A DNA stretch of 64,000 nt from Planctomycetaceae bacterium (GTDB lineage: Bacteria > Planctomycetota > Planctomycetia > Planctomycetales > Planctomycetaceae). The DNA is taken from assembly GCA_020426325.1 (NCBI GenBank), contig JAGQQG010000027.1:1-64000 (forward strand). The letters run 5' to 3'. A program made the translations under genes and the position numbers. The notes beneath the pieces are model-generated. The model saw only the letters and a program-made list of their open reading frames with translations. It had not been told where the DNA came from and did not search any database. Shown here piece by piece: positions 1 to 64,000 of the stretch (positions within the stretch are counted from its first letter, which is position 1; each line of letters begins with the position of its first letter).

Positions 1-912
1 GACCGGGCCAATCCTCTCACAGCCCGTGTGGTCGTCAACCGTTTCTGGGAGCACCTGTTCGGCATCGGCATCGTCGAAACGAGCGAGGACTTCGGCTCGC
101 AAGGGGAGCCGCCGTCGCATCAGGAGTTGCTTGACCATCTGGCCGTTGAACTCATGAAGCACGACTGGGACACCAAGTGGCTGCTGCGCGAGATTGTCAC
201 AAGCGCGACGTATCGCCAGTCGTCTCGCACGTCGCCCGAGTTAGCAGAGCGTGATCCCCGCAATCGTCTGCTGGCTCGCGGCCCCCGCTTTCGGCTGCCG
301 GCTGAGATTATCCGCGATCAGGCTCTCGCTGTGAGCGGCCAGCTCTCCGACAAGATGCTCGGTCCGTCGGTCCAGCCTTATCAACCCAAGCTCGGCCTGC
401 GGGCAGCCTTTGGCGGATCGACCGACTGGGACACGAGTCCCGGCGAGGATGCGTACCGTCGCGGCCTGTACACCAAGTGGCGACGCACGGCTCCCTATCC
501 CTCGATGGTGACCTTCGACGCCCCCAGCCGCGAATTCTGCACAATTCGCCGCACGCGAACAAACACTCCCCTGCAAGCCCTCGTGACGCTCAACGACCCG
601 GTCTTCATCCAGGCTGCCCAGGCACTCGCCCGCCGCGTGCTCCACGAGATTGATGCCGACGAATCGGCCCGTATCGAATGGCTGTTCCGCACCATCCTCA
701 CTCGCCCCCCATCGAACGAAGAATTCAACCGACTCCAACGAACCCTGACCGCAGCGAAATTACATTTTGAAGCAGACCCCGAAGCCGCTGGGCCCATGGC
801 CACCGACCCCATCGGACCTGTGCCCGATTGCACCGATACTGTCAACCTCGCCGCATGGACTGTGCTCGCCAACGTGATCTTGAATCTTGATGAGACGTTG
901 GCACGACCATAG
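1..912 (+). CDS. PSD1-type protein, DUF1553 C-terminal part (5' truncated)
   Basis: The reading frame is open from base 1, so only the last 303 residues of a longer protein are present. The motif [13 protein letters not shown] at residues 5-17, the following [13 protein letters not shown] segment and [14 protein letters not shown] near residue 190 are hallmarks of DUF1553, the C-terminal domain of planctomycete proteins that normally begin with a signal peptide, a PSD1 cytochrome c and DUF1549. Such proteins are exported and usually sit directly before a DUF1501 gene; here the DUF1501 gene lies 1.1 kb downstream, after an unrelated gene. The substrate is unknown; a role in polysaccharide breakdown is often suggested. 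The family is certain, the function is not. Confidence 0.93.
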
Positions 913-954
913 GTGGCAACACAGCCGGACGTAACGCTGAGTTGAGGAGATCAA

Positions 955-1752
955 ATGGGAGTAACCCTTGACCTACGCCTGATCGACCATGTGCGAGTGA
1001 CGTCGAAAGATGCGCCTGCTGTCAATCGAGCCGTTCTAGAGAATGACGCCCGGATCCTGTTGGACTACATCGTAGCGATCCCTTTCACTCCGGATCCGGA
1101 TACCATCGCATATCGTCAAGAACGGCTCAAGAAGTTGCAGGACCTGCATGCCCCGGCAGTCATTATCGAAAATGAAGTCACACTACTGAAAAATGCGAAG
1201 GGTGAAGGGTACACATCAGATATCCTTCGCTCCAAAACGCTGGATGAACTTCGAGTGATCCTCGGACAATGGGGTAGATTCCAAGACACTTACAGACTTG
1301 AAACATGGTATGGCCTCGATTGGTTTCTCCAGCCTGCTGAGGGACCCGATGACCTGCTGACGATTCCGATACGCCCTAAGGCCGGAGATCCAATGCAGAC
1401 CCTTCTGGATCAAGCTCTCAAGGGGAGCGAACTCTCACCAGTTGACTGTGAAGGCATGCCCCTCATTCGTACATGTGGTTCAAAGGACGAAGATTGCTTC
1501 GGATACAATCCTCCTGAAAAAGTTGCTGTGATCCACGACAGACTCTCGGCAGTTGACGTTCAGAAATGGGACGATCTCGTTCCACAGCGAATTGAACTCC
1601 ATCAACGGAACTGGAGATATTCCAGTGAGCAGCTTAACAAGCATGTCGAACACGAGTTGGCGTATGCCCGAGAAGGGTTTGAGGTTCTTCTGAAGGCCTA
1701 TGGTGATGCCCGTGATCGAGAGTTTGGGGTCGCTTGTGAGTACAATTTGTGA
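955..1752 (+). CDS. DUF1877-like (YfbM family) protein
   Basis: A 265-residue soluble protein without signal peptide or membrane helix. The start is supported by AGGAG at 945-949, five bases before the ATG. The YGLDWFLQ segment (around residue 120), the acidic LSPVDCEG region and the C-terminal helix with ELAYAREGFEVLLKAY resemble DUF1877, the YfbM family, whose function is unknown. The assignment is by remembered motif pattern and is moderate; the N-terminal 60 residues are less typical. Its base composition looks more AT-rich than its neighbours, and it separates a DUF1553 gene from a DUF1501 gene that are usually adjacent, which suggests later insertion. No other function can be inferred. 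Confidence 0.7.
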   Translation: MGVTLDLRLIDHVRVTSKDAPAVNRAVLENDARILLDYIVAIPFTPDPDTIAYRQERLKKLQDLHAPAVIIENEVTLLKNAKGEGYTSDILRSKTLDELRVILGQWGRFQDTYRLETWYGLDWFLQPAEGPDDLLTIPIRPKAGDPMQTLLDQALKGSELSPVDCEGMPLIRTCGSKDEDCFGYNPPEKVAVIHDRLSAVDVQKWDDLVPQRIELHQRNWRYSSEQLNKHVEHELAYAREGFEVLLKAYGDARDREFGVACEYNL

Positions 1753-1888
1753 GCTTAGGACATGCCCACACCACAAAACCATGATGTCAACGGGTGTCAG
1801 CATTCACGTGGTAACTCCTTGACCAACCGCATCAACCGCACCGACGAGTCAATCAACTGATTTGTAGTCAACTTATCCGATCTTGATG

Positions 1889-1964
1889 ACCGCTGATTTC
1901 ACAGATGACACGGATGTGCGCTGACGTATCGGTTGATATCCGTGAAATCCGTATGATCGGTGGT
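1889..1964. repeat. Imperfect inverted repeat, intergenic
   Basis: Two 27-base arms (1889-1915 and 1938-1964) are inverted relative to each other and agree at 19 of 27 positions, separated by 22 bases. The arms have the ATCCGTG...ATC.GTG...ATC character of a dispersed intergenic repeat that I have seen in many planctomycete and verrucomicrobial genomes; that last point is memory, not something shown here. It ends 42 bases before the DUF1501 start codon. It could fold as an RNA hairpin or be a remnant of a small mobile repeat. Only one copy is visible in this window. Confidence 0.6.
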
Positions 1965-2006
1965 CTATAATCAGTCAAGAGAACGCTGTTCAGGTTCTAG
2001 GCACTC

Positions 2007-3464
2007 ATGAACAATTTCAGTCAACATCCAACAGCCAACTTCACAAGACGGCACTTCTTTGATGAGTGTCAGATGGGTCTGGGGAGTCTCGCGCTTGCGT
2101 CGCTGATGGCCAGGGATGCGGGGGCGGAGATTGCGATTGATCAGCGACAGCCATTGCTCCCTCGGCAGCCGCACTTTGCTGCGAAGGCGAAGAATGTCAT
2201 CTTCCTGCACATGGCCGGGTCGCCGCCGCATCTGGATCTGTTCGACTACAAACCGGAGTTGGCCAGGCGAACGGGCGAACCCTGTCCGGATGAGTTCTAC
2301 GAGGGGAAAGAGTTTGCGTTCACGTCCGAGCGGCCAACGCTGCTGGGCACGCCTCATCAGTTCACCCAGCACGGACAGAGCGGTGCCTGGTTCTCGGACG
2401 CAGTCCCAAAACTGGCGGAGGTGGCCGATGAACTCTGCTTCATCCGGTCGATGTACACCGAGCAGTTCAATCATGCTCCGGCTCAGTTGTTGTTGTATAC
2501 CGGCTCGCCAAGACTCGGCCGACCGTCGATGGGGTCATGGGTGACCTACGGCATCGGCAGCGAGAATGCGGACCTGCCGGGGTTTGTGGTGTTGCTCTCC
2601 GGTGGTCTGAACCCAAGTGCAGGACAGTCGGCCTGGGGCAGTGGCTTCCTGCCGTCGGTCTTTCAGGGGGTGCAGTGCCGCTCCAAGGGAGACCCGGTCC
2701 TGTTCGCTTCCGATCCCAAGGGGATGAGCCGCGAACTGCGGCGAGAAAGCCTCGATGCCATCAATGCACTCAACGAGATTCAGGCAGCCGATCAGGGGAA
2801 CGAAGAGACCGTCACCCGCATCGCGCAGTACGAATTGGCGTTCCGCATGCAGATGAGCGTGCCGAAGGTCATGGACATCTCACAGGAAACGAAGAGCACA
2901 CTCGACCGTTACGGAGCCCAGGTGGGCGAAGCGAGCTTCGGGAACAACTGCCTGCTGGCCCGGCGACTGGTCGAGAGCGGCGTCCGGTATGTCCAACTCT
3001 TCGACTGGGGCTGGGACTTCCACGGCACCGGTCCCAAAGAGGATATTCGCGATGGCCTGACAAACCGCTGCAAGCCGATGGACCAGGCAGTTTCCGCCCT
3101 CATCGCAGACCTGCGACAACGCGGACTGCTTGACGAGACACTTGTCATCTGGAGCGGCGAGTTCGGCCGCACGCCGTTCCGCGAGGGACGGACCGCCAAG
3201 GGAGACATCCTCGGCCGCGATCACTTCCCCGATTGCTACACGATGTTCATGGCGGGTGGCGGCGTGAAGCCGGGGTATCTGTATGGAGCGACTGACGAAC
3301 TGGGATTCTCAATTGCAGAGAATCCCGTCCATGTTCACGACCTGCAAGCGACGATCCTGCATTTGCTGGGCTTCGACCACGAAAAGCTGACCCACTTCTA
3401 CCAGGGCCGCAACTTCCGACTGACCGATGTGCACGGAAGCGTCTTGCGCGATGTGCTGGCTTGA
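2007..3464 (+). CDS. DUF1501 domain protein (exported, sulfatase-like fold)
   Basis: A 485-residue protein with a twin-arginine-like leader (TRRHFF at residues 13-18, then a hydrophobic GLGSLALASLM stretch), so it is probably exported folded. The body matches DUF1501: FLHMAGSPPHLDLFDYKP near residue 65, a GSWVTYGIGSEN segment, LVIWSGEFGRTP near residue 380 and the C-terminal LTHFYQGRNFRLTDVHG. DUF1501 proteins have an alkaline-phosphatase/sulfatase-like fold, are hugely expanded in planctomycetes and pair with PSD1 proteins; their substrates are unknown. The expected partner is the truncated gene at the left edge. A second DUF1501 protein is encoded at 11820-13235. Confidence 0.95.
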   Translation: MNNFSQHPTANFTRRHFFDECQMGLGSLALASLMARDAGAEIAIDQRQPLLPRQPHFAAKAKNVIFLHMAGSPPHLDLFDYKPELARRTGEPCPDEFYEGKEFAFTSERPTLLGTPHQFTQHGQSGAWFSDAVPKLAEVADELCFIRSMYTEQFNHAPAQLLLYTGSPRLGRPSMGSWVTYGIGSENADLPGFVVLLSGGLNPSAGQSAWGSGFLPSVFQGVQCRSKGDPVLFASDPKGMSRELRRESLDAINALNEIQAADQGNEETVTRIAQYELAFRMQMSVPKVMDISQETKSTLDRYGAQVGEASFGNNCLLARRLVESGVRYVQLFDWGWDFHGTGPKEDIRDGLTNRCKPMDQAVSALIADLRQRGLLDETLVIWSGEFGRTPFREGRTAKGDILGRDHFPDCYTMFMAGGGVKPGYLYGATDELGFSIAENPVHVHDLQATILHLLGFDHEKLTHFYQGRNFRLTDVHGSVLRDVLA

Positions 3465-3474
3465 ATTGGCAAGC

Positions 3475-3488
3475 GGGGGGCAACCCCC
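3475..3488 (+). terminator. Candidate intrinsic terminator after DUF1501 gene
   Basis: A five-base-pair G/C stem (GGGGG, GCAA tetraloop, CCCCC) begins ten bases after the DUF1501 stop codon and is followed by TGTTTCATTT, a T-rich but not uniform tail. The position fits termination of the DUF1501 transcript, which converges on csrA. The short stem makes this a moderate call. Confidence 0.45.
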
Positions 3489-3534
3489 TGTTTCATTTAA
3501 TGAAAGCAACAACGAGTCGCACAAACTCGGATCG

Positions 3535-3593
3535 GCCGGTGAGCGTTTCCGACGCCCTCCCCGACGGGGGACTGATGTCCCCCGCTCGCCGGT
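3535..3593. repeat. Nested palindromic intergenic element next to csrA
   Basis: Outer arms at 3535-3545 and 3583-3593 are complementary at 9 of 11 positions. Inside, 3566-3583 is a perfect seven-base-pair hairpin (GGGGGAC, TGAT loop, GTCCCCC), and a competing CCCCG/CGGGG pairing (3559-3570) overlaps it. The element ends three bases before the csrA stop codon on the opposite strand, between two convergent genes. It may act as a bidirectional terminator or be a REP-like dispersed repeat. No second copy is seen in this window. Confidence 0.6.
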
Positions 3594-3596
3594 GAC

Positions 3597-3770
3597 TCAA
3601 ACAGACTTCTCACGTTTGATGGCGTTGTAGATCTCCTCGCGGTGCACGGGCACATCTGCGGGGGCTTGAATGCCGAGGCGGATCTTGTCGCCTCGAATTT
3701 CCACGACCGTGATGACAATGTCATCACCGATCATGATACTTTCTTCGCGTTGTCGAGAGAGAACGAGCAT
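3597..3770 (-). CDS. csrA: CsrA carbon storage regulator, 57 aa
   Basis: A 57-residue protein starting MLVLSRQREESIMIGDD, with the family core VVEIRGDKIRLGIQAP and VPVHREEIYNAI. The start is fixed by homology and by AAGGAG at 3778-3783, seven bases upstream of the ATG. CsrA is a homodimeric RNA-binding protein that binds GGA motifs in 5' leaders and represses or activates translation; the conserved L4 and R44 binding residues are both present. No flagellar gene and no fliW, the usual antagonist, lies in the neighbourhood. It is transcribed toward the DUF1501 gene and ends at a nested palindrome. Confidence 0.97.
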   Translation of the reverse strand: MLVLSRQREESIMIGDDIVITVVEIRGDKIRLGIQAPADVPVHREEIYNAIKREKSV

Positions 3771-4122
3771 GGGTCAACTCCTTTTGTGAGAATCACACGA
3801 GCGCGTGGAGTCGCGTGACTTCAATCCGTTGAGGGGGAAAAAGAGAACCGGACTCCGTCGTCTTGACGGAGTCTCCGGGTCATCTTGACAGGCGATTCAG
3901 AGCAATGTCGGCGTCGTGCCGCGCGGCTGTTCAATCGGCTGTCATCTTTTGGCGGCTGTCTTGTCCGCCGTCAAACTTTCTATCGACCACCCAGATTATC
4001 GATCGTGACTCTCTTGGATTGCGATTCGGTCACGTTGGAGAAACTGTCAGTGAGTTGTGCGCCTGTAACGATTGTGATGATGACGGATGCGATAGCGAGG
4101 CACAGTCTTCATCGGCCAGCGA
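3771..4122. other. Intergenic region between methyltransferase end and csrA
   Basis: No convincing gene was found in these 352 bases. The reading frames present on either strand have no recognisable family or ribosome site. The region holds the csrA ribosome-binding site (3778-3783) and a hairpin at 3851-3873 described separately; it must also contain the csrA promoter, which I could not identify. Confidence 0.6.
3851..3873 (-). terminator. Candidate minus-strand intrinsic terminator
   Basis: A perfect nine-base-pair stem (GACTCCGTC, five-base loop, GACGGAGTC) is followed on the minus strand by CGGTTCTCTTTTT. It lies about 250 bases after the methyltransferase stop and about 80 bases before csrA, so it would stop read-through from the methyltransferase into csrA. 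The T-run begins several bases after the stem, which weakens the call. Confidence 0.5.
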
Positions 4123-5127
4123 TCACCGCTTTCGAGCGACTACGGTGACGGTGGCACCTTGTCGAATCAAAGCTGTGAACACACTCATCACGACCGCAAT
4201 TGGCATCCCGAACAGAAATGCCATGCGAAACAGCCAACGCTGTGGCCGGGAGAAAGGTTTCTCGACCGAACCGGAGCGATGCAGCAAGACATAGAGGCCA
4301 TTGCGAGGGAGCGACGGGACTCGGTTGAGCACGCTTTGCACCCAGCCGAACGGATTCTGTCGGAGTGAAAAGTGATGCTCGGAGGTGCACTTGAAGCCTT
4401 GATTCTCCATCAGCCGGCGCAAGGCGGTGACCGGAAAGTGATAGAGATGACGTGGCGGGTCAAGGTGAAACCATCCGGCTCCGGTCACCCGTGACTGCAG
4501 ACTGGAGAAGTTGGGGACAGCGATCACACATTTGCCACCCGGCTTGAGCAATCGATGGATCTCCTTGATGGTTTCTTGCGGATCAGGCAGATGTTCAAAG
4601 ACGTGCCAGAGGACAATCTGATCGAACGATGCCTCCGGCAGATGGGCATCTGCCAGGCGAGGAGTGATGTGCAGTGTGGCTCTGGGATCGACTCCCAATG
4701 TTGCGGCCTCGCTGACTTCTGTCCCGTGAACCTCAAAACCACGATCAGCAAACGCGCGGAGCATGACGCCGCGCCCGCAGCCCACATCAAGCACACGTGC
4801 CCCTGCCGGCAAGCCCCGTGAGAGAAATCTGGCCTGCCTCGCAGCGACCACTCTCACGAGCGTCTCGACGAGTCCTTCAAACTTTCGCCCCGTGCTGCCG
4901 TAGTAGGAGTCTGGATAAAACCCTCGGATCTCGTCAGGAGACGGCACGGGAGCAAAGCTCCCCAGACCACACTCCTCGCAGACAACGATGCGCGGCTCAA
5001 TCCCTTCAATGGCATAAAGCGGGATCGCGGTCGTGCGGGTGCAGACCGGACAGGCGTCCACTGCCTCGGGTGATGCTCCCTCGACGCTCGTCACCCGAAT
5101 GCTGTACAGCGAAGTTGGCTTGGTCAT
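4123..5127 (-). CDS. Class I SAM-dependent methyltransferase with N-terminal zinc ribbon
   Basis: A 334-residue protein. Four cysteines in two CxxC pairs (C26/C29 and C50/C53) form a probable zinc ribbon. The SAM-binding motif I VLDVGCGRG is at residues 112-120, followed by GTEVSEAA (motif II region), FDQIVLWHVFEHLPDP and LLKPGGKCVIAVPN, typical of Methyltransf_23-like enzymes often found in surface-polysaccharide or lipid loci. A hydrophobic segment near residues 305-325 (LFRMAFLFGMPIAVVMSVFTA) may anchor it to the membrane. The substrate is unknown and the neighbours do not help. The gene lies alone, upstream of csrA on the same strand. Confidence 0.88.
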   Translation of the reverse strand: MTKPTSLYSIRVTSVEGASPEAVDACPVCTRTTAIPLYAIEGIEPRIVVCEECGLGSFAPVPSPDEIRGFYPDSYYGSTGRKFEGLVETLVRVVAARQARFLSRGLPAGARVLDVGCGRGVMLRAFADRGFEVHGTEVSEAATLGVDPRATLHITPRLADAHLPEASFDQIVLWHVFEHLPDPQETIKEIHRLLKPGGKCVIAVPNFSSLQSRVTGAGWFHLDPPRHLYHFPVTALRRLMENQGFKCTSEHHFSLRQNPFGWVQSVLNRVPSLPRNGLYVLLHRSGSVEKPFSRPQRWLFRMAFLFGMPIAVVMSVFTALIRQGATVTVVARKR

Positions 5128-5205
5128 ACAGGAAACGGTAACGAATTAGAGAAAGAAAGCAGTGGCACACCGATGAGGAGATGTGATGAGAGTGACAGTT
5201 GTAAC

Positions 5206-8200
5206 CTACTGTGCACCGGCGACAAAGGCGATCACGTCTGCGAGATCCTGTGGAGTGAGGTCTTTCTCAAGCCCTTCCGGCATGAATGACTTTCCGGTGT
5301 TCTGCATCTCTTCGATATCAATCCGGAGCAGAACGTGCTCCTTCCCACTCGGTTCGACCAGAGTGAGACTGCTCGCTGTCTCGGACTTCAGCAGACCGTT
5401 GACGACACGTCCGTCGCTCGTCACGACCGTAAACCCACGAAACTTATGCTCGACTGCCTGATTGGGGTCCAAAATGGCCGTCAGCAGAGCATCTGCAGAC
5501 TTGTTCTTAAGATTCGCCAGTTGAGGACCGAGGTCGTTGCCGATCCCCGCGTGCTTGTGACAGTTGCTGCACACCTTCTTGAAGATCAGGGCTCCTCGCT
5601 CGACGTTCCCCTCATGGGCGGGCACCTCCTGAAAAGCCGTAATGACCTCTGACCGACGTGAGGATTCCGTGGAGGCGAACAGTTGCTGAGCGGACACAAG
5701 ATTCTCTTGATGTGCAAACGATTGCAGTCGGTTTCGTGTCGCTGCATCGAGTTCTCCGACAGCGACGATTCCACGTTCCAACGTATCCAAAAACTGGCCG
5801 GTCCATTCGCTGCGAGACAACAGCGTACTGACAACTTCACTCCTTACTGCGGGTGTCTGCGCAGCCCAGTCAGCGAGCAACGTGTTCCCGAGACCTTCTG
5901 ACTGACACGCAGCCAAAGCATTGACGGCTGCAATTTGCAGTTCGACGGCAACTCGAGGTGAAATGAGGCTCGCAAGAAACTCAATGTCAGCATCCCGGGA
6001 ATCGGATGCCTGTCCAAGCAGACCAACTGCCGTCACACGCTGATTCACAGGAGCCTGTTCGTCCCCGGCGATCTGACGCGCGGCGTTGAAGAGAGGCCTG
6101 GCCATCACTTCTGTCGTTCGTCCGTCATCCCCCAGGAATTTCGCTCCGTCTGTCCATGTCTCGCCTCGTCGACGGACAGCTTCCATGCAGCTGTTAAGGG
6201 CCAAGAGCTGCCAGGCTTTGATGTCCCCCTCTGATTGTTTGTCGGTGATCATCTTCAGCACACGATACACTCCACCAGTAACATCGTCCCCCAGCGAAGT
6301 CACGACGAGTTCCTGCAGCAGATCCGAGTGATTCGCAAGTTCCCCTTCACTGGCCAGCAAATGCGTCAACAGTGCATCGGCATGCGGAACCGCGGATGAC
6401 AGTACGGCTGCCCGCATCCACGGATCGTCGTCATCGCGCAGAGCCAAGTCGAGCAAGACCTCTGCTGCAAGAGCCTCACGACTCTCTCCGAGCGACAACG
6501 CCAGCTGATATCTCACCTGCAGATCATGATGTTGGCTGAGAGCACACAAGGCTGAAAGAATCTCCGGGTTTTCGATCTGAGATTCGCTGAACCGAATCGC
6601 GACTCGCACGACTTGTGGATCATCGTCAGCCAACAGTGGCACGAGCGTTTCTGGTACGAGTCGATCCAGACCAGCCAGCGTCGACATGGCCTGGACGCGG
6701 ATGTTCGGCTGTGTATGATGCGTGGCCGTCTCAACTAGCGAGGCTGCCACTGATGCATCACCCCGTTCGATCAACAATCGCTGGGCCGTATCTCGTCGCC
6801 AGCCGTTCCCACTTTGAAGTTCATCAACCAGCTCAGCACTTGACTTCCCAGCCAGATTCGGTGTGGGGGAAAATTGCTGATCGTCAGGACGAATGCGGTA
6901 CAGGCGTCCCCTGTCATTCCCTGCGTACAGATCGAGCCTGGCCTGCCAGGACTCAGGAATCCAGCGGGGATGTTCGATCGTTTCCCGGTACATGTCACAC
7001 ACCCACAGGGAGGCATCCGGGCCGCTGCGAACGAAGACCGGACGGAACCAGTTGTCTCGCGAGCTGAGGAACTCGGAGTGTTCCTCACTGACAAGGCGAT
7101 GACTGCGAAACGTCACGCCGTCCGGGTCGAGGATCACACGGCTGACAAGGTTGTGCACCGGTTCACAAATGAGCGCCGCCTCAACGAAGTCTTCACCCAA
7201 AGCAGCATTCCGCACAATCAAAGGAGCACAGGCCGAGGTGAACCGGTTGAGGGTATGCAGGTCATTAAAACGATCGACCGTCCGGCTCGTGGGATACACG
7301 GGGGGAATGCGGGCCGGCTCCGTCACAAACACGCGCGGCTCCGGAGACGGCACGAACGGATTTCGCTGGAGGTAGGGATCTTCGATAGCGTAGTGAAACA
7401 ACGGCTCAGAGTTCGTGTTGCCAAACCAGTTCCCCCAATCGTCTCGACACCGTCCGTATTGGCTTTGACCGCTGAGTGGTTCGATAAGCCCTTTGTCAGG
7501 ATGGATGCGAACGTCACGACCGGTGACATCGGTCACCTTCCCCGTGACGTGTGAGGTGACCTCGCCGTTGTAGGCACCACCCGACAGATACAGCCAACCG
7601 TCGAGGCCGTAAGCGACGCCACTGATGCGGTGCTGCGGATTCCCCTCATAGAAACCGGAGAACAACAGGCGACGTTCGTCAGCCACTCCGTCGCCGTCCG
7701 TATCACGTGCGAACACGATTTCCGGAGCCGCCACGACGACCACGCCGCCACGCCAGGGAAAGATTCCCGAGGGGAACTTCAGTTCGGTGAGAAACAATGT
7801 GGCTTCGTCATATCGCCCGTCGCCATTGGCATCCTTCAACAGTTTGACTCGCCCTCCGGGAGGTGAGTTTTCGGGATGAGCATCGTTGTCCGCGACAGTC
7901 CCTGCTGCACCCGGCTCTCCGCGGGGGTAATCACCCATCTCGACGACCCAGAGGTTTCCGTCTGCTCCCAATGCAAAGTTGACTGGATCCCGAATCAAAG
8001 GCTCAGCAGCAATCAGGTCGACAGTGTATCCATTGGGTACCGTGATCAGACTCAGGCTCGTCTCAGGAGACACCGGGCCGATAGCAGCCTGATTCTCGTA
8101 CAGTTCGTGCAACCTCTTGAGAATGAGATCCTCGGTACCACTCAACCAGCGGCCCGGCAGGTTGTAATAGATCATCGAGTAGTCGACCTCGTAGCCTCCC

Positions 8201-9483
8201 TCGGTCTGCATACGTTCTGGGGCGACATAGCCGAAAACATCGTTCGCATAGGCAGTGACCCATACGGGCGGCTTTCCATCCTCCCCCAGTTCTTTCTTGA
8301 TGCGAAACGCATAGTCCACACAGACTTCGCCGCTGAGGAAGACCATGCTGAACTGGTCGCCGAAGCGGAAAGACTGGAGAGGCATTGGATAGGTCTCGGG
8401 GAGCCGTCCCATTCGTTTCAACACGTCGAGCATATTCTCTGCGTGCTGTCGGACCTGGGGGGAGTTATCCTTGAGATTGGCCTTGAGTTCATCGACAGTC
8501 GGTCGGTCGCTGGGGAGACCGGCGAAGCCGAACGCGGCCTGCGGGCCGGCCGTGATCTCGGTCATCTCTCCGGATGTGGCCTGCTGCACCTCGTCCGCAA
8601 TCTGTCTGCCCTGAGCCTTCGCGATCTGCATGTCCCGATCGCGGTCACGCTCCGGATTGGCATCAGCCCCGCAACCGATCGTGCACAACGCAGTCACGTG
8701 CGGGAACTGCTCTTCGATGTACTTTGTTGCATACCCGGCCCAGTCACCGTTGATGCGGTTGTAGTTGCTGTCGAACGTCGTGCAGTGGCACGCGTAGTTG
8801 AACAACACTCCCCGAATCTGCTTGCCGGTCTCATCGGTGATCTTAAGAATCGGCAACGAGTGATCGACCGGTCCGTCGGGGGTGATGCCGAAACCGGTCC
8901 AGACGCCGTCATTGAGTACCCTGCGATTGACGGCAAACGTCGCTTCGCCCTGGCCGAAGAACAGCCGGCTCGGTTGCATGTTCTCAATCGCCGCCTCGAC
9001 GGCTGCGACCGCCTGATCCGACAGATGCTGAGCGTACTGCTCCAGTTCACGCCGCTCGTCATCCGATAGCGGCTTGGCGAATAGATTGGTCAAAGCCCCG
9101 ACGATCTGTGGAGCCGTATGCGAATGCGTGCAGCAGAGCACGAACTGCGCGCGAGGGATTTCGTGCTGCTGGGCGATCCGCTGATGGATTTCCTTCGTGA
9201 GTGTCCCCGGCACACCGATCGTGTCGACGGAAACGATCACGTGCAGCGGACCTTCGTCGCCCGATCTGAGCGCCATCGCTCGGACTGATAACGGCTCATC
9301 GATCCCTTCGGAGGGTTCGGTCCGGTTGCCATATCCGGACAGCCGCAACGGCTGAGTGGGCGTGATGTCCGACTTTCCAAACCCGATCCGATATGGTGTC
9401 TCCGCATTTACAGGACAGGGACATCCCACAGCGACAGCCAGGTTCAGAAGCAGGAAGGCACGGCACAACATCAGACTCTCCAT
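5206..9483 (-). CDS. Ceramidase-like / PVC-type dehydrogenase / HEAT / cytochrome c fusion
   Basis: A giant exported protein of about 1425 residues. I start it at the ATG at 9483 (MESLMLCRAFLLLN, a signal peptide); a TTG six codons earlier is an alternative. Residues about 30-460 resemble neutral/alkaline ceramidase: IGFGKSDITPTQPLRLSGYG, CTHSHTAPQ and NYACHCTTFDSNYNRINGDW. From PNGYTVDLIAAEPL (about residue 480) it becomes the planctomycete PVC-type membrane-bound dehydrogenase domain, a beta-propeller, followed by HEAT-like helical repeats from about residue 900. The C-terminus has a heme-binding cytochrome (CSNCH, then GIGNDLGPQL and a distal MPEG). It probably acts in the periplasm, coupling a hydrolase to a redox domain; the substrate is unknown. 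Confidence 0.9.
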   Translation of the reverse strand: MESLMLCRAFLLLNLAVAVGCPCPVNAETPYRIGFGKSDITPTQPLRLSGYGNRTEPSEGIDEPLSVRAMALRSGDEGPLHVIVSVDTIGVPGTLTKEIHQRIAQQHEIPRAQFVLCCTHSHTAPQIVGALTNLFAKPLSDDERRELEQYAQHLSDQAVAAVEAAIENMQPSRLFFGQGEATFAVNRRVLNDGVWTGFGITPDGPVDHSLPILKITDETGKQIRGVLFNYACHCTTFDSNYNRINGDWAGYATKYIEEQFPHVTALCTIGCGADANPERDRDRDMQIAKAQGRQIADEVQQATSGEMTEITAGPQAAFGFAGLPSDRPTVDELKANLKDNSPQVRQHAENMLDVLKRMGRLPETYPMPLQSFRFGDQFSMVFLSGEVCVDYAFRIKKELGEDGKPPVWVTAYANDVFGYVAPERMQTEGGYEVDYSMIYYNLPGRWLSGTEDLILKRLHELYENQAAIGPVSPETSLSLITVPNGYTVDLIAAEPLIRDPVNFALGADGNLWVVEMGDYPRGEPGAAGTVADNDAHPENSPPGGRVKLLKDANGDGRYDEATLFLTELKFPSGIFPWRGGVVVVAAPEIVFARDTDGDGVADERRLLFSGFYEGNPQHRISGVAYGLDGWLYLSGGAYNGEVTSHVTGKVTDVTGRDVRIHPDKGLIEPLSGQSQYGRCRDDWGNWFGNTNSEPLFHYAIEDPYLQRNPFVPSPEPRVFVTEPARIPPVYPTSRTVDRFNDLHTLNRFTSACAPLIVRNAALGEDFVEAALICEPVHNLVSRVILDPDGVTFRSHRLVSEEHSEFLSSRDNWFRPVFVRSGPDASLWVCDMYRETIEHPRWIPESWQARLDLYAGNDRGRLYRIRPDDQQFSPTPNLAGKSSAELVDELQSGNGWRRDTAQRLLIERGDASVAASLVETATHHTQPNIRVQAMSTLAGLDRLVPETLVPLLADDDPQVVRVAIRFSESQIENPEILSALCALSQHHDLQVRYQLALSLGESREALAAEVLLDLALRDDDDPWMRAAVLSSAVPHADALLTHLLASEGELANHSDLLQELVVTSLGDDVTGGVYRVLKMITDKQSEGDIKAWQLLALNSCMEAVRRRGETWTDGAKFLGDDGRTTEVMARPLFNAARQIAGDEQAPVNQRVTAVGLLGQASDSRDADIEFLASLISPRVAVELQIAAVNALAACQSEGLGNTLLADWAAQTPAVRSEVVSTLLSRSEWTGQFLDTLERGIVAVGELDAATRNRLQSFAHQENLVSAQQLFASTESSRRSEVITAFQEVPAHEGNVERGALIFKKVCSNCHKHAGIGNDLGPQLANLKNKSADALLTAILDPNQAVEHKFRGFTVVTSDGRVVNGLLKSETASSLTLVEPSGKEHVLLRIDIEEMQNTGKSFMPEGLEKDLTPQDLADVIAFVAGAQ

Positions 9484-9643
9484 GAAGGCGCTCGCATTCA
9501 ACAGAACGAACCTATTGTGGAGAAGGTGCCTCCAGATTCATAGCTTGCAGATCACAGCTGACTCTCTTGACGATCGTCCGCTCATTTTCGACGCTGAGTG
9601 TGAGACAATTCGATCGATGGCCTGTTTTGGGAGTTCGCCGCAG

Positions 9644-10075
9644 ATGTTGTGGTATCAACGTCAACTCACGCTTCCCGCCATGTCGCGCGGGTTTCACCTG
9701 GTGACGCGTCAGGTCATTGAAGGCTTGCCGGAGATTAGGCAGGTGGATGTCGGACTACTGCATGTGTTCATCATGCATACGTCTGCTTCGCTGACGATCA
9801 ACGAAAATGCTGACCCCGACGTGCCGGTCGACATGGAGATGGCGTTCAATCAGATCGCCCCGGAGTCGCTGCCCTATGTGCACACCATGGAAGGACCGGA
9901 TGACATGCCGGCTCATGTCAAAGCGACACTCGCCGGAAGTTCAGTGACGATTCCCGTCAGCGGCGGACGATTGGCCCTGGGCACCTGGCAGGGCATCTAC
10001 CTCTGCGAACACCGCAACCGCGCGAGTGGCCGCAAGCTCATGCTGACGTTGCAGGGACGCGGACAGGAACGATGA
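9644..10075 (+). CDS. yjbQ: YjbQ/UPF0047 family protein
   Basis: A 143-residue protein close over its whole length to E. coli YjbQ (138 residues). LWYQRQLTLPAMSRGFHLVT opens the protein; HTSASLTINENADPDVPVDM, EGPDDMPAHVKATL and LGTWQGIYLCEHR carry the conserved histidines and acidic residues. The family has been linked to weak thiamine-phosphate synthase activity; its physiological role is not settled. The start at 9644 matches the family N-terminus and has GGGAG ten bases upstream; the frame continues open upstream but without homology. It is divergent from the ceramidase-like fusion gene and convergent with the DUF5009 gene. Confidence 0.93.
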   Translation: MLWYQRQLTLPAMSRGFHLVTRQVIEGLPEIRQVDVGLLHVFIMHTSASLTINENADPDVPVDMEMAFNQIAPESLPYVHTMEGPDDMPAHVKATLAGSSVTIPVSGGRLALGTWQGIYLCEHRNRASGRKLMLTLQGRGQER

Positions 10076-10093
10076 GTGACGTTGTGTTTACCG

Positions 10094-11533
10094 CTACAGC
10101 TTGAGGAAGAGTTTTTGCTTCTCAAGGTGACGGATGATGATCCAGTTGATCAAGAAGAACAACAGTACGCTGACCGTCATGTACCAGCCGGGCACATCCT
10201 TGGGGACAAACGGCTTGATCGCTCCGCCGACCATGGAGTGCAGAATGTACGCGGCGAGGGCATTGACACCGAACGATCGGAAGATGCCCAGCGACCAGCC
10301 TAAGATGTCGCAGGCCACGTAGAACAGCACATAGACAAAGAGCGAAAACCCACCGGAAAAGACGAGGTACGCGGGCGTTCCGCCTCGCTGGCTCATCATC
10401 CAGTAGTTCCATTTGCGATACCAGTGGGCGTTGTTCTCGGGCCGCTGATTAGGATCGAGCAACCATCCCATAAAACCACCCCGATTGGGTGGCGTGTCTT
10501 CGTTGACCACCGGCGGGTCGCAACTATGCGGCGGTGGAACGAACGGCGGCTCGGCCAATTTATCTGAGAGTTTTTCCCTGTCCAGGTATGCCTGTAGTTC
10601 GGCCTTGGAGGGAATGACCGGATTGGCAGCCAGCTTCTGATCCTCTGGCCCAGCAGTGTACTTTCGGTCCTTCTTCGCGACGTCTTTCTGTGCTTCGTCT
10701 TCCCGCTGCTTTCTCGCAGTCCGTTCCTCCAACTGCGCTTCAATCACACTAGTGGGAACATCATAGATTCGTGTGCCGCAGGAGATGAGCCATCCCAGAC
10801 CCATAATGATGAACGACCAGCCGAGCATCTTCCAGAGGTTTGGTCGCCCCTCTGCCCCGGCGACAGCATCGCAGGCGAGCGTGCCCAGGATGGCGGGAAT
10901 CGTCCAGGTCAAAAAGCCGAGTGGACCGCCGTCGATCCCATTCCCGGTTCCTTCAAAGGGGCCGCTGCCATTCGTCCATTCAAAGTTGAACCAGTAGGAC
11001 AACCAGAAGTGCAGAAGGGCAGAGAACACCATCCAGCCGATCCGCACGCCGGCCCCAGCACGAATGACGGGCAAGATCCAAAGCGATGTGACCGCAATGT
11101 GCATCAACGTTTGAAACCACTCCCGCTTGAGCAGATTCGGCAGAACACCGCTGAACCCTTTTTCGGTCAGCTTGGCCCACGTCTCTGCTGGAGGCCCTGA
11201 ATGATAGATCACAATCGAAACCAGCGCGAGCCCGAGCATACGACGAACCATATGCCAGTTCGCCGCGGCCAGTCCCTCTTTCTGAGCACGACGTCCAAAG
11301 GTCAGTCGAAAGGAGAAGCCGACCGCAAACAGAAAATGCGGCATGATCGTATCGGCATAGCTGATGTAGTCATGCGTGTGCAGCAGGATTTTGGGACAGG
11401 CCGCAAAGCTGCCCAGGTAGTTCACCAGGAACATCCCCAGCACGGTGTAGCCGCGAAATTGATCGAGCGATGTAATGCGACCGGAGCCGCCTTTCGGTAC
11501 CACCAGAACATCTTTCGTCGCCGTGCTGCTCAT
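10094..11533 (-). CDS. DUF5009 / HGSNAT-like membrane acyltransferase
   Basis: A 479-residue polytopic membrane protein. The N-terminal SLDQFRGYTVLGMFLVNYLG motif and the later TIMPHFLFAVGFSFRLTFG match the DUF5009 and heparan-alpha-glucosaminide N-acetyltransferase-like group, which moves acetyl groups across the membrane to sugars. About ten hydrophobic segments are visible. An unusual charged, probably soluble insertion (roughly residues 260-365, rich in K, E, D and P, including KKDRKYTAGPEDQ) splits the helices and is not typical of short family members. The start is the ATG at 11533. It follows the PSD1-DUF1501 pair on the same strand after 286 bases, so an accessory role in sugar metabolism is possible but inferred. 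Confidence 0.85.
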   Translation of the reverse strand: MSSTATKDVLVVPKGGSGRITSLDQFRGYTVLGMFLVNYLGSFAACPKILLHTHDYISYADTIMPHFLFAVGFSFRLTFGRRAQKEGLAAANWHMVRRMLGLALVSIVIYHSGPPAETWAKLTEKGFSGVLPNLLKREWFQTLMHIAVTSLWILPVIRAGAGVRIGWMVFSALLHFWLSYWFNFEWTNGSGPFEGTGNGIDGGPLGFLTWTIPAILGTLACDAVAGAEGRPNLWKMLGWSFIIMGLGWLISCGTRIYDVPTSVIEAQLEERTARKQREDEAQKDVAKKDRKYTAGPEDQKLAANPVIPSKAELQAYLDREKLSDKLAEPPFVPPPHSCDPPVVNEDTPPNRGGFMGWLLDPNQRPENNAHWYRKWNYWMMSQRGGTPAYLVFSGGFSLFVYVLFYVACDILGWSLGIFRSFGVNALAAYILHSMVGGAIKPFVPKDVPGWYMTVSVLLFFLINWIIIRHLEKQKLFLKL

Positions 11534-11605
11534 CAATCGATCCGGGAAGAGTTACTTTGGAGTTGAATGTGTTGAAATACGCGTGACGGGCTGCTGTTTC
11601 CGCAG

Positions 11606-11632
11606 GCGGGATCACAAGGATTGACATCCCGC
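11606..11632. repeat. Inverted repeat between DUF1501 and DUF5009 genes
   Basis: Arms GCGGGAT (11606-11612) and ATCCCGC (11626-11632) are perfectly complementary with a 13-base spacer. It lies downstream of the DUF1501 gene on the minus strand. No T-run follows, so it is only a weak candidate for a terminator or RNA-stability hairpin. Confidence 0.35.
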
Positions 11633-11819
11633 AGGAACAGAACATGTCGTCTGTAATGTTCGACACGCCCGGGTCAAATCCCCGTGAATCTTCCTTCTTC
11701 GGACATCCACTTGCCAGTGACTCGGCGCAATTTTCTCAGTAACTCCGCCGGATTGATGCATGACAATCCGCATCATGCGTCCTGTATGCCATTCACTTGA
11801 CCTGCGATCAGGGGCAAGT

Positions 11820-13235
11820 TCACGCGAGAATCCCCTGAACGATATTTCCATGCACGTCAGTCAAACGATAGTCGCGGCCCGAGTGTCGATACGTGAGACG
11901 TTCGTGGTTGAGGCCCATCAGATGCAGGATCGTTGCGTGGAAGTCGTGCACATGGACTTGCTCACTGGCAACGTCGATACCGTACTCGTCTGATTCCCCA
12001 TACGTGATTCCCGGCTTGACCCCTGCGCCAGCCAGCCAGGACGAGAAGACCCAGTGATGGTGTTCGCGGCCAGCTGCATCGGCTGCAGCGTTGAATGGCG
12101 TGCGGCCAAACTCGGTCGTCCACACCACAAGGGTGTCCTCCAACATGCCTCGCTGTTTCAGATCGCGGATCAATCCTGCGATCGGTTGATCAACGTTCTT
12201 TGCAAGTGGAGCATGCGTGAGCATGTCCCCGTGAGCATCCCAGTTATTTGATGAACCGACGTCAATCAGTTCCACAAAGCGGACGCCTCGTTCGGCCAGT
12301 CTACGGGCGATGAGGCACTGCCAGGCAAAACCCTTGGTGCTGCCGCGTTCCAGACCGTAGAGGCTCAGTGTGGCATCGGATTCTTTTGAGAGATCGAACA
12401 CGTCGGGCATCTCGGTCTGCATCCCGAAGGCTGTCTCGAACGACTTCATCCGCGCGGTCAGCAGGGGATCGTCGCTTCGCATCACGAGATGACGACGGTT
12501 CAATCGTTCCATTGCCTGAAGCTCCAGTTCCTGGAGGCGACTGCTCCCGGCACGGCGCTCGAGGTTGGCAACGGGTTCCGGTCCAGGTACCACGAGCGTC
12601 CCCTGATGGGCCCCCGGAAGAAAGTCACTTCCCCACACCTGTCCTCCCGCATACGGAGAGTGCGGAGCGATCACGACGAACGATGGCAGGTTTTGATTCA
12701 TCGTCCCCAATCCATAGCTCATCCAGGCGCCGATACTCGGCCTCGCGAACGTGAATGATCCAGTGTGAATGCCCAGCGTGGCTTCGTAGTGATTCGTATG
12801 GTCCGATTTCATCGAACGGATCACACACAAATCATCAACACACTCGCCCATGTGAGGGAAGAGCGAACTGACTTCGGTGCCGCACTCTCCGTGGGGAGTG
12901 AAGTCCCATTGGGGTCTTTTCAGGAACATCTTGAAGTCCCCCTTGCGGCCCTGAAACTCGTTAACCGAGACCGTCTTTCCCGCGTCTGTGAACAACTTCG
13001 GTTTCGAGTCCCATGAGTCTACGTGCGAGACACCTCCACTCATGTAGAGGAAGATGACCCGCTTGGCCTTGGCAGGGAAATGCGTCCGTTTCGGTGCGAG
13101 CGGATCGGGTGAACTCGATGACTGTTCTTCATCGGCCAGCAACTGCGACACAATCCCCGGCAGCAGCATCGATCCGCCGACGCACGAACGCAGCATGCAT
13201 CGGCGCGTCTGATCAAAAGCAGTTCGATCATTCAT
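11820..13235 (-). CDS. DUF1501 domain protein (Tat leader)
   Basis: About 471 residues from the ATG at 13235; a TTG at 13247 overlapping the upstream stop codon would add four residues. The leader has TRRCMLRS followed by GGSMLLPGIVSQLL, so Tat export is likely. Core DUF1501 motifs are FLYMSGGVSHVDSWDSKPKL, GAWMSYGLGTMNQNLP, LVVWTTEFGRTPF and the terminal LTYRHSGRDYRLTDVHGNI. It forms the standard planctomycete pair with the PSD1 gene immediately upstream (13244-16993), with which it is almost certainly cotranscribed. The catalytic role of DUF1501 proteins is unproven; the fold is sulfatase-like. It differs clearly in sequence from the DUF1501 protein at 2007-3464. Confidence 0.95.
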   Translation of the reverse strand: MNDRTAFDQTRRCMLRSCVGGSMLLPGIVSQLLADEEQSSSSPDPLAPKRTHFPAKAKRVIFLYMSGGVSHVDSWDSKPKLFTDAGKTVSVNEFQGRKGDFKMFLKRPQWDFTPHGECGTEVSSLFPHMGECVDDLCVIRSMKSDHTNHYEATLGIHTGSFTFARPSIGAWMSYGLGTMNQNLPSFVVIAPHSPYAGGQVWGSDFLPGAHQGTLVVPGPEPVANLERRAGSSRLQELELQAMERLNRRHLVMRSDDPLLTARMKSFETAFGMQTEMPDVFDLSKESDATLSLYGLERGSTKGFAWQCLIARRLAERGVRFVELIDVGSSNNWDAHGDMLTHAPLAKNVDQPIAGLIRDLKQRGMLEDTLVVWTTEFGRTPFNAAADAAGREHHHWVFSSWLAGAGVKPGITYGESDEYGIDVASEQVHVHDFHATILHLMGLNHERLTYRHSGRDYRLTDVHGNIVQGILA

Positions 13236-13243
13236 TTGATCAC

Positions 13244-16200
13244 TCAATCCACATGGAGGAATTCGTTACTGCCGATCAGCGTCCGCAGCAACGCTGCCAG
13301 TGAACGCTGATCAACATTGTCCATCCCTGAAGCAAGCAGCTCAGCCCGGTAGTCTGCAAGGAAGGCGATCGCTTCGTCACGTTCCGTCTGAGTCGGTGGC
13401 CGGCCGAAAGCATGCGTCCATGCTTGTTTAATCCAATCAGACTCGTCGTTGCCGTTGGTCTGCAGACGGGCGGCCCACTTTTCCGCTTTCTCATGGACGA
13501 ACGGATCATTCAGGAAGAACAGGGCCTGTGTGGGCACAGTCGTTCCGAGGCGAGCAGGCGTTGACGTATTCGGATCAGCACCGTCGAATAATGCGAGGAA
13601 TGGATGCCGCTTGAGACGCTGCGTCATCAGATAGACGCTCCGTTTGTTGTGATCATAGACCGCACTGAACGGGCCGTGCTGGGTGTATCCCCAACTGGTC
13701 GGCGTTGGAAAGGGGTGTCCCTCAGCCGGCGTTGCATCCAGTTCGCCGCTGACTGTCAGAATGGTATCACGGATTTCTTCTGCACTCAGTCGCCGTCGCG
13801 GGAAGCGGATGTAGAGGTCATCCATGCCTGTCCCCTGAGGCATCTCAGCGACCGATGATTCCTGATATGTCGCACTCAACATAATCATTCGATGCATCGC
13901 TTTGACCGACCAGCCACTTTGAATGAACTGTGTTGCCAGATAATCGAGCATCTCGGGATGAGTTGGGGGAATGCCGCGGACACCGAAGTCGTTGGGCGTA
14001 TTCACCAGTCCCTTTCCGAAATGATATTGCCAGATGCGGTTCATCATCACCCGCGCGGTCAATGGGTTCTCCGGACTGGTGAGCCACTGTGCGAGTTCGA
14101 GACGTCCGCTCCCCGTCACCTCAGGCCCCAATGGGTTGCCACCAAGAACCTTGATAAATCCTCGCGGGATTTCGTCACCGGGTTGATCCGGCTCGCCTCG
14201 CATCTGCATTCGTACGTTATGAGGCGTGCCTTCTGTCACGCCGTACGCCATCGCACACGGTCCGTCTTCGAGCAGCTTTTTCAGTTCGTCTCCCGGAGAG
14301 TGAGCAGACAGTTGCTGCCGAATTTCCGCAACGCGGGCGAGACGAGCATCGCGATCGAGCGGTGATGCTTCCACCGGTTCTGAGCCGAACTCAGGCAAAC
14401 GGGCAGACGAGAGGACGAAGTTGTCCGCATCCAATGCCGGCCGCACTCCGCCGATGTGGCCGTAACTGTCGATGAACGTGTAGTCGATGGTCCCATCCCA
14501 TCCCGCTGCAAACTCACCGGAGAATTCAACCTGACTGTCAGAAGAAGCGAGCAGGCCGACATACGACTTCGTGTTGAGATTGAGAGTCAGCTGAACCTGA
14601 TACCATTCCCCCACTGTGAGCGGACAGACCGCATCGCGGTTGTCGGCACTGCGGCGGAAGAACTCATGACCGTTGAAGAACAACTCAATCGCTGCAGAAT
14701 CCCCGGGACCATGCCCCAGGTAGTAACGCCACGATCCATCTCCTCCTGCAGCGTCATTCGCACATCTGAAGTCAAAGCTGACGAAGAGTTGGCCATCGTC
14801 ATTTGCCTCGACGTTTGTCAGCGAGCGACCGAATCCGTCGTACTCGCCTCGATTCGGCAGAGAGATGCCGACCTCACCTGCCGGGTAAACATTGACGAAG
14901 GGGCTTTGCGAACTCGACGACATCCTGACGACACTGTTCGGTCCCGGTCCCCAGGGGCTGGCGGGCGGAGAGTCCTCCATCTGTAGTTCAAAGTCCCCGT
15001 CAAAGCCGGTCAATTGCTCCAGTTCACCCGTGAGAGCGACGTAATCGATCACTCGCTCTTGCAACGGGGGCGGTTCTGTTGAGACGGGGGCAATCGGTGC
15101 TACCTGCACACCCAGATTGTCATACTCGATGGCGGGACGTTGTGAGTCAGGCGATCCGTGTGAGTCGAATACCACCAGATCGATCGATCCGAACCACGCG
15201 GGTGAACATGGCTCGTTCGTGAAATTGGTCACACTCTTCGGAGTGCCCAGCGAACCCGAGAGCGTTCGACCTTTCAGATCAACCACGAGTTGCAGGTTCT
15301 GCCATTCGTTGGGGGAGACGGCACCGAGATCCTCAATTGACTCGCCGCTCTGCAAGGCGATGGACTCCGATGAGATGAGTATCTCGAACGCTCGTGTGTC
15401 GGGCTGCGAGCCGATCCAGAAACGATGGGGCGCGGCGGCATTATCTTCTGTTGTCGCGACTCGGAAATCGAGGTTGACCGAAAGGGTGTCACTCTCATCG
15501 ACCGAGTGACTTGGTGTGAGCGCTTGAGCGATGCGGTACTCGCCAGAGCCGGCAGGAATGCTGGCTCCCACCTTCCCTTGCGGAGAGAGGTTCTTGTAGG
15601 GGCTTTGCGCCGCAGTCGTCACTGCGATGGTTCCCGAGTAGAGCCAGGGGGGCACCAGCACCCCGTTACTGCCCCCCGCCGCCGGTGCCTGCAGTTCAAA
15701 ATCACCGTCGATGTCATCCAGAGATCGCAGAATGCTCGACGGCACAGGTTGCTTCAGGGTGGTCGATGCTTCCGAGAGGCTGGCCAGTTGAAACGCGAAC
15801 TCACGCCACGCAGGTTGCGACTCACTCGCAGGCACCAACGGCAACATGGCCCGAACCTGTTTCTTCTGCTCGGACCCGGGGAAAGCATAGCGGCTGCTGT
15901 CAAAGATGCCGTACAGACCGTAATAGTCACTCATCGTGATCGGATCGAACTTGTGATCGTGACACCGCGCACAGCCCAGACTCAATCCGAGCACAGTTTG
16001 TCCCAGCGTGTCGATCGTGTCCTGAATGGTCAGGTGGTGGTAATTCTCGGAGTCGAATCCAAACCGACGTGAGATTGCGAGGTAGCCGGTGGCCGTTGCC
16101 CGCACTGCGTAACACTCACGCGGCCCCTGTTCGGCGAGAATGTCCCCTGCAATCTGTTCTCGCAGAAATTCGTCATACGGCTTGTCCTGACTGAAGGCGT

Positions 16201-16993
16201 CGATGACATAGTTGCGATATCGCCATGCCAGCGGCACCGGGTAATCCGCCGTTTCCCCTGCGGTGTCTGCGTAGCGGACGACATCGAGCCAGTGACGCCC
16301 CCATCGCTCGCCGTAAGCCCGAGACATGAGCAGCCGATCGATCACGGTCTCGAATGCCTCGGGAGACTCATCCTGCTCAAAGGCCCTGATCTCCTCCGGC
16401 GTGGGCGGTAAGCCGGTGAGGTCGAATGTCGCTCGCCGAATGAGAGTGAGCTTGTCAGCGACCGGTGCCGGATGAACTCCGGCTGCTTCCTGCTTCGCTC
16501 GAATGAATGCATCGACGGCCGTCTGCTCCCAGGCTTCGTCCTCAACGTCCGGAGGTTCGACATCTTGAAGCGGTTCAAACGACCAGTGCCGGACGACTTC
16601 AAACTTCGCGGTCTCTACCGGCCAATGGGCTCCTGCGGCAATCCACTCCCTGAAATCTGCCACCTCATCGGGACGCAATGCCTTGTCCCGTTCGGGCGGC
16701 ATGGCCGAGACATCCTCATGACGCTCGATCGCCTTGATCAGCAGGCTTTGGTCCGGCTGTCCCGGCACGATCGCAGGACCCGAGTCGCCACCTGTCGTCA
16801 GGGCTTCTCGTGAGTCGACACGCAGTCCTCCAGACAACTTCGGATCACCGTGACAGCGAAAGCACGTCCCCACGAGAACTGGCCGAATCTTCCCTTCGAA
16901 GAAATCGTCCTGTTCATCGGCATGTACCTTGGCGAGGTGGATCGTCAGTAGACTCACCGTCCATATCGCGGTCAGGAGGACCGTTCGTTTCAT
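13244..16993 (-). CDS. PSD1 cytochrome / DUF1549 / two LamG-like domains / DUF1553 protein
   Basis: A 1249-residue exported protein with a Sec signal (MKRTVLLTAIWTVSLLTIHL). Order: PSD1 cytochrome c with CFRCH near residue 42; DUF1549 from about 150 (PYDEFLREQIAGDILAEQ and the CARCHDHKFDPI motif); two tandem LamG-like beta-sandwich domains (about 430-640 and 650-880), both opening with DGDFELQ; then DUF1553 (NPLTARVMMNRIWQYHFG and TPARLGTTVPTQALFFLNDP). PSD1 proteins usually carry at most one LamG or CBM insert, so the duplicated insert is notable and suggests carbohydrate binding. It is the first gene of the pair with DUF1501. Substrate unknown; a periplasmic polysaccharide-processing redox role is inferred. 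Confidence 0.94.
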   Translation of the reverse strand: MKRTVLLTAIWTVSLLTIHLAKVHADEQDDFFEGKIRPVLVGTCFRCHGDPKLSGGLRVDSREALTTGGDSGPAIVPGQPDQSLLIKAIERHEDVSAMPPERDKALRPDEVADFREWIAAGAHWPVETAKFEVVRHWSFEPLQDVEPPDVEDEAWEQTAVDAFIRAKQEAAGVHPAPVADKLTLIRRATFDLTGLPPTPEEIRAFEQDESPEAFETVIDRLLMSRAYGERWGRHWLDVVRYADTAGETADYPVPLAWRYRNYVIDAFSQDKPYDEFLREQIAGDILAEQGPRECYAVRATATGYLAISRRFGFDSENYHHLTIQDTIDTLGQTVLGLSLGCARCHDHKFDPITMSDYYGLYGIFDSSRYAFPGSEQKKQVRAMLPLVPASESQPAWREFAFQLASLSEASTTLKQPVPSSILRSLDDIDGDFELQAPAAGGSNGVLVPPWLYSGTIAVTTAAQSPYKNLSPQGKVGASIPAGSGEYRIAQALTPSHSVDESDTLSVNLDFRVATTEDNAAAPHRFWIGSQPDTRAFEILISSESIALQSGESIEDLGAVSPNEWQNLQLVVDLKGRTLSGSLGTPKSVTNFTNEPCSPAWFGSIDLVVFDSHGSPDSQRPAIEYDNLGVQVAPIAPVSTEPPPLQERVIDYVALTGELEQLTGFDGDFELQMEDSPPASPWGPGPNSVVRMSSSSQSPFVNVYPAGEVGISLPNRGEYDGFGRSLTNVEANDDGQLFVSFDFRCANDAAGGDGSWRYYLGHGPGDSAAIELFFNGHEFFRRSADNRDAVCPLTVGEWYQVQLTLNLNTKSYVGLLASSDSQVEFSGEFAAGWDGTIDYTFIDSYGHIGGVRPALDADNFVLSSARLPEFGSEPVEASPLDRDARLARVAEIRQQLSAHSPGDELKKLLEDGPCAMAYGVTEGTPHNVRMQMRGEPDQPGDEIPRGFIKVLGGNPLGPEVTGSGRLELAQWLTSPENPLTARVMMNRIWQYHFGKGLVNTPNDFGVRGIPPTHPEMLDYLATQFIQSGWSVKAMHRMIMLSATYQESSVAEMPQGTGMDDLYIRFPRRRLSAEEIRDTILTVSGELDATPAEGHPFPTPTSWGYTQHGPFSAVYDHNKRSVYLMTQRLKRHPFLALFDGADPNTSTPARLGTTVPTQALFFLNDPFVHEKAEKWAARLQTNGNDESDWIKQAWTHAFGRPPTQTERDEAIAFLADYRAELLASGMDNVDQRSLAALLRTLIGSNEFLHVD

Positions 16994-17156
16994 CGTTCCT
17001 ATTCCGATTGTCGAATGATCCTTTCATCATACCATGACTCCGGCGAGAGTCAGCCCAGCATCGTTACGGGGATCACAGTCGGTCTCGCACATGCGAGAAT
17101 CCAGTCAATACGGTGTGTTGCCTCAGGAGTCCTCACTGTTGACCGCGCCGCACTGA

Positions 17157-17176
17157 ATCCCCGCTTTCGCGGGGAT
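17157..17176. repeat. REP-like palindrome
   Basis: A perfect eight-base-pair hairpin (ATCCCCGC, TTTC loop, GCGGGGAT) downstream of the last gene of the ATP-grasp operon. It resembles short intergenic palindromes scattered in many bacterial genomes. There is no T-run on either side, so RNA stabilisation is more likely than intrinsic termination. Confidence 0.5.
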
Positions 17177-17222
17177 GACGATTTGATGCTCGATTTGTGG
17201 TGCTCACTCCAGTAAGCCGCAG

Positions 17223-18107
17223 CTACTCTTCAGGAGCGACATCGACACTCACCGACAGCGTGTGTGCCCCTCCACCGAGAAAGACCCCTTTAATCGGTGC
17301 GACATCAGAATAGTCCCGACCAATCGCTACCGGGACATGATCGGTCGAGCAGAGGCAGTCATTGGTGGGATCGAGGTCGATCCAGCCGATTTCGGGACCG
17401 CAGTACACAGCGACCCATGCGTGAGATTCATCTGCACCGACCAGCCGTGGCTTATCGGGGGGTGGGGTCGTGCGCAGGTAGCCGCTGACATATCTCGCGG
17501 GAAGCCCAATCGACCGCAGGCAGGCAATCTCGACATGGGCAAAGTCCTGACAGACTCCGCGTTTGATCGCAAAAGCTGAATCAGTCGACGTGTTGACCGT
17601 CGTCGCCTTTGTGTCGTATGTGAACTCCTTCTTGATGCGGGACGTCAGATGCATCGCCGCTTCGAGGACCGGGCGATTCGGAGTGAAGGAAACGTTGGCA
17701 TAGTCAACAAAGGAAGCCTCTCGCGAGATTCGCGGCGAATCAAACTGATAGATGCAAGTTTCCAGCCAAAGTGGATCAGTCCGATCAGCAAGACTTTTCA
17801 CAATCTGATTCCATGGCAGAGTTCCTGCTGCCTCGAGCGTGGGAGCAGGGTCGACTTCGACCCGGCTCGTCGAGGTAATCGTGATCTGTCGATGATTCTC
17901 TTCAATGGAAAATGTCTGCACACTATTGCCGAAAAAATCGTTTCGTCGGCTGGTGATCTGCGGTGTCGGACGAACGACAATTCGATGTGAAAGAACCCGC
18001 AGACGCGGGCCGGCCTGCGGTGTCAGAATGACCCGGTTGTGGCAAACGCCCACCGGTTCGCTGTATCCGTACTTCGTCGTGTGAGTGACCTTGTATCTCA
18101 TGGTCAT
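17223..18107 (-). CDS. Transglutaminase-like cysteine protease family protein
   Basis: A 294-residue cytoplasmic protein. The N-terminal half is the bacterial transglutaminase N domain (MRYKVTHTTKYGYSEPVGVC, then RPTPQITSRRNDFFGN). The catalytic triad is visible: Cys in KRGVCQDFAHVEI, His in ESHAWVAVY and Asp in IDLDPTND. It is last in a five-gene minus-strand operon with circularly permuted ATP-grasp and alpha-E proteins, and its ATG at 18107 overlaps the upstream stop by four bases. A second ATG at 18101 has a better placed GGGGA ribosome site. In such clusters this protein is predicted to hydrolyse or transfer an amide or peptide bond made by the ATP-grasp ligase. Confidence 0.92.
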   Translation of the reverse strand: MTMRYKVTHTTKYGYSEPVGVCHNRVILTPQAGPRLRVLSHRIVVRPTPQITSRRNDFFGNSVQTFSIEENHRQITITSTSRVEVDPAPTLEAAGTLPWNQIVKSLADRTDPLWLETCIYQFDSPRISREASFVDYANVSFTPNRPVLEAAMHLTSRIKKEFTYDTKATTVNTSTDSAFAIKRGVCQDFAHVEIACLRSIGLPARYVSGYLRTTPPPDKPRLVGADESHAWVAVYCGPEIGWIDLDPTNDCLCSTDHVPVAIGRDYSDVAPIKGVFLGGGAHTLSVSVDVAPEE

Positions 18108-20656
18108 TCCCCGGAGAACGAACCATAGTGACGGGACAAGCCTGCGTGAATCAGGAAGCGGCTGGAGACCGCATCAGAGAGCTTGGGAAATCGATCGTCC
18201 ATTTGTTTCAGCAAGCGTTCCAGTGCCGGTCGATTCCCACTGGCTTCAACTCGGGCCAGGTCGGTCACAACGGCCAGTCGCACGGCATTCCGTAAGCTCA
18301 GGGCGATCCGTTGCTCGGGACTGATGACCGCTGCATGCTCGCCTCGGGGAAGTTCCTCCAAGTGCGATTCGATGACCTGCAATTGATATCCGATCGAACG
18401 CGGATTTGTTTCGTCGACCAGTAGAAGATCCAGAACAGGAGCGGTCTGCATGGTGGCGAGGTATCGAGTGCGGTACGTCATAATGCTGTCGGCTGTTTGC
18501 AGCACCGTTTCCAGCATCGGCTGTTCTTCCTCAATCGGAAAGGCCAGGGTCCCGCGTAGCAGCACCGACGTCTGCCACGCGCGTTCGATTCGCCGTCCCA
18601 AATCGAGGAAACGCCAACCCTGTCCGCGGGTCATGCTCTCCTGTGCCAGCCCGGCAAAGGCTAAAAGCTCGGTCAGGAGTTGATCGAGGAGATTCTGGAC
18701 ATCGGAGGTATCTGTCGCGGCACGCCCAGTTGGCTTTTGAAAGTCTTCGTCAATCCGGTGAATCACCCGCCATGCATCGACAGAGACGCGGTCTCGCACG
18801 ATCGACACAAGTCGCGCCGCTTCGTTGAGCGTTGCCCGGAGGCTGCGCGAACGGGTCGGGTCGAAGATCGCCTCTGGGAGGACTTCTTCAACGGCTGGCA
18901 GAGAGGTCCTCAGTCCCTCGACGACGAAGTCGGGATCGAGCTGACCCTGTTCAGCGAGCACTCTGAACAACCGTTGAAGAACCTCTGTCGACTGCACTTC
19001 GCCAGTCATAGTCGAAAGGACGGTTCTTAGCAGTCGGGCGTTCCCCTCCGCTCGCTCCACTTGCCGGCCCAGCCAGAACAGATTGTCTGCCACGCGACTG
19101 GGAAGATCGGAGCCGCTTCGACGTAAGGCAACTGTCTCTCCCGGTGGAGCAAGGAGTGACACCCGTTCGATTGGCTGTTCAGAGCAGACCCAGACGTCCT
19201 GGCTTCGTTCCCCGGAAGTCATCGTAAAGTCGAGCAGGTCAGACTCAGGTGATACGCGAGCCAGTCCCCCAGGCAGCGCGACGAACCCATCATCGTGGTG
19301 AATGAGGAAACTGCGCAGCGCCACATGCCACGGGGCAATCCCCTCATCCGTCATGGCCGGTGCCGTCGAACGAACGACGGATTCCTGCCCGACAAACAGT
19401 TCCGGTCGCGCGCGGAGACGTGTCACCAACTCCGCACGTTTTTGATCCGACATCTGTCCCGGATGAAGGGGCGGCTCGTTCTGGTGACGAAATGCATTTC
19501 GAATCACGAGCGAATCCAGATTCTTCAGAACATACTCCAGAGCTTCCGGTTGGCCACACCACCACGTGGCCACCGAGGGCATCTTCAGCGGTTCACCCAG
19601 CAAGAACTGGCTGATACTCGGCAGAAACGCCTGCACGATCGGCGACTCGACGAGACGGGTGCCCAGAGCGTTGCAGATGACAACGTTGGAGGAACGCAAG
19701 ACCTCCAACAAGCCGGAGACGCCCGTATGCGAGTTCGGGTTCAATTCGACAGCATCGCAATCGTCTTCGTCCAGTCGTCGAAACAGCACTTCGACCGGAA
19801 GCAGGCCTCCCAACGTCTTCAGCCAAACACGGTTTTCGCGAACGGCGAGATCGCCTCCCTCCGCAAGTGTGTATCCCAGATAACGAGCAAGATAAGCATC
19901 CTCAAAGTAGGCTCGGCTTGCTGGTCCCTTGGACCATAGAACAATCCGCGGATTGTCACGCGATCGGGGAGCGATGTCTCGCAAAGTCTCCTGCATCGCA
20001 ACGAAGAACGGGGCGAGACGTTGGATCTTGCAGTGACGAAACGCTTGAGGCAGCATCCGGGATGTCGTGATGCGATTCTCAAGAGAGTGCCCCAAGCCGA
20101 ACGGCGCCCTGGTCCGGTCACCCATCACCCACCAGCGTCCATCAGGAGCACGTGCCAGATCCGCTGCATACAGAGTGAGATATTGTCCCTCCGGCGTGGG
20201 CAGTCCGTGATACGCAGGATAGAAACCCGGATGACCGTAAAGTACATCCGGCGGCAGGATTCGCTCGCGCAGCAGGTTTTGAGGGCCGTAGAGATCACGA
20301 AGGATCAGGTCGAATAAACGAGCCCGTTGTCCGAGTGACTCCGTGATGCCATTCCACTCCAGTTCCGGCAAGACGAGTGGTACGGCATCGAGCATCCAAG
20401 GTCGCGAGGCGACTCCTCCCATATCATAGGGATTGAACGTGATACCATCGTTGGCGATTTGTTTTTGGGCAAGATGCCAGCGACGATGGACTTCATCAGG
20501 CCCCAACCGGTTCAGTTCACCGATCAGCGTCTGCCAATGCGGTCTGAGTCCGCTGTTGGGATCAAAAGCTTCATCGTAAACGCCCGTCAGGGGCTGATAA
20601 CCCGAGAGCAGCGTTTTGGGAGAGGGAGGTGAAATCGAAACCGATTCGGTCATCAA
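18104..20656 (-). CDS. Circularly permuted ATP-grasp – alpha-E fusion protein
   Basis: An 850-residue cytoplasmic protein. Residues about 1-480 form a circularly permuted ATP-grasp (ITFNPYDMGGVASRPWMLD, ILRDLYGPQNLLRERILPPD, WVMGDRTRAPFGLGHSLENR, SHTGVSGLLEVLRSS, then the ALPGGLARVSPESD segment). From about residue 525 (LPSRVADNLFWLGRQVERAE) to the end is an alpha-E domain (formerly DUF403), an all-helical domain rich in acidic and arginine residues. ATP-grasp enzymes make amide bonds through acyl-phosphate intermediates; the alpha-E domain is of unknown activity. The gene overlaps the neighbours on both sides by four bases, so translation is coupled. It is the fused counterpart of the separate genes at 25178 and 24046. 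Confidence 0.92.
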   Translation of the reverse strand: MMTESVSISPPSPKTLLSGYQPLTGVYDEAFDPNSGLRPHWQTLIGELNRLGPDEVHRRWHLAQKQIANDGITFNPYDMGGVASRPWMLDAVPLVLPELEWNGITESLGQRARLFDLILRDLYGPQNLLRERILPPDVLYGHPGFYPAYHGLPTPEGQYLTLYAADLARAPDGRWWVMGDRTRAPFGLGHSLENRITTSRMLPQAFRHCKIQRLAPFFVAMQETLRDIAPRSRDNPRIVLWSKGPASRAYFEDAYLARYLGYTLAEGGDLAVRENRVWLKTLGGLLPVEVLFRRLDEDDCDAVELNPNSHTGVSGLLEVLRSSNVVICNALGTRLVESPIVQAFLPSISQFLLGEPLKMPSVATWWCGQPEALEYVLKNLDSLVIRNAFRHQNEPPLHPGQMSDQKRAELVTRLRARPELFVGQESVVRSTAPAMTDEGIAPWHVALRSFLIHHDDGFVALPGGLARVSPESDLLDFTMTSGERSQDVWVCSEQPIERVSLLAPPGETVALRRSGSDLPSRVADNLFWLGRQVERAEGNARLLRTVLSTMTGEVQSTEVLQRLFRVLAEQGQLDPDFVVEGLRTSLPAVEEVLPEAIFDPTRSRSLRATLNEAARLVSIVRDRVSVDAWRVIHRIDEDFQKPTGRAATDTSDVQNLLDQLLTELLAFAGLAQESMTRGQGWRFLDLGRRIERAWQTSVLLRGTLAFPIEEEQPMLETVLQTADSIMTYRTRYLATMQTAPVLDLLLVDETNPRSIGYQLQVIESHLEELPRGEHAAVISPEQRIALSLRNAVRLAVVTDLARVEASGNRPALERLLKQMDDRFPKLSDAVSSRFLIHAGLSRHYGSFSGE

Positions 20657-23600
20657 TGTCTCGCAGCGCGGCGCATGTCCAACGTATGCGGGAATGCCGC
20701 ATTCTCCTCTTCAGGGGGAATCGACATTGGACCGGGGGTATGTCCCATTTGAAAGAACCGTGCTGCCCGTCTGGCTTCGGCAGAATTAGCGTTCACCGGA
20801 AATGTCTCGTAATTACTGCCGCCGGGATGGGAGACGTGGTAAGTACACCCGCCTATGGATCGTCCTGTCCATTGGTCTAGGATATCAAACACCAGGGGAG
20901 AGTGAACAGGAATTGTTGGATGAAGGCAACTCGGCGGAGCCCAGGCCCGGTAGCGAACGCCTGCGACGTATTCTCCCTGCACGCCTGTGGACCGTAGCGG
21001 AACCCGTCGCCCATTGCATGTGATGACGTGGCGGGTTCCAATCATCCCAGACACCTTGACTTGCAGCCGTTCGACTGACGAGTCGACATACCGCACCGTG
21101 CCACTGGCTCCCGGTTCCTCACCCAGCACATACCACGGTTCGATGGCCGATCGCAGTTCGAGGTGCAGGTCCTGCAGGGTCAGATTGCCCAGCACGGGGA
21201 AACGGAACTCATAATGCGAGGCAAACCAGCGTCGATCGAAATGAATCCCCGACAATCTCAGATCGTCCAGGACCTCACCAAAATCTTTCCAGGTGAAGTA
21301 CGGCAACAGGAAACGATCGTGCAGGCTCGTGCCCCAGTCAATCAAGGGGTGCTCGTGGGGACGCTCCCAGAACTTGGCAATCAGGGCGCGAATCAGCAAC
21401 TGCTGAGTCAGACTCATTCTTGCGTGCGGAGGCATCTCAAAACCGCGTAGCTCGATCAACCCGAGCCGACCGGTGCTGCTGTCCGGCGAATAGAGTTTGT
21501 CGATGCAGATTTCTGCCCGATGTGTGTTTCCCGTCAGGTCAATCAGCAGATTCCGGAACAACCGATCGACCAGCCAGGGCGGGGACCATTCTCCGGGTTT
21601 TGGAACGAGAGAGAATGCCAGTTCGAGTTCATAAAGCGCATCCTGACGACCTTCATCGACACGTGGTGCCTGACTGGTTGGGCCGATGAACTTTCCGCTG
21701 AACAAATAGGACAACGAAGGATGATTGACCCAATAGCCAATGATGCTCTTCAGGAGATCAGGCCGACGCAGGAACGGACTCGCGGCCGGCGTCTCTCCTC
21801 CGAGCACGACATGATTGCCGCCACCGGTTCCCGTATGAGCTCCGTCCAGGTCAAACTTCTCGGTGCCTAGCCGGGTCTGTCGAGCGTCCTCATAGAGTCC
21901 CGTGGTCGACTCGACCAACTCCTCCCACGATGCGACCGGCTGAGTGTTGACTTCGATCACGCCCGGATCAGGAGTGACCTTGATTTGACTCATTCGAGGG
22001 TCCTGAGGAGGCAAATATCCTTCCAGGACGATGGGCATCTTCAGGTCTAATGCTGTCCGTTCGATCGCACCGACGAGATCCAGATAGTCCTCAAGATGAT
22101 CCACCGGCGGCATGAAAACGTGTAGCCGACCATCTCGCGGCTCCACGCAGAGTGCCGTTCGTACGACCTGATCGGGGGCAACTTCGTCCTCGTCCGATTC
22201 GCTGGACTTGATCTGCTCGGAGACTCCTTGGATCCCCACCGCTTCGGGTTGTCCGACAACGAAATCCTGACGCCGGTAAGGGACCTCCGGCAACGGGGGC
22301 CGCTCCTCTAATGGATCGGGAGGATAGGGCCGGGGCAGTCTCGACTCCGGCACATACGGGAGAATGTCGAGCGGCAACCTCAGCCCCATGGCGGAATCGC
22401 CCGGCAACAGGAACATGCGATCCGGGCGGACCGGCCAAGGGCCACTCGTCCAGCGAGGCTTCGCCTGCCAGTACTGTCGCTTGATCGGCATCACAAATCC
22501 GGCAGGCTCACCGACACCGCGCTCGAAGACCTTCGCCATTCTCGCACGTTCTTCAGGGTCCTTGAGCTTAGGGTCCGTCGGGTCGACATTGACGGGGAGT
22601 CTCCGCTCCTTCAACAGGTAGTGAGCCACATCTTCGTAGGCGGGGACGATGTAGCGGGCCTTCACTCCCAGGACGGCAGCGAGATGAGCTGCGAATCGAC
22701 GGGCCGCATCCGGCCCCAGCCCATAGTCCTTGTTCGCCTCGGCAATCAGCTCGGAATTGAGCCAAATCGGCTCTCCGTCCTTCCTCCAGTACAGCCCAAG
22801 GGCCCAACGGGGCAGAGACTCTCCCGGATACCACTTCCCCTGACCAAAGTGCAGCATGCCACCAGGGGCAATCCGATCTCGAAGACGTTTAATGAGAGTT
22901 TCGGACAAACGACGTTTCGTCGGACCGACAGCCGCGGTCGTCCATTCGGCACCATCCATGTCATCGATCGAGACGAATGTCGGTTCGCCGCCGATCGTCA
23001 GTCGGACATCGTTTTCACTCAACCTGCGATCAACCTCGTGTCCCAGTTGCGTGATCTGTTCCCACTCTTCATCGGTGTACGGCTTGGTGACACGCGGATC
23101 TTCATGGATCCGTGTGACCTGCATGTTGAACGAGAAGTCGACCTCGCAGGGCTCGATGCCGCCGGTAATGGGTGCCGCTGAACTGGGATTCGGCGTGCAT
23201 GCGAGCGGGATGTGCCCTTCACCTGCCAGGAGACCCGACGTCGGATCGAGCCCAATCCAACCGGCTCCCGGGAGATAGACTTCCGTCCAGGCATGCAGAT
23301 CGGTGAAATCCACCTCCGTGCCCGATGGTCCGTCCAGAGCTTTGACATCGGGCGTGAGCTGGATGAGGTAGCCGGAGACAAACCGAGCGGCCATTCCCAG
23401 GTGTCGCAGGAGCTGCACGAGCAGCCAGGCGCTATCGCGGCACGACCCTGACAGCAACGTCAGCGTCTCCTCAGGGGACTGCACTCCCGGCTCCATCCGG
23501 ATCAGGTACTTGATGTCCTCCTGAAGCTGCTGATTGAGTTCCACCAGAAAATCAATCGTTCGCTTTTCGGAACGGTCAATTCGATCGAAGTATTTGGAGA

Positions 23601-23979
23601 AATTCGGGCCTGGATCGTAGGTCTCCAGAAACGGCTTCAACTCGTTCGCCAGCCAGGGATCGTATTTGAAAGGAATCTTTTCAGCAGACTCTTCAATAAA
23701 AAAGTCGAACGGGTTGATGACCGCCATCTCAGCAACGAGATCGACCTCGACACTCAATTCCCGAGCCGGCTTGTTGAAGACAAACCGGGCCAGATAGTTC
23801 CCGTGAGGATCTTGTTGCCAGTTGATGAAGTGGTCAGCAGGCTCCACTTTCAAGGAGTAACTGTGAATCGGCGTCCGGGCATGGGGAGCGGGCCGCAGAC
23901 GGACAATCTGCGGCCCCAGTGACACGAGACGATCGTAGGTGTAGACGGTCTTGTGGTTCAGGGCGACGCGAATCGGCAT
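20653..23979 (-). CDS. Transglutaminase – DUF2126 protein
   Basis: An 1108-residue cytoplasmic protein. Residues 1-100 are the bacterial transglutaminase N domain (HKTVYTYDRLVSLGPQIVRL). The transglutaminase core follows at about 150-290 with Cys in LLSGSCRDSAWLL, His in DLHAWTEVYLP and Asp in IGLDPTSGL. The remaining 800 residues are DUF2126 (RLTIGGEPTFVSIDDMDG, LHFGQGKWYPGESLPRWALG, GGGNHVVLGGETPAASPFLRRP), a domain with glutamine-synthetase- or ATP-grasp-like features of unknown function. The ATG at 23979 starts 66 bases after the alpha-E gene. It is the central and largest member of the predicted amidoligase operon. Confidence 0.93.
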   Translation of the reverse strand: MPIRVALNHKTVYTYDRLVSLGPQIVRLRPAPHARTPIHSYSLKVEPADHFINWQQDPHGNYLARFVFNKPARELSVEVDLVAEMAVINPFDFFIEESAEKIPFKYDPWLANELKPFLETYDPGPNFSKYFDRIDRSEKRTIDFLVELNQQLQEDIKYLIRMEPGVQSPEETLTLLSGSCRDSAWLLVQLLRHLGMAARFVSGYLIQLTPDVKALDGPSGTEVDFTDLHAWTEVYLPGAGWIGLDPTSGLLAGEGHIPLACTPNPSSAAPITGGIEPCEVDFSFNMQVTRIHEDPRVTKPYTDEEWEQITQLGHEVDRRLSENDVRLTIGGEPTFVSIDDMDGAEWTTAAVGPTKRRLSETLIKRLRDRIAPGGMLHFGQGKWYPGESLPRWALGLYWRKDGEPIWLNSELIAEANKDYGLGPDAARRFAAHLAAVLGVKARYIVPAYEDVAHYLLKERRLPVNVDPTDPKLKDPEERARMAKVFERGVGEPAGFVMPIKRQYWQAKPRWTSGPWPVRPDRMFLLPGDSAMGLRLPLDILPYVPESRLPRPYPPDPLEERPPLPEVPYRRQDFVVGQPEAVGIQGVSEQIKSSESDEDEVAPDQVVRTALCVEPRDGRLHVFMPPVDHLEDYLDLVGAIERTALDLKMPIVLEGYLPPQDPRMSQIKVTPDPGVIEVNTQPVASWEELVESTTGLYEDARQTRLGTEKFDLDGAHTGTGGGNHVVLGGETPAASPFLRRPDLLKSIIGYWVNHPSLSYLFSGKFIGPTSQAPRVDEGRQDALYELELAFSLVPKPGEWSPPWLVDRLFRNLLIDLTGNTHRAEICIDKLYSPDSSTGRLGLIELRGFEMPPHARMSLTQQLLIRALIAKFWERPHEHPLIDWGTSLHDRFLLPYFTWKDFGEVLDDLRLSGIHFDRRWFASHYEFRFPVLGNLTLQDLHLELRSAIEPWYVLGEEPGASGTVRYVDSSVERLQVKVSGMIGTRHVITCNGRRVPLRSTGVQGEYVAGVRYRAWAPPSCLHPTIPVHSPLVFDILDQWTGRSIGGCTYHVSHPGGSNYETFPVNANSAEARRAARFFQMGHTPGPMSIPPEEENAAFPHTLDMRRAARH

Positions 23980-24045
23980 AGCAGGTCAGTCGAGTAAATC
24001 TGCGAAACGGGAGAAACAACGAAATAGCAGACGAGTCCGTTCCGG

Positions 24046-25065
24046 CTACTGATACTGCTGTTGAACCTGAGTTGCTTGGATTTGTTCAACAGGTCGCATG
24101 GCGAAGAAGGTTTCGTGGATGGCACTGCCAACATCGTTGAGCTGCCTTTGCAGATCATCCACAACTTCATGGAGTCCGCGGTTGATGATGCTGTCCACGT
24201 CAGCATAGACGAGTTCAGCCCTCAAACGACCGAGACGTTGCTCCGGTTCGTTGCGATAGGCTCCCAAGGGAGAGCCGACAATCTGGTGAACGGAATCGTT
24301 CGCCCAGTTGACGCAGAAACTGATCGCACGAGGGAAGCGACCATCAAGCACCAGGAATTCGACGACCCGGTGCACAGTGATCGTGTGATACCGTTTGCGA
24401 AACGCTTCAAAGGCACTGACTGACCGAAGAACAGCCGACCACTGCAAATCGTCCAGCGTCGTCCCCACGTCATAGGCATTCGGCAGCAGGGTAAAGTATT
24501 TCACATCCAGAATGCGGCTGGTCTTGTCCGCTCGTTCGAGGAGGCGTCCCAGATTGGCGAAATGCCAGCCTTTGCCTCGTGGAAGCGTCGCATCCAGAAT
24601 GCCGTTAAACAGATGACTGTGCTGTTTGACTTCCTGATAGAAGTCGATTTGAGCCGGCCCATTCAGTCGTCCGTTCGATGCGGCCCGCTTGACGAAGTGA
24701 TAGAACGAATTCAGTTGTTCCCAGGCCTCAGACGAGATCGCCTCACGCACTGTTCGAGCATTCTCGCGGGCTGCATTCAACGATGACAGAATCGAGTTTG
24801 GGTATTCGGCATCGAATGTCAGAAAACGAAGCACGTTTTCCGGAGTGGAATCTCCGTAATGCTCCCGAAAGAATTCAACATCCCCCGTCGTTTGCACGAG
24901 CGGGTCCCATTGCTGATTGGTATTCTCAGGCTGATCGAGGATGACGTTGAGCGTCACGTCGATGAAGCGGGCCGTGTTCTCGGCGCGTTCGACATAACGC
25001 GCCATCCAGTAAATCGATTCTGCAACGCGGCTAAGCATTGCGAAACTTGCCTTTTCCAGAGTCAT
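24046..25065 (-). CDS. Alpha-E domain protein
   Basis: A 339-residue all-helical protein of the alpha-E family (formerly DUF403). The opening MLSRVAESIYWMARYVERAE and the segments RGKGWHFANLGRLLERADKT and FLVLDGRFPRAISFCVNWAN are typical. The activity is unknown; the family occurs almost only beside, or fused to, circularly permuted ATP-grasp proteins, and the fusion at 18104-20656 in this same operon supports a physical partnership. The ATG at 25065 is used; one nine codons later would also fit the family. It lies 112 bases downstream of the ATP-grasp gene. Confidence 0.93.
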   Translation of the reverse strand: MTLEKASFAMLSRVAESIYWMARYVERAENTARFIDVTLNVILDQPENTNQQWDPLVQTTGDVEFFREHYGDSTPENVLRFLTFDAEYPNSILSSLNAARENARTVREAISSEAWEQLNSFYHFVKRAASNGRLNGPAQIDFYQEVKQHSHLFNGILDATLPRGKGWHFANLGRLLERADKTSRILDVKYFTLLPNAYDVGTTLDDLQWSAVLRSVSAFEAFRKRYHTITVHRVVEFLVLDGRFPRAISFCVNWANDSVHQIVGSPLGAYRNEPEQRLGRLRAELVYADVDSIINRGLHEVVDDLQRQLNDVGSAIHETFFAMRPVEQIQATQVQQQYQ

Positions 25066-25177
25066 AATGCTCGCGGATCAATAACGGTTGAAAGTCACCC
25101 GACCCGAAGCGAGCACTGTCCGGGTCGAGAGATCTATTTCGATTTTTGAAATCTGGAATCGCTCATTGAGCGAATCC

Positions 25178-26659
25178 CTACAGCGGTGTTTCCGACTCTG
25201 CGATCTGCTGTTCATTCATGGCGACAACCCATGTGTCTTTGCTCCCCCCACCTTGCGAGGAATTGACGACGAGTGACCCCTTCTTGAGGGCAACCCGCGT
25301 CAGACCTCCGGGGAGCACCCAGATGTCCTCGCCATACAGAATGTAAGGTCGCAAGTCGACATGACGGCCTTCGATCTTATCACCGACAACTGTCGGAACG
25401 CGAGACAATGCCAAAGTTGGTTGGGCGATGTAGTTCCGTGGATCGTTCGCGATCAACCTCGCAAACTCATATTGCTGTTCTTTAGTCGAGTGCGGACCAA
25501 CCAGCATACCGTACCCACCTGCTTCGTTGGCCGCTTTCACCACCAGTTTGTCCAAATTCGCCAGGACGTAATTCCGATCCTCCTCACGGGAACACACATA
25601 GGTGGGAACGTTCGGGAGGATCGGCTCTTCATTGAGGTAGTAGCGGATCATCTCCGGCACAAATGCGTAGATCACTTTGTCATCGGCAACACCTGTCCCC
25701 GGAGCATTCGCCAGGGCAACTCTCCCACGACGATAGACATCCATCAACCCGGGGACTCCCAGCATCGAGTCCTTCCGAAAGGCCTGAGGATCGATGAAGT
25801 CATCGTCGATTCGACGGTAGATCACATCGACTCGTTCGAATCCGTCCGTTGTTCGCATGTAGACGAAGCCATCCTTCACGGCGAGGTCTCTCCCCTCGAC
25901 GAGTTCGACGCCCATCTGTTGCGCGAGAAAGGAGTGCTCGTAGTAGGCCGAGTTGTAGATGCCGGGCGTCAGCACGACGACTGTCGGCTCACCGACGTGT
26001 TCCCTGGCCAGGTGTGTTAGCGTCTGATAGAGCCGGCTGGGATAATCGATCACAGGCCGGACACGAGATGCCTCAAACACTTGAGGGAAGCTGCGCTTCA
26101 TTACGAGGCGATTCTGAAGCACGTACGAGACGCCCGACGGACAACGCAGGTTGTCCTCCAACACGTAAATCGCACCGTCTCCTCCGCGCACCAGGTCGGT
26201 GCCCGTGATGTGACACCAGATGCCCCTCGGTGGAGACAGCCCCTCGCATTGCCTGCGATAGGACTTCGCCTTCTCCAGAAGGTCGGCCGGCAGGATGCCT
26301 TCGTGGACAATCTGCTGATCGTGATAGATGTCATTCAGAAAGAGGTTGAGAGCAGCAATGCGCTGCTTCAGTCCCGCTTCGATATGATTCCATTCGTATG
26401 CTTCAATGATCCGGGGGATCACATCGAAAGGAAAAATCTTCTCGGTTCCTTCATCGTCTCCGTACACCGTAAAGGTGATGCCCATGCGAAGCAGCGCACG
26501 GTCGATCTCGTCTCGCCGCTGAGCGAGTTCACCAGGAGGCAGAGAATTGATCTTCTCAGCGAGCAGGACAGCACCAGGGCGAGGCCGCCCCTGTGCATCG
26601 AAGAGTTCGTCGTAATAATCCTCTGTCTGGTAGTCGTGAAACGTGATGTCTTGGGGCAT
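25178..26659 (-). CDS. Circularly permuted ATP-grasp type 2 protein
   Basis: About 493 residues from the ATG at 26659 ([20 protein letters not shown]); an upstream GTG at 26704 would add 15 residues with no family support. Family blocks are [98 protein letters not shown] and [18 protein letters not shown], the last with the glycine-rich and acidic residues of the ATP site. It should form amide bonds with ATP. It is first in the operon and the separate homologue of the N-terminal part of the 850-residue fusion. No proteasome-like Anbu gene, sometimes linked to this cluster, occurs in the window. Confidence 0.93.
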
Positions 26660-26916
26660 TGAGAAATGACCGTGGATGCTGAGATTCCGCGGGAGCGCCT
26701 CCACTTGGGACCCGATTAACCTGATTCTGGCTCATCTGCCCATTTTGAGCAGTCCCAGAATGAAATCCGCGGCCGGGAGGACCAACGAATCGTGAACGTG
26801 AGTCTAGCGTTATTCTTTGCCTCCGCCCATCGACCCGGATGTTCGATTCCCGACAAAGGTCAGAGAATCGACCGATCCTCCTCATTATCCGGTCTTTGTG
26901 GCTGAGCGACGTTTGG

Positions 26917-28011
26917 TCAACCGACGTGCTTGAGCTTGCTGACTCGGCCGATGGCGACCCATTCGGCCACGTAGATATTTCCCTCATGGTCGAAGCAGGC
27001 ATCGTGCGGGTGAACAAACTTGCCGGCGACCCACCGTTCCGGCTGACGACGCATGGCAAAGTTGTCTGCGAGGACCTCTTCCAGCCATGACGGATCATGT
27101 CCGAGATGGGCAATCACCTCGTTGTTCACATCCAGCAGGGTGATCCGGGCGTGCAGGTCGGGCACGAGCAACACCTCACCCCGCAGATCGATATCGGCCG
27201 GAAACAGGACGTCTTCAAAGAAGCTGAGATGTTCGCCGTCGGCTGAGAAGTATTGCAGCCGCGCATTGGCCCGATCAGCAACGACCAGTGCTGGTTCACG
27301 ACCGGGTCGATCGTCCCACCACAGCCCATGCGGTGTCTGCAATTGGCCGGGACCGTCACCGGCTCCGCCGAAGTAGCTGACCACATTCGCATTCTGGTCA
27401 TATTTGGTGACATAGTGTGAGCCGTATCCATCGCCCACCCAGAAGCCGCCATCAGGGGCGAATGCGATATTCGTCGGGCTGAACAGATGCCCCTTGCCGT
27501 ACTTCCCGGGGGTCGTCAACTCGAACGGCTTGGCGTCGGCGTAGGGCTCGATGTTCGGTGCCGTCTGCTTCCAGACGATCTCCCCACGGAGTGTGCTCTT
27601 GGCGATGTAGCCTTTGTTGTCACAGAGATACAGAAACTCCTCATTTCCCTCGCGGCGGACATCAATTCCATGTCCGCCTCCGTGAAACTCCTTGCCGAAC
27701 GATCGCACGAACTTGCCATCGCCATCGAAGACCACGATCGCGTCCTGAGGCTCGACGGTCATGGTGCGGTGCTTCACGTAAATTTGTCCCTCTGCGTCGA
27801 CAGCAACTCCATGCGTGTCCTGCCATCGAATGTGGTCGGGAAGCTGCATGCAGTCGTGATGCACTTGGTACCGGTGGCCTTCCGGACCGATCACCGGCGG
27901 CTTCAAACCGGACTTGTCCTCCGCGCCAAGAATCGCAGGAGCGGAAGCCGCGAGGGCCATTCCCCCGGTCGTTTTCAGGAAGCCGCGTCGTGATGTGTGT
28001 GATGGGAGCAT
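26917..28011 (-). CDS. NHL-repeat beta-propeller protein, Tat-exported
   Basis: About 364 residues from the ATG at 28011 (MLPSHTSRRGFLKTTGG), preceded by a GGAAGG ribosome site; an in-frame ATG at 28038 is possible but poorer. The twin-arginine motif SRRGFLK and the ALAASAPAILG segment give a Tat leader. The body has NHL-type repeats (DTHGVAVDAEGQIYV, SPTNIAFAPDGGFWVGDG, TPHGLWWDDRP, HPHDACFDHEGNIYVAEW) forming a beta-propeller similar to that of peptidyl-alpha-hydroxyglycine lyase-like proteins. It is common in planctomycetes as an exported binding or lyase-like protein; the substrate is unknown. It is divergent from the porin gene. Confidence 0.88.
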   Translation of the reverse strand: MLPSHTSRRGFLKTTGGMALAASAPAILGAEDKSGLKPPVIGPEGHRYQVHHDCMQLPDHIRWQDTHGVAVDAEGQIYVKHRTMTVEPQDAIVVFDGDGKFVRSFGKEFHGGGHGIDVRREGNEEFLYLCDNKGYIAKSTLRGEIVWKQTAPNIEPYADAKPFELTTPGKYGKGHLFSPTNIAFAPDGGFWVGDGYGSHYVTKYDQNANVVSYFGGAGDGPGQLQTPHGLWWDDRPGREPALVVADRANARLQYFSADGEHLSFFEDVLFPADIDLRGEVLLVPDLHARITLLDVNNEVIAHLGHDPSWLEEVLADNFAMRRQPERWVAGKFVHPHDACFDHEGNIYVAEWVAIGRVSKLKHVG

Positions 28012-28376
28012 GGCAAAGTGTGTCCTTCCTGGCATCATCGATCGGAGACAGAGGTATCGCTCCCCGAGTATACGCGAAGCCCAGACGGACTGACATCAAT
28101 TCCACGGGCACTACCTCGATCGATTCATCGCTCAGTTTGGAGCGGGTGGGCGGACTCAGTGGTCCAACAAAACGCGCGAGTTCTGCCGATGTCTCAGCAT
28201 CAATTGGAGTGCGCTGTCGGTAAGGGATCGCAACAAACTCCGGTGCGGAATGCGTTTGCAGTGATGGCGACAGATTTGGGATCAGTTGGTCCAATCGATT
28301 CGCCTTGCAGGTGTGAGCGACTGAAAATAAGTTCAGCCTCCAGTCCAAGTTCCCGTCGTGGTCGACTTCCTTTCCA
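28012..28376. other. Divergent intergenic region
   Basis: 365 bases between the NHL-repeat gene and the porin gene. No gene, repeat or clear promoter motif could be supported here; long frames crossing it on both strands are antisense extensions of the flanking genes. It should contain promoters for both neighbours. Confidence 0.55.
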
Positions 28377-29801
28377 ATGTCCATGTCAAGTACCGGAGTT
28401 CCCCGGTTAGATCTGAGGCTGCGCGCATCTTCGCTGCAAATCGCTCTCATGATGCTACTGCTGGTTGCATCTCGGGGGCGTCTAGTCGTTGCAGAGGAGT
28501 TGCTTATTCCGCCCACCGTCGATGAATTCTCTCTCAACATTGAAGAGGGCAGCGAGGATTCGATCTCAACTTCTCCCGAGAAGAAATCCGCTTCCTCTGA
28601 ACTTCTCCAGTCTGCCCCGAAAGATTCCTCAAGCCTGAAGCCGCCCTGGTCGAAGGGCTCATTCACGATCACTCCCTACGGGTCGCTGTGGGCGAACATG
28701 GTCTATGCGACACAACGTACGAACCCGGGTGAGTTCACCTTCTGGGTTTTCTCAGAAGATGACCAGCCCGAAGACGCGTTTTCGATGGATGCTCGCAGGA
28801 CAAGGCTGGGAGCCGACATCACGGGACCACGACTCGATCTGTTCGGGGGTGCAGACACCGCAGCAAAGATTGAAATCGATTTCCTCGGAGAGTTTGTCAC
28901 CGAGAACCGCCCCAACGCACGACTGCGACACGGCTACTGGGAGGCACATAACGAGGACTATCGCCTCGTGATAGGGCAAACATGGGATGTGATCTCACCG
29001 CTTCATCCGGGGACCCTGAATTTCTCTGTGGGATGGAACGGAGGAAATATCGGGTTTCGGCGGGCACAGTTTCGTCTTGAGCGGTTCGTTCCTCTCGACG
29101 AGGACTGGGAACTGACACTGCAAGGTTCAGCCAATCAGGATGTCGTCGCGGACTTTCCGACCGATCCATCGATTCGTCGTGAATCAGCAAATTGGCCAGT
29201 CATGGAAGGACGTGCGGCTGTCTCATACTCCCCCTGTCCCAAGGATCCTCCGCTGCTCGCGGTCGGCGTTTCGGGACATGTTGGTAAAGTTGGATTCGAC
29301 TTCAACCAGGTGGGGCCACCTCCGCTGAGCCTCCCGCCCACTGACAACGTCAGACTCCCCACATGGTCAGTCAACCTCGACGCCCGACTGGAGACGGAGA
29401 ATTGGATCGTTCAAGGTGAGTTCTTTCATGGCGCAAATCTGAGTTCATTCCTGGGAGGCATCGGACAGGGAGTCTGCCCCTGTCTTCGAGTTCCCATCCA
29501 CTCCACGGGAGGATGGCTTGAAACGGTCTTCCACTGGACGCCCGACTGGGAATCACACCTTGGTGCAGGGATTGACGATCCCAAAAATGATGACTCACTG
29601 CTCGGACGGACCTACAACAGATTCATCTTCGGCAACCTGATCTGGAAGGCGACCGAACATCTCCATACGGGCTTCGAGTTAACATTCTGGAAGACCCTGT
29701 ACCACGACACGCGTGTTGGACTGATCAATCCCGCACTGCTGACTCCCGACGCACCGGGGCGAGCCGTCACGGGTGAGTGGATGGTCCGTTACGACTTCTG
29801 A
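28377..29801 (+). CDS. Porin-like outer-membrane protein (DcaP/OprP-like)
   Basis: A 474-residue protein with a signal peptide (ASSLQIALMMLLLVASRG) followed by a low-complexity Ser/Glu-rich linker (residues about 50-90) and a beta-barrel. The barrel opens with GSFTITPYGSLWANMVYATQ; FSMDARRTRLGADITGP, YRLVIGQTWDVISPLHPGTL and the terminal VTGEWMVRYDF, ending in an aromatic residue, are typical of planctomycete porins related to the DcaP type. Barrel assembly in the outer membrane and diffusion of small solutes are inferred from the family. No Shine-Dalgarno sequence is visible at the ATG. It is monocistronic in this window. Confidence 0.82.
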   Translation: MSMSSTGVPRLDLRLRASSLQIALMMLLLVASRGRLVVAEELLIPPTVDEFSLNIEEGSEDSISTSPEKKSASSELLQSAPKDSSSLKPPWSKGSFTITPYGSLWANMVYATQRTNPGEFTFWVFSEDDQPEDAFSMDARRTRLGADITGPRLDLFGGADTAAKIEIDFLGEFVTENRPNARLRHGYWEAHNEDYRLVIGQTWDVISPLHPGTLNFSVGWNGGNIGFRRAQFRLERFVPLDEDWELTLQGSANQDVVADFPTDPSIRRESANWPVMEGRAAVSYSPCPKDPPLLAVGVSGHVGKVGFDFNQVGPPPLSLPPTDNVRLPTWSVNLDARLETENWIVQGEFFHGANLSSFLGGIGQGVCPCLRVPIHSTGGWLETVFHWTPDWESHLGAGIDDPKNDDSLLGRTYNRFIFGNLIWKATEHLHTGFELTFWKTLYHDTRVGLINPALLTPDAPGRAVTGEWMVRYDF

Positions 29802-29916
29802 GGTGTGCTGCGAATACAAGAGGCGAATCCCATCAGGGGAGAGGGCGTACTCCACGGAACGAAGTCGTCCTGTGAACGGAATGATGGTGCCAGTTGGTGT
29901 TGCCCATGTACCCACG

Positions 29917-30927
29917 TCACTGCATAACGAGCACCTTGGCGCCGCGGACGGGGTGATATTTCAGTTGACGCAATGCTTCGTTGGATTCTTCCAACGGGAA
30001 TGTGGTGACCGTCGGATAGATCGGGATCTCGGCTGCCAGCGGCAGAAACTCGCGAATGTCAGCTGCGGTGATGTTGGCGACACTCTTGATCTCGCGTTCC
30101 ATCCAGAGATCATCGTGATAGGAGAGGTTCAACAACTCCGACTTGTCGTTGTCTTCCTTGCGAATGGCGTTGACGACCAGACGTCCTCCCGGAGCCAGAT
30201 TGGGCAGCGCCTTCACGATCGGTGTCCACGCGGGAGTGGTGTCAATGATCGCCTGCAGTGGTCGAGGTGCTCGTTCACCTGTGTCACCAGCCCAGACGGC
30301 TCCCAATTGCAACGCAAACTCTCGTGACTGCGGATCACGGGCAAACACGAAGACTTCAGAATTCGGAAAACGATGACGTGCCAGTTGCATGACGAGGTGT
30401 GCTGAGCCGCCGAAGCCGGTCAGACCAAGTGGCTGACCGTCTTCCAGGTTGGTCAATTTCAGCGCGCGATGACCGATTCCCCCGGCACACAGCAGTGGAG
30501 CGGCTTCTGTGTCCGAGAATACGTCAGGGATGGGATAGGCGTAGTGTTGCGATACTGTCATGTACTCGGCGTAACCACCATTGACGTCCCTGCCGGTCGC
30601 GCGAAACAGCGGACTCAGGTTTTCATCCGGTTCTCCGCTGGATGAATGAATCCAGCCAACGCCCACCCGATCACCCACAGCATGTGAGGTCACTTCAACA
30701 CCTCGATCGACCACGCGTCCGATGACCTCATGTCCGGGTACAACGGGCAGGTGTGGCGGTGGAGTCCGCCCCTCGATCTCGTCCAATTCCGTGTGACACA
30801 CTCCGCATGCCAAGACTTGCAGAAGCAGTTCATCCGGTGCTGGTACTGGAACGGGGATCTCACCGAGTGACAGCGGTTCAGAATCCAATTCGATTGGTGC
30901 AATCTGCTTCAGCAGCATGGCTCTCAT
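29917..30927 (-). CDS. Zinc-dependent alcohol dehydrogenase lacking the structural-zinc cysteines
   Basis: About 336 residues from the ATG at 30927 (MRAMLLKQIAPIE), with GGAG a few bases upstream; the frame extends to 30972 without homology. GroES-like domain with catalytic zinc ligands C in GVCHTELDEIEG, H in GHEVIG and C in APLLCAGGIG; Rossmann motif GLTGFGGSAHLVMQ. The lobe that normally holds four structural-zinc cysteines reads GWIHSSSGEPDENLSPLFRA here and has none. It is related to the AdhA-like alcohol dehydrogenases. Divergent from the aldolase operon, with a sigma-54-like promoter at 30979-30995. Probably interconverts an alcohol and an aldehyde with NAD(P) under stress or low oxygen. 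Confidence 0.9.
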   Translation of the reverse strand: MRAMLLKQIAPIELDSEPLSLGEIPVPVPAPDELLLQVLACGVCHTELDEIEGRTPPPHLPVVPGHEVIGRVVDRGVEVTSHAVGDRVGVGWIHSSSGEPDENLSPLFRATGRDVNGGYAEYMTVSQHYAYPIPDVFSDTEAAPLLCAGGIGHRALKLTNLEDGQPLGLTGFGGSAHLVMQLARHRFPNSEVFVFARDPQSREFALQLGAVWAGDTGERAPRPLQAIIDTTPAWTPIVKALPNLAPGGRLVVNAIRKEDNDKSELLNLSYHDDLWMEREIKSVANITAADIREFLPLAAEIPIYPTVTTFPLEESNEALRQLKYHPVRGAKVLVMQ

Positions 30928-30978
30928 GCATTGTCTCCACTTATGAATGGCGATGCCTCTCTGATTCTGCACAACTTC

Positions 30979-30995
30979 TGCACATCAAGTACCAA
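30979..30995 (-). promoter_or_regulatory. Weak sigma-54-like promoter for the alcohol dehydrogenase gene
   Basis: On the minus strand the sequence reads TTGGTACTTGATGTGCA. The GG and GC elements are exactly 12 bases apart, as in -24/-12 promoters; TGGTAC differs by one base from TGGCAC and GTGCA by one from TTGCA. It lies 52 bases before the dehydrogenase ATG. By itself it could be chance; the strong opposing promoter and the dyad between them raise its credibility. Confidence 0.45.
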
Positions 30996-31022
30996 GGGTG
31001 TTTGGTTTCCCAGAGTCATCTT

Positions 31023-31052
31023 TGACACATTGTGGACAGTGAGAATGTGTCA
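31023..31052. promoter_or_regulatory. Perfect 9-bp dyad, candidate enhancer site
   Basis: TGACACATT (31023-31031) and AATGTGTCA (31044-31052) are exact inverted copies with a 12-base spacer. The centre lies about 110 bases upstream of the -12 element of the aldolase promoter and about 55 bases from that of the opposite promoter. This is the usual placement for a binding site of an NtrC-type activator of sigma-54 polymerase. The cognate regulator is not in the window. Confidence 0.6.
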
Positions 31053-31133
31053 GATTGTCTCACGCTGTGTCTGAATCGCACGGCAAACTCCAGTGCAAGC
31101 GTTGGATTGTCCCAAGAGTAAAGAATGTGGGAA

Positions 31134-31149
31134 TGGCACATCGATTGCT
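31134..31149 (+). promoter_or_regulatory. Strong sigma-54 (-24/-12) promoter of the aldolase operon
   Basis: TGGCAC-ATCGA-TTGCT matches the -24/-12 consensus TGGCAC-N5-TTGCW at every defined base, and the GG (31135-31136) and GC (31147-31148) pairs are 12 bases apart. A transcript would start near 31160, about 40 bases before the aldolase ATG at 31203. This predicts dependence on RpoN and an ATP-dependent enhancer-binding activator. Confidence 0.75.
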
Positions 31150-31202
31150 TTTGTTGGGCTTCGACTCTCTTCTCTCTTGCGCGATCTCAATGAGGACGAA
31201 CC

Positions 31203-32255
31203 ATGTCGAACTGGATGACCGAACTATTGGGGGATGAGACAGAAAGCCTGCTCTCGCACGAATGTCACACGATCGACAAGAGTCGGTTGTCATTGCCGGG
31301 CGGCGATTTCGTGGATCGGGTCGTCATGGGAAGCGATCGGTCACCACGCGTGTTACGAAGCCTGGAATCGCTGTTCGATCATGGAAGACTGGCAGGGACA
31401 GGTTACGTATCCATTCTGCCGGTGGACCAGGGGATTGAGCATTCAGCAGGCGCATCCTTCGCGGTAAACCCGGATTACTTCGATCCGGAAAACATCGTCA
31501 AACTGGCGATTGAAGGGGGTTGCAATGCGGTCGCGTCAACCATTGGAGTCTTGGGCGCGGTCTCACGGAAGTATGCTCATAAGATTCCTTTCCTCGTGAA
31601 GTTGAATCACAACGAGTTGCTCACGTACCCAAATTCCCACGATCAGCGAATGTTTGCTTCTGTTCAACGGTCGTATGACCTGGGCGCGATTGCTGTGGGG
31701 GCAACGATCTACTACGGGTCGGCCGAATCCCGAAGGCAGATCGAGGAAGTCTCCAAAGCGTTCGAGGCTGCACACGAACTCGGGATGGCATGTGTTCTCT
31801 GGTGCTATTTGAGGAATCCTGCCTTCAAAGCGGATAAAGATTATCACCTGAGTGCAGACCTGACGGGACAAGCCAATCATCTCGGAGTCACACTTGAAGC
31901 GGACATCATTAAACAGAAACAGGCAGAGAACAACGGAGGTTTCCGGGCAATCAAATTCGGAAAAACGTCCGATCTCGTCTATGAAAAACTCACAAGTGAC
32001 CATCCGATTGACCTGTGTCGTTATCAGGTCGCGAACTGCTACATGGGCCGGGCAGGGTTGATTAACTCGGGAGGTGCGTCTGCGGGAGATTCGGATCTCG
32101 CACAAGCGGTGCGGACAGCTGTGATCAATAAGCGAGCAGGCGGAATGGGACTGATCAGCGGACGCAAGGCGTTTCAGCGGCCACTCAAAGACGGCATCCA
32201 ATTACTGAATCGCATCCAGGATGTTTACCTTGACGAAAGCGTCACGATTGCCTGA
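31203..32255 (+). CDS. fbaB: Class I fructose-bisphosphate aldolase
   Basis: A 350-residue protein, the same length as E. coli FbaB, which it follows along its whole length ([60 protein letters not shown]). Lys237 in ADIIKQKQ corresponds to the Schiff-base lysine. It splits fructose 1,6-bisphosphate into dihydroxyacetone phosphate and glyceraldehyde 3-phosphate, and is often used for gluconeogenesis. The start has GAGGA upstream. It heads a run of plus-strand genes (host-attachment-like, hemerythrin, GalT) and has its own sigma-54 promoter, so its expression is probably tied to a special stress or nutrient state rather than housekeeping glycolysis. Confidence 0.95.
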
Positions 32256-32299
32256 CAGACATTTCACTCAACATCCGCCACAGTTCATGAGGTGATACG

Positions 32300-32785
32300 A
32301 TGACATTCAAACACGAGGCAGTCAGACCATCGACCACTTGGATTCTTGTCGCAGATCGTGCGCGGGCAAAGTTGTTCGCAGGCGAATGGCCCGAATTGTC
32401 TGACTTTCATGAAATCGAAGACTTCGCTCACCCCGAGGGAGGAGCCCATCAACGTGATGTCGAGTCGGACAGACCGGGACTCTTTCGGACATCCAACGGG
32501 GGTGGCTCTGCCGCAAGCGACTTGACCGACTTCGTACACAGGACTGCGACGGAGTTTGCTCGAGAGTTGGTTGACAGATTGCAGCACGGAAAAGACACGA
32601 ACGCGTATGGACGTCTTGTCATCATAGCACCAGCCATGCTTCTGGGATTGCTTCGGGACGAGCTTCCCGCTCCGCTCACCAAACTACTTGTGGCAGATCT
32701 GGACAAGGACCTGACACACCAAAATAACGAGTCCATTCAGGCTCACGTACGAGACCTGCTCGCATTACCGTCGGGCCAGACCTGA
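32300..32785 (+). CDS. Host-attachment family protein
   Basis: A 161-residue soluble protein of the host attachment family, first named from an Agrobacterium attachment locus. TTWILVADRARAKLF near residue 12, the DRPGLFRTSNGG segment with the aromatic-free acidic linker, FARELVDRLQHG and LVIIAPAMLLGLLRDELP are family features; the terminal LTHQNNESIQAHVRDLL completes it. The fold resembles archaeal release factor/eRF1 domain 2-like proteins. The biochemical role is unknown; in many free-living bacteria the gene sits with stress and hypoxia genes, as it does here. It starts 44 bases after the aldolase and is probably in the same operon. Confidence 0.92.
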   Translation: MTFKHEAVRPSTTWILVADRARAKLFAGEWPELSDFHEIEDFAHPEGGAHQRDVESDRPGLFRTSNGGGSAASDLTDFVHRTATEFARELVDRLQHGKDTNAYGRLVIIAPAMLLGLLRDELPAPLTKLLVADLDKDLTHQNNESIQAHVRDLLALPSGQT

Positions 32786-32808
32786 CATTCAGATTAGCGG
32801 AGGGAACC

Positions 32809-33240
32809 ATGAGTCGTATTATCTCAGAGCTGGAAGTGGCTGCACTCAAGAGAGAACACTCTGCGCTGGACGATGAGATTTTCAAATGGCGCCAATGGTG
32901 GGAACAACTCAATGAGATGGGACAGCCTCACTTTGGTGAAATGGGAGATCGTCTTGCACATTTCCGAGAGCATCTTTCGTCTCACTTTGAACACGAAGAG
33001 AGCCAGGGATGCCTGTCTCTGATGAAACATCTTCCGGAGAAAGGGGCGGATCAGGCAGAGGCACTTCGCAAGGAGCACCCGCAGCTGCTTGGCGAGCTCG
33101 ATCATCTGATATCTCAGCTTCAGCAATGTGAACCGGCATTCACGTGCTGGGGCAGCGCGCGCGAGGAGTTTGAGACATTCCTTGATCAACTCAATTCGCA
33201 CGAAGAGTCCGAGGACGCTCTCCTGGAGCAGTTGCAGTAG
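32809..33240 (+). CDS. Hemerythrin-like domain protein
   Basis: A 143-residue four-helix protein. His17 in ALKREHSALDDEI, the cluster HFREHLSSHFEHEE near residues 55-68, HPQLLGELDHL near 95 and HEESEDALLEQL at the C-terminus supply the His and acidic residues of a hemerythrin-type di-iron site. It may bind oxygen or NO, or sense redox state. GGAGGG immediately before the ATG gives a strong ribosome site. It starts 23 bases after the host-attachment gene and ends two bases before galT, so operon membership is clear. With the truncated haemoglobin nearby it supports a low-oxygen or nitrosative-stress theme. Confidence 0.9.
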   Translation: MSRIISELEVAALKREHSALDDEIFKWRQWWEQLNEMGQPHFGEMGDRLAHFREHLSSHFEHEESQGCLSLMKHLPEKGADQAEALRKEHPQLLGELDHLISQLQQCEPAFTCWGSAREEFETFLDQLNSHEESEDALLEQLQ

Positions 33241-33242
33241 TC

Positions 33243-34286
33243 ATGCCTCATCTTCGGTTTGATCAGACGACGGCCGACTGGGTTGTCTTTGCGCCCCTGC
33301 GAAATTTGCGTCCTCACACGAGGTCCGCAGAAGTTTCGAATCGCGGTGCTGCTGGTGTCGACGCTCCCTCGAACTGCCCTTTTTGTCCCGGCAATGAGGG
33401 AATGACGCCTCACGAGATTGATGCAGTCCGGGCACAGGACGGAACCGGGACGAATTGGCTTGTGAGAGTTGTCCCCAATAAGTTTCCTGCTCTCCAGATT
33501 GAGGAGGACAACCGACAGACTCAGAAGGGTGATTTGTTCCGACAGATGGGAGGGTGCGGCGCCCATGAAGTCCTCATCGAGAGTCCACAACATGATGCCT
33601 TCCTTGGCAGTGAGCCAATCGACCACGTCTGTCATGTCATCCGGATGTTGCACAGTCGATATTGTGATCTGATGCGGGATACACGATTTCAGACGATTGT
33701 GATCTTCAAGAACCATGGCGAAGGTGCGGGAACATCGCTGCAGCACCCGCACTGGCAAATCATCGCGACTCCTGTAGTGCCTCGAATGTTTCGGCACCAA
33801 TACATCGAAGCCACTGACTATTTTGACCGAACGGGGCACAGCCTGTATGAGGCGCTTCTGGATGAAGAGCTGAAACGCAACGAACGCGTGATTGTCACGA
33901 ATGACGAGTTTGTTGCCCTGATGCCCTTCGCCTCTCACCTGCCGTTTGAGACGTGGGTGATTCCACGGCGACAACAGGCCAGCTTTCGCTCGTTTCAGGA
34001 ATCTCAGATTGAGCCGTTGGCTCACATCCTTCAGGAGATTCTGATCAAACTTTATGTCGGTCTGGAAGACCCGGATTTCAATCTGACGGTCGATACTGCG
34101 TCACGGGGGGATGAAGACGAACCATTCTTCCGCTGGCACATCCGCATCCTGCCGCGTCTGACGACGACCGCTGGCTTTGAGTTGGGAAGCGGCATGTCGA
34201 TCAACACCGTGCTTCCCGAAGAAGCGGCCAAGTTCCTCAAGGGGGGAAATCATACGCTTCAGCAGTCCGATTCTCACGAGAACTGA
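33243..34286 (+). CDS. galT: Galactose-1-phosphate uridylyltransferase family protein
   Basis: A 347-residue HIT-superfamily protein. CPFCPGNE near residue 46 is the zinc site, VPNKFPAL near 80 begins the core, and SLQHPHWQI near residue 177 contains the HPHxQ active-site motif with the nucleophilic histidine; RWHIRILPRLTTTAGFELG is the C-terminal block. The family transfers UMP between hexose 1-phosphates; some members act on other sugars or nucleoside phosphates. It begins two bases after the hemerythrin stop. No galactokinase or UDP-glucose epimerase is nearby, so the true substrate is uncertain. It is likely controlled by the sigma-54 promoter of the aldolase. Confidence 0.9.
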   Translation: MPHLRFDQTTADWVVFAPLRNLRPHTRSAEVSNRGAAGVDAPSNCPFCPGNEGMTPHEIDAVRAQDGTGTNWLVRVVPNKFPALQIEEDNRQTQKGDLFRQMGGCGAHEVLIESPQHDAFLGSEPIDHVCHVIRMLHSRYCDLMRDTRFQTIVIFKNHGEGAGTSLQHPHWQIIATPVVPRMFRHQYIEATDYFDRTGHSLYEALLDEELKRNERVIVTNDEFVALMPFASHLPFETWVIPRRQQASFRSFQESQIEPLAHILQEILIKLYVGLEDPDFNLTVDTASRGDEDEPFFRWHIRILPRLTTTAGFELGSGMSINTVLPEEAAKFLKGGNHTLQQSDSHEN

Positions 34287-34354
34287 TGGACGACGCTCTG
34301 ATCGATACGACATGATCATGGCCAACGAAGTGAAGTCAGTGCCATCGCAGACTC

Positions 34355-36175
34355 ATGAATGCTTCGTGGGGTGGCGAGATGAGACGATGTGAGTCGTCCC
34401 CGCTGGCCCTTCCGTGTATCGTGAACTCTGGTTTTACATCTCCATCTTCCAGTCAATATGCGGAGTCTGTCCTCTTGGAAGTGTCAGAGATCCCACAGTT
34501 CGTACGAAATGCAGGTCGTTTTCGCGAAGTTGTCGCAATTCTGACCAAGCATGGATTGGCCGACTGGCTTTCAACATCGTCGCCGAATTGGGTCCAGCGA
34601 TTTCGTGGAAAAGATGAGAGACCCGACCGTTGGGAATTAACGACAGAACAACGGCTTCGTGTGGCATTCACGGAATTAGGGACCACGTTCATCAAGTTGG
34701 GACAAGTCCTGAGTACCCGTCCCGATCTCGTGGGGTCCGTCTTAGCTGAGGAACTCTCCGAACTCCGAGCCAACACGCCAGCTGACAAGCCCGAACTCGT
34801 GCGAGCAATGATTGAGTCGGAACTCGGAAGTCCGGTCGAAGAGTTATTCGCCACGTTTGAATCAACGGCGATGGCATCTGCATCGATTGGTCAGGTGCAT
34901 CGTGCGACGACTCACTCCGGTCGACACGTTGTCGTGAAAGTTCAGCACGCGGGTATTGAGAAACACATCATCAATGACCTCGAAATCATGTGCAAACTGG
35001 CAGAACTCGCGGAGAACCATTCGGCCAACCTGCGTCGTTACCGGCCAGTGAAGACGACTCGCGAATTCCGCAAGACCCTCATGCGCGAACTCGATTTCAA
35101 CCGTGAGCAAAGAAACATGGTCCGGTTTCGCAGGAACTTCGACGATGATCCCGGCATTGTTTTTCCGGAACCGCACCTGGAGCTTTGTTCGCGACGTGTC
35201 CTGACGATGGATCTGTTTGAAGGCATCAGTATCAGCGACAAGAAACAACTGGAATCATCCGGATACGATCTTGAGGTTGTCGCCCGCCGAGGTGCAAATC
35301 TTTTTCTTGAGATGATCTTTCGTGATGGCTTCTATCATGCCGATCCGCATCCGGGAAACCTGCTGGTGATGGGCAGTGAATTCTGCGGGTCAGACAAGAA
35401 ATCAACTACGTCAGCAGAGGGGCCTGTCATCGGCGTTCTGGACTGCGGAATGGTCGGCCAGATTGATGATGTCCTGCGCGAAGACCTGGAACTGGCACTC
35501 TATGCGGCCATCAATCAGGACGCTGATCACATGTCGGAAATTGTCGCGCGTCTTGGTGAGGTCCCTGCTGATTTTGATGAAGCAGGTCTGCGGAATGATA
35601 TTCAGGAGTTTCTGGCGGAATACACCAACCAGACACTCGACAAGTTTGACTTGAGCGGCTGCTTGAACGGCATCATCGACATCATTCGAAGTCATCAGAT
35701 TTATCTGCCTGCCAAGGTCGCCATGTTGCTCAAGGTGCTGATCATGCTTGAGGGGACCGCTCAACAGTTGAATGCCCGATTCAGCCTGGCTGAGATGATT
35801 GAGCCGTATGGCGAGATCGCGATCCGCCGACGGTATTCTCCCAGACGCTTGTTTGCACAGATGAAGTCGAGGTTTCAGGATTGGGATCGTCTCGCAGCGA
35901 TTCTGCCGAAGGACCTGGCAGACATCCTGCACAACATCAAACGTGGAAAATTCGATGTCCACCTGGAACACCGCAACCTCGAACCAGTTGTCAACCGCCT
36001 GGTACTTGGCATCCTGACCGCAGCCCTGTTCATCGGGTCCGCATCCCTCTGCAGCTATGAAGTTCCACCGGTTTACCGTGGATTCTCGGTTCCTGGATGC
36101 CTGGGAAGCGCAGTTTCGCTGGCAATGGGATGGTCAATTACACGAGCAATCCATCGATCAGGCCGATTCAAGTAA
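34355..36175 (+). CDS. ABC1/UbiB-family atypical kinase
   Basis: A 606-residue protein. The family KxGQ motif is in FIKLGQVLSTRPDLVG (about residue 110), the A-rich loop is ASASIGQVHRAT, the ATP-binding lysine lies in VVVKVQHAG, and the catalytic-like DPHPGNLLVMG motif is near residue 335. Two C-terminal hydrophobic segments (from LVLGILTAALFIGSASL) anchor it in the membrane. UbiB-type proteins support quinone biosynthesis, probably by extracting lipophilic precursors from membranes with ATP. The first 35-40 residues are not conserved, so the start may be internal; an ATG at 34379 or a later TTG are possible. It is separated from galT by 68 bases. Confidence 0.88.
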   Translation: MNASWGGEMRRCESSPLALPCIVNSGFTSPSSSQYAESVLLEVSEIPQFVRNAGRFREVVAILTKHGLADWLSTSSPNWVQRFRGKDERPDRWELTTEQRLRVAFTELGTTFIKLGQVLSTRPDLVGSVLAEELSELRANTPADKPELVRAMIESELGSPVEELFATFESTAMASASIGQVHRATTHSGRHVVVKVQHAGIEKHIINDLEIMCKLAELAENHSANLRRYRPVKTTREFRKTLMRELDFNREQRNMVRFRRNFDDDPGIVFPEPHLELCSRRVLTMDLFEGISISDKKQLESSGYDLEVVARRGANLFLEMIFRDGFYHADPHPGNLLVMGSEFCGSDKKSTTSAEGPVIGVLDCGMVGQIDDVLREDLELALYAAINQDADHMSEIVARLGEVPADFDEAGLRNDIQEFLAEYTNQTLDKFDLSGCLNGIIDIIRSHQIYLPAKVAMLLKVLIMLEGTAQQLNARFSLAEMIEPYGEIAIRRRYSPRRLFAQMKSRFQDWDRLAAILPKDLADILHNIKRGKFDVHLEHRNLEPVVNRLVLGILTAALFIGSASLCSYEVPPVYRGFSVPGCLGSAVSLAMGWSITRAIHRSGRFK

Positions 36176-36298
36176 TGTTCGGCCGGGGACTCTTAGCCTG
36201 TTATCCGCCTCGTTCTCCGAGTAGTTGAGTGTTGCCGCTGAATCGTCTCGGTGTCGGCTTTGATGCTATCATGGCATCGTCCATGAGCGAGAACCTTC

Positions 36299-37246
36299 AT
36301 GACTGGTCGCATTCCCATCATCATTCTCGGCGGCAGTGACAGCCGTCCGGGGCCGGTTCCCGAAGATGTCGAGCATTCAAGGATGCTGCGCGGTTTCAAG
36401 GGGGCGATCGCATTACCCAATGGGCGATGCCTGGCACAGGAACTGGTCGAGCGAATTCGCGGCACGGATAGGTTTCAAGATCCCGTCATCGTCGGACCGC
36501 GTCGAGTCTACGACGGAATCCTGGACTGCCGGATTGTCGACGTCGAAGGCAATCTGGCCGAAACGCTCAGAGCTGTTCGCACGGAAGTGCTGAGTTACCC
36601 GGATCTTTCACAACCGGTCGCCTTCATCGCCTGCGATATCCTGCCAACAACCGATGACTTTCAGCAACTTCTGGAGACGTGCTACTTGCCGAATTCCCAA
36701 TGCGGTTTGTGGGGACAGCTTGTCGCCGTCGAATCGGTCGACATGGGGGCGAGTGCGTGGAAGCCGGCCTATCAGTTCTTGCCCAGCGAGGGACACTCTC
36801 CTCGCACGATGTATCCGGGTCATCTGGTGATTGCACGTCCTGCTGCTCTGCGAATTCGGCTGATGAACCATCTGCTTCAACTCGCTTATCGTCATCGTAA
36901 CGTCAGGTTGCTCCGACGGCCGATTCCGATGTTCTTCAAAGGGATGGGACAGTTGATAGCCGAGGATTCACGAAACCTGCTCCGGGGTCAACTTCCGGTA
37001 CTCTCGGTTTCCATCCCCTGGCATTGTCTGTCAGCGTTCCTGCGATTTCACCAAGGCCGACTCTCGGTTCCCGAATTCTCAAGACACGTCATGAAGGTCT
37101 TCCTTCATCGCGACGTGCATCACATGCAGCCGCCTGCGGTGGTATTCTCTGTCACGCAGTTGTGTGCATTCGCCAAAGACATCGACACAACTGATGAACT
37201 TGCGGAGGTCAGCGAATCGGTTGCTGCGAGTGTGACATCCCCATGA
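36299..37246 (+). CDS. Nucleotidyltransferase-like (MobA-type GT-A fold) protein
   Basis: A 315-residue protein. The N-terminal strand and loop IPIIILGGSDSRPGP, the MLRGFKGAIALPNGRCLAQE segment and the DPVIVGPRRVYDG segment look like an NTP transferase of the MobA or nucleotide-sugar type; VAFIACDILPTTDDF corresponds to the metal-binding DxD region. The C-terminal 130 residues (from about MYPGHLVIARPAALRI) are not recognised and carry hydrophobic stretches. The glycine-rich loop has an acidic insert (PVPEDVEHS) unlike the usual LAGG.SSRMG. A role in cofactor or nucleotide-sugar synthesis is only inferred. It lies 123 bases after the ABC1 kinase. Confidence 0.7.
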   Translation: MTGRIPIIILGGSDSRPGPVPEDVEHSRMLRGFKGAIALPNGRCLAQELVERIRGTDRFQDPVIVGPRRVYDGILDCRIVDVEGNLAETLRAVRTEVLSYPDLSQPVAFIACDILPTTDDFQQLLETCYLPNSQCGLWGQLVAVESVDMGASAWKPAYQFLPSEGHSPRTMYPGHLVIARPAALRIRLMNHLLQLAYRHRNVRLLRRPIPMFFKGMGQLIAEDSRNLLRGQLPVLSVSIPWHCLSAFLRFHQGRLSVPEFSRHVMKVFLHRDVHHMQPPAVVFSVTQLCAFAKDIDTTDELAEVSESVAASVTSP

Positions 37247-37266
37247 AGTCTCGCCACCACCGGGGA

Positions 37267-37734
37267 TCAGGGCATGACAAAATCATGTTCTTCCGGCCGA
37301 ACCGTCAGCACCGGACAAGGTGCCTTGCGGATAACTCTCTCCGCTGTGCTTCCGATCAAGACATGGGCCAGACCCGTGCGGCCATGAGTGCCCAGCACGA
37401 TCATGTCGATCTCCTGCTGTTTGGCATAACGAATGATCTCCACGAACGGTGAGCCAATCTGAACGACTCTTTTGACGTGATCGATACCAATGAGCCAGTC
37501 GGATTCCGGGAGATCCTCGATGGCGGTCGCTGCACGATTCTGGAGGTCATTCAGTTCTGCATCAGAAACCGGAGCCCCCATGATTGGGTCGGGCATCGTC
37601 AGGGATGCATCCATGACATGAAGCAGATGCAGCTGTGCACCGAACCGCTTGGCGAACTCACAGCCGTAACGTAACGCGTGATTACTGAACTCACTGAAAT
37701 CAGTGGGAACAAGAAGTTTTTGAAGTTGAATCAT
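37267..37734 (-). CDS. Universal stress protein (ATP-binding type)
   Basis: About 155 residues from the ATG at 37734; the adjacent ATG at 37737 is only two bases from AAGGAG, so the second is better placed. The protein is a single UspA domain with LLVPTDFSEFSNHALRYGCE at the start and the nucleotide-binding signature GTHGRTGLAHVLIGSTAERV near residue 120, followed by CPVLTVRP. Such proteins bind ATP and support survival under hypoxia, starvation or oxidative stress. A paralogue at 40065-40550 shares the unusual C-terminal RP(E/A)EHxFxMP tail. Convergent with the nucleotidyltransferase-like gene. Confidence 0.93.
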   Translation of the reverse strand: MIQLQKLLVPTDFSEFSNHALRYGCEFAKRFGAQLHLLHVMDASLTMPDPIMGAPVSDAELNDLQNRAATAIEDLPESDWLIGIDHVKRVVQIGSPFVEIIRYAKQQEIDMIVLGTHGRTGLAHVLIGSTAERVIRKAPCPVLTVRPEEHDFVMP

Positions 37735-37841
37735 CATTGCTCCTTTTGTTTCATGTGCGGCAACGAACTGACCTGAAACTCGACTGAGTGATCGCGTTTA
37801 AGTGTCTGCAAAGAGGTTCTGCCTTGGAACTCTGCTGAAAA

Positions 37842-38225
37842 TCACGAATCAGTGCTGACCTCACCGGTAATGTCATTGACATAGGTTGAGATCCTGCGGA
37901 TCACTTCCATTTGCTGATTGCTGTCTACACCAATCGATTCCAGCGTCGCCAGCAGGTGCTGCACGAAGTGGTTGAAATGCGATTGTTTGATCCCTCGGCC
38001 CGAGTGAGCGTACGCAAGGTCGATCTCACTCATGGACGCAGGGCCATCGAGGGCGGCAGCAAAGAACTCCTGCTGCATGTGACGCAAACGATCCATGGAC
38101 GTGTTTTCAAAAAACGGCGCCAACTCAGGGTCCTTGAGCACTCTGTCATAGAACTCGTTGATCACTCGTTCCACGGTCTCCTGACCGCCAATCTCCTCGT
38201 AAAGTGTCGTCTCATCACTCGACAT
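37842..38225 (-). CDS. glbN: Group I truncated haemoglobin
   Basis: A 127-residue 2-over-2 globin. TLYEEIGGQETVERVINEFY at residues 7-26 and the VLKDPELAPFFENTSMDRL segment are family signatures, FFAAALDGP follows, and the proximal heme histidine lies in KQSHFNHFVQHLL near residue 85. The length and missing long loops fit group I. Such proteins bind oxygen or NO and can detoxify NO; this fits the neighbouring hemerythrin and stress proteins. The gene lies upstream of, and on the same strand as, the first universal stress gene, 107 bases apart, and could be cotranscribed with it. Confidence 0.93.
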   Translation of the reverse strand: MSSDETTLYEEIGGQETVERVINEFYDRVLKDPELAPFFENTSMDRLRHMQQEFFAAALDGPASMSEIDLAYAHSGRGIKQSHFNHFVQHLLATLESIGVDSNQQMEVIRRISTYVNDITGEVSTDS

Positions 38226-38837
38226 CAGCCTGCTGTCCTGACAGATGGGGGGAATCGTATATTTTACAGAGCCATGGCCTGCCTCCCTGCAGAGTGACCG
38301 ATCCCAGTCGCCATGCCAAGAGTCTTTTCACAAACTTTCATATCCTCAAGTCGGCTTCGGCTCCAAACGTGCTCGATGAGGACGACATCAGTAAGGATGT
38401 TCGCTTGATTGGGGAACGGACTTCACCCCTTCGATGCAGTCCTAATAACCTTCGTGTGAGCGTCTCGTCGCGAGCATCACATCAATGATGGGTTGGTGGA
38501 CGATCCCTCGACTCCAGAGATTCGGCTCTCCTCGCGACAAGTTATGTGGACCGAAGAGTCGCTGTGCGTTTCTTCGACGTTATTGCTTTTGTGCCGTTTT
38601 CGGGATCGTCAAAGAGACTCCTGCAACAATGGCTGTCGACGGCGGGTCGTGACTCATCTCCTATCAACAGAAGCCGACGTGAATTTGTGATGACGAACAT
38701 GCTCCAGAACGCACACCCTGCGACGAATGGCGCGCTTTGTCGCGATCCACTTGCAACAATAGGCTGTTCATTTGAGGGACCAATTGGCATGAAAATCGCC
38801 TGTCAGCCTGTCGGAGATATCCTCCGGAGAGGGTGTG
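38226..38837. other. Long intergenic region between glbN and pentapeptide gene
   Basis: 612 bases with no gene that I can support; the small frames on both strands have no family, ribosome site or consistent composition. A sigma-54-like sequence, TTGGCATGAAAATCGCC (38784-38800 region), has GG and GC 12 bases apart but two mismatches, and precedes the pentapeptide gene by about 40 bases. The region may encode an unrecognised small RNA or remnant gene. Confidence 0.5.
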
Positions 38838-39809
38838 ATGGCCAAGGGTTCTCATGTCGATCTGGCGCGTCGCGGGCGATTGGAAATTGACCGCTGGAGA
38901 GAAGGTCACCCCTATGATCATCTCGACCTCACAGGGGCGGATCTTTCGGGGATTGATTTGTCCAGTGCTGTTCTTGCCCATGCCCTGCTGAGTGATTGTC
39001 AATTCATCGATGCAAAGCTGGATGGTGTCGATCTCTCGAATTCGCATCTCGTTGGAGCAAGGTTTGACAAGGCATCACTGCGACGAGCCAACTTCACCGC
39101 AGCCCTGATGACCAACGTGAGTCTCGTGAAAGCTCAAATGGAAGAAGCAACTCTCACCGACGCAGACCTGAGTTGGGCCCAGGCGAACTGTGCGACATTG
39201 ACGAATTCAGTTCTGACACGTGCCGATCTGATCAATGCTGATTTTTCGAGTGCCGATCTCACGAATGCACAACTGGGAGAATGTGATCTGATTTCGACGG
39301 TTTTGAATGATGCGTGTCTCAAACACGCCCATCTTGTGAAAGCGCGCCTGATCAACACTCAGGCCGAACGGGCCGATCTGTCTGGAGCTGCTCTGACAGA
39401 CGCTCATGTCGTTGGAGTCAACTTTCGATCCGCGAACCTCACTGGCATTAACCTGTCTGAAGCTTGTCTGTCCGACTTGACTCAGGCAATCCTCCGCGAT
39501 GCGGATCTGACAGACTGCCGCTTGATCGATTCCGTCTTCTGCAAGGCCGATCTCAGAGGGGCCAACCTGGAAAACGCGGATCTGCGTGGATGTGACCTCC
39601 GGGAAATCAGTCTGAACGAAACGAAATCCGTACGCGGCATCCTGCTCGACCATGCCTCTGTCAGTGACGAAAAGTTTCTGGCCGCATTGGCGGTATCAAA
39701 AACTCCTCCTGAGGGATGCGACGAATTGACCGAACTCTGGTTTGTCACTTCGAGGGGTGATCCCAAGTCACTTGTGTTGCAAAGACGCCCGGTTGATCCC
39801 GGAATTTAA
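38838..39809 (+). CDS. Pentapeptide-repeat protein
   Basis: A 323-residue protein made almost wholly of A(D/N)Lxx-type pentapeptides, from about residue 30 (TGADLSGIDLSSAVLAHALL) to 260 (ADLRGANLENADLRGCDLRE), which should fold into a right-handed square beta-helix. A short non-repeat cap follows, ending ELTELWFVTSRGDPKSLVLQ. The start is the ATG at 38838, after GGAGAGGG. The function is not evident; related proteins mimic DNA and inhibit gyrase or act in stress, but nothing here proves that. No signal peptide is present. It precedes the FmdB zinc ribbon by 35 bases on the same strand. Confidence 0.93.
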   Translation: MAKGSHVDLARRGRLEIDRWREGHPYDHLDLTGADLSGIDLSSAVLAHALLSDCQFIDAKLDGVDLSNSHLVGARFDKASLRRANFTAALMTNVSLVKAQMEEATLTDADLSWAQANCATLTNSVLTRADLINADFSSADLTNAQLGECDLISTVLNDACLKHAHLVKARLINTQAERADLSGAALTDAHVVGVNFRSANLTGINLSEACLSDLTQAILRDADLTDCRLIDSVFCKADLRGANLENADLRGCDLREISLNETKSVRGILLDHASVSDEKFLAALAVSKTPPEGCDELTELWFVTSRGDPKSLVLQRRPVDPGI

Positions 39810-39844
39810 GTACATTCTATATTCAAAGTGAAGGAGTGCCTGTT

Positions 39845-40012
39845 ATGCCGCTCTATCAATACGTCTGCCGGAAATGCGAAAAACAATTTGAGATCGAGGA
39901 AACAATTGGATTGCACGCACAGCATCGCCAGCATCAATGTCCCAGATGCGGGAGTTCCGAGGTTCAGCAAGTGATCTCGAATGTGACTGTGCAGACAAAA
40001 CGTAAGGCCTGA
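39845..40012 (+). CDS. FmdB-type zinc-ribbon regulatory protein, 55 aa
   Basis: A 55-residue protein, MPLYQYVCRKCEKQFEIEE..., with CxxC pairs C8/C11 and C32/C35 (CRKC and CPRC) as in the FmdB/CxxC_CxxC_SSSS family. AAGGAG at 39831-39836 sits eight bases before the ATG. The function of the family is unclear; it is proposed to be a small regulatory or metal-binding protein. It follows the pentapeptide gene by 35 bases and is probably cotranscribed. The gene is convergent with the second universal stress gene, 52 bases away. Confidence 0.92.
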   Translation: MPLYQYVCRKCEKQFEIEETIGLHAQHRQHQCPRCGSSEVQQVISNVTVQTKRKA

Positions 40013-40064
40013 ATGAGAGAATTGATCGCCCTCATTACCTCAAAATGTGCTCCACTTTTGGCGG

Positions 40065-40550
40065 TCATGGCATTTGAAACTGGTGTTCCGCAGGCCGGAT
40101 CGTCATGACCGGGCACGGGGACATCCGCACAACTCTTTCAGCCACGCTCCCGATCATCGCATGAGAGAGTCCGGTCCTGCCGTGCGTTCCCATGACAATG
40201 AGATCGATCTCGTGTTCTTTGGCGTATTGGATGATCTCGAGATCGGGCTTGCCCTGCCGGGATGCAATCGTTGTGTGCTTGCCCTGTTTCCAGCTGTGGT
40301 CGAGCACATCGGAAAGTTTGGCGAGAACCTCCACCTCTCGCTTGTCGTGAGATTGCGTCCAGACTTCGCGAAACGGCTGCAGGTCAACCCCCATGCCAAA
40401 ATCGGGAAGCAGGTCCCGGAAGTCCTCGGCCACATGCAAGACATGCAGTTCCGAGTGGAATTTGTCAACGAGCCCACACGCAAAACTCACCGCAGACTGG
40501 CGGAAGCGGCTGAAGTCCGTGGGCAACAGGATTCGTTTCAACTCGATCAT
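40065..40550 (-). CDS. Universal stress protein (ATP-binding type)
   Basis: A 161-residue single UspA domain: ILLPTDFSRFRQSAVSFACG at the start, ASRQGKPDLEIIQYAKEHEI, then the ATP-binding signature GTHGRTGLSHAMIGSVAERV and CPVMTIRPAEH. It is a paralogue of the protein at 37267-37734. The start is supported by GGATGAG upstream. It is divergent from the efflux pair to its right. A role in survival under oxygen limitation or starvation is inferred from the family and from the surrounding globin, hemerythrin and dehydrogenase genes. Confidence 0.93.
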   Translation of the reverse strand: MIELKRILLPTDFSRFRQSAVSFACGLVDKFHSELHVLHVAEDFRDLLPDFGMGVDLQPFREVWTQSHDKREVEVLAKLSDVLDHSWKQGKHTTIASRQGKPDLEIIQYAKEHEIDLIVMGTHGRTGLSHAMIGSVAERVVRMSPCPVMTIRPAEHQFQMP

Positions 40551-40850
40551 GACCGGCTCATCCTTCTCAGCTCATTCCGACACTGCAACAGGTGATGGTT
40601 CATTTCGCTCGCAGTCGTTTCGTTCACATTTCGGTGGGATCATTAATCTTTCACTAGCCCGTTTTGGGCAAATGTGTGAGAATCCCGCTTCCAGTTGTAC
40701 GATCGGGGTGATGACTGATCAACAGGTGTTTTTGTTCAGACTTTTGCGGTGCCATTTCGGTGTGTGTAGGAGAGATTGACGGCACACACTGGTTGTCCAC
40801 ATCGAGCCAACTTGGATTTTTGTCAATCATCGACTCAGGAAAATGAGGGA
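40551..40850. other. Divergent intergenic region before the efflux operon
   Basis: 300 bases between the second universal stress gene and the efflux adaptor. An open frame from 40776 runs into the adaptor but its first 25 codons have no adaptor homology. No operator palindrome or consensus promoter was recognised. Confidence 0.5.
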
Positions 40851-42038
40851 ATGCCAACGGTGTCTCGGTTACGGACAGGAATGGGTGGAGTGTGGCACTT
40901 TGTAAAAATCGTGGGTCCAATCACACTCGGACTCTGCGGCTTGGTGCTGGTGATCGCCTGGTTGGCGGGTGCATTTGAAGAAAAGATTGAACCGGGTGAG
41001 CATGACGTCTCGGTTCGTCGCATGGCCGAAGGCCCAGCCGGTGAAGTGCATGAAGTCTTCAAAGAATATGAAGAGGAAGCTCTCGGCACGTTGAAGGCAG
41101 CCGATCGGACGGCTGTCTCCTCTCGTGTGATGGCCCGTATCGATGAGATGCTGGTGAGTGCTGATGACGTGGTCGAGGCCGGTCAGACCCTGGCTCGTCT
41201 CGAGAAAGACGACTTTCGAGCTCGCCTCAATCAGGCTCAGGAGTCGCTCACGGCTGCGACTGCCAAGCAAACAGAAGCTCGGACATCGTTCCAGCGGATC
41301 GAACGCCTCCGTGATAACAACGCAGCCACTCAGTCTCAATTTGACACTGCCAAAGCTGCCATCGACGTGGCCGAGGCAGATGTCCGACGGGCACAACAGG
41401 CGGTGATTGAGGCAGAAACGATGCTCTCCTTCACCGAAATCTCGGCCCCGCGGGCAGGCAGGATCGTGGACCGGTTGGCAGAACCGGGGGATATGGCACT
41501 ACCGGGGCAGCCGCTGTTGACCCTGTATGACCCGGGGTCACTGAGACTGGAAGTTCCGGTTCGCGAAGCACTCGCTCTCAAGCTGGAGCCGGGGGCCGAG
41601 GTCGTGGTCCATATCGATGCTCTCGATCGAGACTTCACCGGCAAGGTGGCTCAGCGGGTCCCTCAGGCGGAGGCGGCAAGTCGCTCGTTTCTGGTGAAGG
41701 TCGACCTGCCCGCAGCAGACGGACTGTTTGAAGGCATGTTCGGCCGCCTCAAGATTCCCGTCGGGACAAGACGACACCTTTGCCTGCCGACGGCTGCGAT
41801 CCGCGAGATTGGTCAGCTGCAGTTTGTCGATGTGATCCGCCCCGACGACACGCTCGAACGGCGATTCATCAAGACCGGTCGGCAGGGAATTCCCGGAAAG
41901 ATCGAAGTGCTCAGCGGCGTGGAGGCTGGCGAACGAGTCATGCTGCACGATGAAAGCGACGTTCACTCGCTCGACATCCACACCCCGACGCCGGACCTGG
42001 AGTCGAATAAGGAGAACGAGGAGGACGTGCAGCCGTGA
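40851..42038 (+). CDS. RND efflux periplasmic adaptor subunit (MFP)
   Basis: About 395 residues from the ATG at 40851, with AGGA ten bases upstream. An N-terminal membrane anchor (IVGPITLGLCGLVLVIAWLA) is followed by the biotinyl-lipoyl-like domain (LGTLKAADRTAVSSRVMARI), an alpha-helical hairpin rich in Ala and Gln (about residues 110-190), and the second lipoyl half FTEISAPRAGRIVDRLAEPG, then beta-barrel and membrane-proximal domains ending IEVLSGVEAGERVML. It links the inner-membrane RND pump to an outer-membrane exit duct. Its stop overlaps the start of the pump gene by four bases. No TolC-like gene is next to the pair. Confidence 0.93.
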   Translation: MPTVSRLRTGMGGVWHFVKIVGPITLGLCGLVLVIAWLAGAFEEKIEPGEHDVSVRRMAEGPAGEVHEVFKEYEEEALGTLKAADRTAVSSRVMARIDEMLVSADDVVEAGQTLARLEKDDFRARLNQAQESLTAATAKQTEARTSFQRIERLRDNNAATQSQFDTAKAAIDVAEADVRRAQQAVIEAETMLSFTEISAPRAGRIVDRLAEPGDMALPGQPLLTLYDPGSLRLEVPVREALALKLEPGAEVVVHIDALDRDFTGKVAQRVPQAEAASRSFLVKVDLPAADGLFEGMFGRLKIPVGTRRHLCLPTAAIREIGQLQFVDVIRPDDTLERRFIKTGRQGIPGKIEVLSGVEAGERVMLHDESDVHSLDIHTPTPDLESNKENEEDVQP

Positions 42039-45000
42039 CGGAGAACGATAAGCTGCCACCAATGACACGCCTCGTTGCCATGTTTCTGCGGGGCGATGTC
42101 GCTCTCCTGCTGATCTTGGTTTCACTGATGCTCGGCGCTGCGGCGCTGTACCTCACGCCACGTGAGGAGGAGCCACAGATCGTCGTGCCGATGGCCGATG
42201 TGCTCGTGTCCGCACCCGGATTGTCGGCCCGCGAGGTCGAGCAGCAGGTGACATCGAAGCTGGAGAAATTCCTCTATCAGATCGATGGCGTCGAGTACGT
42301 GTACTCGATGTCGCAACCGGGCCGAGCGATCGTCACTGTACGATTCTACGTCGGAGAGGACCGCGAGGATTCGCTGGTCAAGCTGTATAACAAGCTCAAC
42401 TCAAACAGCGACACGATTCCGGCGTCCGTCTCTGCCTGGGTGGTGAAGCCGATCGAAATTGACGACGTCCCAATCGTGAACGTGACCTTATGGTCCAGGG
42501 AGATTGGCAGGTATGGCGACTTCGAACTCAGAAGAATGGCCGAGCAGATCCAATATGAACTGCAGGCCATTCACGATACCAATCGTGTGACGGTGATCGG
42601 GGGCCGGCCGCGACAAATCCGTGTCGAACTCGATCCGATCCGACTCGCATCACGTGGGACCTCATCGTTGAAGGTGGCGGATGCTCTGAAGGTGAGCAAC
42701 GTCAATTTGCCTGCCGGCACGTTTGATCAACAGAACACGGAATTCCTCCTCGATGCAGGGACATTCTTCAACAGTGAAGAGGACTTGCGAAATGTCGTTG
42801 TAAACGTCGTCGGCGGGCGACCGGTGTATCTGAGAGATGTCGCTGACGTGATCGACGGTCCTGCTGAAGTTGAGAGCTATAGCTGGATCGGTTTTGGGTC
42901 GGCGGCCGATGTAGATTTCCCGAAAGGGTTGGAGAACAAGCCCGTCGACACCAGTGACGCGCAGCAGGACTTGAGTGTCTATCCGGCGGTCCACATTGCT
43001 GTCGCCAAGCAGAAGGGCCGCAACGCGGTCTGGGTCGCTGATGGGGTCCAGCACCGGATGTCAGAACTGGCAGACACGCTTCTGCCGGAGGGCGTCAACT
43101 ATCGCATCACTCGCGACTATGGAGAGACCGCAGACGAGAAGGTGAACGAGTTGGTTGAAGGATTGGCGGTCGCTGTCATCACGGTGATCGGACTGATCGG
43201 ATTTTCGCTCGGCTGGCGAGCGGCCCTCGTCGTCGCCGTCGCCGTCCCCGTCTGCTACAGCCTGACCTTGTTTATCAACCTGATGGTTGGATACACGATC
43301 AATCGTGTGACCATGTTCGCTCTCATCCTCGCGTTGGGGTTGCTCGTTGATGACCCGATTACCGACGTCGAGAATATCGCCCGTTACTTTGGGATGAAGA
43401 AATATCCACCGAAAGAAGCGACGCTGCGCGCAGTTCAGGAGGTGCGGCCCGCATTGATCCTGTCGACACTCGCCATCATCGCGAGCTTTCTCCCGTTGGC
43501 GTTCATCACTGGCATGATGGGACCGTACATGGCTCCGATGGCCCTCAACGTTCCCCTCACGGTGACCATGTCGACGGTGGTCGCATTCGTGATGACGCCG
43601 TGGCTGGCCATGGTCGCCCTCGGTAGTGAGGACGAGTCCCTCGCTGAGGGAGAGGGATATGACATCACCAAAAGACCGCTCTATCACGTGTCGAGGGTTC
43701 TCCTCGGACCGATTCTCGACCGACGCTGGTTGAGTTGGGGTGTGTTGATCCTGATCGCGGTCCTTCTCGGAGCGGCCATGCTGCTCCCCATGTTCCGGGC
43801 GGTCCCCCTCAAGATGCTGCCTTATGACAACAAGAATGAGTTCCAGGTCGTCATCGACATGCCCGAGGGGACGACGCTCGACCGCACCAACGCGGCTGCC
43901 CTCGAAATCGGCAACTACCTCGCCGGGCTCAGCGAGGTTCAGGACTACGAAATCTATGTCGGCGAAGGGTCCCCCATGGACTTCAACGGCATGGTCCGCC
44001 ACTACTTTCTGCGAGAGGAACCTTATCAGGCGGACATCCGGGTCAATCTCGTCGACAAGGACATCCGCGTCCAGCAGTCGCACGAGATCATCCTCCGCAT
44101 CCGTCGCGACATTCAGCAACTGGCGGACGCGGTCGGAGGCAACGTCAAGCTGGTCGAAGTCCCCCCGGGTCCCCCCGTCATCGCGACGATCACTGCTGAA
44201 GTCTACGGTCCCGATGATGCGTCCTATGATGAACTCGGACAGGTCGCGACCGTGGTGGAAGAGCGATTGTTCCGCGAGCCGGGTATCGTCGATGTCGATA
44301 GCAGCCTGGAAGCCGAACAGACGAAGTGGGTGTTCGTCACCGACAAGGCCAAAGCGGCCCTGTCCGGTCTGTCGACGGATGACATTGCACGCACGCTGCA
44401 ACTGGCACTCGATGGTCTGAAGACAACGATCATGCATCAGCCGGATGAGATCAATCCGCTCTGGATTGAGCTGCGCGTGCCTCGTGCCCAGCGCAGCGCG
44501 ATCGACGACCTGCGAGAAATGTATGTGCAAGGTCAGGACGGGCAGATGGTGCAACTCGGAGCCGTCGGTCAGTTCGTGGAAGAAACCCAAGACACCACGA
44601 TCTATCACAAGAACCTCAAACGGCTGGTGTACGTTTACGGAGAAGTCGCAGGTCGCTCTCCCGCGGATGCCATTCTTGACATGCAGTTCGATCGACAGGC
44701 CGAACCCTTGCCGAGCGATGCAACACCACCGGAACCTCGTCCGACCGCCGAACGCACCTGGTGGGCCCCCGGCGGAGGCGACCCGTGGTACATCCCGGAC
44801 GCCTACCACATTCAATGGGCCGGCGAAGGGGAGTGGAAGATCACGCTCGACGTGTTCCGCGACCTCGGCCTGGCCTTTGCAGCTGCGCTGATGGGCATCT
44901 TCGTCATCCTGATGTTCCAGACCGGTTCACGCGTGCTCCCGGTCGTGATCATGCTCGCAATCCCGTTGTCGCTCATCGGCATTATGCCCGGCTTCTGGAT

Positions 45001-45379
45001 TCTCAACGTGATCGTCAATCGTCCGGTCGGCGGTTTCGAGAACCCGGTCTTCTTCACAGCCACAGCCATGATCGGCATGATCGGTCTGGCGGGTATTGTG
45101 GTGCGAAACTCCGTGGTGTTGATCGACTTTATCGACATGGCCCTGAACGAAGGCATGAGCCTCCGCGAAGCCACGATCCAAAGCGTCGCCATCCGTACCC
45201 GCCCAATCCTGTTGACCGCAGGCACCACCCTGCTCGGCAACTGGGTCATCACCCTCGACCCGATCTTCTCCGGCCTCGCCTGGGCCATCATCTTCGGCAT
45301 CCTGACCTCGACCGTTTTCACGCTCGTCGTCATCCCCGTCGTCTACTGGCTGCTCAAACAGCCAACGACGTCTGAGTGA
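42035..45379 (+). CDS. RND-family efflux transporter permease (AcrB/MexF-like)
   Basis: An 1114-residue proton-driven transporter with twelve expected helices in two repeats. The GTG start overlaps the adaptor stop (GTGA), giving coupled translation. The N-terminal helix region (VALLLILVSLMLGAAALYLT) and PREEEPQIVVPMADV are typical. The charged proton-relay motif is in LALGLLVDDPITDVENIAR of helix 4, with two adjacent aspartates, and the helix 10-12 region has GIVVRNSVVLIDFIDMALNE. The periplasmic porter domains are complete. Substrate is unknown: the family contains drug, lipid and heavy-metal pumps, and the sequence reads like the HAE1/NolGHI side rather than the metal type. It is longer than most AcrB proteins by about 60 residues. 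Confidence 0.93.
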   Translation: MTENDKLPPMTRLVAMFLRGDVALLLILVSLMLGAAALYLTPREEEPQIVVPMADVLVSAPGLSAREVEQQVTSKLEKFLYQIDGVEYVYSMSQPGRAIVTVRFYVGEDREDSLVKLYNKLNSNSDTIPASVSAWVVKPIEIDDVPIVNVTLWSREIGRYGDFELRRMAEQIQYELQAIHDTNRVTVIGGRPRQIRVELDPIRLASRGTSSLKVADALKVSNVNLPAGTFDQQNTEFLLDAGTFFNSEEDLRNVVVNVVGGRPVYLRDVADVIDGPAEVESYSWIGFGSAADVDFPKGLENKPVDTSDAQQDLSVYPAVHIAVAKQKGRNAVWVADGVQHRMSELADTLLPEGVNYRITRDYGETADEKVNELVEGLAVAVITVIGLIGFSLGWRAALVVAVAVPVCYSLTLFINLMVGYTINRVTMFALILALGLLVDDPITDVENIARYFGMKKYPPKEATLRAVQEVRPALILSTLAIIASFLPLAFITGMMGPYMAPMALNVPLTVTMSTVVAFVMTPWLAMVALGSEDESLAEGEGYDITKRPLYHVSRVLLGPILDRRWLSWGVLILIAVLLGAAMLLPMFRAVPLKMLPYDNKNEFQVVIDMPEGTTLDRTNAAALEIGNYLAGLSEVQDYEIYVGEGSPMDFNGMVRHYFLREEPYQADIRVNLVDKDIRVQQSHEIILRIRRDIQQLADAVGGNVKLVEVPPGPPVIATITAEVYGPDDASYDELGQVATVVEERLFREPGIVDVDSSLEAEQTKWVFVTDKAKAALSGLSTDDIARTLQLALDGLKTTIMHQPDEINPLWIELRVPRAQRSAIDDLREMYVQGQDGQMVQLGAVGQFVEETQDTTIYHKNLKRLVYVYGEVAGRSPADAILDMQFDRQAEPLPSDATPPEPRPTAERTWWAPGGGDPWYIPDAYHIQWAGEGEWKITLDVFRDLGLAFAAALMGIFVILMFQTGSRVLPVVIMLAIPLSLIGIMPGFWILNVIVNRPVGGFENPVFFTATAMIGMIGLAGIVVRNSVVLIDFIDMALNEGMSLREATIQSVAIRTRPILLTAGTTLLGNWVITLDPIFSGLAWAIIFGILTSTVFTLVVIPVVYWLLKQPTTSE

Positions 45380-45525
45380 CGGCTACAAGAAGAGTTGTCG
45401 TTAAATTGCAGCACTAGCCGAGAAAGCTTTGACAAAGAATCTCCTTGGGATGTGATACACACTCCTGCGATCAGAGAGGACGACCATCCTGGGTGTTCAA
45501 CTGATACGAATTCCTTCTGGCTGGT

Positions 45526-46890
45526 TCATTCGTTCGATCTGGCCTGATCGTCTTCGGATGAGGGCGCAATCCGTTCGGCTTCGTCGTCAGCTGCCTTGCG
45601 ACGTGCTTGCTGGCGGAGACGTGAGTTCTCGTCGGGGAAGATGCCGTCGAGAAATTCGTCGGGGGTCATCTCGTTGTACCGACCGAGATGTTTGTAGATC
45701 GATTCGATCTGTTTGAAGTCCTCGTTGTTTTCCACGAAGTCCTTCACCATTTCGTTCTTCTGAGCGATGATCGGATTCGTCGTCTGCTGCACCTGCCCCT
45801 GTCGGATCTCGTCCAGTGTGAGAGCCTGTCCTGTCAGGGCTTCGGAAAGCGTTCCCAGATAGCTGGCATACATGAACAGGATCGAGAATCCCATCAACGC
45901 TCCGACCGAGAGGAAGATGCCGAAGCCACTGATCTGGCCGATGCGGCGCAGGTTGATTGCTGAGTGCTCCCGGTAATCGTCGGAGAGTCGTCCCAAACTT
46001 TCCGTCAGTTCTCCGGTGAGTTCCCCCGATTGAACGGCCTGGAGGAAATCGTCTGGAAACACCTCCGCTTGTTGCAAGGCGGTGTAGTAGTCCCTGCCTT
46101 GGTCGACTGAGCGTACGATGTCCTGTTCGTGGGATTGATAGAGACGGTTCTGGGTGCTTCGCAGTCCGAGTTGCATCGCCGTTTTGGCGTTCATCCCTGC
46201 GTCAACGGCGGTTCCGAATGCCCAGGCAAACCGAGACAATGCGAGTTCCCTGATTGTGCTGCCGAGCAGCGGAATGGACAGCGCGAGTCTCATCGGCAAA
46301 TTGCCAAACCAGCCCGATCTGATTCCCGTGACAACCAGAAACAACCCGAGAGTTCCCGCCAGCACTGCCCCCCAGAAAAGTACCAGATTTCCCAGCGGCG
46401 ACAGCCCCAGCATGAACACATCGGGAGCCACGAGTCCTGAGATTCTCGTCTCCAAGACATGCAGGACGACAAAGAACACGCTGACCACCGCAGCGGCAGC
46501 AGACAGTTGCAGAAGCGGCCACGTCACTCCCTGCCAGAATGTGCGCTTCATTCGCACGATGGTCCGATAGTGATCAGCCATTTTCAGACACGCCTGATCA
46601 AGCTTGCCGGTCTCCTCCCCAACCCGGACCATCTCAGTCAGTAAAGCCGGGAAACACGGGGCTTCCTTGATCGCCTCAGCCAAAGTCTGTCCAGCCTGCA
46701 ATCGCTCTTGCACGCGCTCGAAGGTGCCGCGAGTCCGCCCTCGCTGGAAACGACATTCATTCTCCCAAGCCTGAGCAATCGGGATCCCAGCCTTCAACGA
46801 TGATCCCAATCGAAAGCAGATCTTTTCGAGATGCGAGGCTGGCAGTTGAGACCCGACCGAAGGTTTCGACACTGTGAGTTCTGTATTCAC
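45526..46890 (-). CDS. Type II secretion system F-family (GspF/PilC-like) protein
   Basis: A 454-residue inner-membrane protein. Two T2SSF domains are visible (about 20-140 and 215-330): SSLKAGIPIAQAWENECRFQ, VRVGEETGKLDQACLKMAD, then DAGMNAKTAMQLGL and VQSGELTGELTESLGRLSDD. Hydrophobic segments lie around 125-150, 165-190 and 305-330. An acidic C-terminal tail of about 110 residues (DEFLDGIFPDENSRLRQQAR and on) is not typical. The protein would act as the membrane platform for a secretion or pilus machine, but no other gsp, pil or tad gene is adjacent. The start is a GTG; a later ATG would delete conserved residues. Confidence 0.88.
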   Translation of the reverse strand: MNTELTVSKPSVGSQLPASHLEKICFRLGSSLKAGIPIAQAWENECRFQRGRTRGTFERVQERLQAGQTLAEAIKEAPCFPALLTEMVRVGEETGKLDQACLKMADHYRTIVRMKRTFWQGVTWPLLQLSAAAAVVSVFFVVLHVLETRISGLVAPDVFMLGLSPLGNLVLFWGAVLAGTLGLFLVVTGIRSGWFGNLPMRLALSIPLLGSTIRELALSRFAWAFGTAVDAGMNAKTAMQLGLRSTQNRLYQSHEQDIVRSVDQGRDYYTALQQAEVFPDDFLQAVQSGELTGELTESLGRLSDDYREHSAINLRRIGQISGFGIFLSVGALMGFSILFMYASYLGTLSEALTGQALTLDEIRQGQVQQTTNPIIAQKNEMVKDFVENNEDFKQIESIYKHLGRYNEMTPDEFLDGIFPDENSRLRQQARRKAADDEAERIAPSSEDDQARSNE

Positions 46891-47276
46891 GACGGCTCTT
46901 GAACGTGAGAGGGTTGCGCAGAAAGAATGTTTACGGAGTCAAATGTCCGCAACAACGAGCACCCGCAACACAATCCTACGCACGCGTCTCCGTGCAAGAA
47001 ACCCGTCAATTGCCACTGCACAGCGGAATGAGTTCTAACAGTTTCGCTCAATGACTGAATTCTACCGGTTAACAACCTTGCGTCACTGTCGTGAGCAGTC
47101 CCATGAATCATGCAATGCGGCGTTAGGTGCGTGAAACGAAAGGGAGCCAAGGAGTCTTCGTCTCCCACGTGCCGTTGTCTTGCCAGGAAGCATCGAATTC
47201 GTACCCAATTGGTTCCTGAGAGCGTGTCAATTAATTGACGAATTGACGAATGAGTGGAACAAGGAGTACGGCTCTG
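46891..47276. other. Intergenic region between secretion gene and IS remnant
   Basis: 386 bases that carry no gene I can support. A short direct repeat AATTGACGAATTGACGAAT lies at about 47230-47251, just outside the left end of the insertion-sequence remnant. The rest contains no recognised promoter or repeat. Confidence 0.5.
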
Positions 47277-47796
47277 GTTTTGGAGACCATTCAGGGAAAG
47301 CGTTGTACTCATGAAACGCGAATTGAAGCCGTGTGGCGGGAAGGATCCCAGCGATTTAACGAACGCACGATGCCAGATCCTGAAGCATCTGATCCCCTCA
47401 CGAATTGGCCTCGGTCGACCGGTAGTGTTTCCGCGGCGCGACGTCTTCAACTCGATCTTCTACGTGTTGCGCAGTGGTTGTCACTGGCCCATGGTTCCCA
47501 AAGATTCCCCTCTGCGGAAACCGTCTTCAAGATCTTCGATCGCTGGCGATTGAATGGCGTCTGGGAACGGATCCACAACACTCTCGGACGCCGTACGCAA
47601 TCGAGGATCGTGGAACGCACGTTCGCCTGGCTGGGCGGCAGCCCCGACACAGCAACGATTACGAACGAAATCCCGCAACCAGCGAATCCGTGATCCAAAT
47701 CGCCATGATCCATCTGATGCACAAACGTCTCGAAACCACAAAGATCATGAATCAGAAAACTGGCTCTGAGGACAGAGACCTGACGCGTTCTAAAAC
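47277..47796 (+). mobile_element. Decayed IS5-like insertion sequence with internal deletion
   Basis: Candidate imperfect terminal inverted repeats at 47277-47295 and 47779-47796 (about 13 of 18 matches with one gap, beginning GTTTT.GA and ending TCAGG) enclose a broken IS5-type transposase. The 520-base size is less than the 800-1000 expected for a complete member. The boundaries are tentative; the transposase core is secure. Confidence 0.5.
47311..47745 (+). pseudogene. IS5-family transposase fragment (two frameshifts and a large deletion)
   Basis: The first frame, from the ATG at 47311, gives the N-terminal transposase block (DLTNARCQILKHLIPSRIG, then DVFNSIFYVLRSGCHWPMVP). Around 47515 the homology moves to another frame (ETVFKIFDRWRLNGVWERIH). 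It then jumps straight to the C-terminal block SRIVERTFAWLG, with loss of about 130 residues that normally contain the first two catalytic aspartates, and a second frameshift near 47635 leads to NDYERNPATSESVIQIAMIH. Only the region around the last catalytic glutamate remains, so the enzyme is dead. A related intact IS elsewhere in the genome could still mobilise it. Confidence 0.85.
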
Positions 47797-48023
47797 TCTT
47801 ACGGCGAACACGGTCATTCGAAGTGAGTCCGGTAAAAGAAGCAAAGAGTGTCATCAGGAATAATATGATGTTTCGACGGAGATGACTTTTCACTGGGCAA
47901 TTGGCATGCGATGTGCGATCAATTGAGAACATGCTCACGATGGTTCGGACAAACCCATTTCGGAGGGCCGAACTGTTGCGAGTCGGTATTACCAAATCAT
48001 CCAAGTTTAACTCAGGTGTCACC

Positions 48024-48383
48024 ATGTCATTTGCCATAAAAGAAACGTTACAAGGGAACATCATCGAGGTCGAGTCCTCCGGCAAGCTCACGAAAGAGGC
48101 GTACGAACGGTTTGTTCCAATCACTGAGGCCAAGATCAAGGAGCATGGCAAGATTCGCATTCTGTTCATCATGAATGACTTTCATGGTTGGACAGCCAGT
48201 GCGGCGTGGGAGGACATCAAGTTCGACCTGCATCACTTCAGCGACATTGAACGGCTGGCAATCGTCGGCGAAACAAAATGGGAAGAGGGGATGGCAGTTT
48301 TCTGCAAACCGTTTACGACGGCTAGGATCAAGTACTTCGATCACGCTGATATCGACAAGGCTCGCGAGTGGATTCGGGAATAA
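48024..48383 (+). CDS. SpoIIAA/STAS-like protein
   Basis: A 119-residue soluble protein of the SpoIIAA-like family. I start it at the ATG at 48024 (MSFAIKETLQGNIIEVESSG) because that matches the family N-terminus; the frame extends back to 47901 without homology. The body has KLTKEAYERFVPITEAKIKE, IRILFIMNDFHGWTASAAWE, a helix-strand alternation, and the terminal KYFDHADIDKAREWI. The phosphorylatable serine of true anti-sigma antagonists is not evident in a conserved position. The family binds lipids or hydrophobic ligands in some cases, and is often with stress genes. A sigma-54-like sequence is at 47902-47918. Confidence 0.85.
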   Translation: MSFAIKETLQGNIIEVESSGKLTKEAYERFVPITEAKIKEHGKIRILFIMNDFHGWTASAAWEDIKFDLHHFSDIERLAIVGETKWEEGMAVFCKPFTTARIKYFDHADIDKAREWIRE

Positions 48384-48403
48384 GCGAACAGAAAACGATC
48401 GTC

Positions 48404-48553
48404 ATGAAACGCAGCCTTCTCATCCAAGTGGCAGCTTTTGTAAGCATCTTGATCCTGTTGAATTTGTTCTTCCATCTGCACATTTCCTTCATCGGCAGTT
48501 TCTTGTTGACGATTGGATTGAGCTTCCTGATGAGCGCCTTCATTAGGACGTGA
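48404..48553 (+). CDS. Small membrane protein, 49 aa
   Basis: A 49-residue open frame, MKRSLLIQVAAFVSILILLN..., with two hydrophobic helices (residues about 4-20 and 24-45) and a short His-containing turn (FHLHISF). It starts 20 bases after the STAS-like stop, on the same strand. No family name is known to me. A clear basic N-terminus, strong hydrophobicity and operon-like spacing argue that it is real; small hydrophobic proteins of this kind often modulate membrane complexes. An alternative upstream start at 48368 overlaps the STAS gene and adds residues unlike a signal. Confidence 0.55.
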   Translation: MKRSLLIQVAAFVSILILLNLFFHLHISFIGSFLLTIGLSFLMSAFIRT

Positions 48554-48645
48554 GTTGCAGTTGAAAGTTGATGAGAGAGAATCACCCGGTTCGGTCTTTG
48601 AAACGAGAGCGTGTACGCCAAACTCAATTGAGTCAGAAGTGAACA

Positions 48646-48705
48646 ATGAAAATGTACAATTATTGCGCATGGTTCTTGTTGGCCTCGCTGGTCGAGCGAG
48701 GTTAA
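48646..48705 (+). other. Interrupted leader peptide of the HEAT-repeat gene (in-frame TAA)
   Basis: From the ATG at 48646 the sequence reads a signal-like MKMYNYCAWFLLASLVERG and then a TAA at 48703-48705. The reading frame then continues open, without another stop, as KESAVRSPKDAGAGESQ into the HEAT-repeat protein whose next ATG is at 48778. The distance 48646 to 48778 is 132 bases, exactly 44 codons. The leader thus looks like the original signal or lipoprotein peptide, disabled by a nonsense mutation or by two compensating indels. Confidence 0.6.
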
Positions 48706-48777
48706 AAGGAGTCCGCTGTCAGGAGTCCAAAAGATGCGGGTGCTGGTGAATCACAGACGGTTGTCGAATCCGACGCG

Positions 48778-49194
48778 ATGGCGACCGTTGAAGCGGCTTT
48801 GAAGGATGGAGATGCGACAGCCGTTCCGACGGCAGTCGACCACGTGAAGCAAATAGGTAACACAGCAGGCTTGGCGAGCCTGCTCCTACAAGGTCTCAGC
48901 AACGACAAAGTTGATGTCCGCGAGACTTGCAGTCAGCAGTTGGTAAACATGGCTCCGGACAATCAGGAAGTCGATGATGCTCTAATGGAGACGGGGCTTA
49001 AGGACCAGGATTCCGTCGTCGGCAAACATGCGGCTGAGGCGCTGGGACGGATTGGTCCTGCCGCAAAAGTTGCTGTCCCGGCATTAGATCAGTTGCAACG
49101 AAACCCGGTTCAAGAGGACGATGTACGAAAAGCTGCTTCATTGGCTTTGGAACAAATCAACAAGGAACTGGAGTCGCCCGCAGACGTACAGTGA
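48778..49194 (+). CDS. HEAT-repeat protein
   Basis: A 138-residue alpha-helical protein of about four HEAT-like repeats (AVDHVKQIGNTAGLASLLLQ, KVDVRETCSQQLVNMAP, SVVGKHAAEALGRIGPAAK, DDVRKAASLALEQINKELE), a fold used for protein binding. The internal ATG at 48778 is the only standard start downstream of an in-frame TAA that breaks the probable leader (see the separate feature), so this may be a truncated, no longer exported version. Its stop overlaps a possible GTG start of the pyruvate-oxidase-type gene by four bases, so the two may be coupled. The binding partner is unknown. Confidence 0.7.
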   Translation: MATVEAALKDGDATAVPTAVDHVKQIGNTAGLASLLLQGLSNDKVDVRETCSQQLVNMAPDNQEVDDALMETGLKDQDSVVGKHAAEALGRIGPAAKVAVPALDQLQRNPVQEDDVRKAASLALEQINKELESPADVQ

Positions 49195-49226
49195 AACCTT
49201 CTTCTTATCACAAGGCATCATTCTCC

Positions 49227-50915
49227 ATGCCCAATCGAACAACCTGTGAAACAATTCTGGAAGTACTGGCCCAATGCGAAGTGAGACAGATATTCGGCGT
49301 TGTTGGAGATGCGATCAATCCGCTCGTGGATGCAATCCGGCGTGACGATCGGTTTGAGTGGTTGCACGTGCGACACGAAGAGGCGGGAGCATTCGCAGCC
49401 AGCGCGCAGGCGAAACTCACGGGTAAGCTCGCTGTCTGTGCCGGGACAGTCGGCCCCGGAGCCATTCATCTGTTGAACGGTCTCTACGATGCCAAGAAGG
49501 ACTCTGCCCCTGTACTCGCGATCACTGGACAAGTGCCTCGCTCGGAAGTCGGCAGCGATTATCATCAGGAGGTGAATCTCGATGCCTTATTCAGCGATGT
49601 CTGCGTCTTCAACCAGACACTCAACAGCGTCGACCAACTGCCACGGCTGATTCAACAGGCGGTCGAGACGGCCCTCTCAAGACGAGGCGTTGCTCACTTG
49701 TCGATCCCTGCTGACTTGGGAGCAGCGAGCGTCGAACAACCAAATGAGCTGATGCCCATCGCACGGGCCATGAGTGAGTCGACGCCATCTCTCGAAGAGG
49801 TTGGACGTGCTGCGGAGCTATTGGACAATGCAAAGTCGGTCGCCATTCTGTGTGGCTGCGGGTGCCGAGACGCGACGACGGAGTTACTGACTCTCGCTGA
49901 ACGCTTGCAGGCTCCGATTGTCCACGCTTTACGTGGGAAAGACCTCGTCGCATACGACCATCCACTGTGGATTGGCGGGACAGGCCTGCTCGGTTCCAAG
50001 CCCGGCATGCAGGCGATCGATGAATGTGAGGCCCTGTTGATGGTTGGCACCGACTTCCCTTATCGCGATTGGCTGCCGCACGGGAAGCCGGTCGTTCAAA
50101 TCGACGTCCGAGCGGAACACATCGGAAAACGCTGCCCCGTCACGGTCGGTCTGGTGGGACATGCACGACCGACGCTGGCCGCGATGGCTGATTGCATTTC
50201 GCGGGAGAACGACTCCAAGTTCCTTAAGGACATCCAGGAAAGACACGTTCATTGGGAGCAGTCCATGCATTCGGAGTCGGACATTCATCGCAGTAATGAT
50301 TTGATTCATCCGCAGGCGATCGCCCGCATCGCGAGTGAATTGGCTGACGAAAATGCTGTCTTCTGTGTCGACACCGGAGAGGTCTCCGTCTGGGGGGCAC
50401 GGCATGTGCAAATACGAGGTACACAGCGTATGCTGATGTCGTTCAATCTTGCCTCGATGGCTTTTGCGATGCCCGGTGCTCTGGGGGTGCAGGCCCTCGA
50501 TCGGAGTCGACAAGTCATTTCGCTCTCTGGCGACGGAGGCTTCAGCATGCTGATGGGGGACTTCATCACGGCTTGCAACTTCGACCTGCCGATCAAGGTC
50601 ATTGTGTTTAACAACGGCAAGCTCGGGCTGGTCAAAATGGAGATGGAAGTGGCCGGCTATCCAGAGTACGGCACGGATCTGAAGAATCCCGATTTCGCAG
50701 CGATCGCACGCACATGCGGCGGCGGAGGCATTCGTGTGATTGAGCCGGGACAATTGTACGACGCGATCAAATCGGCCTTCACAACCGCCGGCCCCTTCCT
50801 TGTGGACGTTGTATGCAATGGCGAGGAGTTGACGATGCCTCCCAAGATCGAACTCTCACAGGCGTGGGGATTCAGCCTCTCGAAAATCAGGGAACTGGTT
50901 CTTGCAGTCACTTGA
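49227..50915 (+). CDS. ThDP-dependent pyruvate oxidase / dehydrogenase (PoxB-like)
   Basis: About 562 residues from the ATG at 49227 (MPNRTTCETILEVLAQCEVR), which matches the family N-terminus; a GTG at 49191, overlapping the previous stop, would add 12 residues. HEEAGAFAASAQAKLTGKL carries the catalytic glutamate, and GDGGFSMLMGDFITACNF with later NNGKLG is the ThDP- and Mg-binding motif. The central domain has a Rossmann fold for FAD. Family members decarboxylate pyruvate to acetate with quinone, or to acetyl phosphate with oxygen; which one applies here is not visible, though the membrane-binding C-terminal tail typical of E. coli PoxB appears shortened. It fits the energy and stress theme. 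Confidence 0.9.
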   Translation: MPNRTTCETILEVLAQCEVRQIFGVVGDAINPLVDAIRRDDRFEWLHVRHEEAGAFAASAQAKLTGKLAVCAGTVGPGAIHLLNGLYDAKKDSAPVLAITGQVPRSEVGSDYHQEVNLDALFSDVCVFNQTLNSVDQLPRLIQQAVETALSRRGVAHLSIPADLGAASVEQPNELMPIARAMSESTPSLEEVGRAAELLDNAKSVAILCGCGCRDATTELLTLAERLQAPIVHALRGKDLVAYDHPLWIGGTGLLGSKPGMQAIDECEALLMVGTDFPYRDWLPHGKPVVQIDVRAEHIGKRCPVTVGLVGHARPTLAAMADCISRENDSKFLKDIQERHVHWEQSMHSESDIHRSNDLIHPQAIARIASELADENAVFCVDTGEVSVWGARHVQIRGTQRMLMSFNLASMAFAMPGALGVQALDRSRQVISLSGDGGFSMLMGDFITACNFDLPIKVIVFNNGKLGLVKMEMEVAGYPEYGTDLKNPDFAAIARTCGGGGIRVIEPGQLYDAIKSAFTTAGPFLVDVVCNGEELTMPPKIELSQAWGFSLSKIRELVLAVT

Positions 50916-50935
50916 TCCCGTCGGCCTGAGCCTCG

Positions 50936-51391
50936 TCAGTCATCCGAGAGACCCAAGACCGTCAAAGAGAACTGCCGCTCGTTATTCCTTTCCATTTCCA
51001 GCAGGTTGTTGAAAAGTTCCTGGATGCGCGGCAGAGGGGTCTCGTCTGTCAGTTCGTGATAGAGTTCAATCAGAGACTGGTCGAAGGCCAATACACTCGC
51101 GAGGATTTCCTCAGCACTCATGTCATCGCTGAGTTGGATTCCCTTCAACGCAGAATCGACAGACTCCTCGGGAACGAACCGGAGCCAGGTGTTGAGCACG
51201 CCCTGAGCCGTCCCATGTTCGTATCGTGCGAGTGCCCTGTTGAAGTTCACTTCATGCCGGGCAATGTGCTTCGTCAACAAGCGGAGTCGTTCGTCTGTCT
51301 CGTGCACGCTCAGTTCGTCCAACTGTTGAGACAGTGAACGGTGATAGGCTCGAATGTGCTCCAGGATATCTTTGACCTGATAGACGGGCAT
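50936..51391 (-). CDS. Helical His/Glu-rich protein of unknown function
   Basis: A 151-residue protein predicted as a four-helix bundle. The helices begin MPVYQVKDILEHIRAYHRSL, LRLLTKHIARHEVNFNRALA, EEILASVLAFDQSLIELYHE and PRIQELFNNLLEMERNNERQ. Paired H and E residues (for example HIxxHExNF and ELYHEL) resemble a ferritin-like or hemerythrin-like metal site, but I cannot assign a family. The ATG at 51391 is the only reasonable start. It is downstream of the class II amidotransferase on the same strand, 143 bases away. Convergent with the pyruvate-oxidase-type gene, 20 bases apart. Confidence 0.75.
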   Translation of the reverse strand: MPVYQVKDILEHIRAYHRSLSQQLDELSVHETDERLRLLTKHIARHEVNFNRALARYEHGTAQGVLNTWLRFVPEESVDSALKGIQLSDDMSAEEILASVLAFDQSLIELYHELTDETPLPRIQELFNNLLEMERNNERQFSLTVLGLSDD

Positions 51392-51534
51392 GGCAACCGC
51401 TCCACATTACAGGAAATTGCAGATCATCAACTGCTCAATAGAAGCTGCAAACGGCATACCTCTTAACGACAAAGACCTCAGACCAGAAGTCACAGAAACT
51501 GTCTCTATTCGGGGGAATGCCCAGGGCACGTTGT

Positions 51535-52356
51535 TTATGCCGCCGTGGGAACCAGTGGCAAATGCGTCAGTTTGCCATTCTCGATCATCAGGAAAGTCGA
51601 TTCGGGGACGCGTGTCCAATGATTGGACACTTCATCCAACGGTTCCGAGACAACGACCACCGCTCCAGAAGGGAGTGGTTCGTATGTGTCGTGGAGTTCC
51701 TGCAGAGCATGCAGATGTTGACCGTGATACAGCGAAGGAGAGTTCGCATCGCTCGAGTAGCGGACTCCATAGAGACGAGTTCCGTCACTCATCGCTGCAC
51801 TAAAAGTGAAGGGTTGCTGAATCCCTGCTTCCTTGCGAACACACTCGACATGGCCGACCGTGCGTTCAATTGCAGCTTGCGGGTCGTCCTTGAGTCCGAA
51901 GGTCAGTGCGAGGAAAAACAAAGCCTCGGAGTCCGTTGATCCACGAATGTGTGGGAACAAGTCTGGAGCAACCTTGAACAGCAGCCGCCGTTTGATTCTC
52001 GAGAACTCCGGAACCATGCCGTTGTGTTGAAATAACCAGTCTTCAAACGCAAAAGGATGACAGTTCGACTGCTGGACGGGAGTCCCCGTCGCTGCACGCA
52101 CATGAGCCAGAAACAGTCGAGAGGAAATGTGAGCGGCCAGATGTTTGAGATTCAAATCATTCCACGCAGGATGCGTCTCATGATAGCAACCCGGCTTCTC
52201 CGCGTTCCCATACCAGCCAACGCCGAACCCGTCACCATTGGTTGTGACGATGTTCTCGCGTGCGTGGCGGCTCTGATCGATGAGCGAATGATCCGGACGA
52301 GTCAGCAGTGTGCTCATGAGCACGGGTGGACCCGAGTAAGCCAACCAGCGGCACAT
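51535..52356 (-). CDS. Class II glutamine amidotransferase (YafJ/EgtC type)
   Basis: A 273-residue Ntn-hydrolase. The start is fixed: Cys2 in MCRWLAYSGP becomes the catalytic N-terminal nucleophile after Met removal, and GAGGAG precedes it. Other blocks are NGDGFGVGWYG, FLAHVRAATGTPVQQSNCHP, LFQHNGMVPEF and GSTDSEALFFLAL. It hydrolyses glutamine and passes ammonia or the glutamyl group to another reaction. It is 55 bases downstream of, and cotranscribed with, an FMN-type glutamate-synthase-domain protein, which could accept ammonia; a functional pairing is inferred and not proven. YafJ-like proteins otherwise act on gamma-glutamyl compounds. Confidence 0.93.
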   Translation of the reverse strand: MCRWLAYSGPPVLMSTLLTRPDHSLIDQSRHARENIVTTNGDGFGVGWYGNAEKPGCYHETHPAWNDLNLKHLAAHISSRLFLAHVRAATGTPVQQSNCHPFAFEDWLFQHNGMVPEFSRIKRRLLFKVAPDLFPHIRGSTDSEALFFLALTFGLKDDPQAAIERTVGHVECVRKEAGIQQPFTFSAAMSDGTRLYGVRYSSDANSPSLYHGQHLHALQELHDTYEPLPSGAVVVVSEPLDEVSNHWTRVPESTFLMIENGKLTHLPLVPTAA

Positions 52357-52411
52357 GGGAACTCCTCGCTCTCACGGTTCAGGGAATCATGGATGGTTTC
52401 GTAGAAAGCTC

Positions 52412-54121
52412 TCAGGAAAACCGATCAGCGTTGGCTGTGTTCCAGTCATCTCGTAAATGTTCCGGGACCTGATCTCCCAGCAAAATACCAGCCTCAAGTG
52501 TCGGGTAGAGTTGTTCGTAGGATTGCACGAGGGTCGGATTCACACGTCGCATGAGCAGTCGCTGATTCAGCTGTGAAGGACTGTCGAGTCCGAGAGATGC
52601 GATCAACTGATTGAAACTCAAGACCGTATTGCGGTGATAGTTAAAGACGCGTTCTGCCTTGAGCGGCACCACGAGTGCGCGCACGCGTTGAGGATCTTGT
52701 GTTGCGACCCCCACAGGACATCTGTTGGTCTGGCAGCGCATGGCCTGGATACAGCCGAGGGCAAACATCATGCCGCGAGCCGCGTTGCAGTAGTCGGCTC
52801 CGATGGCGATGCGGCGAGCCATCTCAAATGAACTCGTCACCTTGCCGCTGCAACCAATCTTGATCTGTCCGCGAAGTCCGCAACCTATCAGGGCATTGTG
52901 CACGAAGATCAATCCTTCGGTCAGCGGCGTCCCCACATGGTCCTCAAACTCCAACGGGGCAGCCCCCGTGCCCCCTTCACTCCCATCGACGATGATGAAA
53001 TCCGGCTGAATCCCTGTCTCCAGCATTGCCTTGCAGATCCCGAAAAACTCGCTGGGACGACCAATACAAAGTTTGAAGCCAGTGGGCTTGCCGCCTGTTG
53101 CCTCTCGAAGTGTTTGCACGAACGTCAGTAACTCGCGAGGAGTCTGGAAGGCCGTGTGATAGGGAGGGGAAATGCACTTTTCACCAACTGGGACTCCGCG
53201 AATTTCAGCGATTTCCGGTGTGACCTTCTCAGCCGGCATCACTCCCCCCAGGCCCGGCTTCGCTCCCTGTGAGAGCTTGACCGACACGCATTTCACATGG
53301 TCATGCTGAGCTTTCTGAGTGAAGGTATCGAGATCGAATTGGCCGTCCCTGGTGCGGCAACCGAAGTATCCGCTGCCGATCTCCCAGACCAGATCGCCCC
53401 CCGGTTCCAGATGGTACTTGGTGAGTCCCCCTTCGCCCGTATCGTGTGCAAAGCCTCCCATTTTCGCACCCGTATTGAGTGCACGAATCGCGTTACTGCT
53501 GAGCGAGCCGAAGCTCATCGCGGAGACGTTGAACAACGACATTTCGTAGGGTTTTTGACACTGCGGCCCTCCGATCTTCACCCGCTCCTGATAGTCAGGC
53601 AGCCCCCCGTTGGTGGATGGTGGTTTTCCGCTTGTAGCCGATGTGGGTCGCCCTTGGCGGGCATCGCTCTGTCCCGATTCACTCGTCCCACGGGCATGCT
53701 TGGGAGCGATGGAATGCGTGAACCATTCATACCCCGAAGCATAAACGTTGAGTTCCGTGCCAAACGCCTTCTCGCCGTGTGCGTCCTTAGCCCGCTCGTA
53801 GACCAGCGAACGGGCGTCTCGACTGAATGGCTTACCGTCGGTGTCACGTTCAATGAAATACTGCTGAATCTCCGGGCGGATGTCCTCAGCGAACCAGCGA
53901 AAGTGGCCGAGGATCGGGTAGTTCCTCAGCACACTGTGATGCGGTTGAAAGAAGTCGTAAACCCCGATCGCAAGTGCGAACGCGCATAGGGTTGCCGGAA
54001 GATGCCATGCCCAATGGGTGAGCATGCCGAGTGCGATAAATGCAACTAACAGGAGGACCACGATCACGATCGGGAGATATCTCAAAGCCTGATCCCTTCT
54101 GCATGGGGCACTACTCGTCAA
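52412..54121 (-). CDS. FMN-binding glutamate synthase family protein, membrane-anchored
   Basis: About 569 residues from a TTG at 54121; the start is uncertain and could lie at a later TTG closer to the first helix. Two N-terminal helices (LPIVIVVLLLVAFIALGMLT and HLPATLCAFALAIGVYDFF) anchor it. The catalytic barrel is the central-FMN domain of glutamate synthase: MSFGSLSSNAIRALNTGAKM, HDTGEGGLTKYH, SVKLSQGAKPGLGGVMPAEK, DGSEGGTGAAPLEF, and the three-cysteine iron-sulfur motif CIQAMRCQTNRCPVGVAT. It lacks the N-terminal amidotransferase and C-terminal domains of GltB. The following gene supplies a separate class II amidotransferase. The reaction is probably an FMN-dependent glutamate or related amino-acid synthesis. 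Confidence 0.9.
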   Translation of the reverse strand: MTSSAPCRRDQALRYLPIVIVVLLLVAFIALGMLTHWAWHLPATLCAFALAIGVYDFFQPHHSVLRNYPILGHFRWFAEDIRPEIQQYFIERDTDGKPFSRDARSLVYERAKDAHGEKAFGTELNVYASGYEWFTHSIAPKHARGTSESGQSDARQGRPTSATSGKPPSTNGGLPDYQERVKIGGPQCQKPYEMSLFNVSAMSFGSLSSNAIRALNTGAKMGGFAHDTGEGGLTKYHLEPGGDLVWEIGSGYFGCRTRDGQFDLDTFTQKAQHDHVKCVSVKLSQGAKPGLGGVMPAEKVTPEIAEIRGVPVGEKCISPPYHTAFQTPRELLTFVQTLREATGGKPTGFKLCIGRPSEFFGICKAMLETGIQPDFIIVDGSEGGTGAAPLEFEDHVGTPLTEGLIFVHNALIGCGLRGQIKIGCSGKVTSSFEMARRIAIGADYCNAARGMMFALGCIQAMRCQTNRCPVGVATQDPQRVRALVVPLKAERVFNYHRNTVLSFNQLIASLGLDSPSQLNQRLLMRRVNPTLVQSYEQLYPTLEAGILLGDQVPEHLRDDWNTANADRFS

Positions 54122-54466
54122 AGGCCTCTCGTCAATGATTAGACGTCATGCAGTGTCTGAGTTGCAACTAAGTTTCCGCTCAGGCTATCCAATCACTTCG
54201 GTGTTCGGCATGCCTCATGCACAGTTCAACTCAAGCAGTTTTCACTTCACGCTTTGGTCGAGTCTGATTTCAAGTTAATCCATGAAAGTGTTCCTTGACA
54301 CACGGTCTCCATTCACAGCGATCGGAGAATCCTCCTCGATTGTCTGCAAATGACTGCATTTCTCAGGGGAAAGAGCATTCACCCTTTCGATGAAAATGTT
54401 CGATCCATAAACTCGACTTGTCTGAGGAATCACCACGTCCCCCATCAAGGTTCCCCTGCGAATTCG
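54122..54466. other. Divergent intergenic region upstream of the respiratory operon
   Basis: 345 bases that should hold the promoters of the FMN glutamate-synthase gene and of actA. A frame upstream of actA (from 54350) has no homology before 54467. A TTGACA hexamer at 54295-54300 has no good -10 partner at 16-18 bases. No repeat or conserved operator was recognised. Confidence 0.5.
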
Positions 54467-55186
54467 ATGCCGCAGCTTTTCTCACGATCCGCGGACATGA
54501 TGTTGCAAGCCGTTCTGATCGGCGGAATCTTGCTGGTGACGCTCCTCTTCTCAGCTCTGTTTGCTGTCGTACGTTCGCCAGATATCACCAATCAGAATGT
54601 CACGATCGAACAGACCGTGCCGTTCAGTCATCAACATCACGTGGGAGACATCGGCATCGACTGTCGCTACTGCCATCAATCAGTCGAGACATCAGCCATT
54701 GCAGGAGTGCCTCCGACGCAGGTCTGCATGAATTGTCACCGCGAACTCTGGAATCAGAGTGAAATGCTGGCCCCCGTTCGAGAGAGTTGGGAAACAGGTC
54801 AACCACTGGTCTGGAACCGTGTGCATGACCTTCCAGACTACGTCTATTTCAATCACAGCATTCATATCCACAAAGGAATTGGTTGTTACGAATGTCACGG
54901 CGAGGTCGACCAGATGCGGCTCACGCGCCAAGCTGAGCCACTCACGATGCACTGGTGCCTCGACTGCCATCGCAACCCCGAAGCACACGTGCGTCCACGA
55001 TCCCTCGTGTTCACCCCCAAACCACTCGAGGACCTGGCTGACACGACAGAGTTTCAAGAGGCGGTCGCAACTTTGCTCGCACAGGATGCTCGCGACGATT
55101 CAGGCGTCGTTGAACTGCTACGACAAAGATTGGCGACGGACTATCACCTGGATGAACGCACTGACTGTTACACCTGTCATCGTTAG
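54467..55186 (+). CDS. actA: Alternative complex III subunit ActA (pentaheme cytochrome c)
   Basis: About 239 residues from the ATG at 54467 (MPQLFSRSADMMLQAVLIGG). One N-terminal helix anchors it. Five heme-binding motifs are visible: CRYCH, CMNCH, CYECH, CLDCH and CYTCH, the count expected for ActA. Alternative complex III oxidises menaquinol or ubiquinol and passes electrons to a terminal oxidase. It is the first gene of a plus-strand operon running through actBCDEF and coxBA, separated by only 14 bases from actB. Confidence 0.93.
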   Translation: MPQLFSRSADMMLQAVLIGGILLVTLLFSALFAVVRSPDITNQNVTIEQTVPFSHQHHVGDIGIDCRYCHQSVETSAIAGVPPTQVCMNCHRELWNQSEMLAPVRESWETGQPLVWNRVHDLPDYVYFNHSIHIHKGIGCYECHGEVDQMRLTRQAEPLTMHWCLDCHRNPEAHVRPRSLVFTPKPLEDLADTTEFQEAVATLLAQDARDDSGVVELLRQRLATDYHLDERTDCYTCHR

Positions 55187-55200
55187 TTGGACAATCACTG

Positions 55201-58200
55201 ATGACCCGGGATTTCGTACCGCTGGACCTATCGAGAGCAGACCCGTCACCTGCGGGTGAATGTGCTGCGAAGGAGCGTGGTTCGACGTGGTGGCGAAGTC
55301 TTGACGAACTGGCTCAGACTCCTGAATTTGAAGAATACCTTCATCGCGAGTTCCCCGAGAACGCTGATGCGTGGCTGAAAGGATCGCGTCGCGACTTTCT
55401 CAAACTGATGGCTGCGTCGTTTGCACTGGCCGGTCTGACAGGCTGTGACGTCCGACAGCCACAGGAGAAGATCGTCCCGACGGTCAAATTGGCCAGACAT
55501 CAGGAGCCGGGCAAGTCGGAATACTTCACAACTGCGATGGAACTCAGTGGAGTCGCGTCTGGACTGGTGGTGAAGACTCAGAGCGGCCGACCGATCAAGG
55601 TCGAAGGAAACCGCAAGCATCCGTCAAGCAGAGGGGCGACGAGCATCTTCGCTCAAGCCGCGACGCTCGACCTCTATGATCCGGACCGACTGACGACGGT
55701 TCAGCACCGCGGAGCCATCGTGTCGCCTGAGGAGTTCAGGCAGGAAATGGCAGCACTCCGACAACTTTGTGATGCGTCACAGGGTGAAGGCCTGCGGTTC
55801 CTGCTGCGACAAACGACGAGTCCTACAGTCCATCGCTTACTGAACGAGGTCCAACAACGCTGGCCCCAATCACGCTGGTACGTGTACGACCCGGTCTGCA
55901 CGGATGCTGTCGCCGACGGGATGCGACTGGCATTCGGCGATGACGCAGTTTCTCTGCATCCTGTCTATCACTTCGATCAAGCAAGCGTTGTCCTCAGCAT
56001 CGATTGCGACTTTTTGGCTGCACGAGAGCGACCACTCAACGAGATTGCTGACTTCGTGTCCGTCCGTCGCATCGCCGGGCGACAAAGCGAAGAGGGATCT
56101 GTGACCACTCCGTCGATGGTCAAGCTGTTTCATCTGGAATCGTCACCAACGTTGACAGGTGCCAAGGCCGATCAGCGGCTGATTGCGGGTCCCGAGGTAA
56201 TGCTGTCTGTGCTCACGGCAGTCGCCAAGAAGTTGGAAGCCATCGATGCAACGATCGAAACAGCTGGTGACCTGGTGACCGATGCCCAGACTGCGTGGGT
56301 CGACAAGGTTGTGAGTGACCTGAAATCAGCCGCTGATCGTCGATCGGCCGTCGTAGCAGTCGGCACGTCTCAGCCGCCAGACATTCACGCATTGGCTCAT
56401 GCGATGAATGTCAAACTGGGAGCGGTCGGACAAACGGTTGAGTTCCTAGCATCGCCGCTCCTTCGAACGAATGCCGGGGCACAGTCCGATGCGGCTGGTC
56501 TCTCCGCACTCGTCGACGAGATGGCTCAAGGTAGTGTGCAAACGCTCGTAATCCTCGATGGGAATCCCGCCTTCGATGCCCCTGCGGACGTTGACTTCGC
56601 CCAGGCTCTCATGCGGGTTTCACAGTCAATCGCGTTGGCATCCTCGGAGAATGAATCAACACGAATGTGTGAATGGGTTGTTCCTCAGTCGCACTTCCTT
56701 GAGTCCTGGGGGGACGTGCGTTCGGTCGACGGCATCGCGTCGATCGTCCAGCCGTTGATCGAGCCGTTGTATGACAGCATGTCGATCGTCGAACTGTTGT
56801 CCACGCTGCTCGCTCTCGATTCGGACGGGTATGCGACGGTCCGACAAACATGGCGTGACCCACTGGCGAGTGACGACTTTGACACGGCCTGGGAGTCTGC
56901 ATTGCAGCGCGGTGTTGTCGATGAACCACCAACCGATACTGGTGACGTCACGCTGGTGTCCAATCTGTCGGAGCGATTGAACGCCGTAACAAAAGATCGA
57001 TCGACGTCCGACGGCTGGACGGTTCTTTTTCGACCGGACCCGACGGTCTGGGATGGTCGCTATGCCAACAACGGCTGGTTGCAGGAGTTGCCCAAGCCGT
57101 TGAGCAAATTGACGTGGGACAACACGGCCTGGATCAGCCCGCAAGACGCCCGCAGTGAGGGACTGTCGAATGGCGATGTCGTCACGCTGGCTGATGGTCT
57201 GCGAGAGATTCAAGTCCCGGTGTGGATCATGCCGGGACAGGCATCCGGGTGTCTGACTCTGTTCTTCGGCTACGGTCAGGCTGCTATCGGTCGCGTTGGT
57301 AGCGGCACTGGGGCCAACGTCTTTCCTCTGCGGACAAGTGACGAACTCTGGACACGTACTGGTATCAAACTGACTGGAACCGGAAAAACGGAGTCCCTCG
57401 CCTGCACGCAGCACCATCATCTGATGGAAGGACGCCATCTGGCCCGCGCGGGCACGCTCGCAGAATACGAGGACAACCCGGAACATCCCACGTTTGTCTA
57501 TCCACCCGAGCCAGACGTCGAGGCGAACTTCTATGAGGAGTGGTCCTACGAGGGACACAAGTGGGGCATGACCATCGACCTCACTGCCTGCACCGGTTGT
57601 TCCGCGTGCGTGATCGCCTGCCAGTCAGAGAACAACATTCCGGTCGTGGGGAAGGACGAAGTTTGTCGCAATCGCGAGATGCACTGGATTCGTGTCGACA
57701 CATGGTTTGAAGGCGAAGGTGACGAGCCAGCACAAACCTTGCATCAGCCAGTCCCCTGCATGCACTGCGAACAGGCTCCCTGTGAGGTTGTCTGTCCGGT
57801 AGCGGCCACGAACCACAGCGAAGAGGGCCTCAACCAGATGGTTTACAACCGCTGCGTGGGGACTCGCTACTGCTCGAACAACTGCCCGTACAAAGTCCGG
57901 CGATTCAACTTTCTGGAGTTTGCCGACAGCTTCATTTCGTCGGACAGCCTCACGTTGCTGTCAAATCCGGATGTCACTGTTCGTGAGCAGGGCGTCATGG
58001 AGAAGTGCACCTACTGCGTTCAGCGGATCGAGTCAGCTCGGATCAATGCTCATCTTGAGAATCGCGAAATCGCTGACGGCGAAATCGTGACCGCGTGCCA
58101 GTCGGTCTGTCCGGCCCAGGCAATTCGGTTTGGTGACCTCAACGATGAGCATAGCCGGGTTCGTGAGACACACGATCATCCGCTCAACTATGGACTCCTG

Positions 58201-58257
58201 GCGAACCTCAACACTTGCCCGCGGACAACCTATCTGGCGGAGGTGAAGAACCGGTGA
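55201..58257 (+). CDS. actB: Alternative complex III subunit ActB (Tat-exported, molybdopterin-like plus iron-sulfur)
   Basis: A 1018-residue protein. The Tat motif SRRDFLKLMAASFALAGLTG with a following cysteine lies near residue 62, and then a molybdopterin-oxidoreductase-like ActB1 domain, which in this family has lost its cofactor. The ActB2 part at the C-terminus (from about 790) holds the iron-sulfur clusters: CTGCSACVIACQ, CMHCEQAPCEVVCPVAATNH, CVGTRYCSNNCPYKVRRF and CTYCVQRIESAR with later CQSVCPAQAIRFG. They should carry three [4Fe-4S] and one [3Fe-4S] cluster. Both parts are in one polypeptide, as is common. Its TGA overlaps the GTG start of actC. Confidence 0.95.
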   Translation: MTRDFVPLDLSRADPSPAGECAAKERGSTWWRSLDELAQTPEFEEYLHREFPENADAWLKGSRRDFLKLMAASFALAGLTGCDVRQPQEKIVPTVKLARHQEPGKSEYFTTAMELSGVASGLVVKTQSGRPIKVEGNRKHPSSRGATSIFAQAATLDLYDPDRLTTVQHRGAIVSPEEFRQEMAALRQLCDASQGEGLRFLLRQTTSPTVHRLLNEVQQRWPQSRWYVYDPVCTDAVADGMRLAFGDDAVSLHPVYHFDQASVVLSIDCDFLAARERPLNEIADFVSVRRIAGRQSEEGSVTTPSMVKLFHLESSPTLTGAKADQRLIAGPEVMLSVLTAVAKKLEAIDATIETAGDLVTDAQTAWVDKVVSDLKSAADRRSAVVAVGTSQPPDIHALAHAMNVKLGAVGQTVEFLASPLLRTNAGAQSDAAGLSALVDEMAQGSVQTLVILDGNPAFDAPADVDFAQALMRVSQSIALASSENESTRMCEWVVPQSHFLESWGDVRSVDGIASIVQPLIEPLYDSMSIVELLSTLLALDSDGYATVRQTWRDPLASDDFDTAWESALQRGVVDEPPTDTGDVTLVSNLSERLNAVTKDRSTSDGWTVLFRPDPTVWDGRYANNGWLQELPKPLSKLTWDNTAWISPQDARSEGLSNGDVVTLADGLREIQVPVWIMPGQASGCLTLFFGYGQAAIGRVGSGTGANVFPLRTSDELWTRTGIKLTGTGKTESLACTQHHHLMEGRHLARAGTLAEYEDNPEHPTFVYPPEPDVEANFYEEWSYEGHKWGMTIDLTACTGCSACVIACQSENNIPVVGKDEVCRNREMHWIRVDTWFEGEGDEPAQTLHQPVPCMHCEQAPCEVVCPVAATNHSEEGLNQMVYNRCVGTRYCSNNCPYKVRRFNFLEFADSFISSDSLTLLSNPDVTVREQGVMEKCTYCVQRIESARINAHLENREIADGEIVTACQSVCPAQAIRFGDLNDEHSRVRETHDHPLNYGLLANLNTCPRTTYLAEVKNR

Positions 58258-59624
58258 CCGCCACAACGCAGCAACATGACCGTTTCGATGACCTCATCCC
58301 CGCCGAGGCGACGTATGAGTCGGTGACGGCTGAGGTGGCGGACATCGTCCTCGAACGTCCGGTCAAACGGGGCTGGCTGGTCGGGATGTTCATCGGGTTT
58401 GTGCTGCTGAACGTGCTGCTGGTTTCGATCGGCTGGCTCTTCGCCATCGGGGTCGGCGTGTGGGGCATCAACGTGCCGATCGCCTGGGGCTTTGCAATTG
58501 TCAATTTCGTCTGGTGGATCGGCATCGGGCATGCGGGAACGTTGATCTCGGCCATCCTCTTCCTGCTGCATCAGGAGTGGCGGACGAGCATCAACCGCTT
58601 CGCGGAAGCGATGACCTTATTCGCTGTGGCTTGTGCAGGGTTGTATCCGCTGCTGCACTTGGGGCGACCGAAGTTCTTCTACTGGTTGGTGCCGTACCCT
58701 GCAACGACTGGTGTCTGGCCGCAGTTTCGCAGTCCGCTGATGTGGGACTTTCTGGCGGTTAGCACCTACGGAACTGTATCTCTGCTCTTCTGGTACCTCG
58801 GCATGGTGCCGGACCTGGCGACGTTGCGTGATCGAACAGTCGGCAAGTGGAAGGCCCGTGCATTCGGCTTGATGGCCCTGGGATGGCGGAACTCAGCGAG
58901 TCATTGGCAACACTATCAGCGAGCCTATCTGTTGCTAGCGGCGCTTGCGACACCATTGGTTGTTTCGGTTCATACGACAGTGAGTTGGGACTTCTCGACC
59001 GGGATCGTCCCGGCGTGGCATTCGACCGTTTTCCCGCCCTACTTCGTGGGTGGGGCGATCTTCTGTGGCTTTGCGATGGTGCTCGTCATCGCGATTCCGC
59101 TCCGCCATTTTTATGACTTGAAGGGACTGATCACTGACTATCACATCGATTGCATGGCGAAGGTAATGCTAGCGGCGGGGCTGAGTGTGTCGTATGGATA
59201 CACGATGGATGCCTGGGGAGCGTGGTACAAGAACGAACCGTTCGACAGTTACATCTACACCAACCGCTTCTCTGGACCGTACGCCGGGGTGTATTGGGGG
59301 CTGATCGTGTGCAACTGTCTCATCCCCCAACTGCTGTGGTTTCCGAAGGTGCGACGTCATCCGCTGGCCCTGTTCGGCATCGCTCTGGCGATTAACGTCG
59401 GCATGTGGCTGGAGCGGTTTGTGATCATCTCCATCAGCCTGCACCGTGACTACATGCCCTCAACGTGGGAGATGTACTACCCCACCGTGTGGGACTGGTC
59501 GTTGTATGCCGGCACCTTTGGAATATTTGTGAGTCTGCTGTTTCTGTTCCTCCGCTTGCTGCCTGCGATCTCGATGGCTGAGGTCCGCGAGTTGGTGCAT
59601 CAGCGTGAGGAGGAACAGACGTGA
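58254..59624 (+). CDS. actC: Alternative complex III subunit ActC (NrfD-like membrane protein)
   Basis: About 456 residues from the GTG at 58254, which overlaps the actB stop by four bases; the frame runs upstream to 58215 but only inside actB. It is a NrfD/PsrC-type protein with about ten helices (WLVGMFIGFVLLNVLLVSIG, WWIGIGHAGTLISAILFLLH, FWYLGMVPDLATLRDRTVGK, LLWFPKVRRHPLALFGIALA). It provides a quinol-oxidising site in the membrane. It is followed directly by actD with another GTGA overlap at 59621. Confidence 0.95.
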   Translation: MTATTQQHDRFDDLIPAEATYESVTAEVADIVLERPVKRGWLVGMFIGFVLLNVLLVSIGWLFAIGVGVWGINVPIAWGFAIVNFVWWIGIGHAGTLISAILFLLHQEWRTSINRFAEAMTLFAVACAGLYPLLHLGRPKFFYWLVPYPATTGVWPQFRSPLMWDFLAVSTYGTVSLLFWYLGMVPDLATLRDRTVGKWKARAFGLMALGWRNSASHWQHYQRAYLLLAALATPLVVSVHTTVSWDFSTGIVPAWHSTVFPPYFVGGAIFCGFAMVLVIAIPLRHFYDLKGLITDYHIDCMAKVMLAAGLSVSYGYTMDAWGAWYKNEPFDSYIYTNRFSGPYAGVYWGLIVCNCLIPQLLWFPKVRRHPLALFGIALAINVGMWLERFVIISISLHRDYMPSTWEMYYPTVWDWSLYAGTFGIFVSLLFLFLRLLPAISMAEVRELVHQREEEQT

Positions 59625-60166
59625 CACACGCGACTCACGATACGGCTGGACTGTTAGCCGAATTCGCCAATCCCGAAGCGTTGATTCTTGCCGCGTCAGG
59701 TCTTCGTGATGACGGGTACGTCGAGATGGATGCTTTCACACCGTTTCCGGTCGAGGAGCTTCCGGAGGCACTGGGCCGCACATCGTCACCGATTCCGTGG
59801 ATCGTGCTCGCAGGCGGACTTCTGGGTGGTAGTTCGTTATTCGGACTGGCACTGTGGGTCAGCGCCGTCGCCTATCCACTGAACGTCGGCGGTCGACCGC
59901 TCAACAGTTGGCCGTCCTTCGTGCCACCGACGTTCGAGGGAACGGTCCTGTTTGCCTCGTTTGCTGCGTTTCTTGGTGTGTTTTACCTCTCACGATTGCC
60001 GCGGCTCCACCATCCGGTGTTTGAGATCGAGCGGTTCCGGCGGGCGAGTACCGACTCGTTCTTTCTCCTGGTGGAATCAACCGACGGCAAGTTCGATCGA
60101 GCTCAAACGGAACAACGACTGCGAGACCTGGGTGCCAGCGAAGTCTGGGAGGTGCCCGATGCGTAA
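59621..60166 (+). CDS. actD: Alternative complex III subunit ActD (DUF3341)
   Basis: A 181-residue protein of the DUF3341 family. A soluble N-terminal part (GLLAEFANPEALILAASGLR, then VEMDAFTPFPVEELPEALG) precedes two helices (IPWIVLAGGLLGGSSLFGLA and TVLFASFAAFLGVFYLSRLP), followed by a soluble tail with DSFFLLVESTDGKFD. It is a structural subunit of alternative complex III. The GTG start overlaps the actC stop, and the stop overlaps the actE start by eight bases. Confidence 0.94.
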   Translation: MTHATHDTAGLLAEFANPEALILAASGLRDDGYVEMDAFTPFPVEELPEALGRTSSPIPWIVLAGGLLGGSSLFGLALWVSAVAYPLNVGGRPLNSWPSFVPPTFEGTVLFASFAAFLGVFYLSRLPRLHHPVFEIERFRRASTDSFFLLVESTDGKFDRAQTEQRLRDLGASEVWEVPDA

Positions 60167-60794
60167 TCTCTGGCGTCGACTGCTGAGCCTGCTCTGCATC
60201 GGCATGACTTTGATGGTTGGCTGCGTTCAGGTGATGGACGATCAACCGAAGCTTGATCCTCAGGAGCAGTCGTCATTCTTCGCGGACGGCATTGCATCAC
60301 GGCCTCTGCCGGATCACATCATCGCTGCCGATCCGGCAACATGGCAGGTGCGCAGTGCATCAAAACATGATGCGACAACATCCGATGAGGTTTATCTGAC
60401 AGGGCGTGTTGACGGCGAACCGGTCGATACCTTGCCTGCGTTGCTCTTGAGTCGGTTCACCTACCCCGAACTGTTGCATCGTGGTCATGAGCGATTCGAT
60501 GTCTCCTGTGTCCCCTGTCACGACGCGACCGGCAGCGGCAACGGGATGGCGGCACGTCGTGGATTCCCGTACCCGCCGACGTATCACAGTGACCGCCTGC
60601 GGAGTCAGCCGTTGGGATACTTCTTCGTGGTCGCAACTGAGGGGCACAACAAGATGCCTCCGTATCGCGATCTGATTTCAACCGAGGATCGCTGGGCGAT
60701 TGCTGCCTATGTCCGTGCTCTCCAGTTCAGCCAATATGCGGATGTGACTCAGCTGAAAGAGGCCGATCTGAACGCCTTGCAGGAGTCACCATGA
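60159..60794 (+). CDS. actE: Alternative complex III subunit ActE (monoheme cytochrome c lipoprotein)
   Basis: A 211-residue protein starting MRNLWRRLLSLLCIGMTLMV followed by GCVQ, a lipoprotein signal with its lipobox cysteine. One heme motif CVPCH and an axial methionine candidate in HNKMPPYRDLIS are present, matching the monoheme ActE cytochrome of alternative complex III. The ATG at 60159 overlaps the end of actD; the longer open frame reaching back to 59952 lies entirely in actD and is not the start. Its TGA overlaps actF (ATGA). It probably hands electrons toward the oxidase. Confidence 0.93.
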   Translation: MRNLWRRLLSLLCIGMTLMVGCVQVMDDQPKLDPQEQSSFFADGIASRPLPDHIIAADPATWQVRSASKHDATTSDEVYLTGRVDGEPVDTLPALLLSRFTYPELLHRGHERFDVSCVPCHDATGSGNGMAARRGFPYPPTYHSDRLRSQPLGYFFVVATEGHNKMPPYRDLISTEDRWAIAAYVRALQFSQYADVTQLKEADLNALQESP

Positions 60795-61981
60795 CGAACG
60801 ACTCCGGACATCAACAATCGAACTCTCCCCCCAAAGTGCTGTGGATCGTCTTCTTGATCGCGGTGGCTTTAACCACGATCGTCGGCCTCATGCGGCCTCG
60901 GGATTTCTTCGCAGCGTGGCTGGCCGCGATCCTGTGGCCGTGGAGTGTTTGCATCGGAGCATTGACCTTTCGTCTGATCCATGTGCTGACAGGCGGTCGC
61001 TGGGGAGCCGCCCTGTTTCCCTGGATGCTGGCGACGATCAGGCGACTTCCACTCGTGGCCTTCCTGTTCGTCCCATGGGCATTGGGACTTCACTGGCTCT
61101 ATCCGTGGACCGACCCACAGACGTTTGCCGGGATCGAGAACGTCGAACATCGTCAATGGTTTTACCAGTCGGGTTTCGTCATCCTGAGGACCGTCGGCTA
61201 CTTCACACTCTGGAGCGGCCTCGCGGTGTTGAGTACGGGCCTGCCGTGGCCGCTGCGTGCTGTCGATTGGCAAACGAAACCCGAGGTGCGACCATACCCC
61301 GGCGGAGAGGGACTCGCCGGTCTGGGGCTTGTCGCCATCCTGTTGAGCGTCACCTGGGCGGCCATCGACTGGATCATGTCACTCGATCCGTTCTTCATGT
61401 CCACGCTGTTCGGGGCACTCGTCGGGATGGGGGCCCTCCTGTCCGGGATGGCGATGATGGTTCTGAGTTACTGCCGTCACATCGGCGATCAAGAACCGGA
61501 CGATCCGAAAGCTCTGTCCGATGTGGCGAATTTGCTGCTGGCGTTCGTCATGTTGTGGGCCTATCTGTCGTTCGCACAGTTCCTCATTATGTGGCAAGGC
61601 GACCTGCCGCTGGAGGCAGCCTATTTCCAGAGTCGGACGTATGGCTTGTGGAATGTCGTGGCTGTCGGACTGGCTGTCGGTGGGTTCGCCATTCCGTTTG
61701 CCTGTCTAATGTCGCGGACTTTCAAGAAGTCACCACGCATGGTGGCGATGCTGGCCGCTTGTTTGCTCATCGTCAGGCTGATCGAACTCTGGTGGTTTGT
61801 ACTGCCTCACTCGATGGAGACCGCTGCCCGGTTTAATTGGGCAGCGATTCCGGCAGCGGTCGTGGTGGGATGTCTGTGGATCTTGCTGCCCGGCGGCCCG
61901 CTCATCACTCCGGCGTCGACACCGACGCAGATGCCCAACAGCGATGATTCAGTGGCGGTGGAGGAGTCACATCATGACTGA
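60791..61981 (+). CDS. actF: Alternative complex III subunit ActF (NrfD-like membrane protein)
   Basis: A 396-residue protein with about ten helices, a second quinone-associated polytopic subunit similar to ActC. Typical segments are VLWIVFLIAVALTTIVGLMR, HWLYPWTDPQTFAGIENVEH, GLGLVAILLSVTWAAIDWIM, SLDPFFMSTLFGALVGMGAL and ALSDVANLLLAFVMLWAYLS. It belongs to alternative complex III and shares coupled translation with its neighbours (ATGA overlap at the start, eight-base overlap at the end). Confidence 0.94.
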   Translation: MTNDSGHQQSNSPPKVLWIVFLIAVALTTIVGLMRPRDFFAAWLAAILWPWSVCIGALTFRLIHVLTGGRWGAALFPWMLATIRRLPLVAFLFVPWALGLHWLYPWTDPQTFAGIENVEHRQWFYQSGFVILRTVGYFTLWSGLAVLSTGLPWPLRAVDWQTKPEVRPYPGGEGLAGLGLVAILLSVTWAAIDWIMSLDPFFMSTLFGALVGMGALLSGMAMMVLSYCRHIGDQEPDDPKALSDVANLLLAFVMLWAYLSFAQFLIMWQGDLPLEAAYFQSRTYGLWNVVAVGLAVGGFAIPFACLMSRTFKKSPRMVAMLAACLLIVRLIELWWFVLPHSMETAARFNWAAIPAAVVVGCLWILLPGGPLITPASTPTQMPNSDDSVAVEESHHD

Positions 61982-62462
61982 GAATCGCTACAACGTGCCG
62001 GATCAACCTTCACCAGAGAATGTGCCTGCTGACCCAGCACTCGAAGCGGCCCGTGAGCAGGGGCATGAAGGGGACGGACTGCATGTGCGGACAATTGTCA
62101 TCACGGCTGTCTCGCTGTTCCTGCTCGCGGTGGTCTCATTGGGTCTCGTCGCGTTCATCATGCGATCACGATCACAACTGGATGATTCGCGCATGACAGC
62201 GGCAGAGGAGTGGCGAGAGCAGGCTGTCGCCCCCGGAGTGACGCCGGATCAAACAGCGATGCGCCAAGAAGCGGAACGCCAGTGGCAGCAACAGCTCAGC
62301 AGCTATGCATGGCAAGATCCTGATCACAAGTTCGCGCGGATTCCAATCGAGCGGGCCTTGTCTCTGCTCGCCGAGAGGGAATTGCAGGTTTCGTTTGCAC
62401 CCTCGTCGATATCGGCTGGCAACCCAAAGGACTCGGCGCCCACTCCGGAGGCGAAGCCATGA
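61974..62462 (+). CDS. One-helix protein of unknown function between actF and coxB
   Basis: A 162-residue protein, MTENRYNVPDQPSPENVPAD..., with a soluble acidic N-terminus, one helix (VRTIVITAVSLFLLAVVSLG, around residues 39-62) and a soluble, probably periplasmic part of about 100 residues (including KFARIPIERALSLLAEREL). The ATG at 61974 overlaps actF and the stop overlaps coxB (ATGA). I do not recognise the family; the C-terminal stretch around IPIERAL resembles short proteins seen at this position in other complex III-oxidase clusters. A role in complex assembly or bridging to the oxidase is inferred. Confidence 0.85.
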   Translation: MTENRYNVPDQPSPENVPADPALEAAREQGHEGDGLHVRTIVITAVSLFLLAVVSLGLVAFIMRSRSQLDDSRMTAAEEWREQAVAPGVTPDQTAMRQEAERQWQQQLSSYAWQDPDHKFARIPIERALSLLAERELQVSFAPSSISAGNPKDSAPTPEAKP

Positions 62463-63475
62463 ATGAGTCCTTTCGGATATTGCCTGAGGCGGCATCGCGA
62501 TCAGCGGGCGAGGTGGATCTGCTGTCGCTCACCCTGCTCGGGATTGCGACGATCTTCTCTGCGGGCATCGCGATGGCCATCGTCTTCTTCGCTGTCCGCT
62601 ACTGGCATACGCGGGACGTCAACCGTGAGGTGCACGATTCGGTTCGCGGTCACTGGGCGATCGAAATCTTCTGGGCGACTGTTCCTTTGCTGATCCTTCT
62701 GGTGATCTTCTGGTGGGGCATGGATCTGTATCTCCGTGAACACAAGCCGCCGACAGACGCCATCGAGGTGTCCGTCGTCGCCAAACAGTGGATGTGGAAG
62801 ATTGGCCATGCCAGCGGGCCACGTGAGATTAACACGCTACACATTCCGGTCGGTCGGCCTGTCCGATTGACGATGATCTCCGAGGACGTGATTCACAGCT
62901 TTTATGTCCCCGCGTTTCGAGTGAAGCGGGACGTGCTGCCCGGACGGTATTCGACGATGTGGTTCGAGCCGACGAAAGTGGGGACGTATCACCTATTTTG
63001 TGCGGAATACTGTGGGACAGACCACGCAAAGATGATCGGACAGGTCATCGTGCAGACTCCTGAAGACCACGCTGCCTGGTTGTCATCGCAACAAACCATG
63101 ACGCGGGCTCAACGCGGGCGTCGGCTACTGGAATCATCCGGCTGCGTGCAATGTCATGGTGAGTCAGCTGACGGAGAGCCTCGGAACGGACCGTCATTGT
63201 CAGGCATCTTTGGGAGGCGGGTCCCACTCAAAGATGGCACGCAACCCGTTGTCGACGCCGCTTACATTCGCCGGGCGATCCTGGAGCCTCAGAGCCAGGT
63301 CCATGCCGGCTTCACTGAGGTGATGCCCAGCTTTGCGGGCAAGCTTGATCCCGAACAGATCCTGGACATCACCGCCTACATCGAGTCGATCGCTGACGCA
63401 ACTGGACCTCTCCCCGGGCCGGGAAAAACATCGCTGAGGGACATGCCCGACAGTCCGAGTCAGGAGAACGAGTGA
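62459..63475 (+). CDS. coxB: Cytochrome c oxidase subunit II with fused cytochrome c
   Basis: A 338-residue protein. Two N-terminal helices ([20 protein letters not shown] and [20 protein letters not shown]) precede the CuA domain: [32 protein letters not shown] and the copper motif [15 protein letters not shown] with its Cys, Cys, His and Met ligands. A C-terminal cytochrome c domain follows (GCVQCH, then a distal Met in [14 protein letters not shown]). It accepts electrons from alternative complex III and passes them via CuA to subunit I. It ends four bases before coxA. Confidence 0.96.
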
Positions 63476-63479
63476 CGAC

Positions 63480-64000
63480 ATGTCTGACCGGCTGAACTAT
63501 CTGAACGATGGCACGACTTTGCGATCGTGGTTACTCACCACCGATCACAAGCGGATTGCCATCCTGTACATGCTGTCGATCACGTTCTTCTTCCTGTTTG
63601 GCGGTGCGGCGGCTGTCCTGTTTCGCATGGAATTGATGACGCCCGAAGGCGACCTGTTGCGGGCTGACACCTACAACAAGCTGTTCTCGCTGCACGGGAT
63701 CATCATGGTCTGGTTCTTCCTGATCCCGGCGGTGCCCAATGTGCTGGGGAACTTTCTCATCCCGTTGATGATCGGGGCTCGTGACCTCGCCTTCCCGCGA
63801 CTCAACCTCCTCAGCTGGTACATCTTCATGGCGGGCGGACTGTTCACACTGGTGACGATTCTGGTCGGCGGTGTGGACACAGGGTGGACGTTTTACACGC
63901 CCTATAGCAGCACGTACGCGAATACCTATGTGATTCTCGCAGCTGTCGGCATCTTCATCGCGGGGTTTTCTTCGATCCTGACCGGGCTGAACTTCATCGT
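63480..64000 (+). CDS. coxA: Cytochrome c oxidase subunit I, N-terminal part
   Basis: The gene starts at 63480 ([20 protein letters not shown]) and is cut by the right edge after about 173 codons. It matches heme-copper oxidase subunit [41 protein letters not shown] with the low-spin heme histidine in SLHG, and [20 protein letters not shown]. It catalyses reduction of oxygen to water with proton pumping. Position after coxB and the ActABCDEF genes shows a single respiratory unit. The oxidase subtype cannot be decided from the part present. Confidence 0.96.

Follow-up and report, generated by a model that had tools for sequence, protein, structure and literature searches.

The 275-bp intergenic region (30928-31202) that separates a leftward alcohol dehydrogenase (ADH) gene from a rightward run of genes headed by an aldolase, within a 64,000-nucleotide stretch of a Planctomycetaceae genome (hereafter the window), is best explained as a sigma-54 control region of a conserved planctomycete stress regulon. 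It is reasonably probable that an enhancer-binding protein (bEBP) encoded on contig C33 of the same genome opens both promoters of the region through a site of the GTGC-N6-GCAC type. Judged from sequence comparison, the region very probably switches on the aldolase/hemerythrin operon and probably also the alcohol dehydrogenase. The genes and elements concerned are as follows.

29917-30927, minus strand: zinc alcohol dehydrogenase (ADH_N, ADH_zinc_N), with its ATG at 30927
30979-30994, minus strand: weaker -24/-12-like element TGGTACTTGATGTGCA, facing ADH, with two mismatches and the GG/GC cores intact
31023-31052, no strand: exact dyad TGACACATT-N12-AATGTGTCA, no support as an enhancer
31067-31081, no strand: proposed activator site (UAS) GTGTCTGAATCGCAC, a degenerate GTGC-N6-GCAC with one mismatch and a 7-base spacer instead of 6
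31134-31149, plus strand: -24/-12 sigma-54 promoter of the aldolase operon, TGGCACATCGATTGCT, a perfect TGGCAC-N5-TTGCT
31203-32255, plus strand: class I fructose-bisphosphate aldolase of the DeoC/LacD family (Pfam DeoC; NF006707 above cut-off)
32300-32785, plus strand: Host_attach/baeRF-family protein (PF10116, PF18856), presumed second gene of the operon
32809-33240, plus strand: hemerythrin HHE protein (PF01814)
33243-34286, plus strand: GalT, galactose-1-phosphate uridylyltransferase (PF01087/PF02744; TIGR00209 above cut-off)
34355-36175, plus strand: ABC1/UbiB-type kinase (PF03109)

A longer open reading frame for ADH begins at GTG 30972, but orthologue alignments start at ATG 30927; the protein scores near TIGR02822, under the cut-off. 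Along the aldolase-baeRF-hemerythrin-GalT-ABC1 kinase run the intergene gaps are 44, 23, 2 and 68 bp, which suggests a single transcript, and the kinase gene, behind the 68-bp gap, may close the operon. In the relative G085, a hemerythrin homologue (69%) lies immediately 3' of the aldolase, and in G058 a GalT homologue adjoins universal stress protein (USP) and APH-AAA genes; a hemerythrin beside GalT in G058 was dropped, as the merged contig does not bear it out. Scans for sigma-70-type promoters and for terminators gave no match inside the ADH-aldolase intergenic region, and an Rfam scan of 28-38 kb gave no RNA family. Farther along the window, a USP gene is located at 37267-37737, 3 kb past GalT, where a scan returned no recognisable sigma-54 promoter plus site. 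A minus-strand pair at 20653-25065, a transglutaminase/DUF2126 amidoligase gene and then an Alpha-E protein gene, belongs to a known cluster type.

The sigma-54 promoter of the aldolase is very probably real, as indicated by its sequence and its conservation. A perfect TGGCAC-N5-TTGCT ahead of this gene had been claimed by an earlier, sequence-only reading of the window and is confirmed to the letter at 31134-31149 (+), its -12 element lying ~53 bp 5' of the ATG at 31203. A perfect plus-strand promoter arises in only 0.1% of Markov copies of the 275-bp region. In seven relatives, whose aldolase orthologues are 77-85% identical, a -24/-12 element is found 44-63 bp 5' of the aldolase ATG:

G085: TGGCACAACGATTGC
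G075: TGGCACAACGGTTGC
G058: TGGCACGCCGATTGC
SV_7m_r (G281): TGGTTCGGAAGTTGC
Rhodopirellula rubra: CGGCGCACAAATTGC
Aporhodopirellula aestuarii: CGGCGCACGAATTGC
G405: TGGACCGTTAGTTGC

More distant aldolases show no -24/-12 element at the 44-63 bp position. The conservation is specific to the promoter, because the surrounding intergenic DNA has otherwise diverged, and the position kept in seven relatives supports the sigma-54 control of the aldolase operon that the sequence-only reading had predicted. The genome encodes the machinery in question, with rpoN in a single copy (one Sigma54_DBD match, E 6e-62) and about 20 bEBPs recognised as strong Sigma54_activat matches. Genome-wide, sigma-54 sites with at most one mismatch number 272, compared with 282 for the reversed pattern, and are thus not enriched; in this genome, a consensus match alone is therefore weak evidence, and position and conservation weigh more. 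The perfect TGGCAC-N5-TTGCW sites number 15 genome-wide and many are intragenic, with others preceding genes for glutamine synthetase, an ammonium transporter and GroEL, named by eye from their first residues. The string TGGCACAGACATTYCT recurs in the same genome at C2:12586, C28:14135-14202, where it forms an inverted pair, and C52:4119, and is probably an interspersed repeat that mimics the -24 element and inflates consensus scans.

Between the two promoters, the exact inverted repeat with 9-base arms described by the sequence-only reading is present letter for letter at 31023-31052. That reading had some enhancer-binding protein acting on this dyad to drive both promoters, and the exactness of the arms, their centres 21 bp (two helical turns) apart and the position between the promoters would suit such a role. 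In addition, an intergenic TGACACG on contig C42 is likewise flanked by a divergent sigma-54-like pair, and TGACAC/GTGTCA is found in 5 of 19 regulon promoter regions. Yet repeats of this type occur at a chance number, with nine 9-bp-arm inverted repeats (gap 3-20) in the 64 kb against 7-9 expected, and one appears in 2.4% of Markov copies of a 275-bp region. A search of the 6.8-Mb genome, allowing up to 3 mismatches, returned only the window copy, and the TGACACG copy on C42 has no matching second arm. Conservation at orthologous genes, which the earlier reading expected of promoter and dyad alike, was found for the aldolase promoter in the seven relatives, while the dyad is absent upstream of their aldolases. 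Being unique, unconserved and at chance level, the dyad is improbable as the enhancer of this region, as is the reading built on it.

The half-site TGACACRWTGT has nine matches in the genome and is intergenic only in the window and on C42, where a second sigma-54-rich cluster (L050:2990-15520) includes a divergent sigma-54-like pair flanking TGACACGTTGTC. Its genes, named by eye, comprise a histidine kinase, an NtrC-type bEBP, an S2P-type protease, and NADH dehydrogenase-like and flavin monooxygenase-like proteins. The bEBP/kinase cluster on C42 was considered as the source of the activator for its half-site copy and its own divergent pair, and was rejected, as it lacks GTGC-N6-GCAC and a close orthologue is missing in several of the relatives with the aldolase promoter. 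The C42 cluster could be a sister regulon that uses a site of its own.

Among all 4-N-4 dyads, GTGC-N6-GCAC was common to the most upstream regions, five in number, one of which (L072) was dropped since the match is the -24 element itself; in Markov sets, the sharing reached a maximum of three regions, in 1 of 60 sets. At the aldolase loci the motif ranks first of 384 equal-GC dyads, accompanying 9 of 74 sigma-54-like sites against a mean of 0.22, a score to which some of the loci on which it was found contribute, the C33 loci being outside that set. At unrelated bEBP loci it is found in 0 of 89. The distance from GTGC-N6-GCAC to the aldolase -24 element is 31 bp in both SV_7m_r and G405, 69 bp in G058 and 71 bp in G085; G075, Rhodopirellula rubra and Aporhodopirellula aestuarii, three of the seven relatives, have no strict GTGC-N6-GCAC at the aldolase promoter. 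Searching 11 genomes for the motif 20-80 bp 5' of TGG-N8-TTGC gave 38 places, compared with 22 for the reversed pattern and 17 for a wrong promoter spacing (N9 for N8). The distances from site to -24 element cluster near 31, 41, 53, 62 and 72 bp and show helical phasing (R 0.58 at 10.25 bp, p about 5e-4), as would follow if the polymerase has to be approached by the activator on one side. Tandem copies of the motif, 20-21 bp apart, are seen upstream of the aldolase in G058 (L250:10818-10851) and G018 (L038), a spacing that would suit two activator dimers binding cooperatively; at L038, the usual promoter position has no clear sigma-54 element.

Two of the matches from the window's own genome fall in one stretch of contig C33 (L247), where reading of the sequence reveals five site-plus-promoter sets. 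These precede hemerythrin-Hsp20-bEBP(-VIT) genes, a USP gene, a cytochrome c gene, a second USP gene, and the genes for a calcium-type P-ATPase and a small CXXCH protein. Genes with the site upstream in the relatives include those for USPs, the bEBP itself, sensor kinases and PEP synthase. The P-ATPase, ADH and aldolase genes of the regulon are accompanied by a family of small CXXCH (cytochrome c-like) proteins that have no Pfam match (L068:4721-5161, L247:17380-18003, L271:9535-10023). The candidate activator is encoded in the same C33 stretch:

Contig C33, 38908-40341 (= L247:5908-7341): bEBP with a receiver, a sigma-54 AAA+ domain and a Fis-type HTH

Orthologues of this protein are found in G087 (89%), G281 (61%) and G405 (59%), all of which keep the C-terminal DNA-reading helix LGIHRRKLYRLL (IHRRKLYRLL-type), and the bEBP gene lies ~6 kb from the aldolase in G405 and ~17 kb in G281. 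A site plus promoter stands at the bEBP gene itself in G087 and at the bEBP operon in the window's genome, making autoregulation likely. The domains match those of NtrC/AtoC/ZraR-type regulators and the best NCBIfam scores are to the AtoC and NtrC models, but the protein falls far under every equivalog cut-off (AtoC 433 of 714 bits) and is thus none of the named regulators. Its neighbourhood and conservation point to the C33 protein as most likely the activator among the approximately 20 strong bEBPs, and the aldolase operon quite probably belongs to the GTGC-N6-GCAC regulon.

The promoter region of the window holds no strict GTGC-N6-GCAC, only GTGTCTGAATCGCAC, which was absent from the features listed by the sequence-only reading and proved weightier than the dyad it adjoins. 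The distances of GTGTCTGAATCGCAC to the aldolase promoter (52 bp) and to the ADH-facing element (72 bp) both agree with the phased spacing rule, and with one T removed it is identical by eye to the G085 site with flanks at 16 of 18 positions. A near-site phased with the plus promoter turns up in 1.4% of shuffles (p about 0.014) and one phased with both promoters in 0.7% (p about 0.007), figures that apply to a near-site recognised only once the motif was known. An ungapped matrix does not find it, giving a score like that of shuffled sequence. A comparable phased near-site is present at none of the other sigma-54-like pairs of the window. Nearly the same geometry recurs at two other divergent pairs, each with one site for both promoters. 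The C33 site is 52 bp away from the P-ATPase promoter and 71 bp away from the USP promoter that points the other way. For the G085 site, the distances are 71 bp to the aldolase promoter and 52 bp to a divergent -24/-12-like element directed at a CXXCH protein. It is likely that GTGTCTGAATCGCAC, rather than the neighbouring dyad, is the DNA site of the activator.

The second -24/-12-like element reported toward ADH, with two mismatches, is present as described at 30979-30994 (-). Since Markov copies of the region yield an element this good (score at least 12 of 14) at a rate of about 6% per strand, and ADH orthologues (loci L158-L167) have no comparable promoter upstream except for one weak match (L166), it could be argued that the aldolase promoter alone is sigma-54-dependent, that the ADH-facing element and the degenerate site arose by chance, and that ADH uses another promoter. 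This reading is unlikely, though to be taken seriously. Against it, the 52/72 spacing repeats that of two independent divergent pairs, a coincidence of phase with both promoters is rare in the shuffles, the intergenic region offers no sigma-70-type match, and in relatives ADH neighbours the same stress genes. In G087, of the same genus, ADH (80%) is the third gene after the P-ATPase and CXXCH genes, and in other relatives it adjoins hemerythrin, P-ATPase, Hsp20, USP, PEP synthase, baeRF or APH-AAA genes. The shared geometry, recognised once the motif was known, is the strongest argument for a functional ADH-facing element, and it appears fairly probable that this promoter works and that the degenerate shared site is used. 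Plausibly, ADH moved within the regulon and then gained a divergent promoter here. The control of divergent promoters by one shared activator, as the sequence-only reading had it, is thus retained at moderate confidence, on the geometry of two other pairs and the position of ADH orthologues among stress genes; the dyad as the site is not, nor is the ADH-side promoter kept at the orthologues.

It could also be speculated that the enhancer copy in the window has decayed, leaving the aldolase promoter either without its activator or dependent on one that acts from another site or from solution. While GTGTCTGAATCGCAC deviates from an otherwise strict GTGC-N6-GCAC and a strict site is likewise lacking in the three promoter-bearing relatives named above, the aldolase-side -24/-12 element remains a perfect match and the spacing of the near-site is the most frequent one, and decay seems rather unlikely. 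In the favoured explanation, RpoN-RNA polymerase would bind at 31134-31149 and wait there in the closed state, and probably also at the weaker element at 30979-30994. A response-regulator bEBP, most likely the C33 protein, would bind the degenerate GTGTCTGAATCGCAC between the promoters and open both of them via ATP hydrolysis. The predicted output is ADH from the leftward promoter and aldolase, baeRF, hemerythrin and GalT from the rightward one, and elsewhere universal stress proteins, the hemerythrin-Hsp20-activator operon and P-type ATPase-cytochrome operons would be co-activated.

Sigma-54 control in planctomycetes, which the sequence-only reading called poorly described, is not a blank, and the enhancer-binding proteins of Pirellula were reportedly the subject of an in silico study by Studholme and Dixon in 2004. 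Predicted sigma-54 promoters of Planctomycetia were surveyed in 2025 and are enriched at USPs (COG0589), NtrC/ZraR-type regulators (COG2204) and chaperones (PMC12316311), in agreement with the regulon proposed here. The survey proceeds by gene group; in its passages on these genes, neither an activator nor its site is named, and the word aldolase is absent from the text (PMC12316311). Beyond planctomycetes, the NmpRSTU system of Myxococcus xanthus likewise combines an NtrC-like response regulator with sigma-54 promoters, upstream palindromic sites, and USP and hemerythrin genes among the targets of NmpR, for which the signal is low oxygen (PMC11841059). However, the NmpR site is GCGCA-N5-TGCGC instead of GTGC-N6-GCAC, and its targets include cbb3 oxidase, hemN and pilR, a difference from the planctomycete regulon (PMC11841059). 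Moreover, no sensor kinase gene is seen beside the planctomycete bEBP. The lxa locus of Burkholderia cenocepacia (PMC6127331) and DosR-type regulons also unite several USPs with a heat-shock protein and are tied to low-oxygen persistence, yet lxa is tied to a CRP/FNR-type (FixK-like) regulator, whereas sigma-54 and an enhancer-binding protein are predicted to act here. The hemerythrin, USP, Hsp20, cytochrome and PEP synthase genes resemble the NmpR and lxa sets, suggesting by analogy a role in low oxygen or energy stress, either of which may be the signal of the regulon. The kind of system is known, and within the openly readable literature searched no paper was found that describes this regulon or names its activator or site.

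Whether one bEBP, acting via phased GTGC-N6-GCAC sites shared by divergent promoters, commands a whole planctomycete persistence programme is, in our estimate, evenly balanced. If so, the programme would include USPs, hemerythrins, Hsp20, a calcium-type P-ATPase, cytochromes, PEP synthase, aldolase, GalT and ADH, and would be a counterpart of DosR and lxa in which sigma-54 replaces the DosR- or FNR-type activator. Little work has addressed gene control in planctomycetes, abundant though they are. With a candidate activator, a list of targets and a site that obeys a spacing rule, the regulon can be tested in cultured strains such as SV_7m_r or Rhodopirellula rubra. Finally, one enhancer between opposed sigma-54 promoters at fixed helical distances would provide a natural test of how bEBPs serve two promoters at once.
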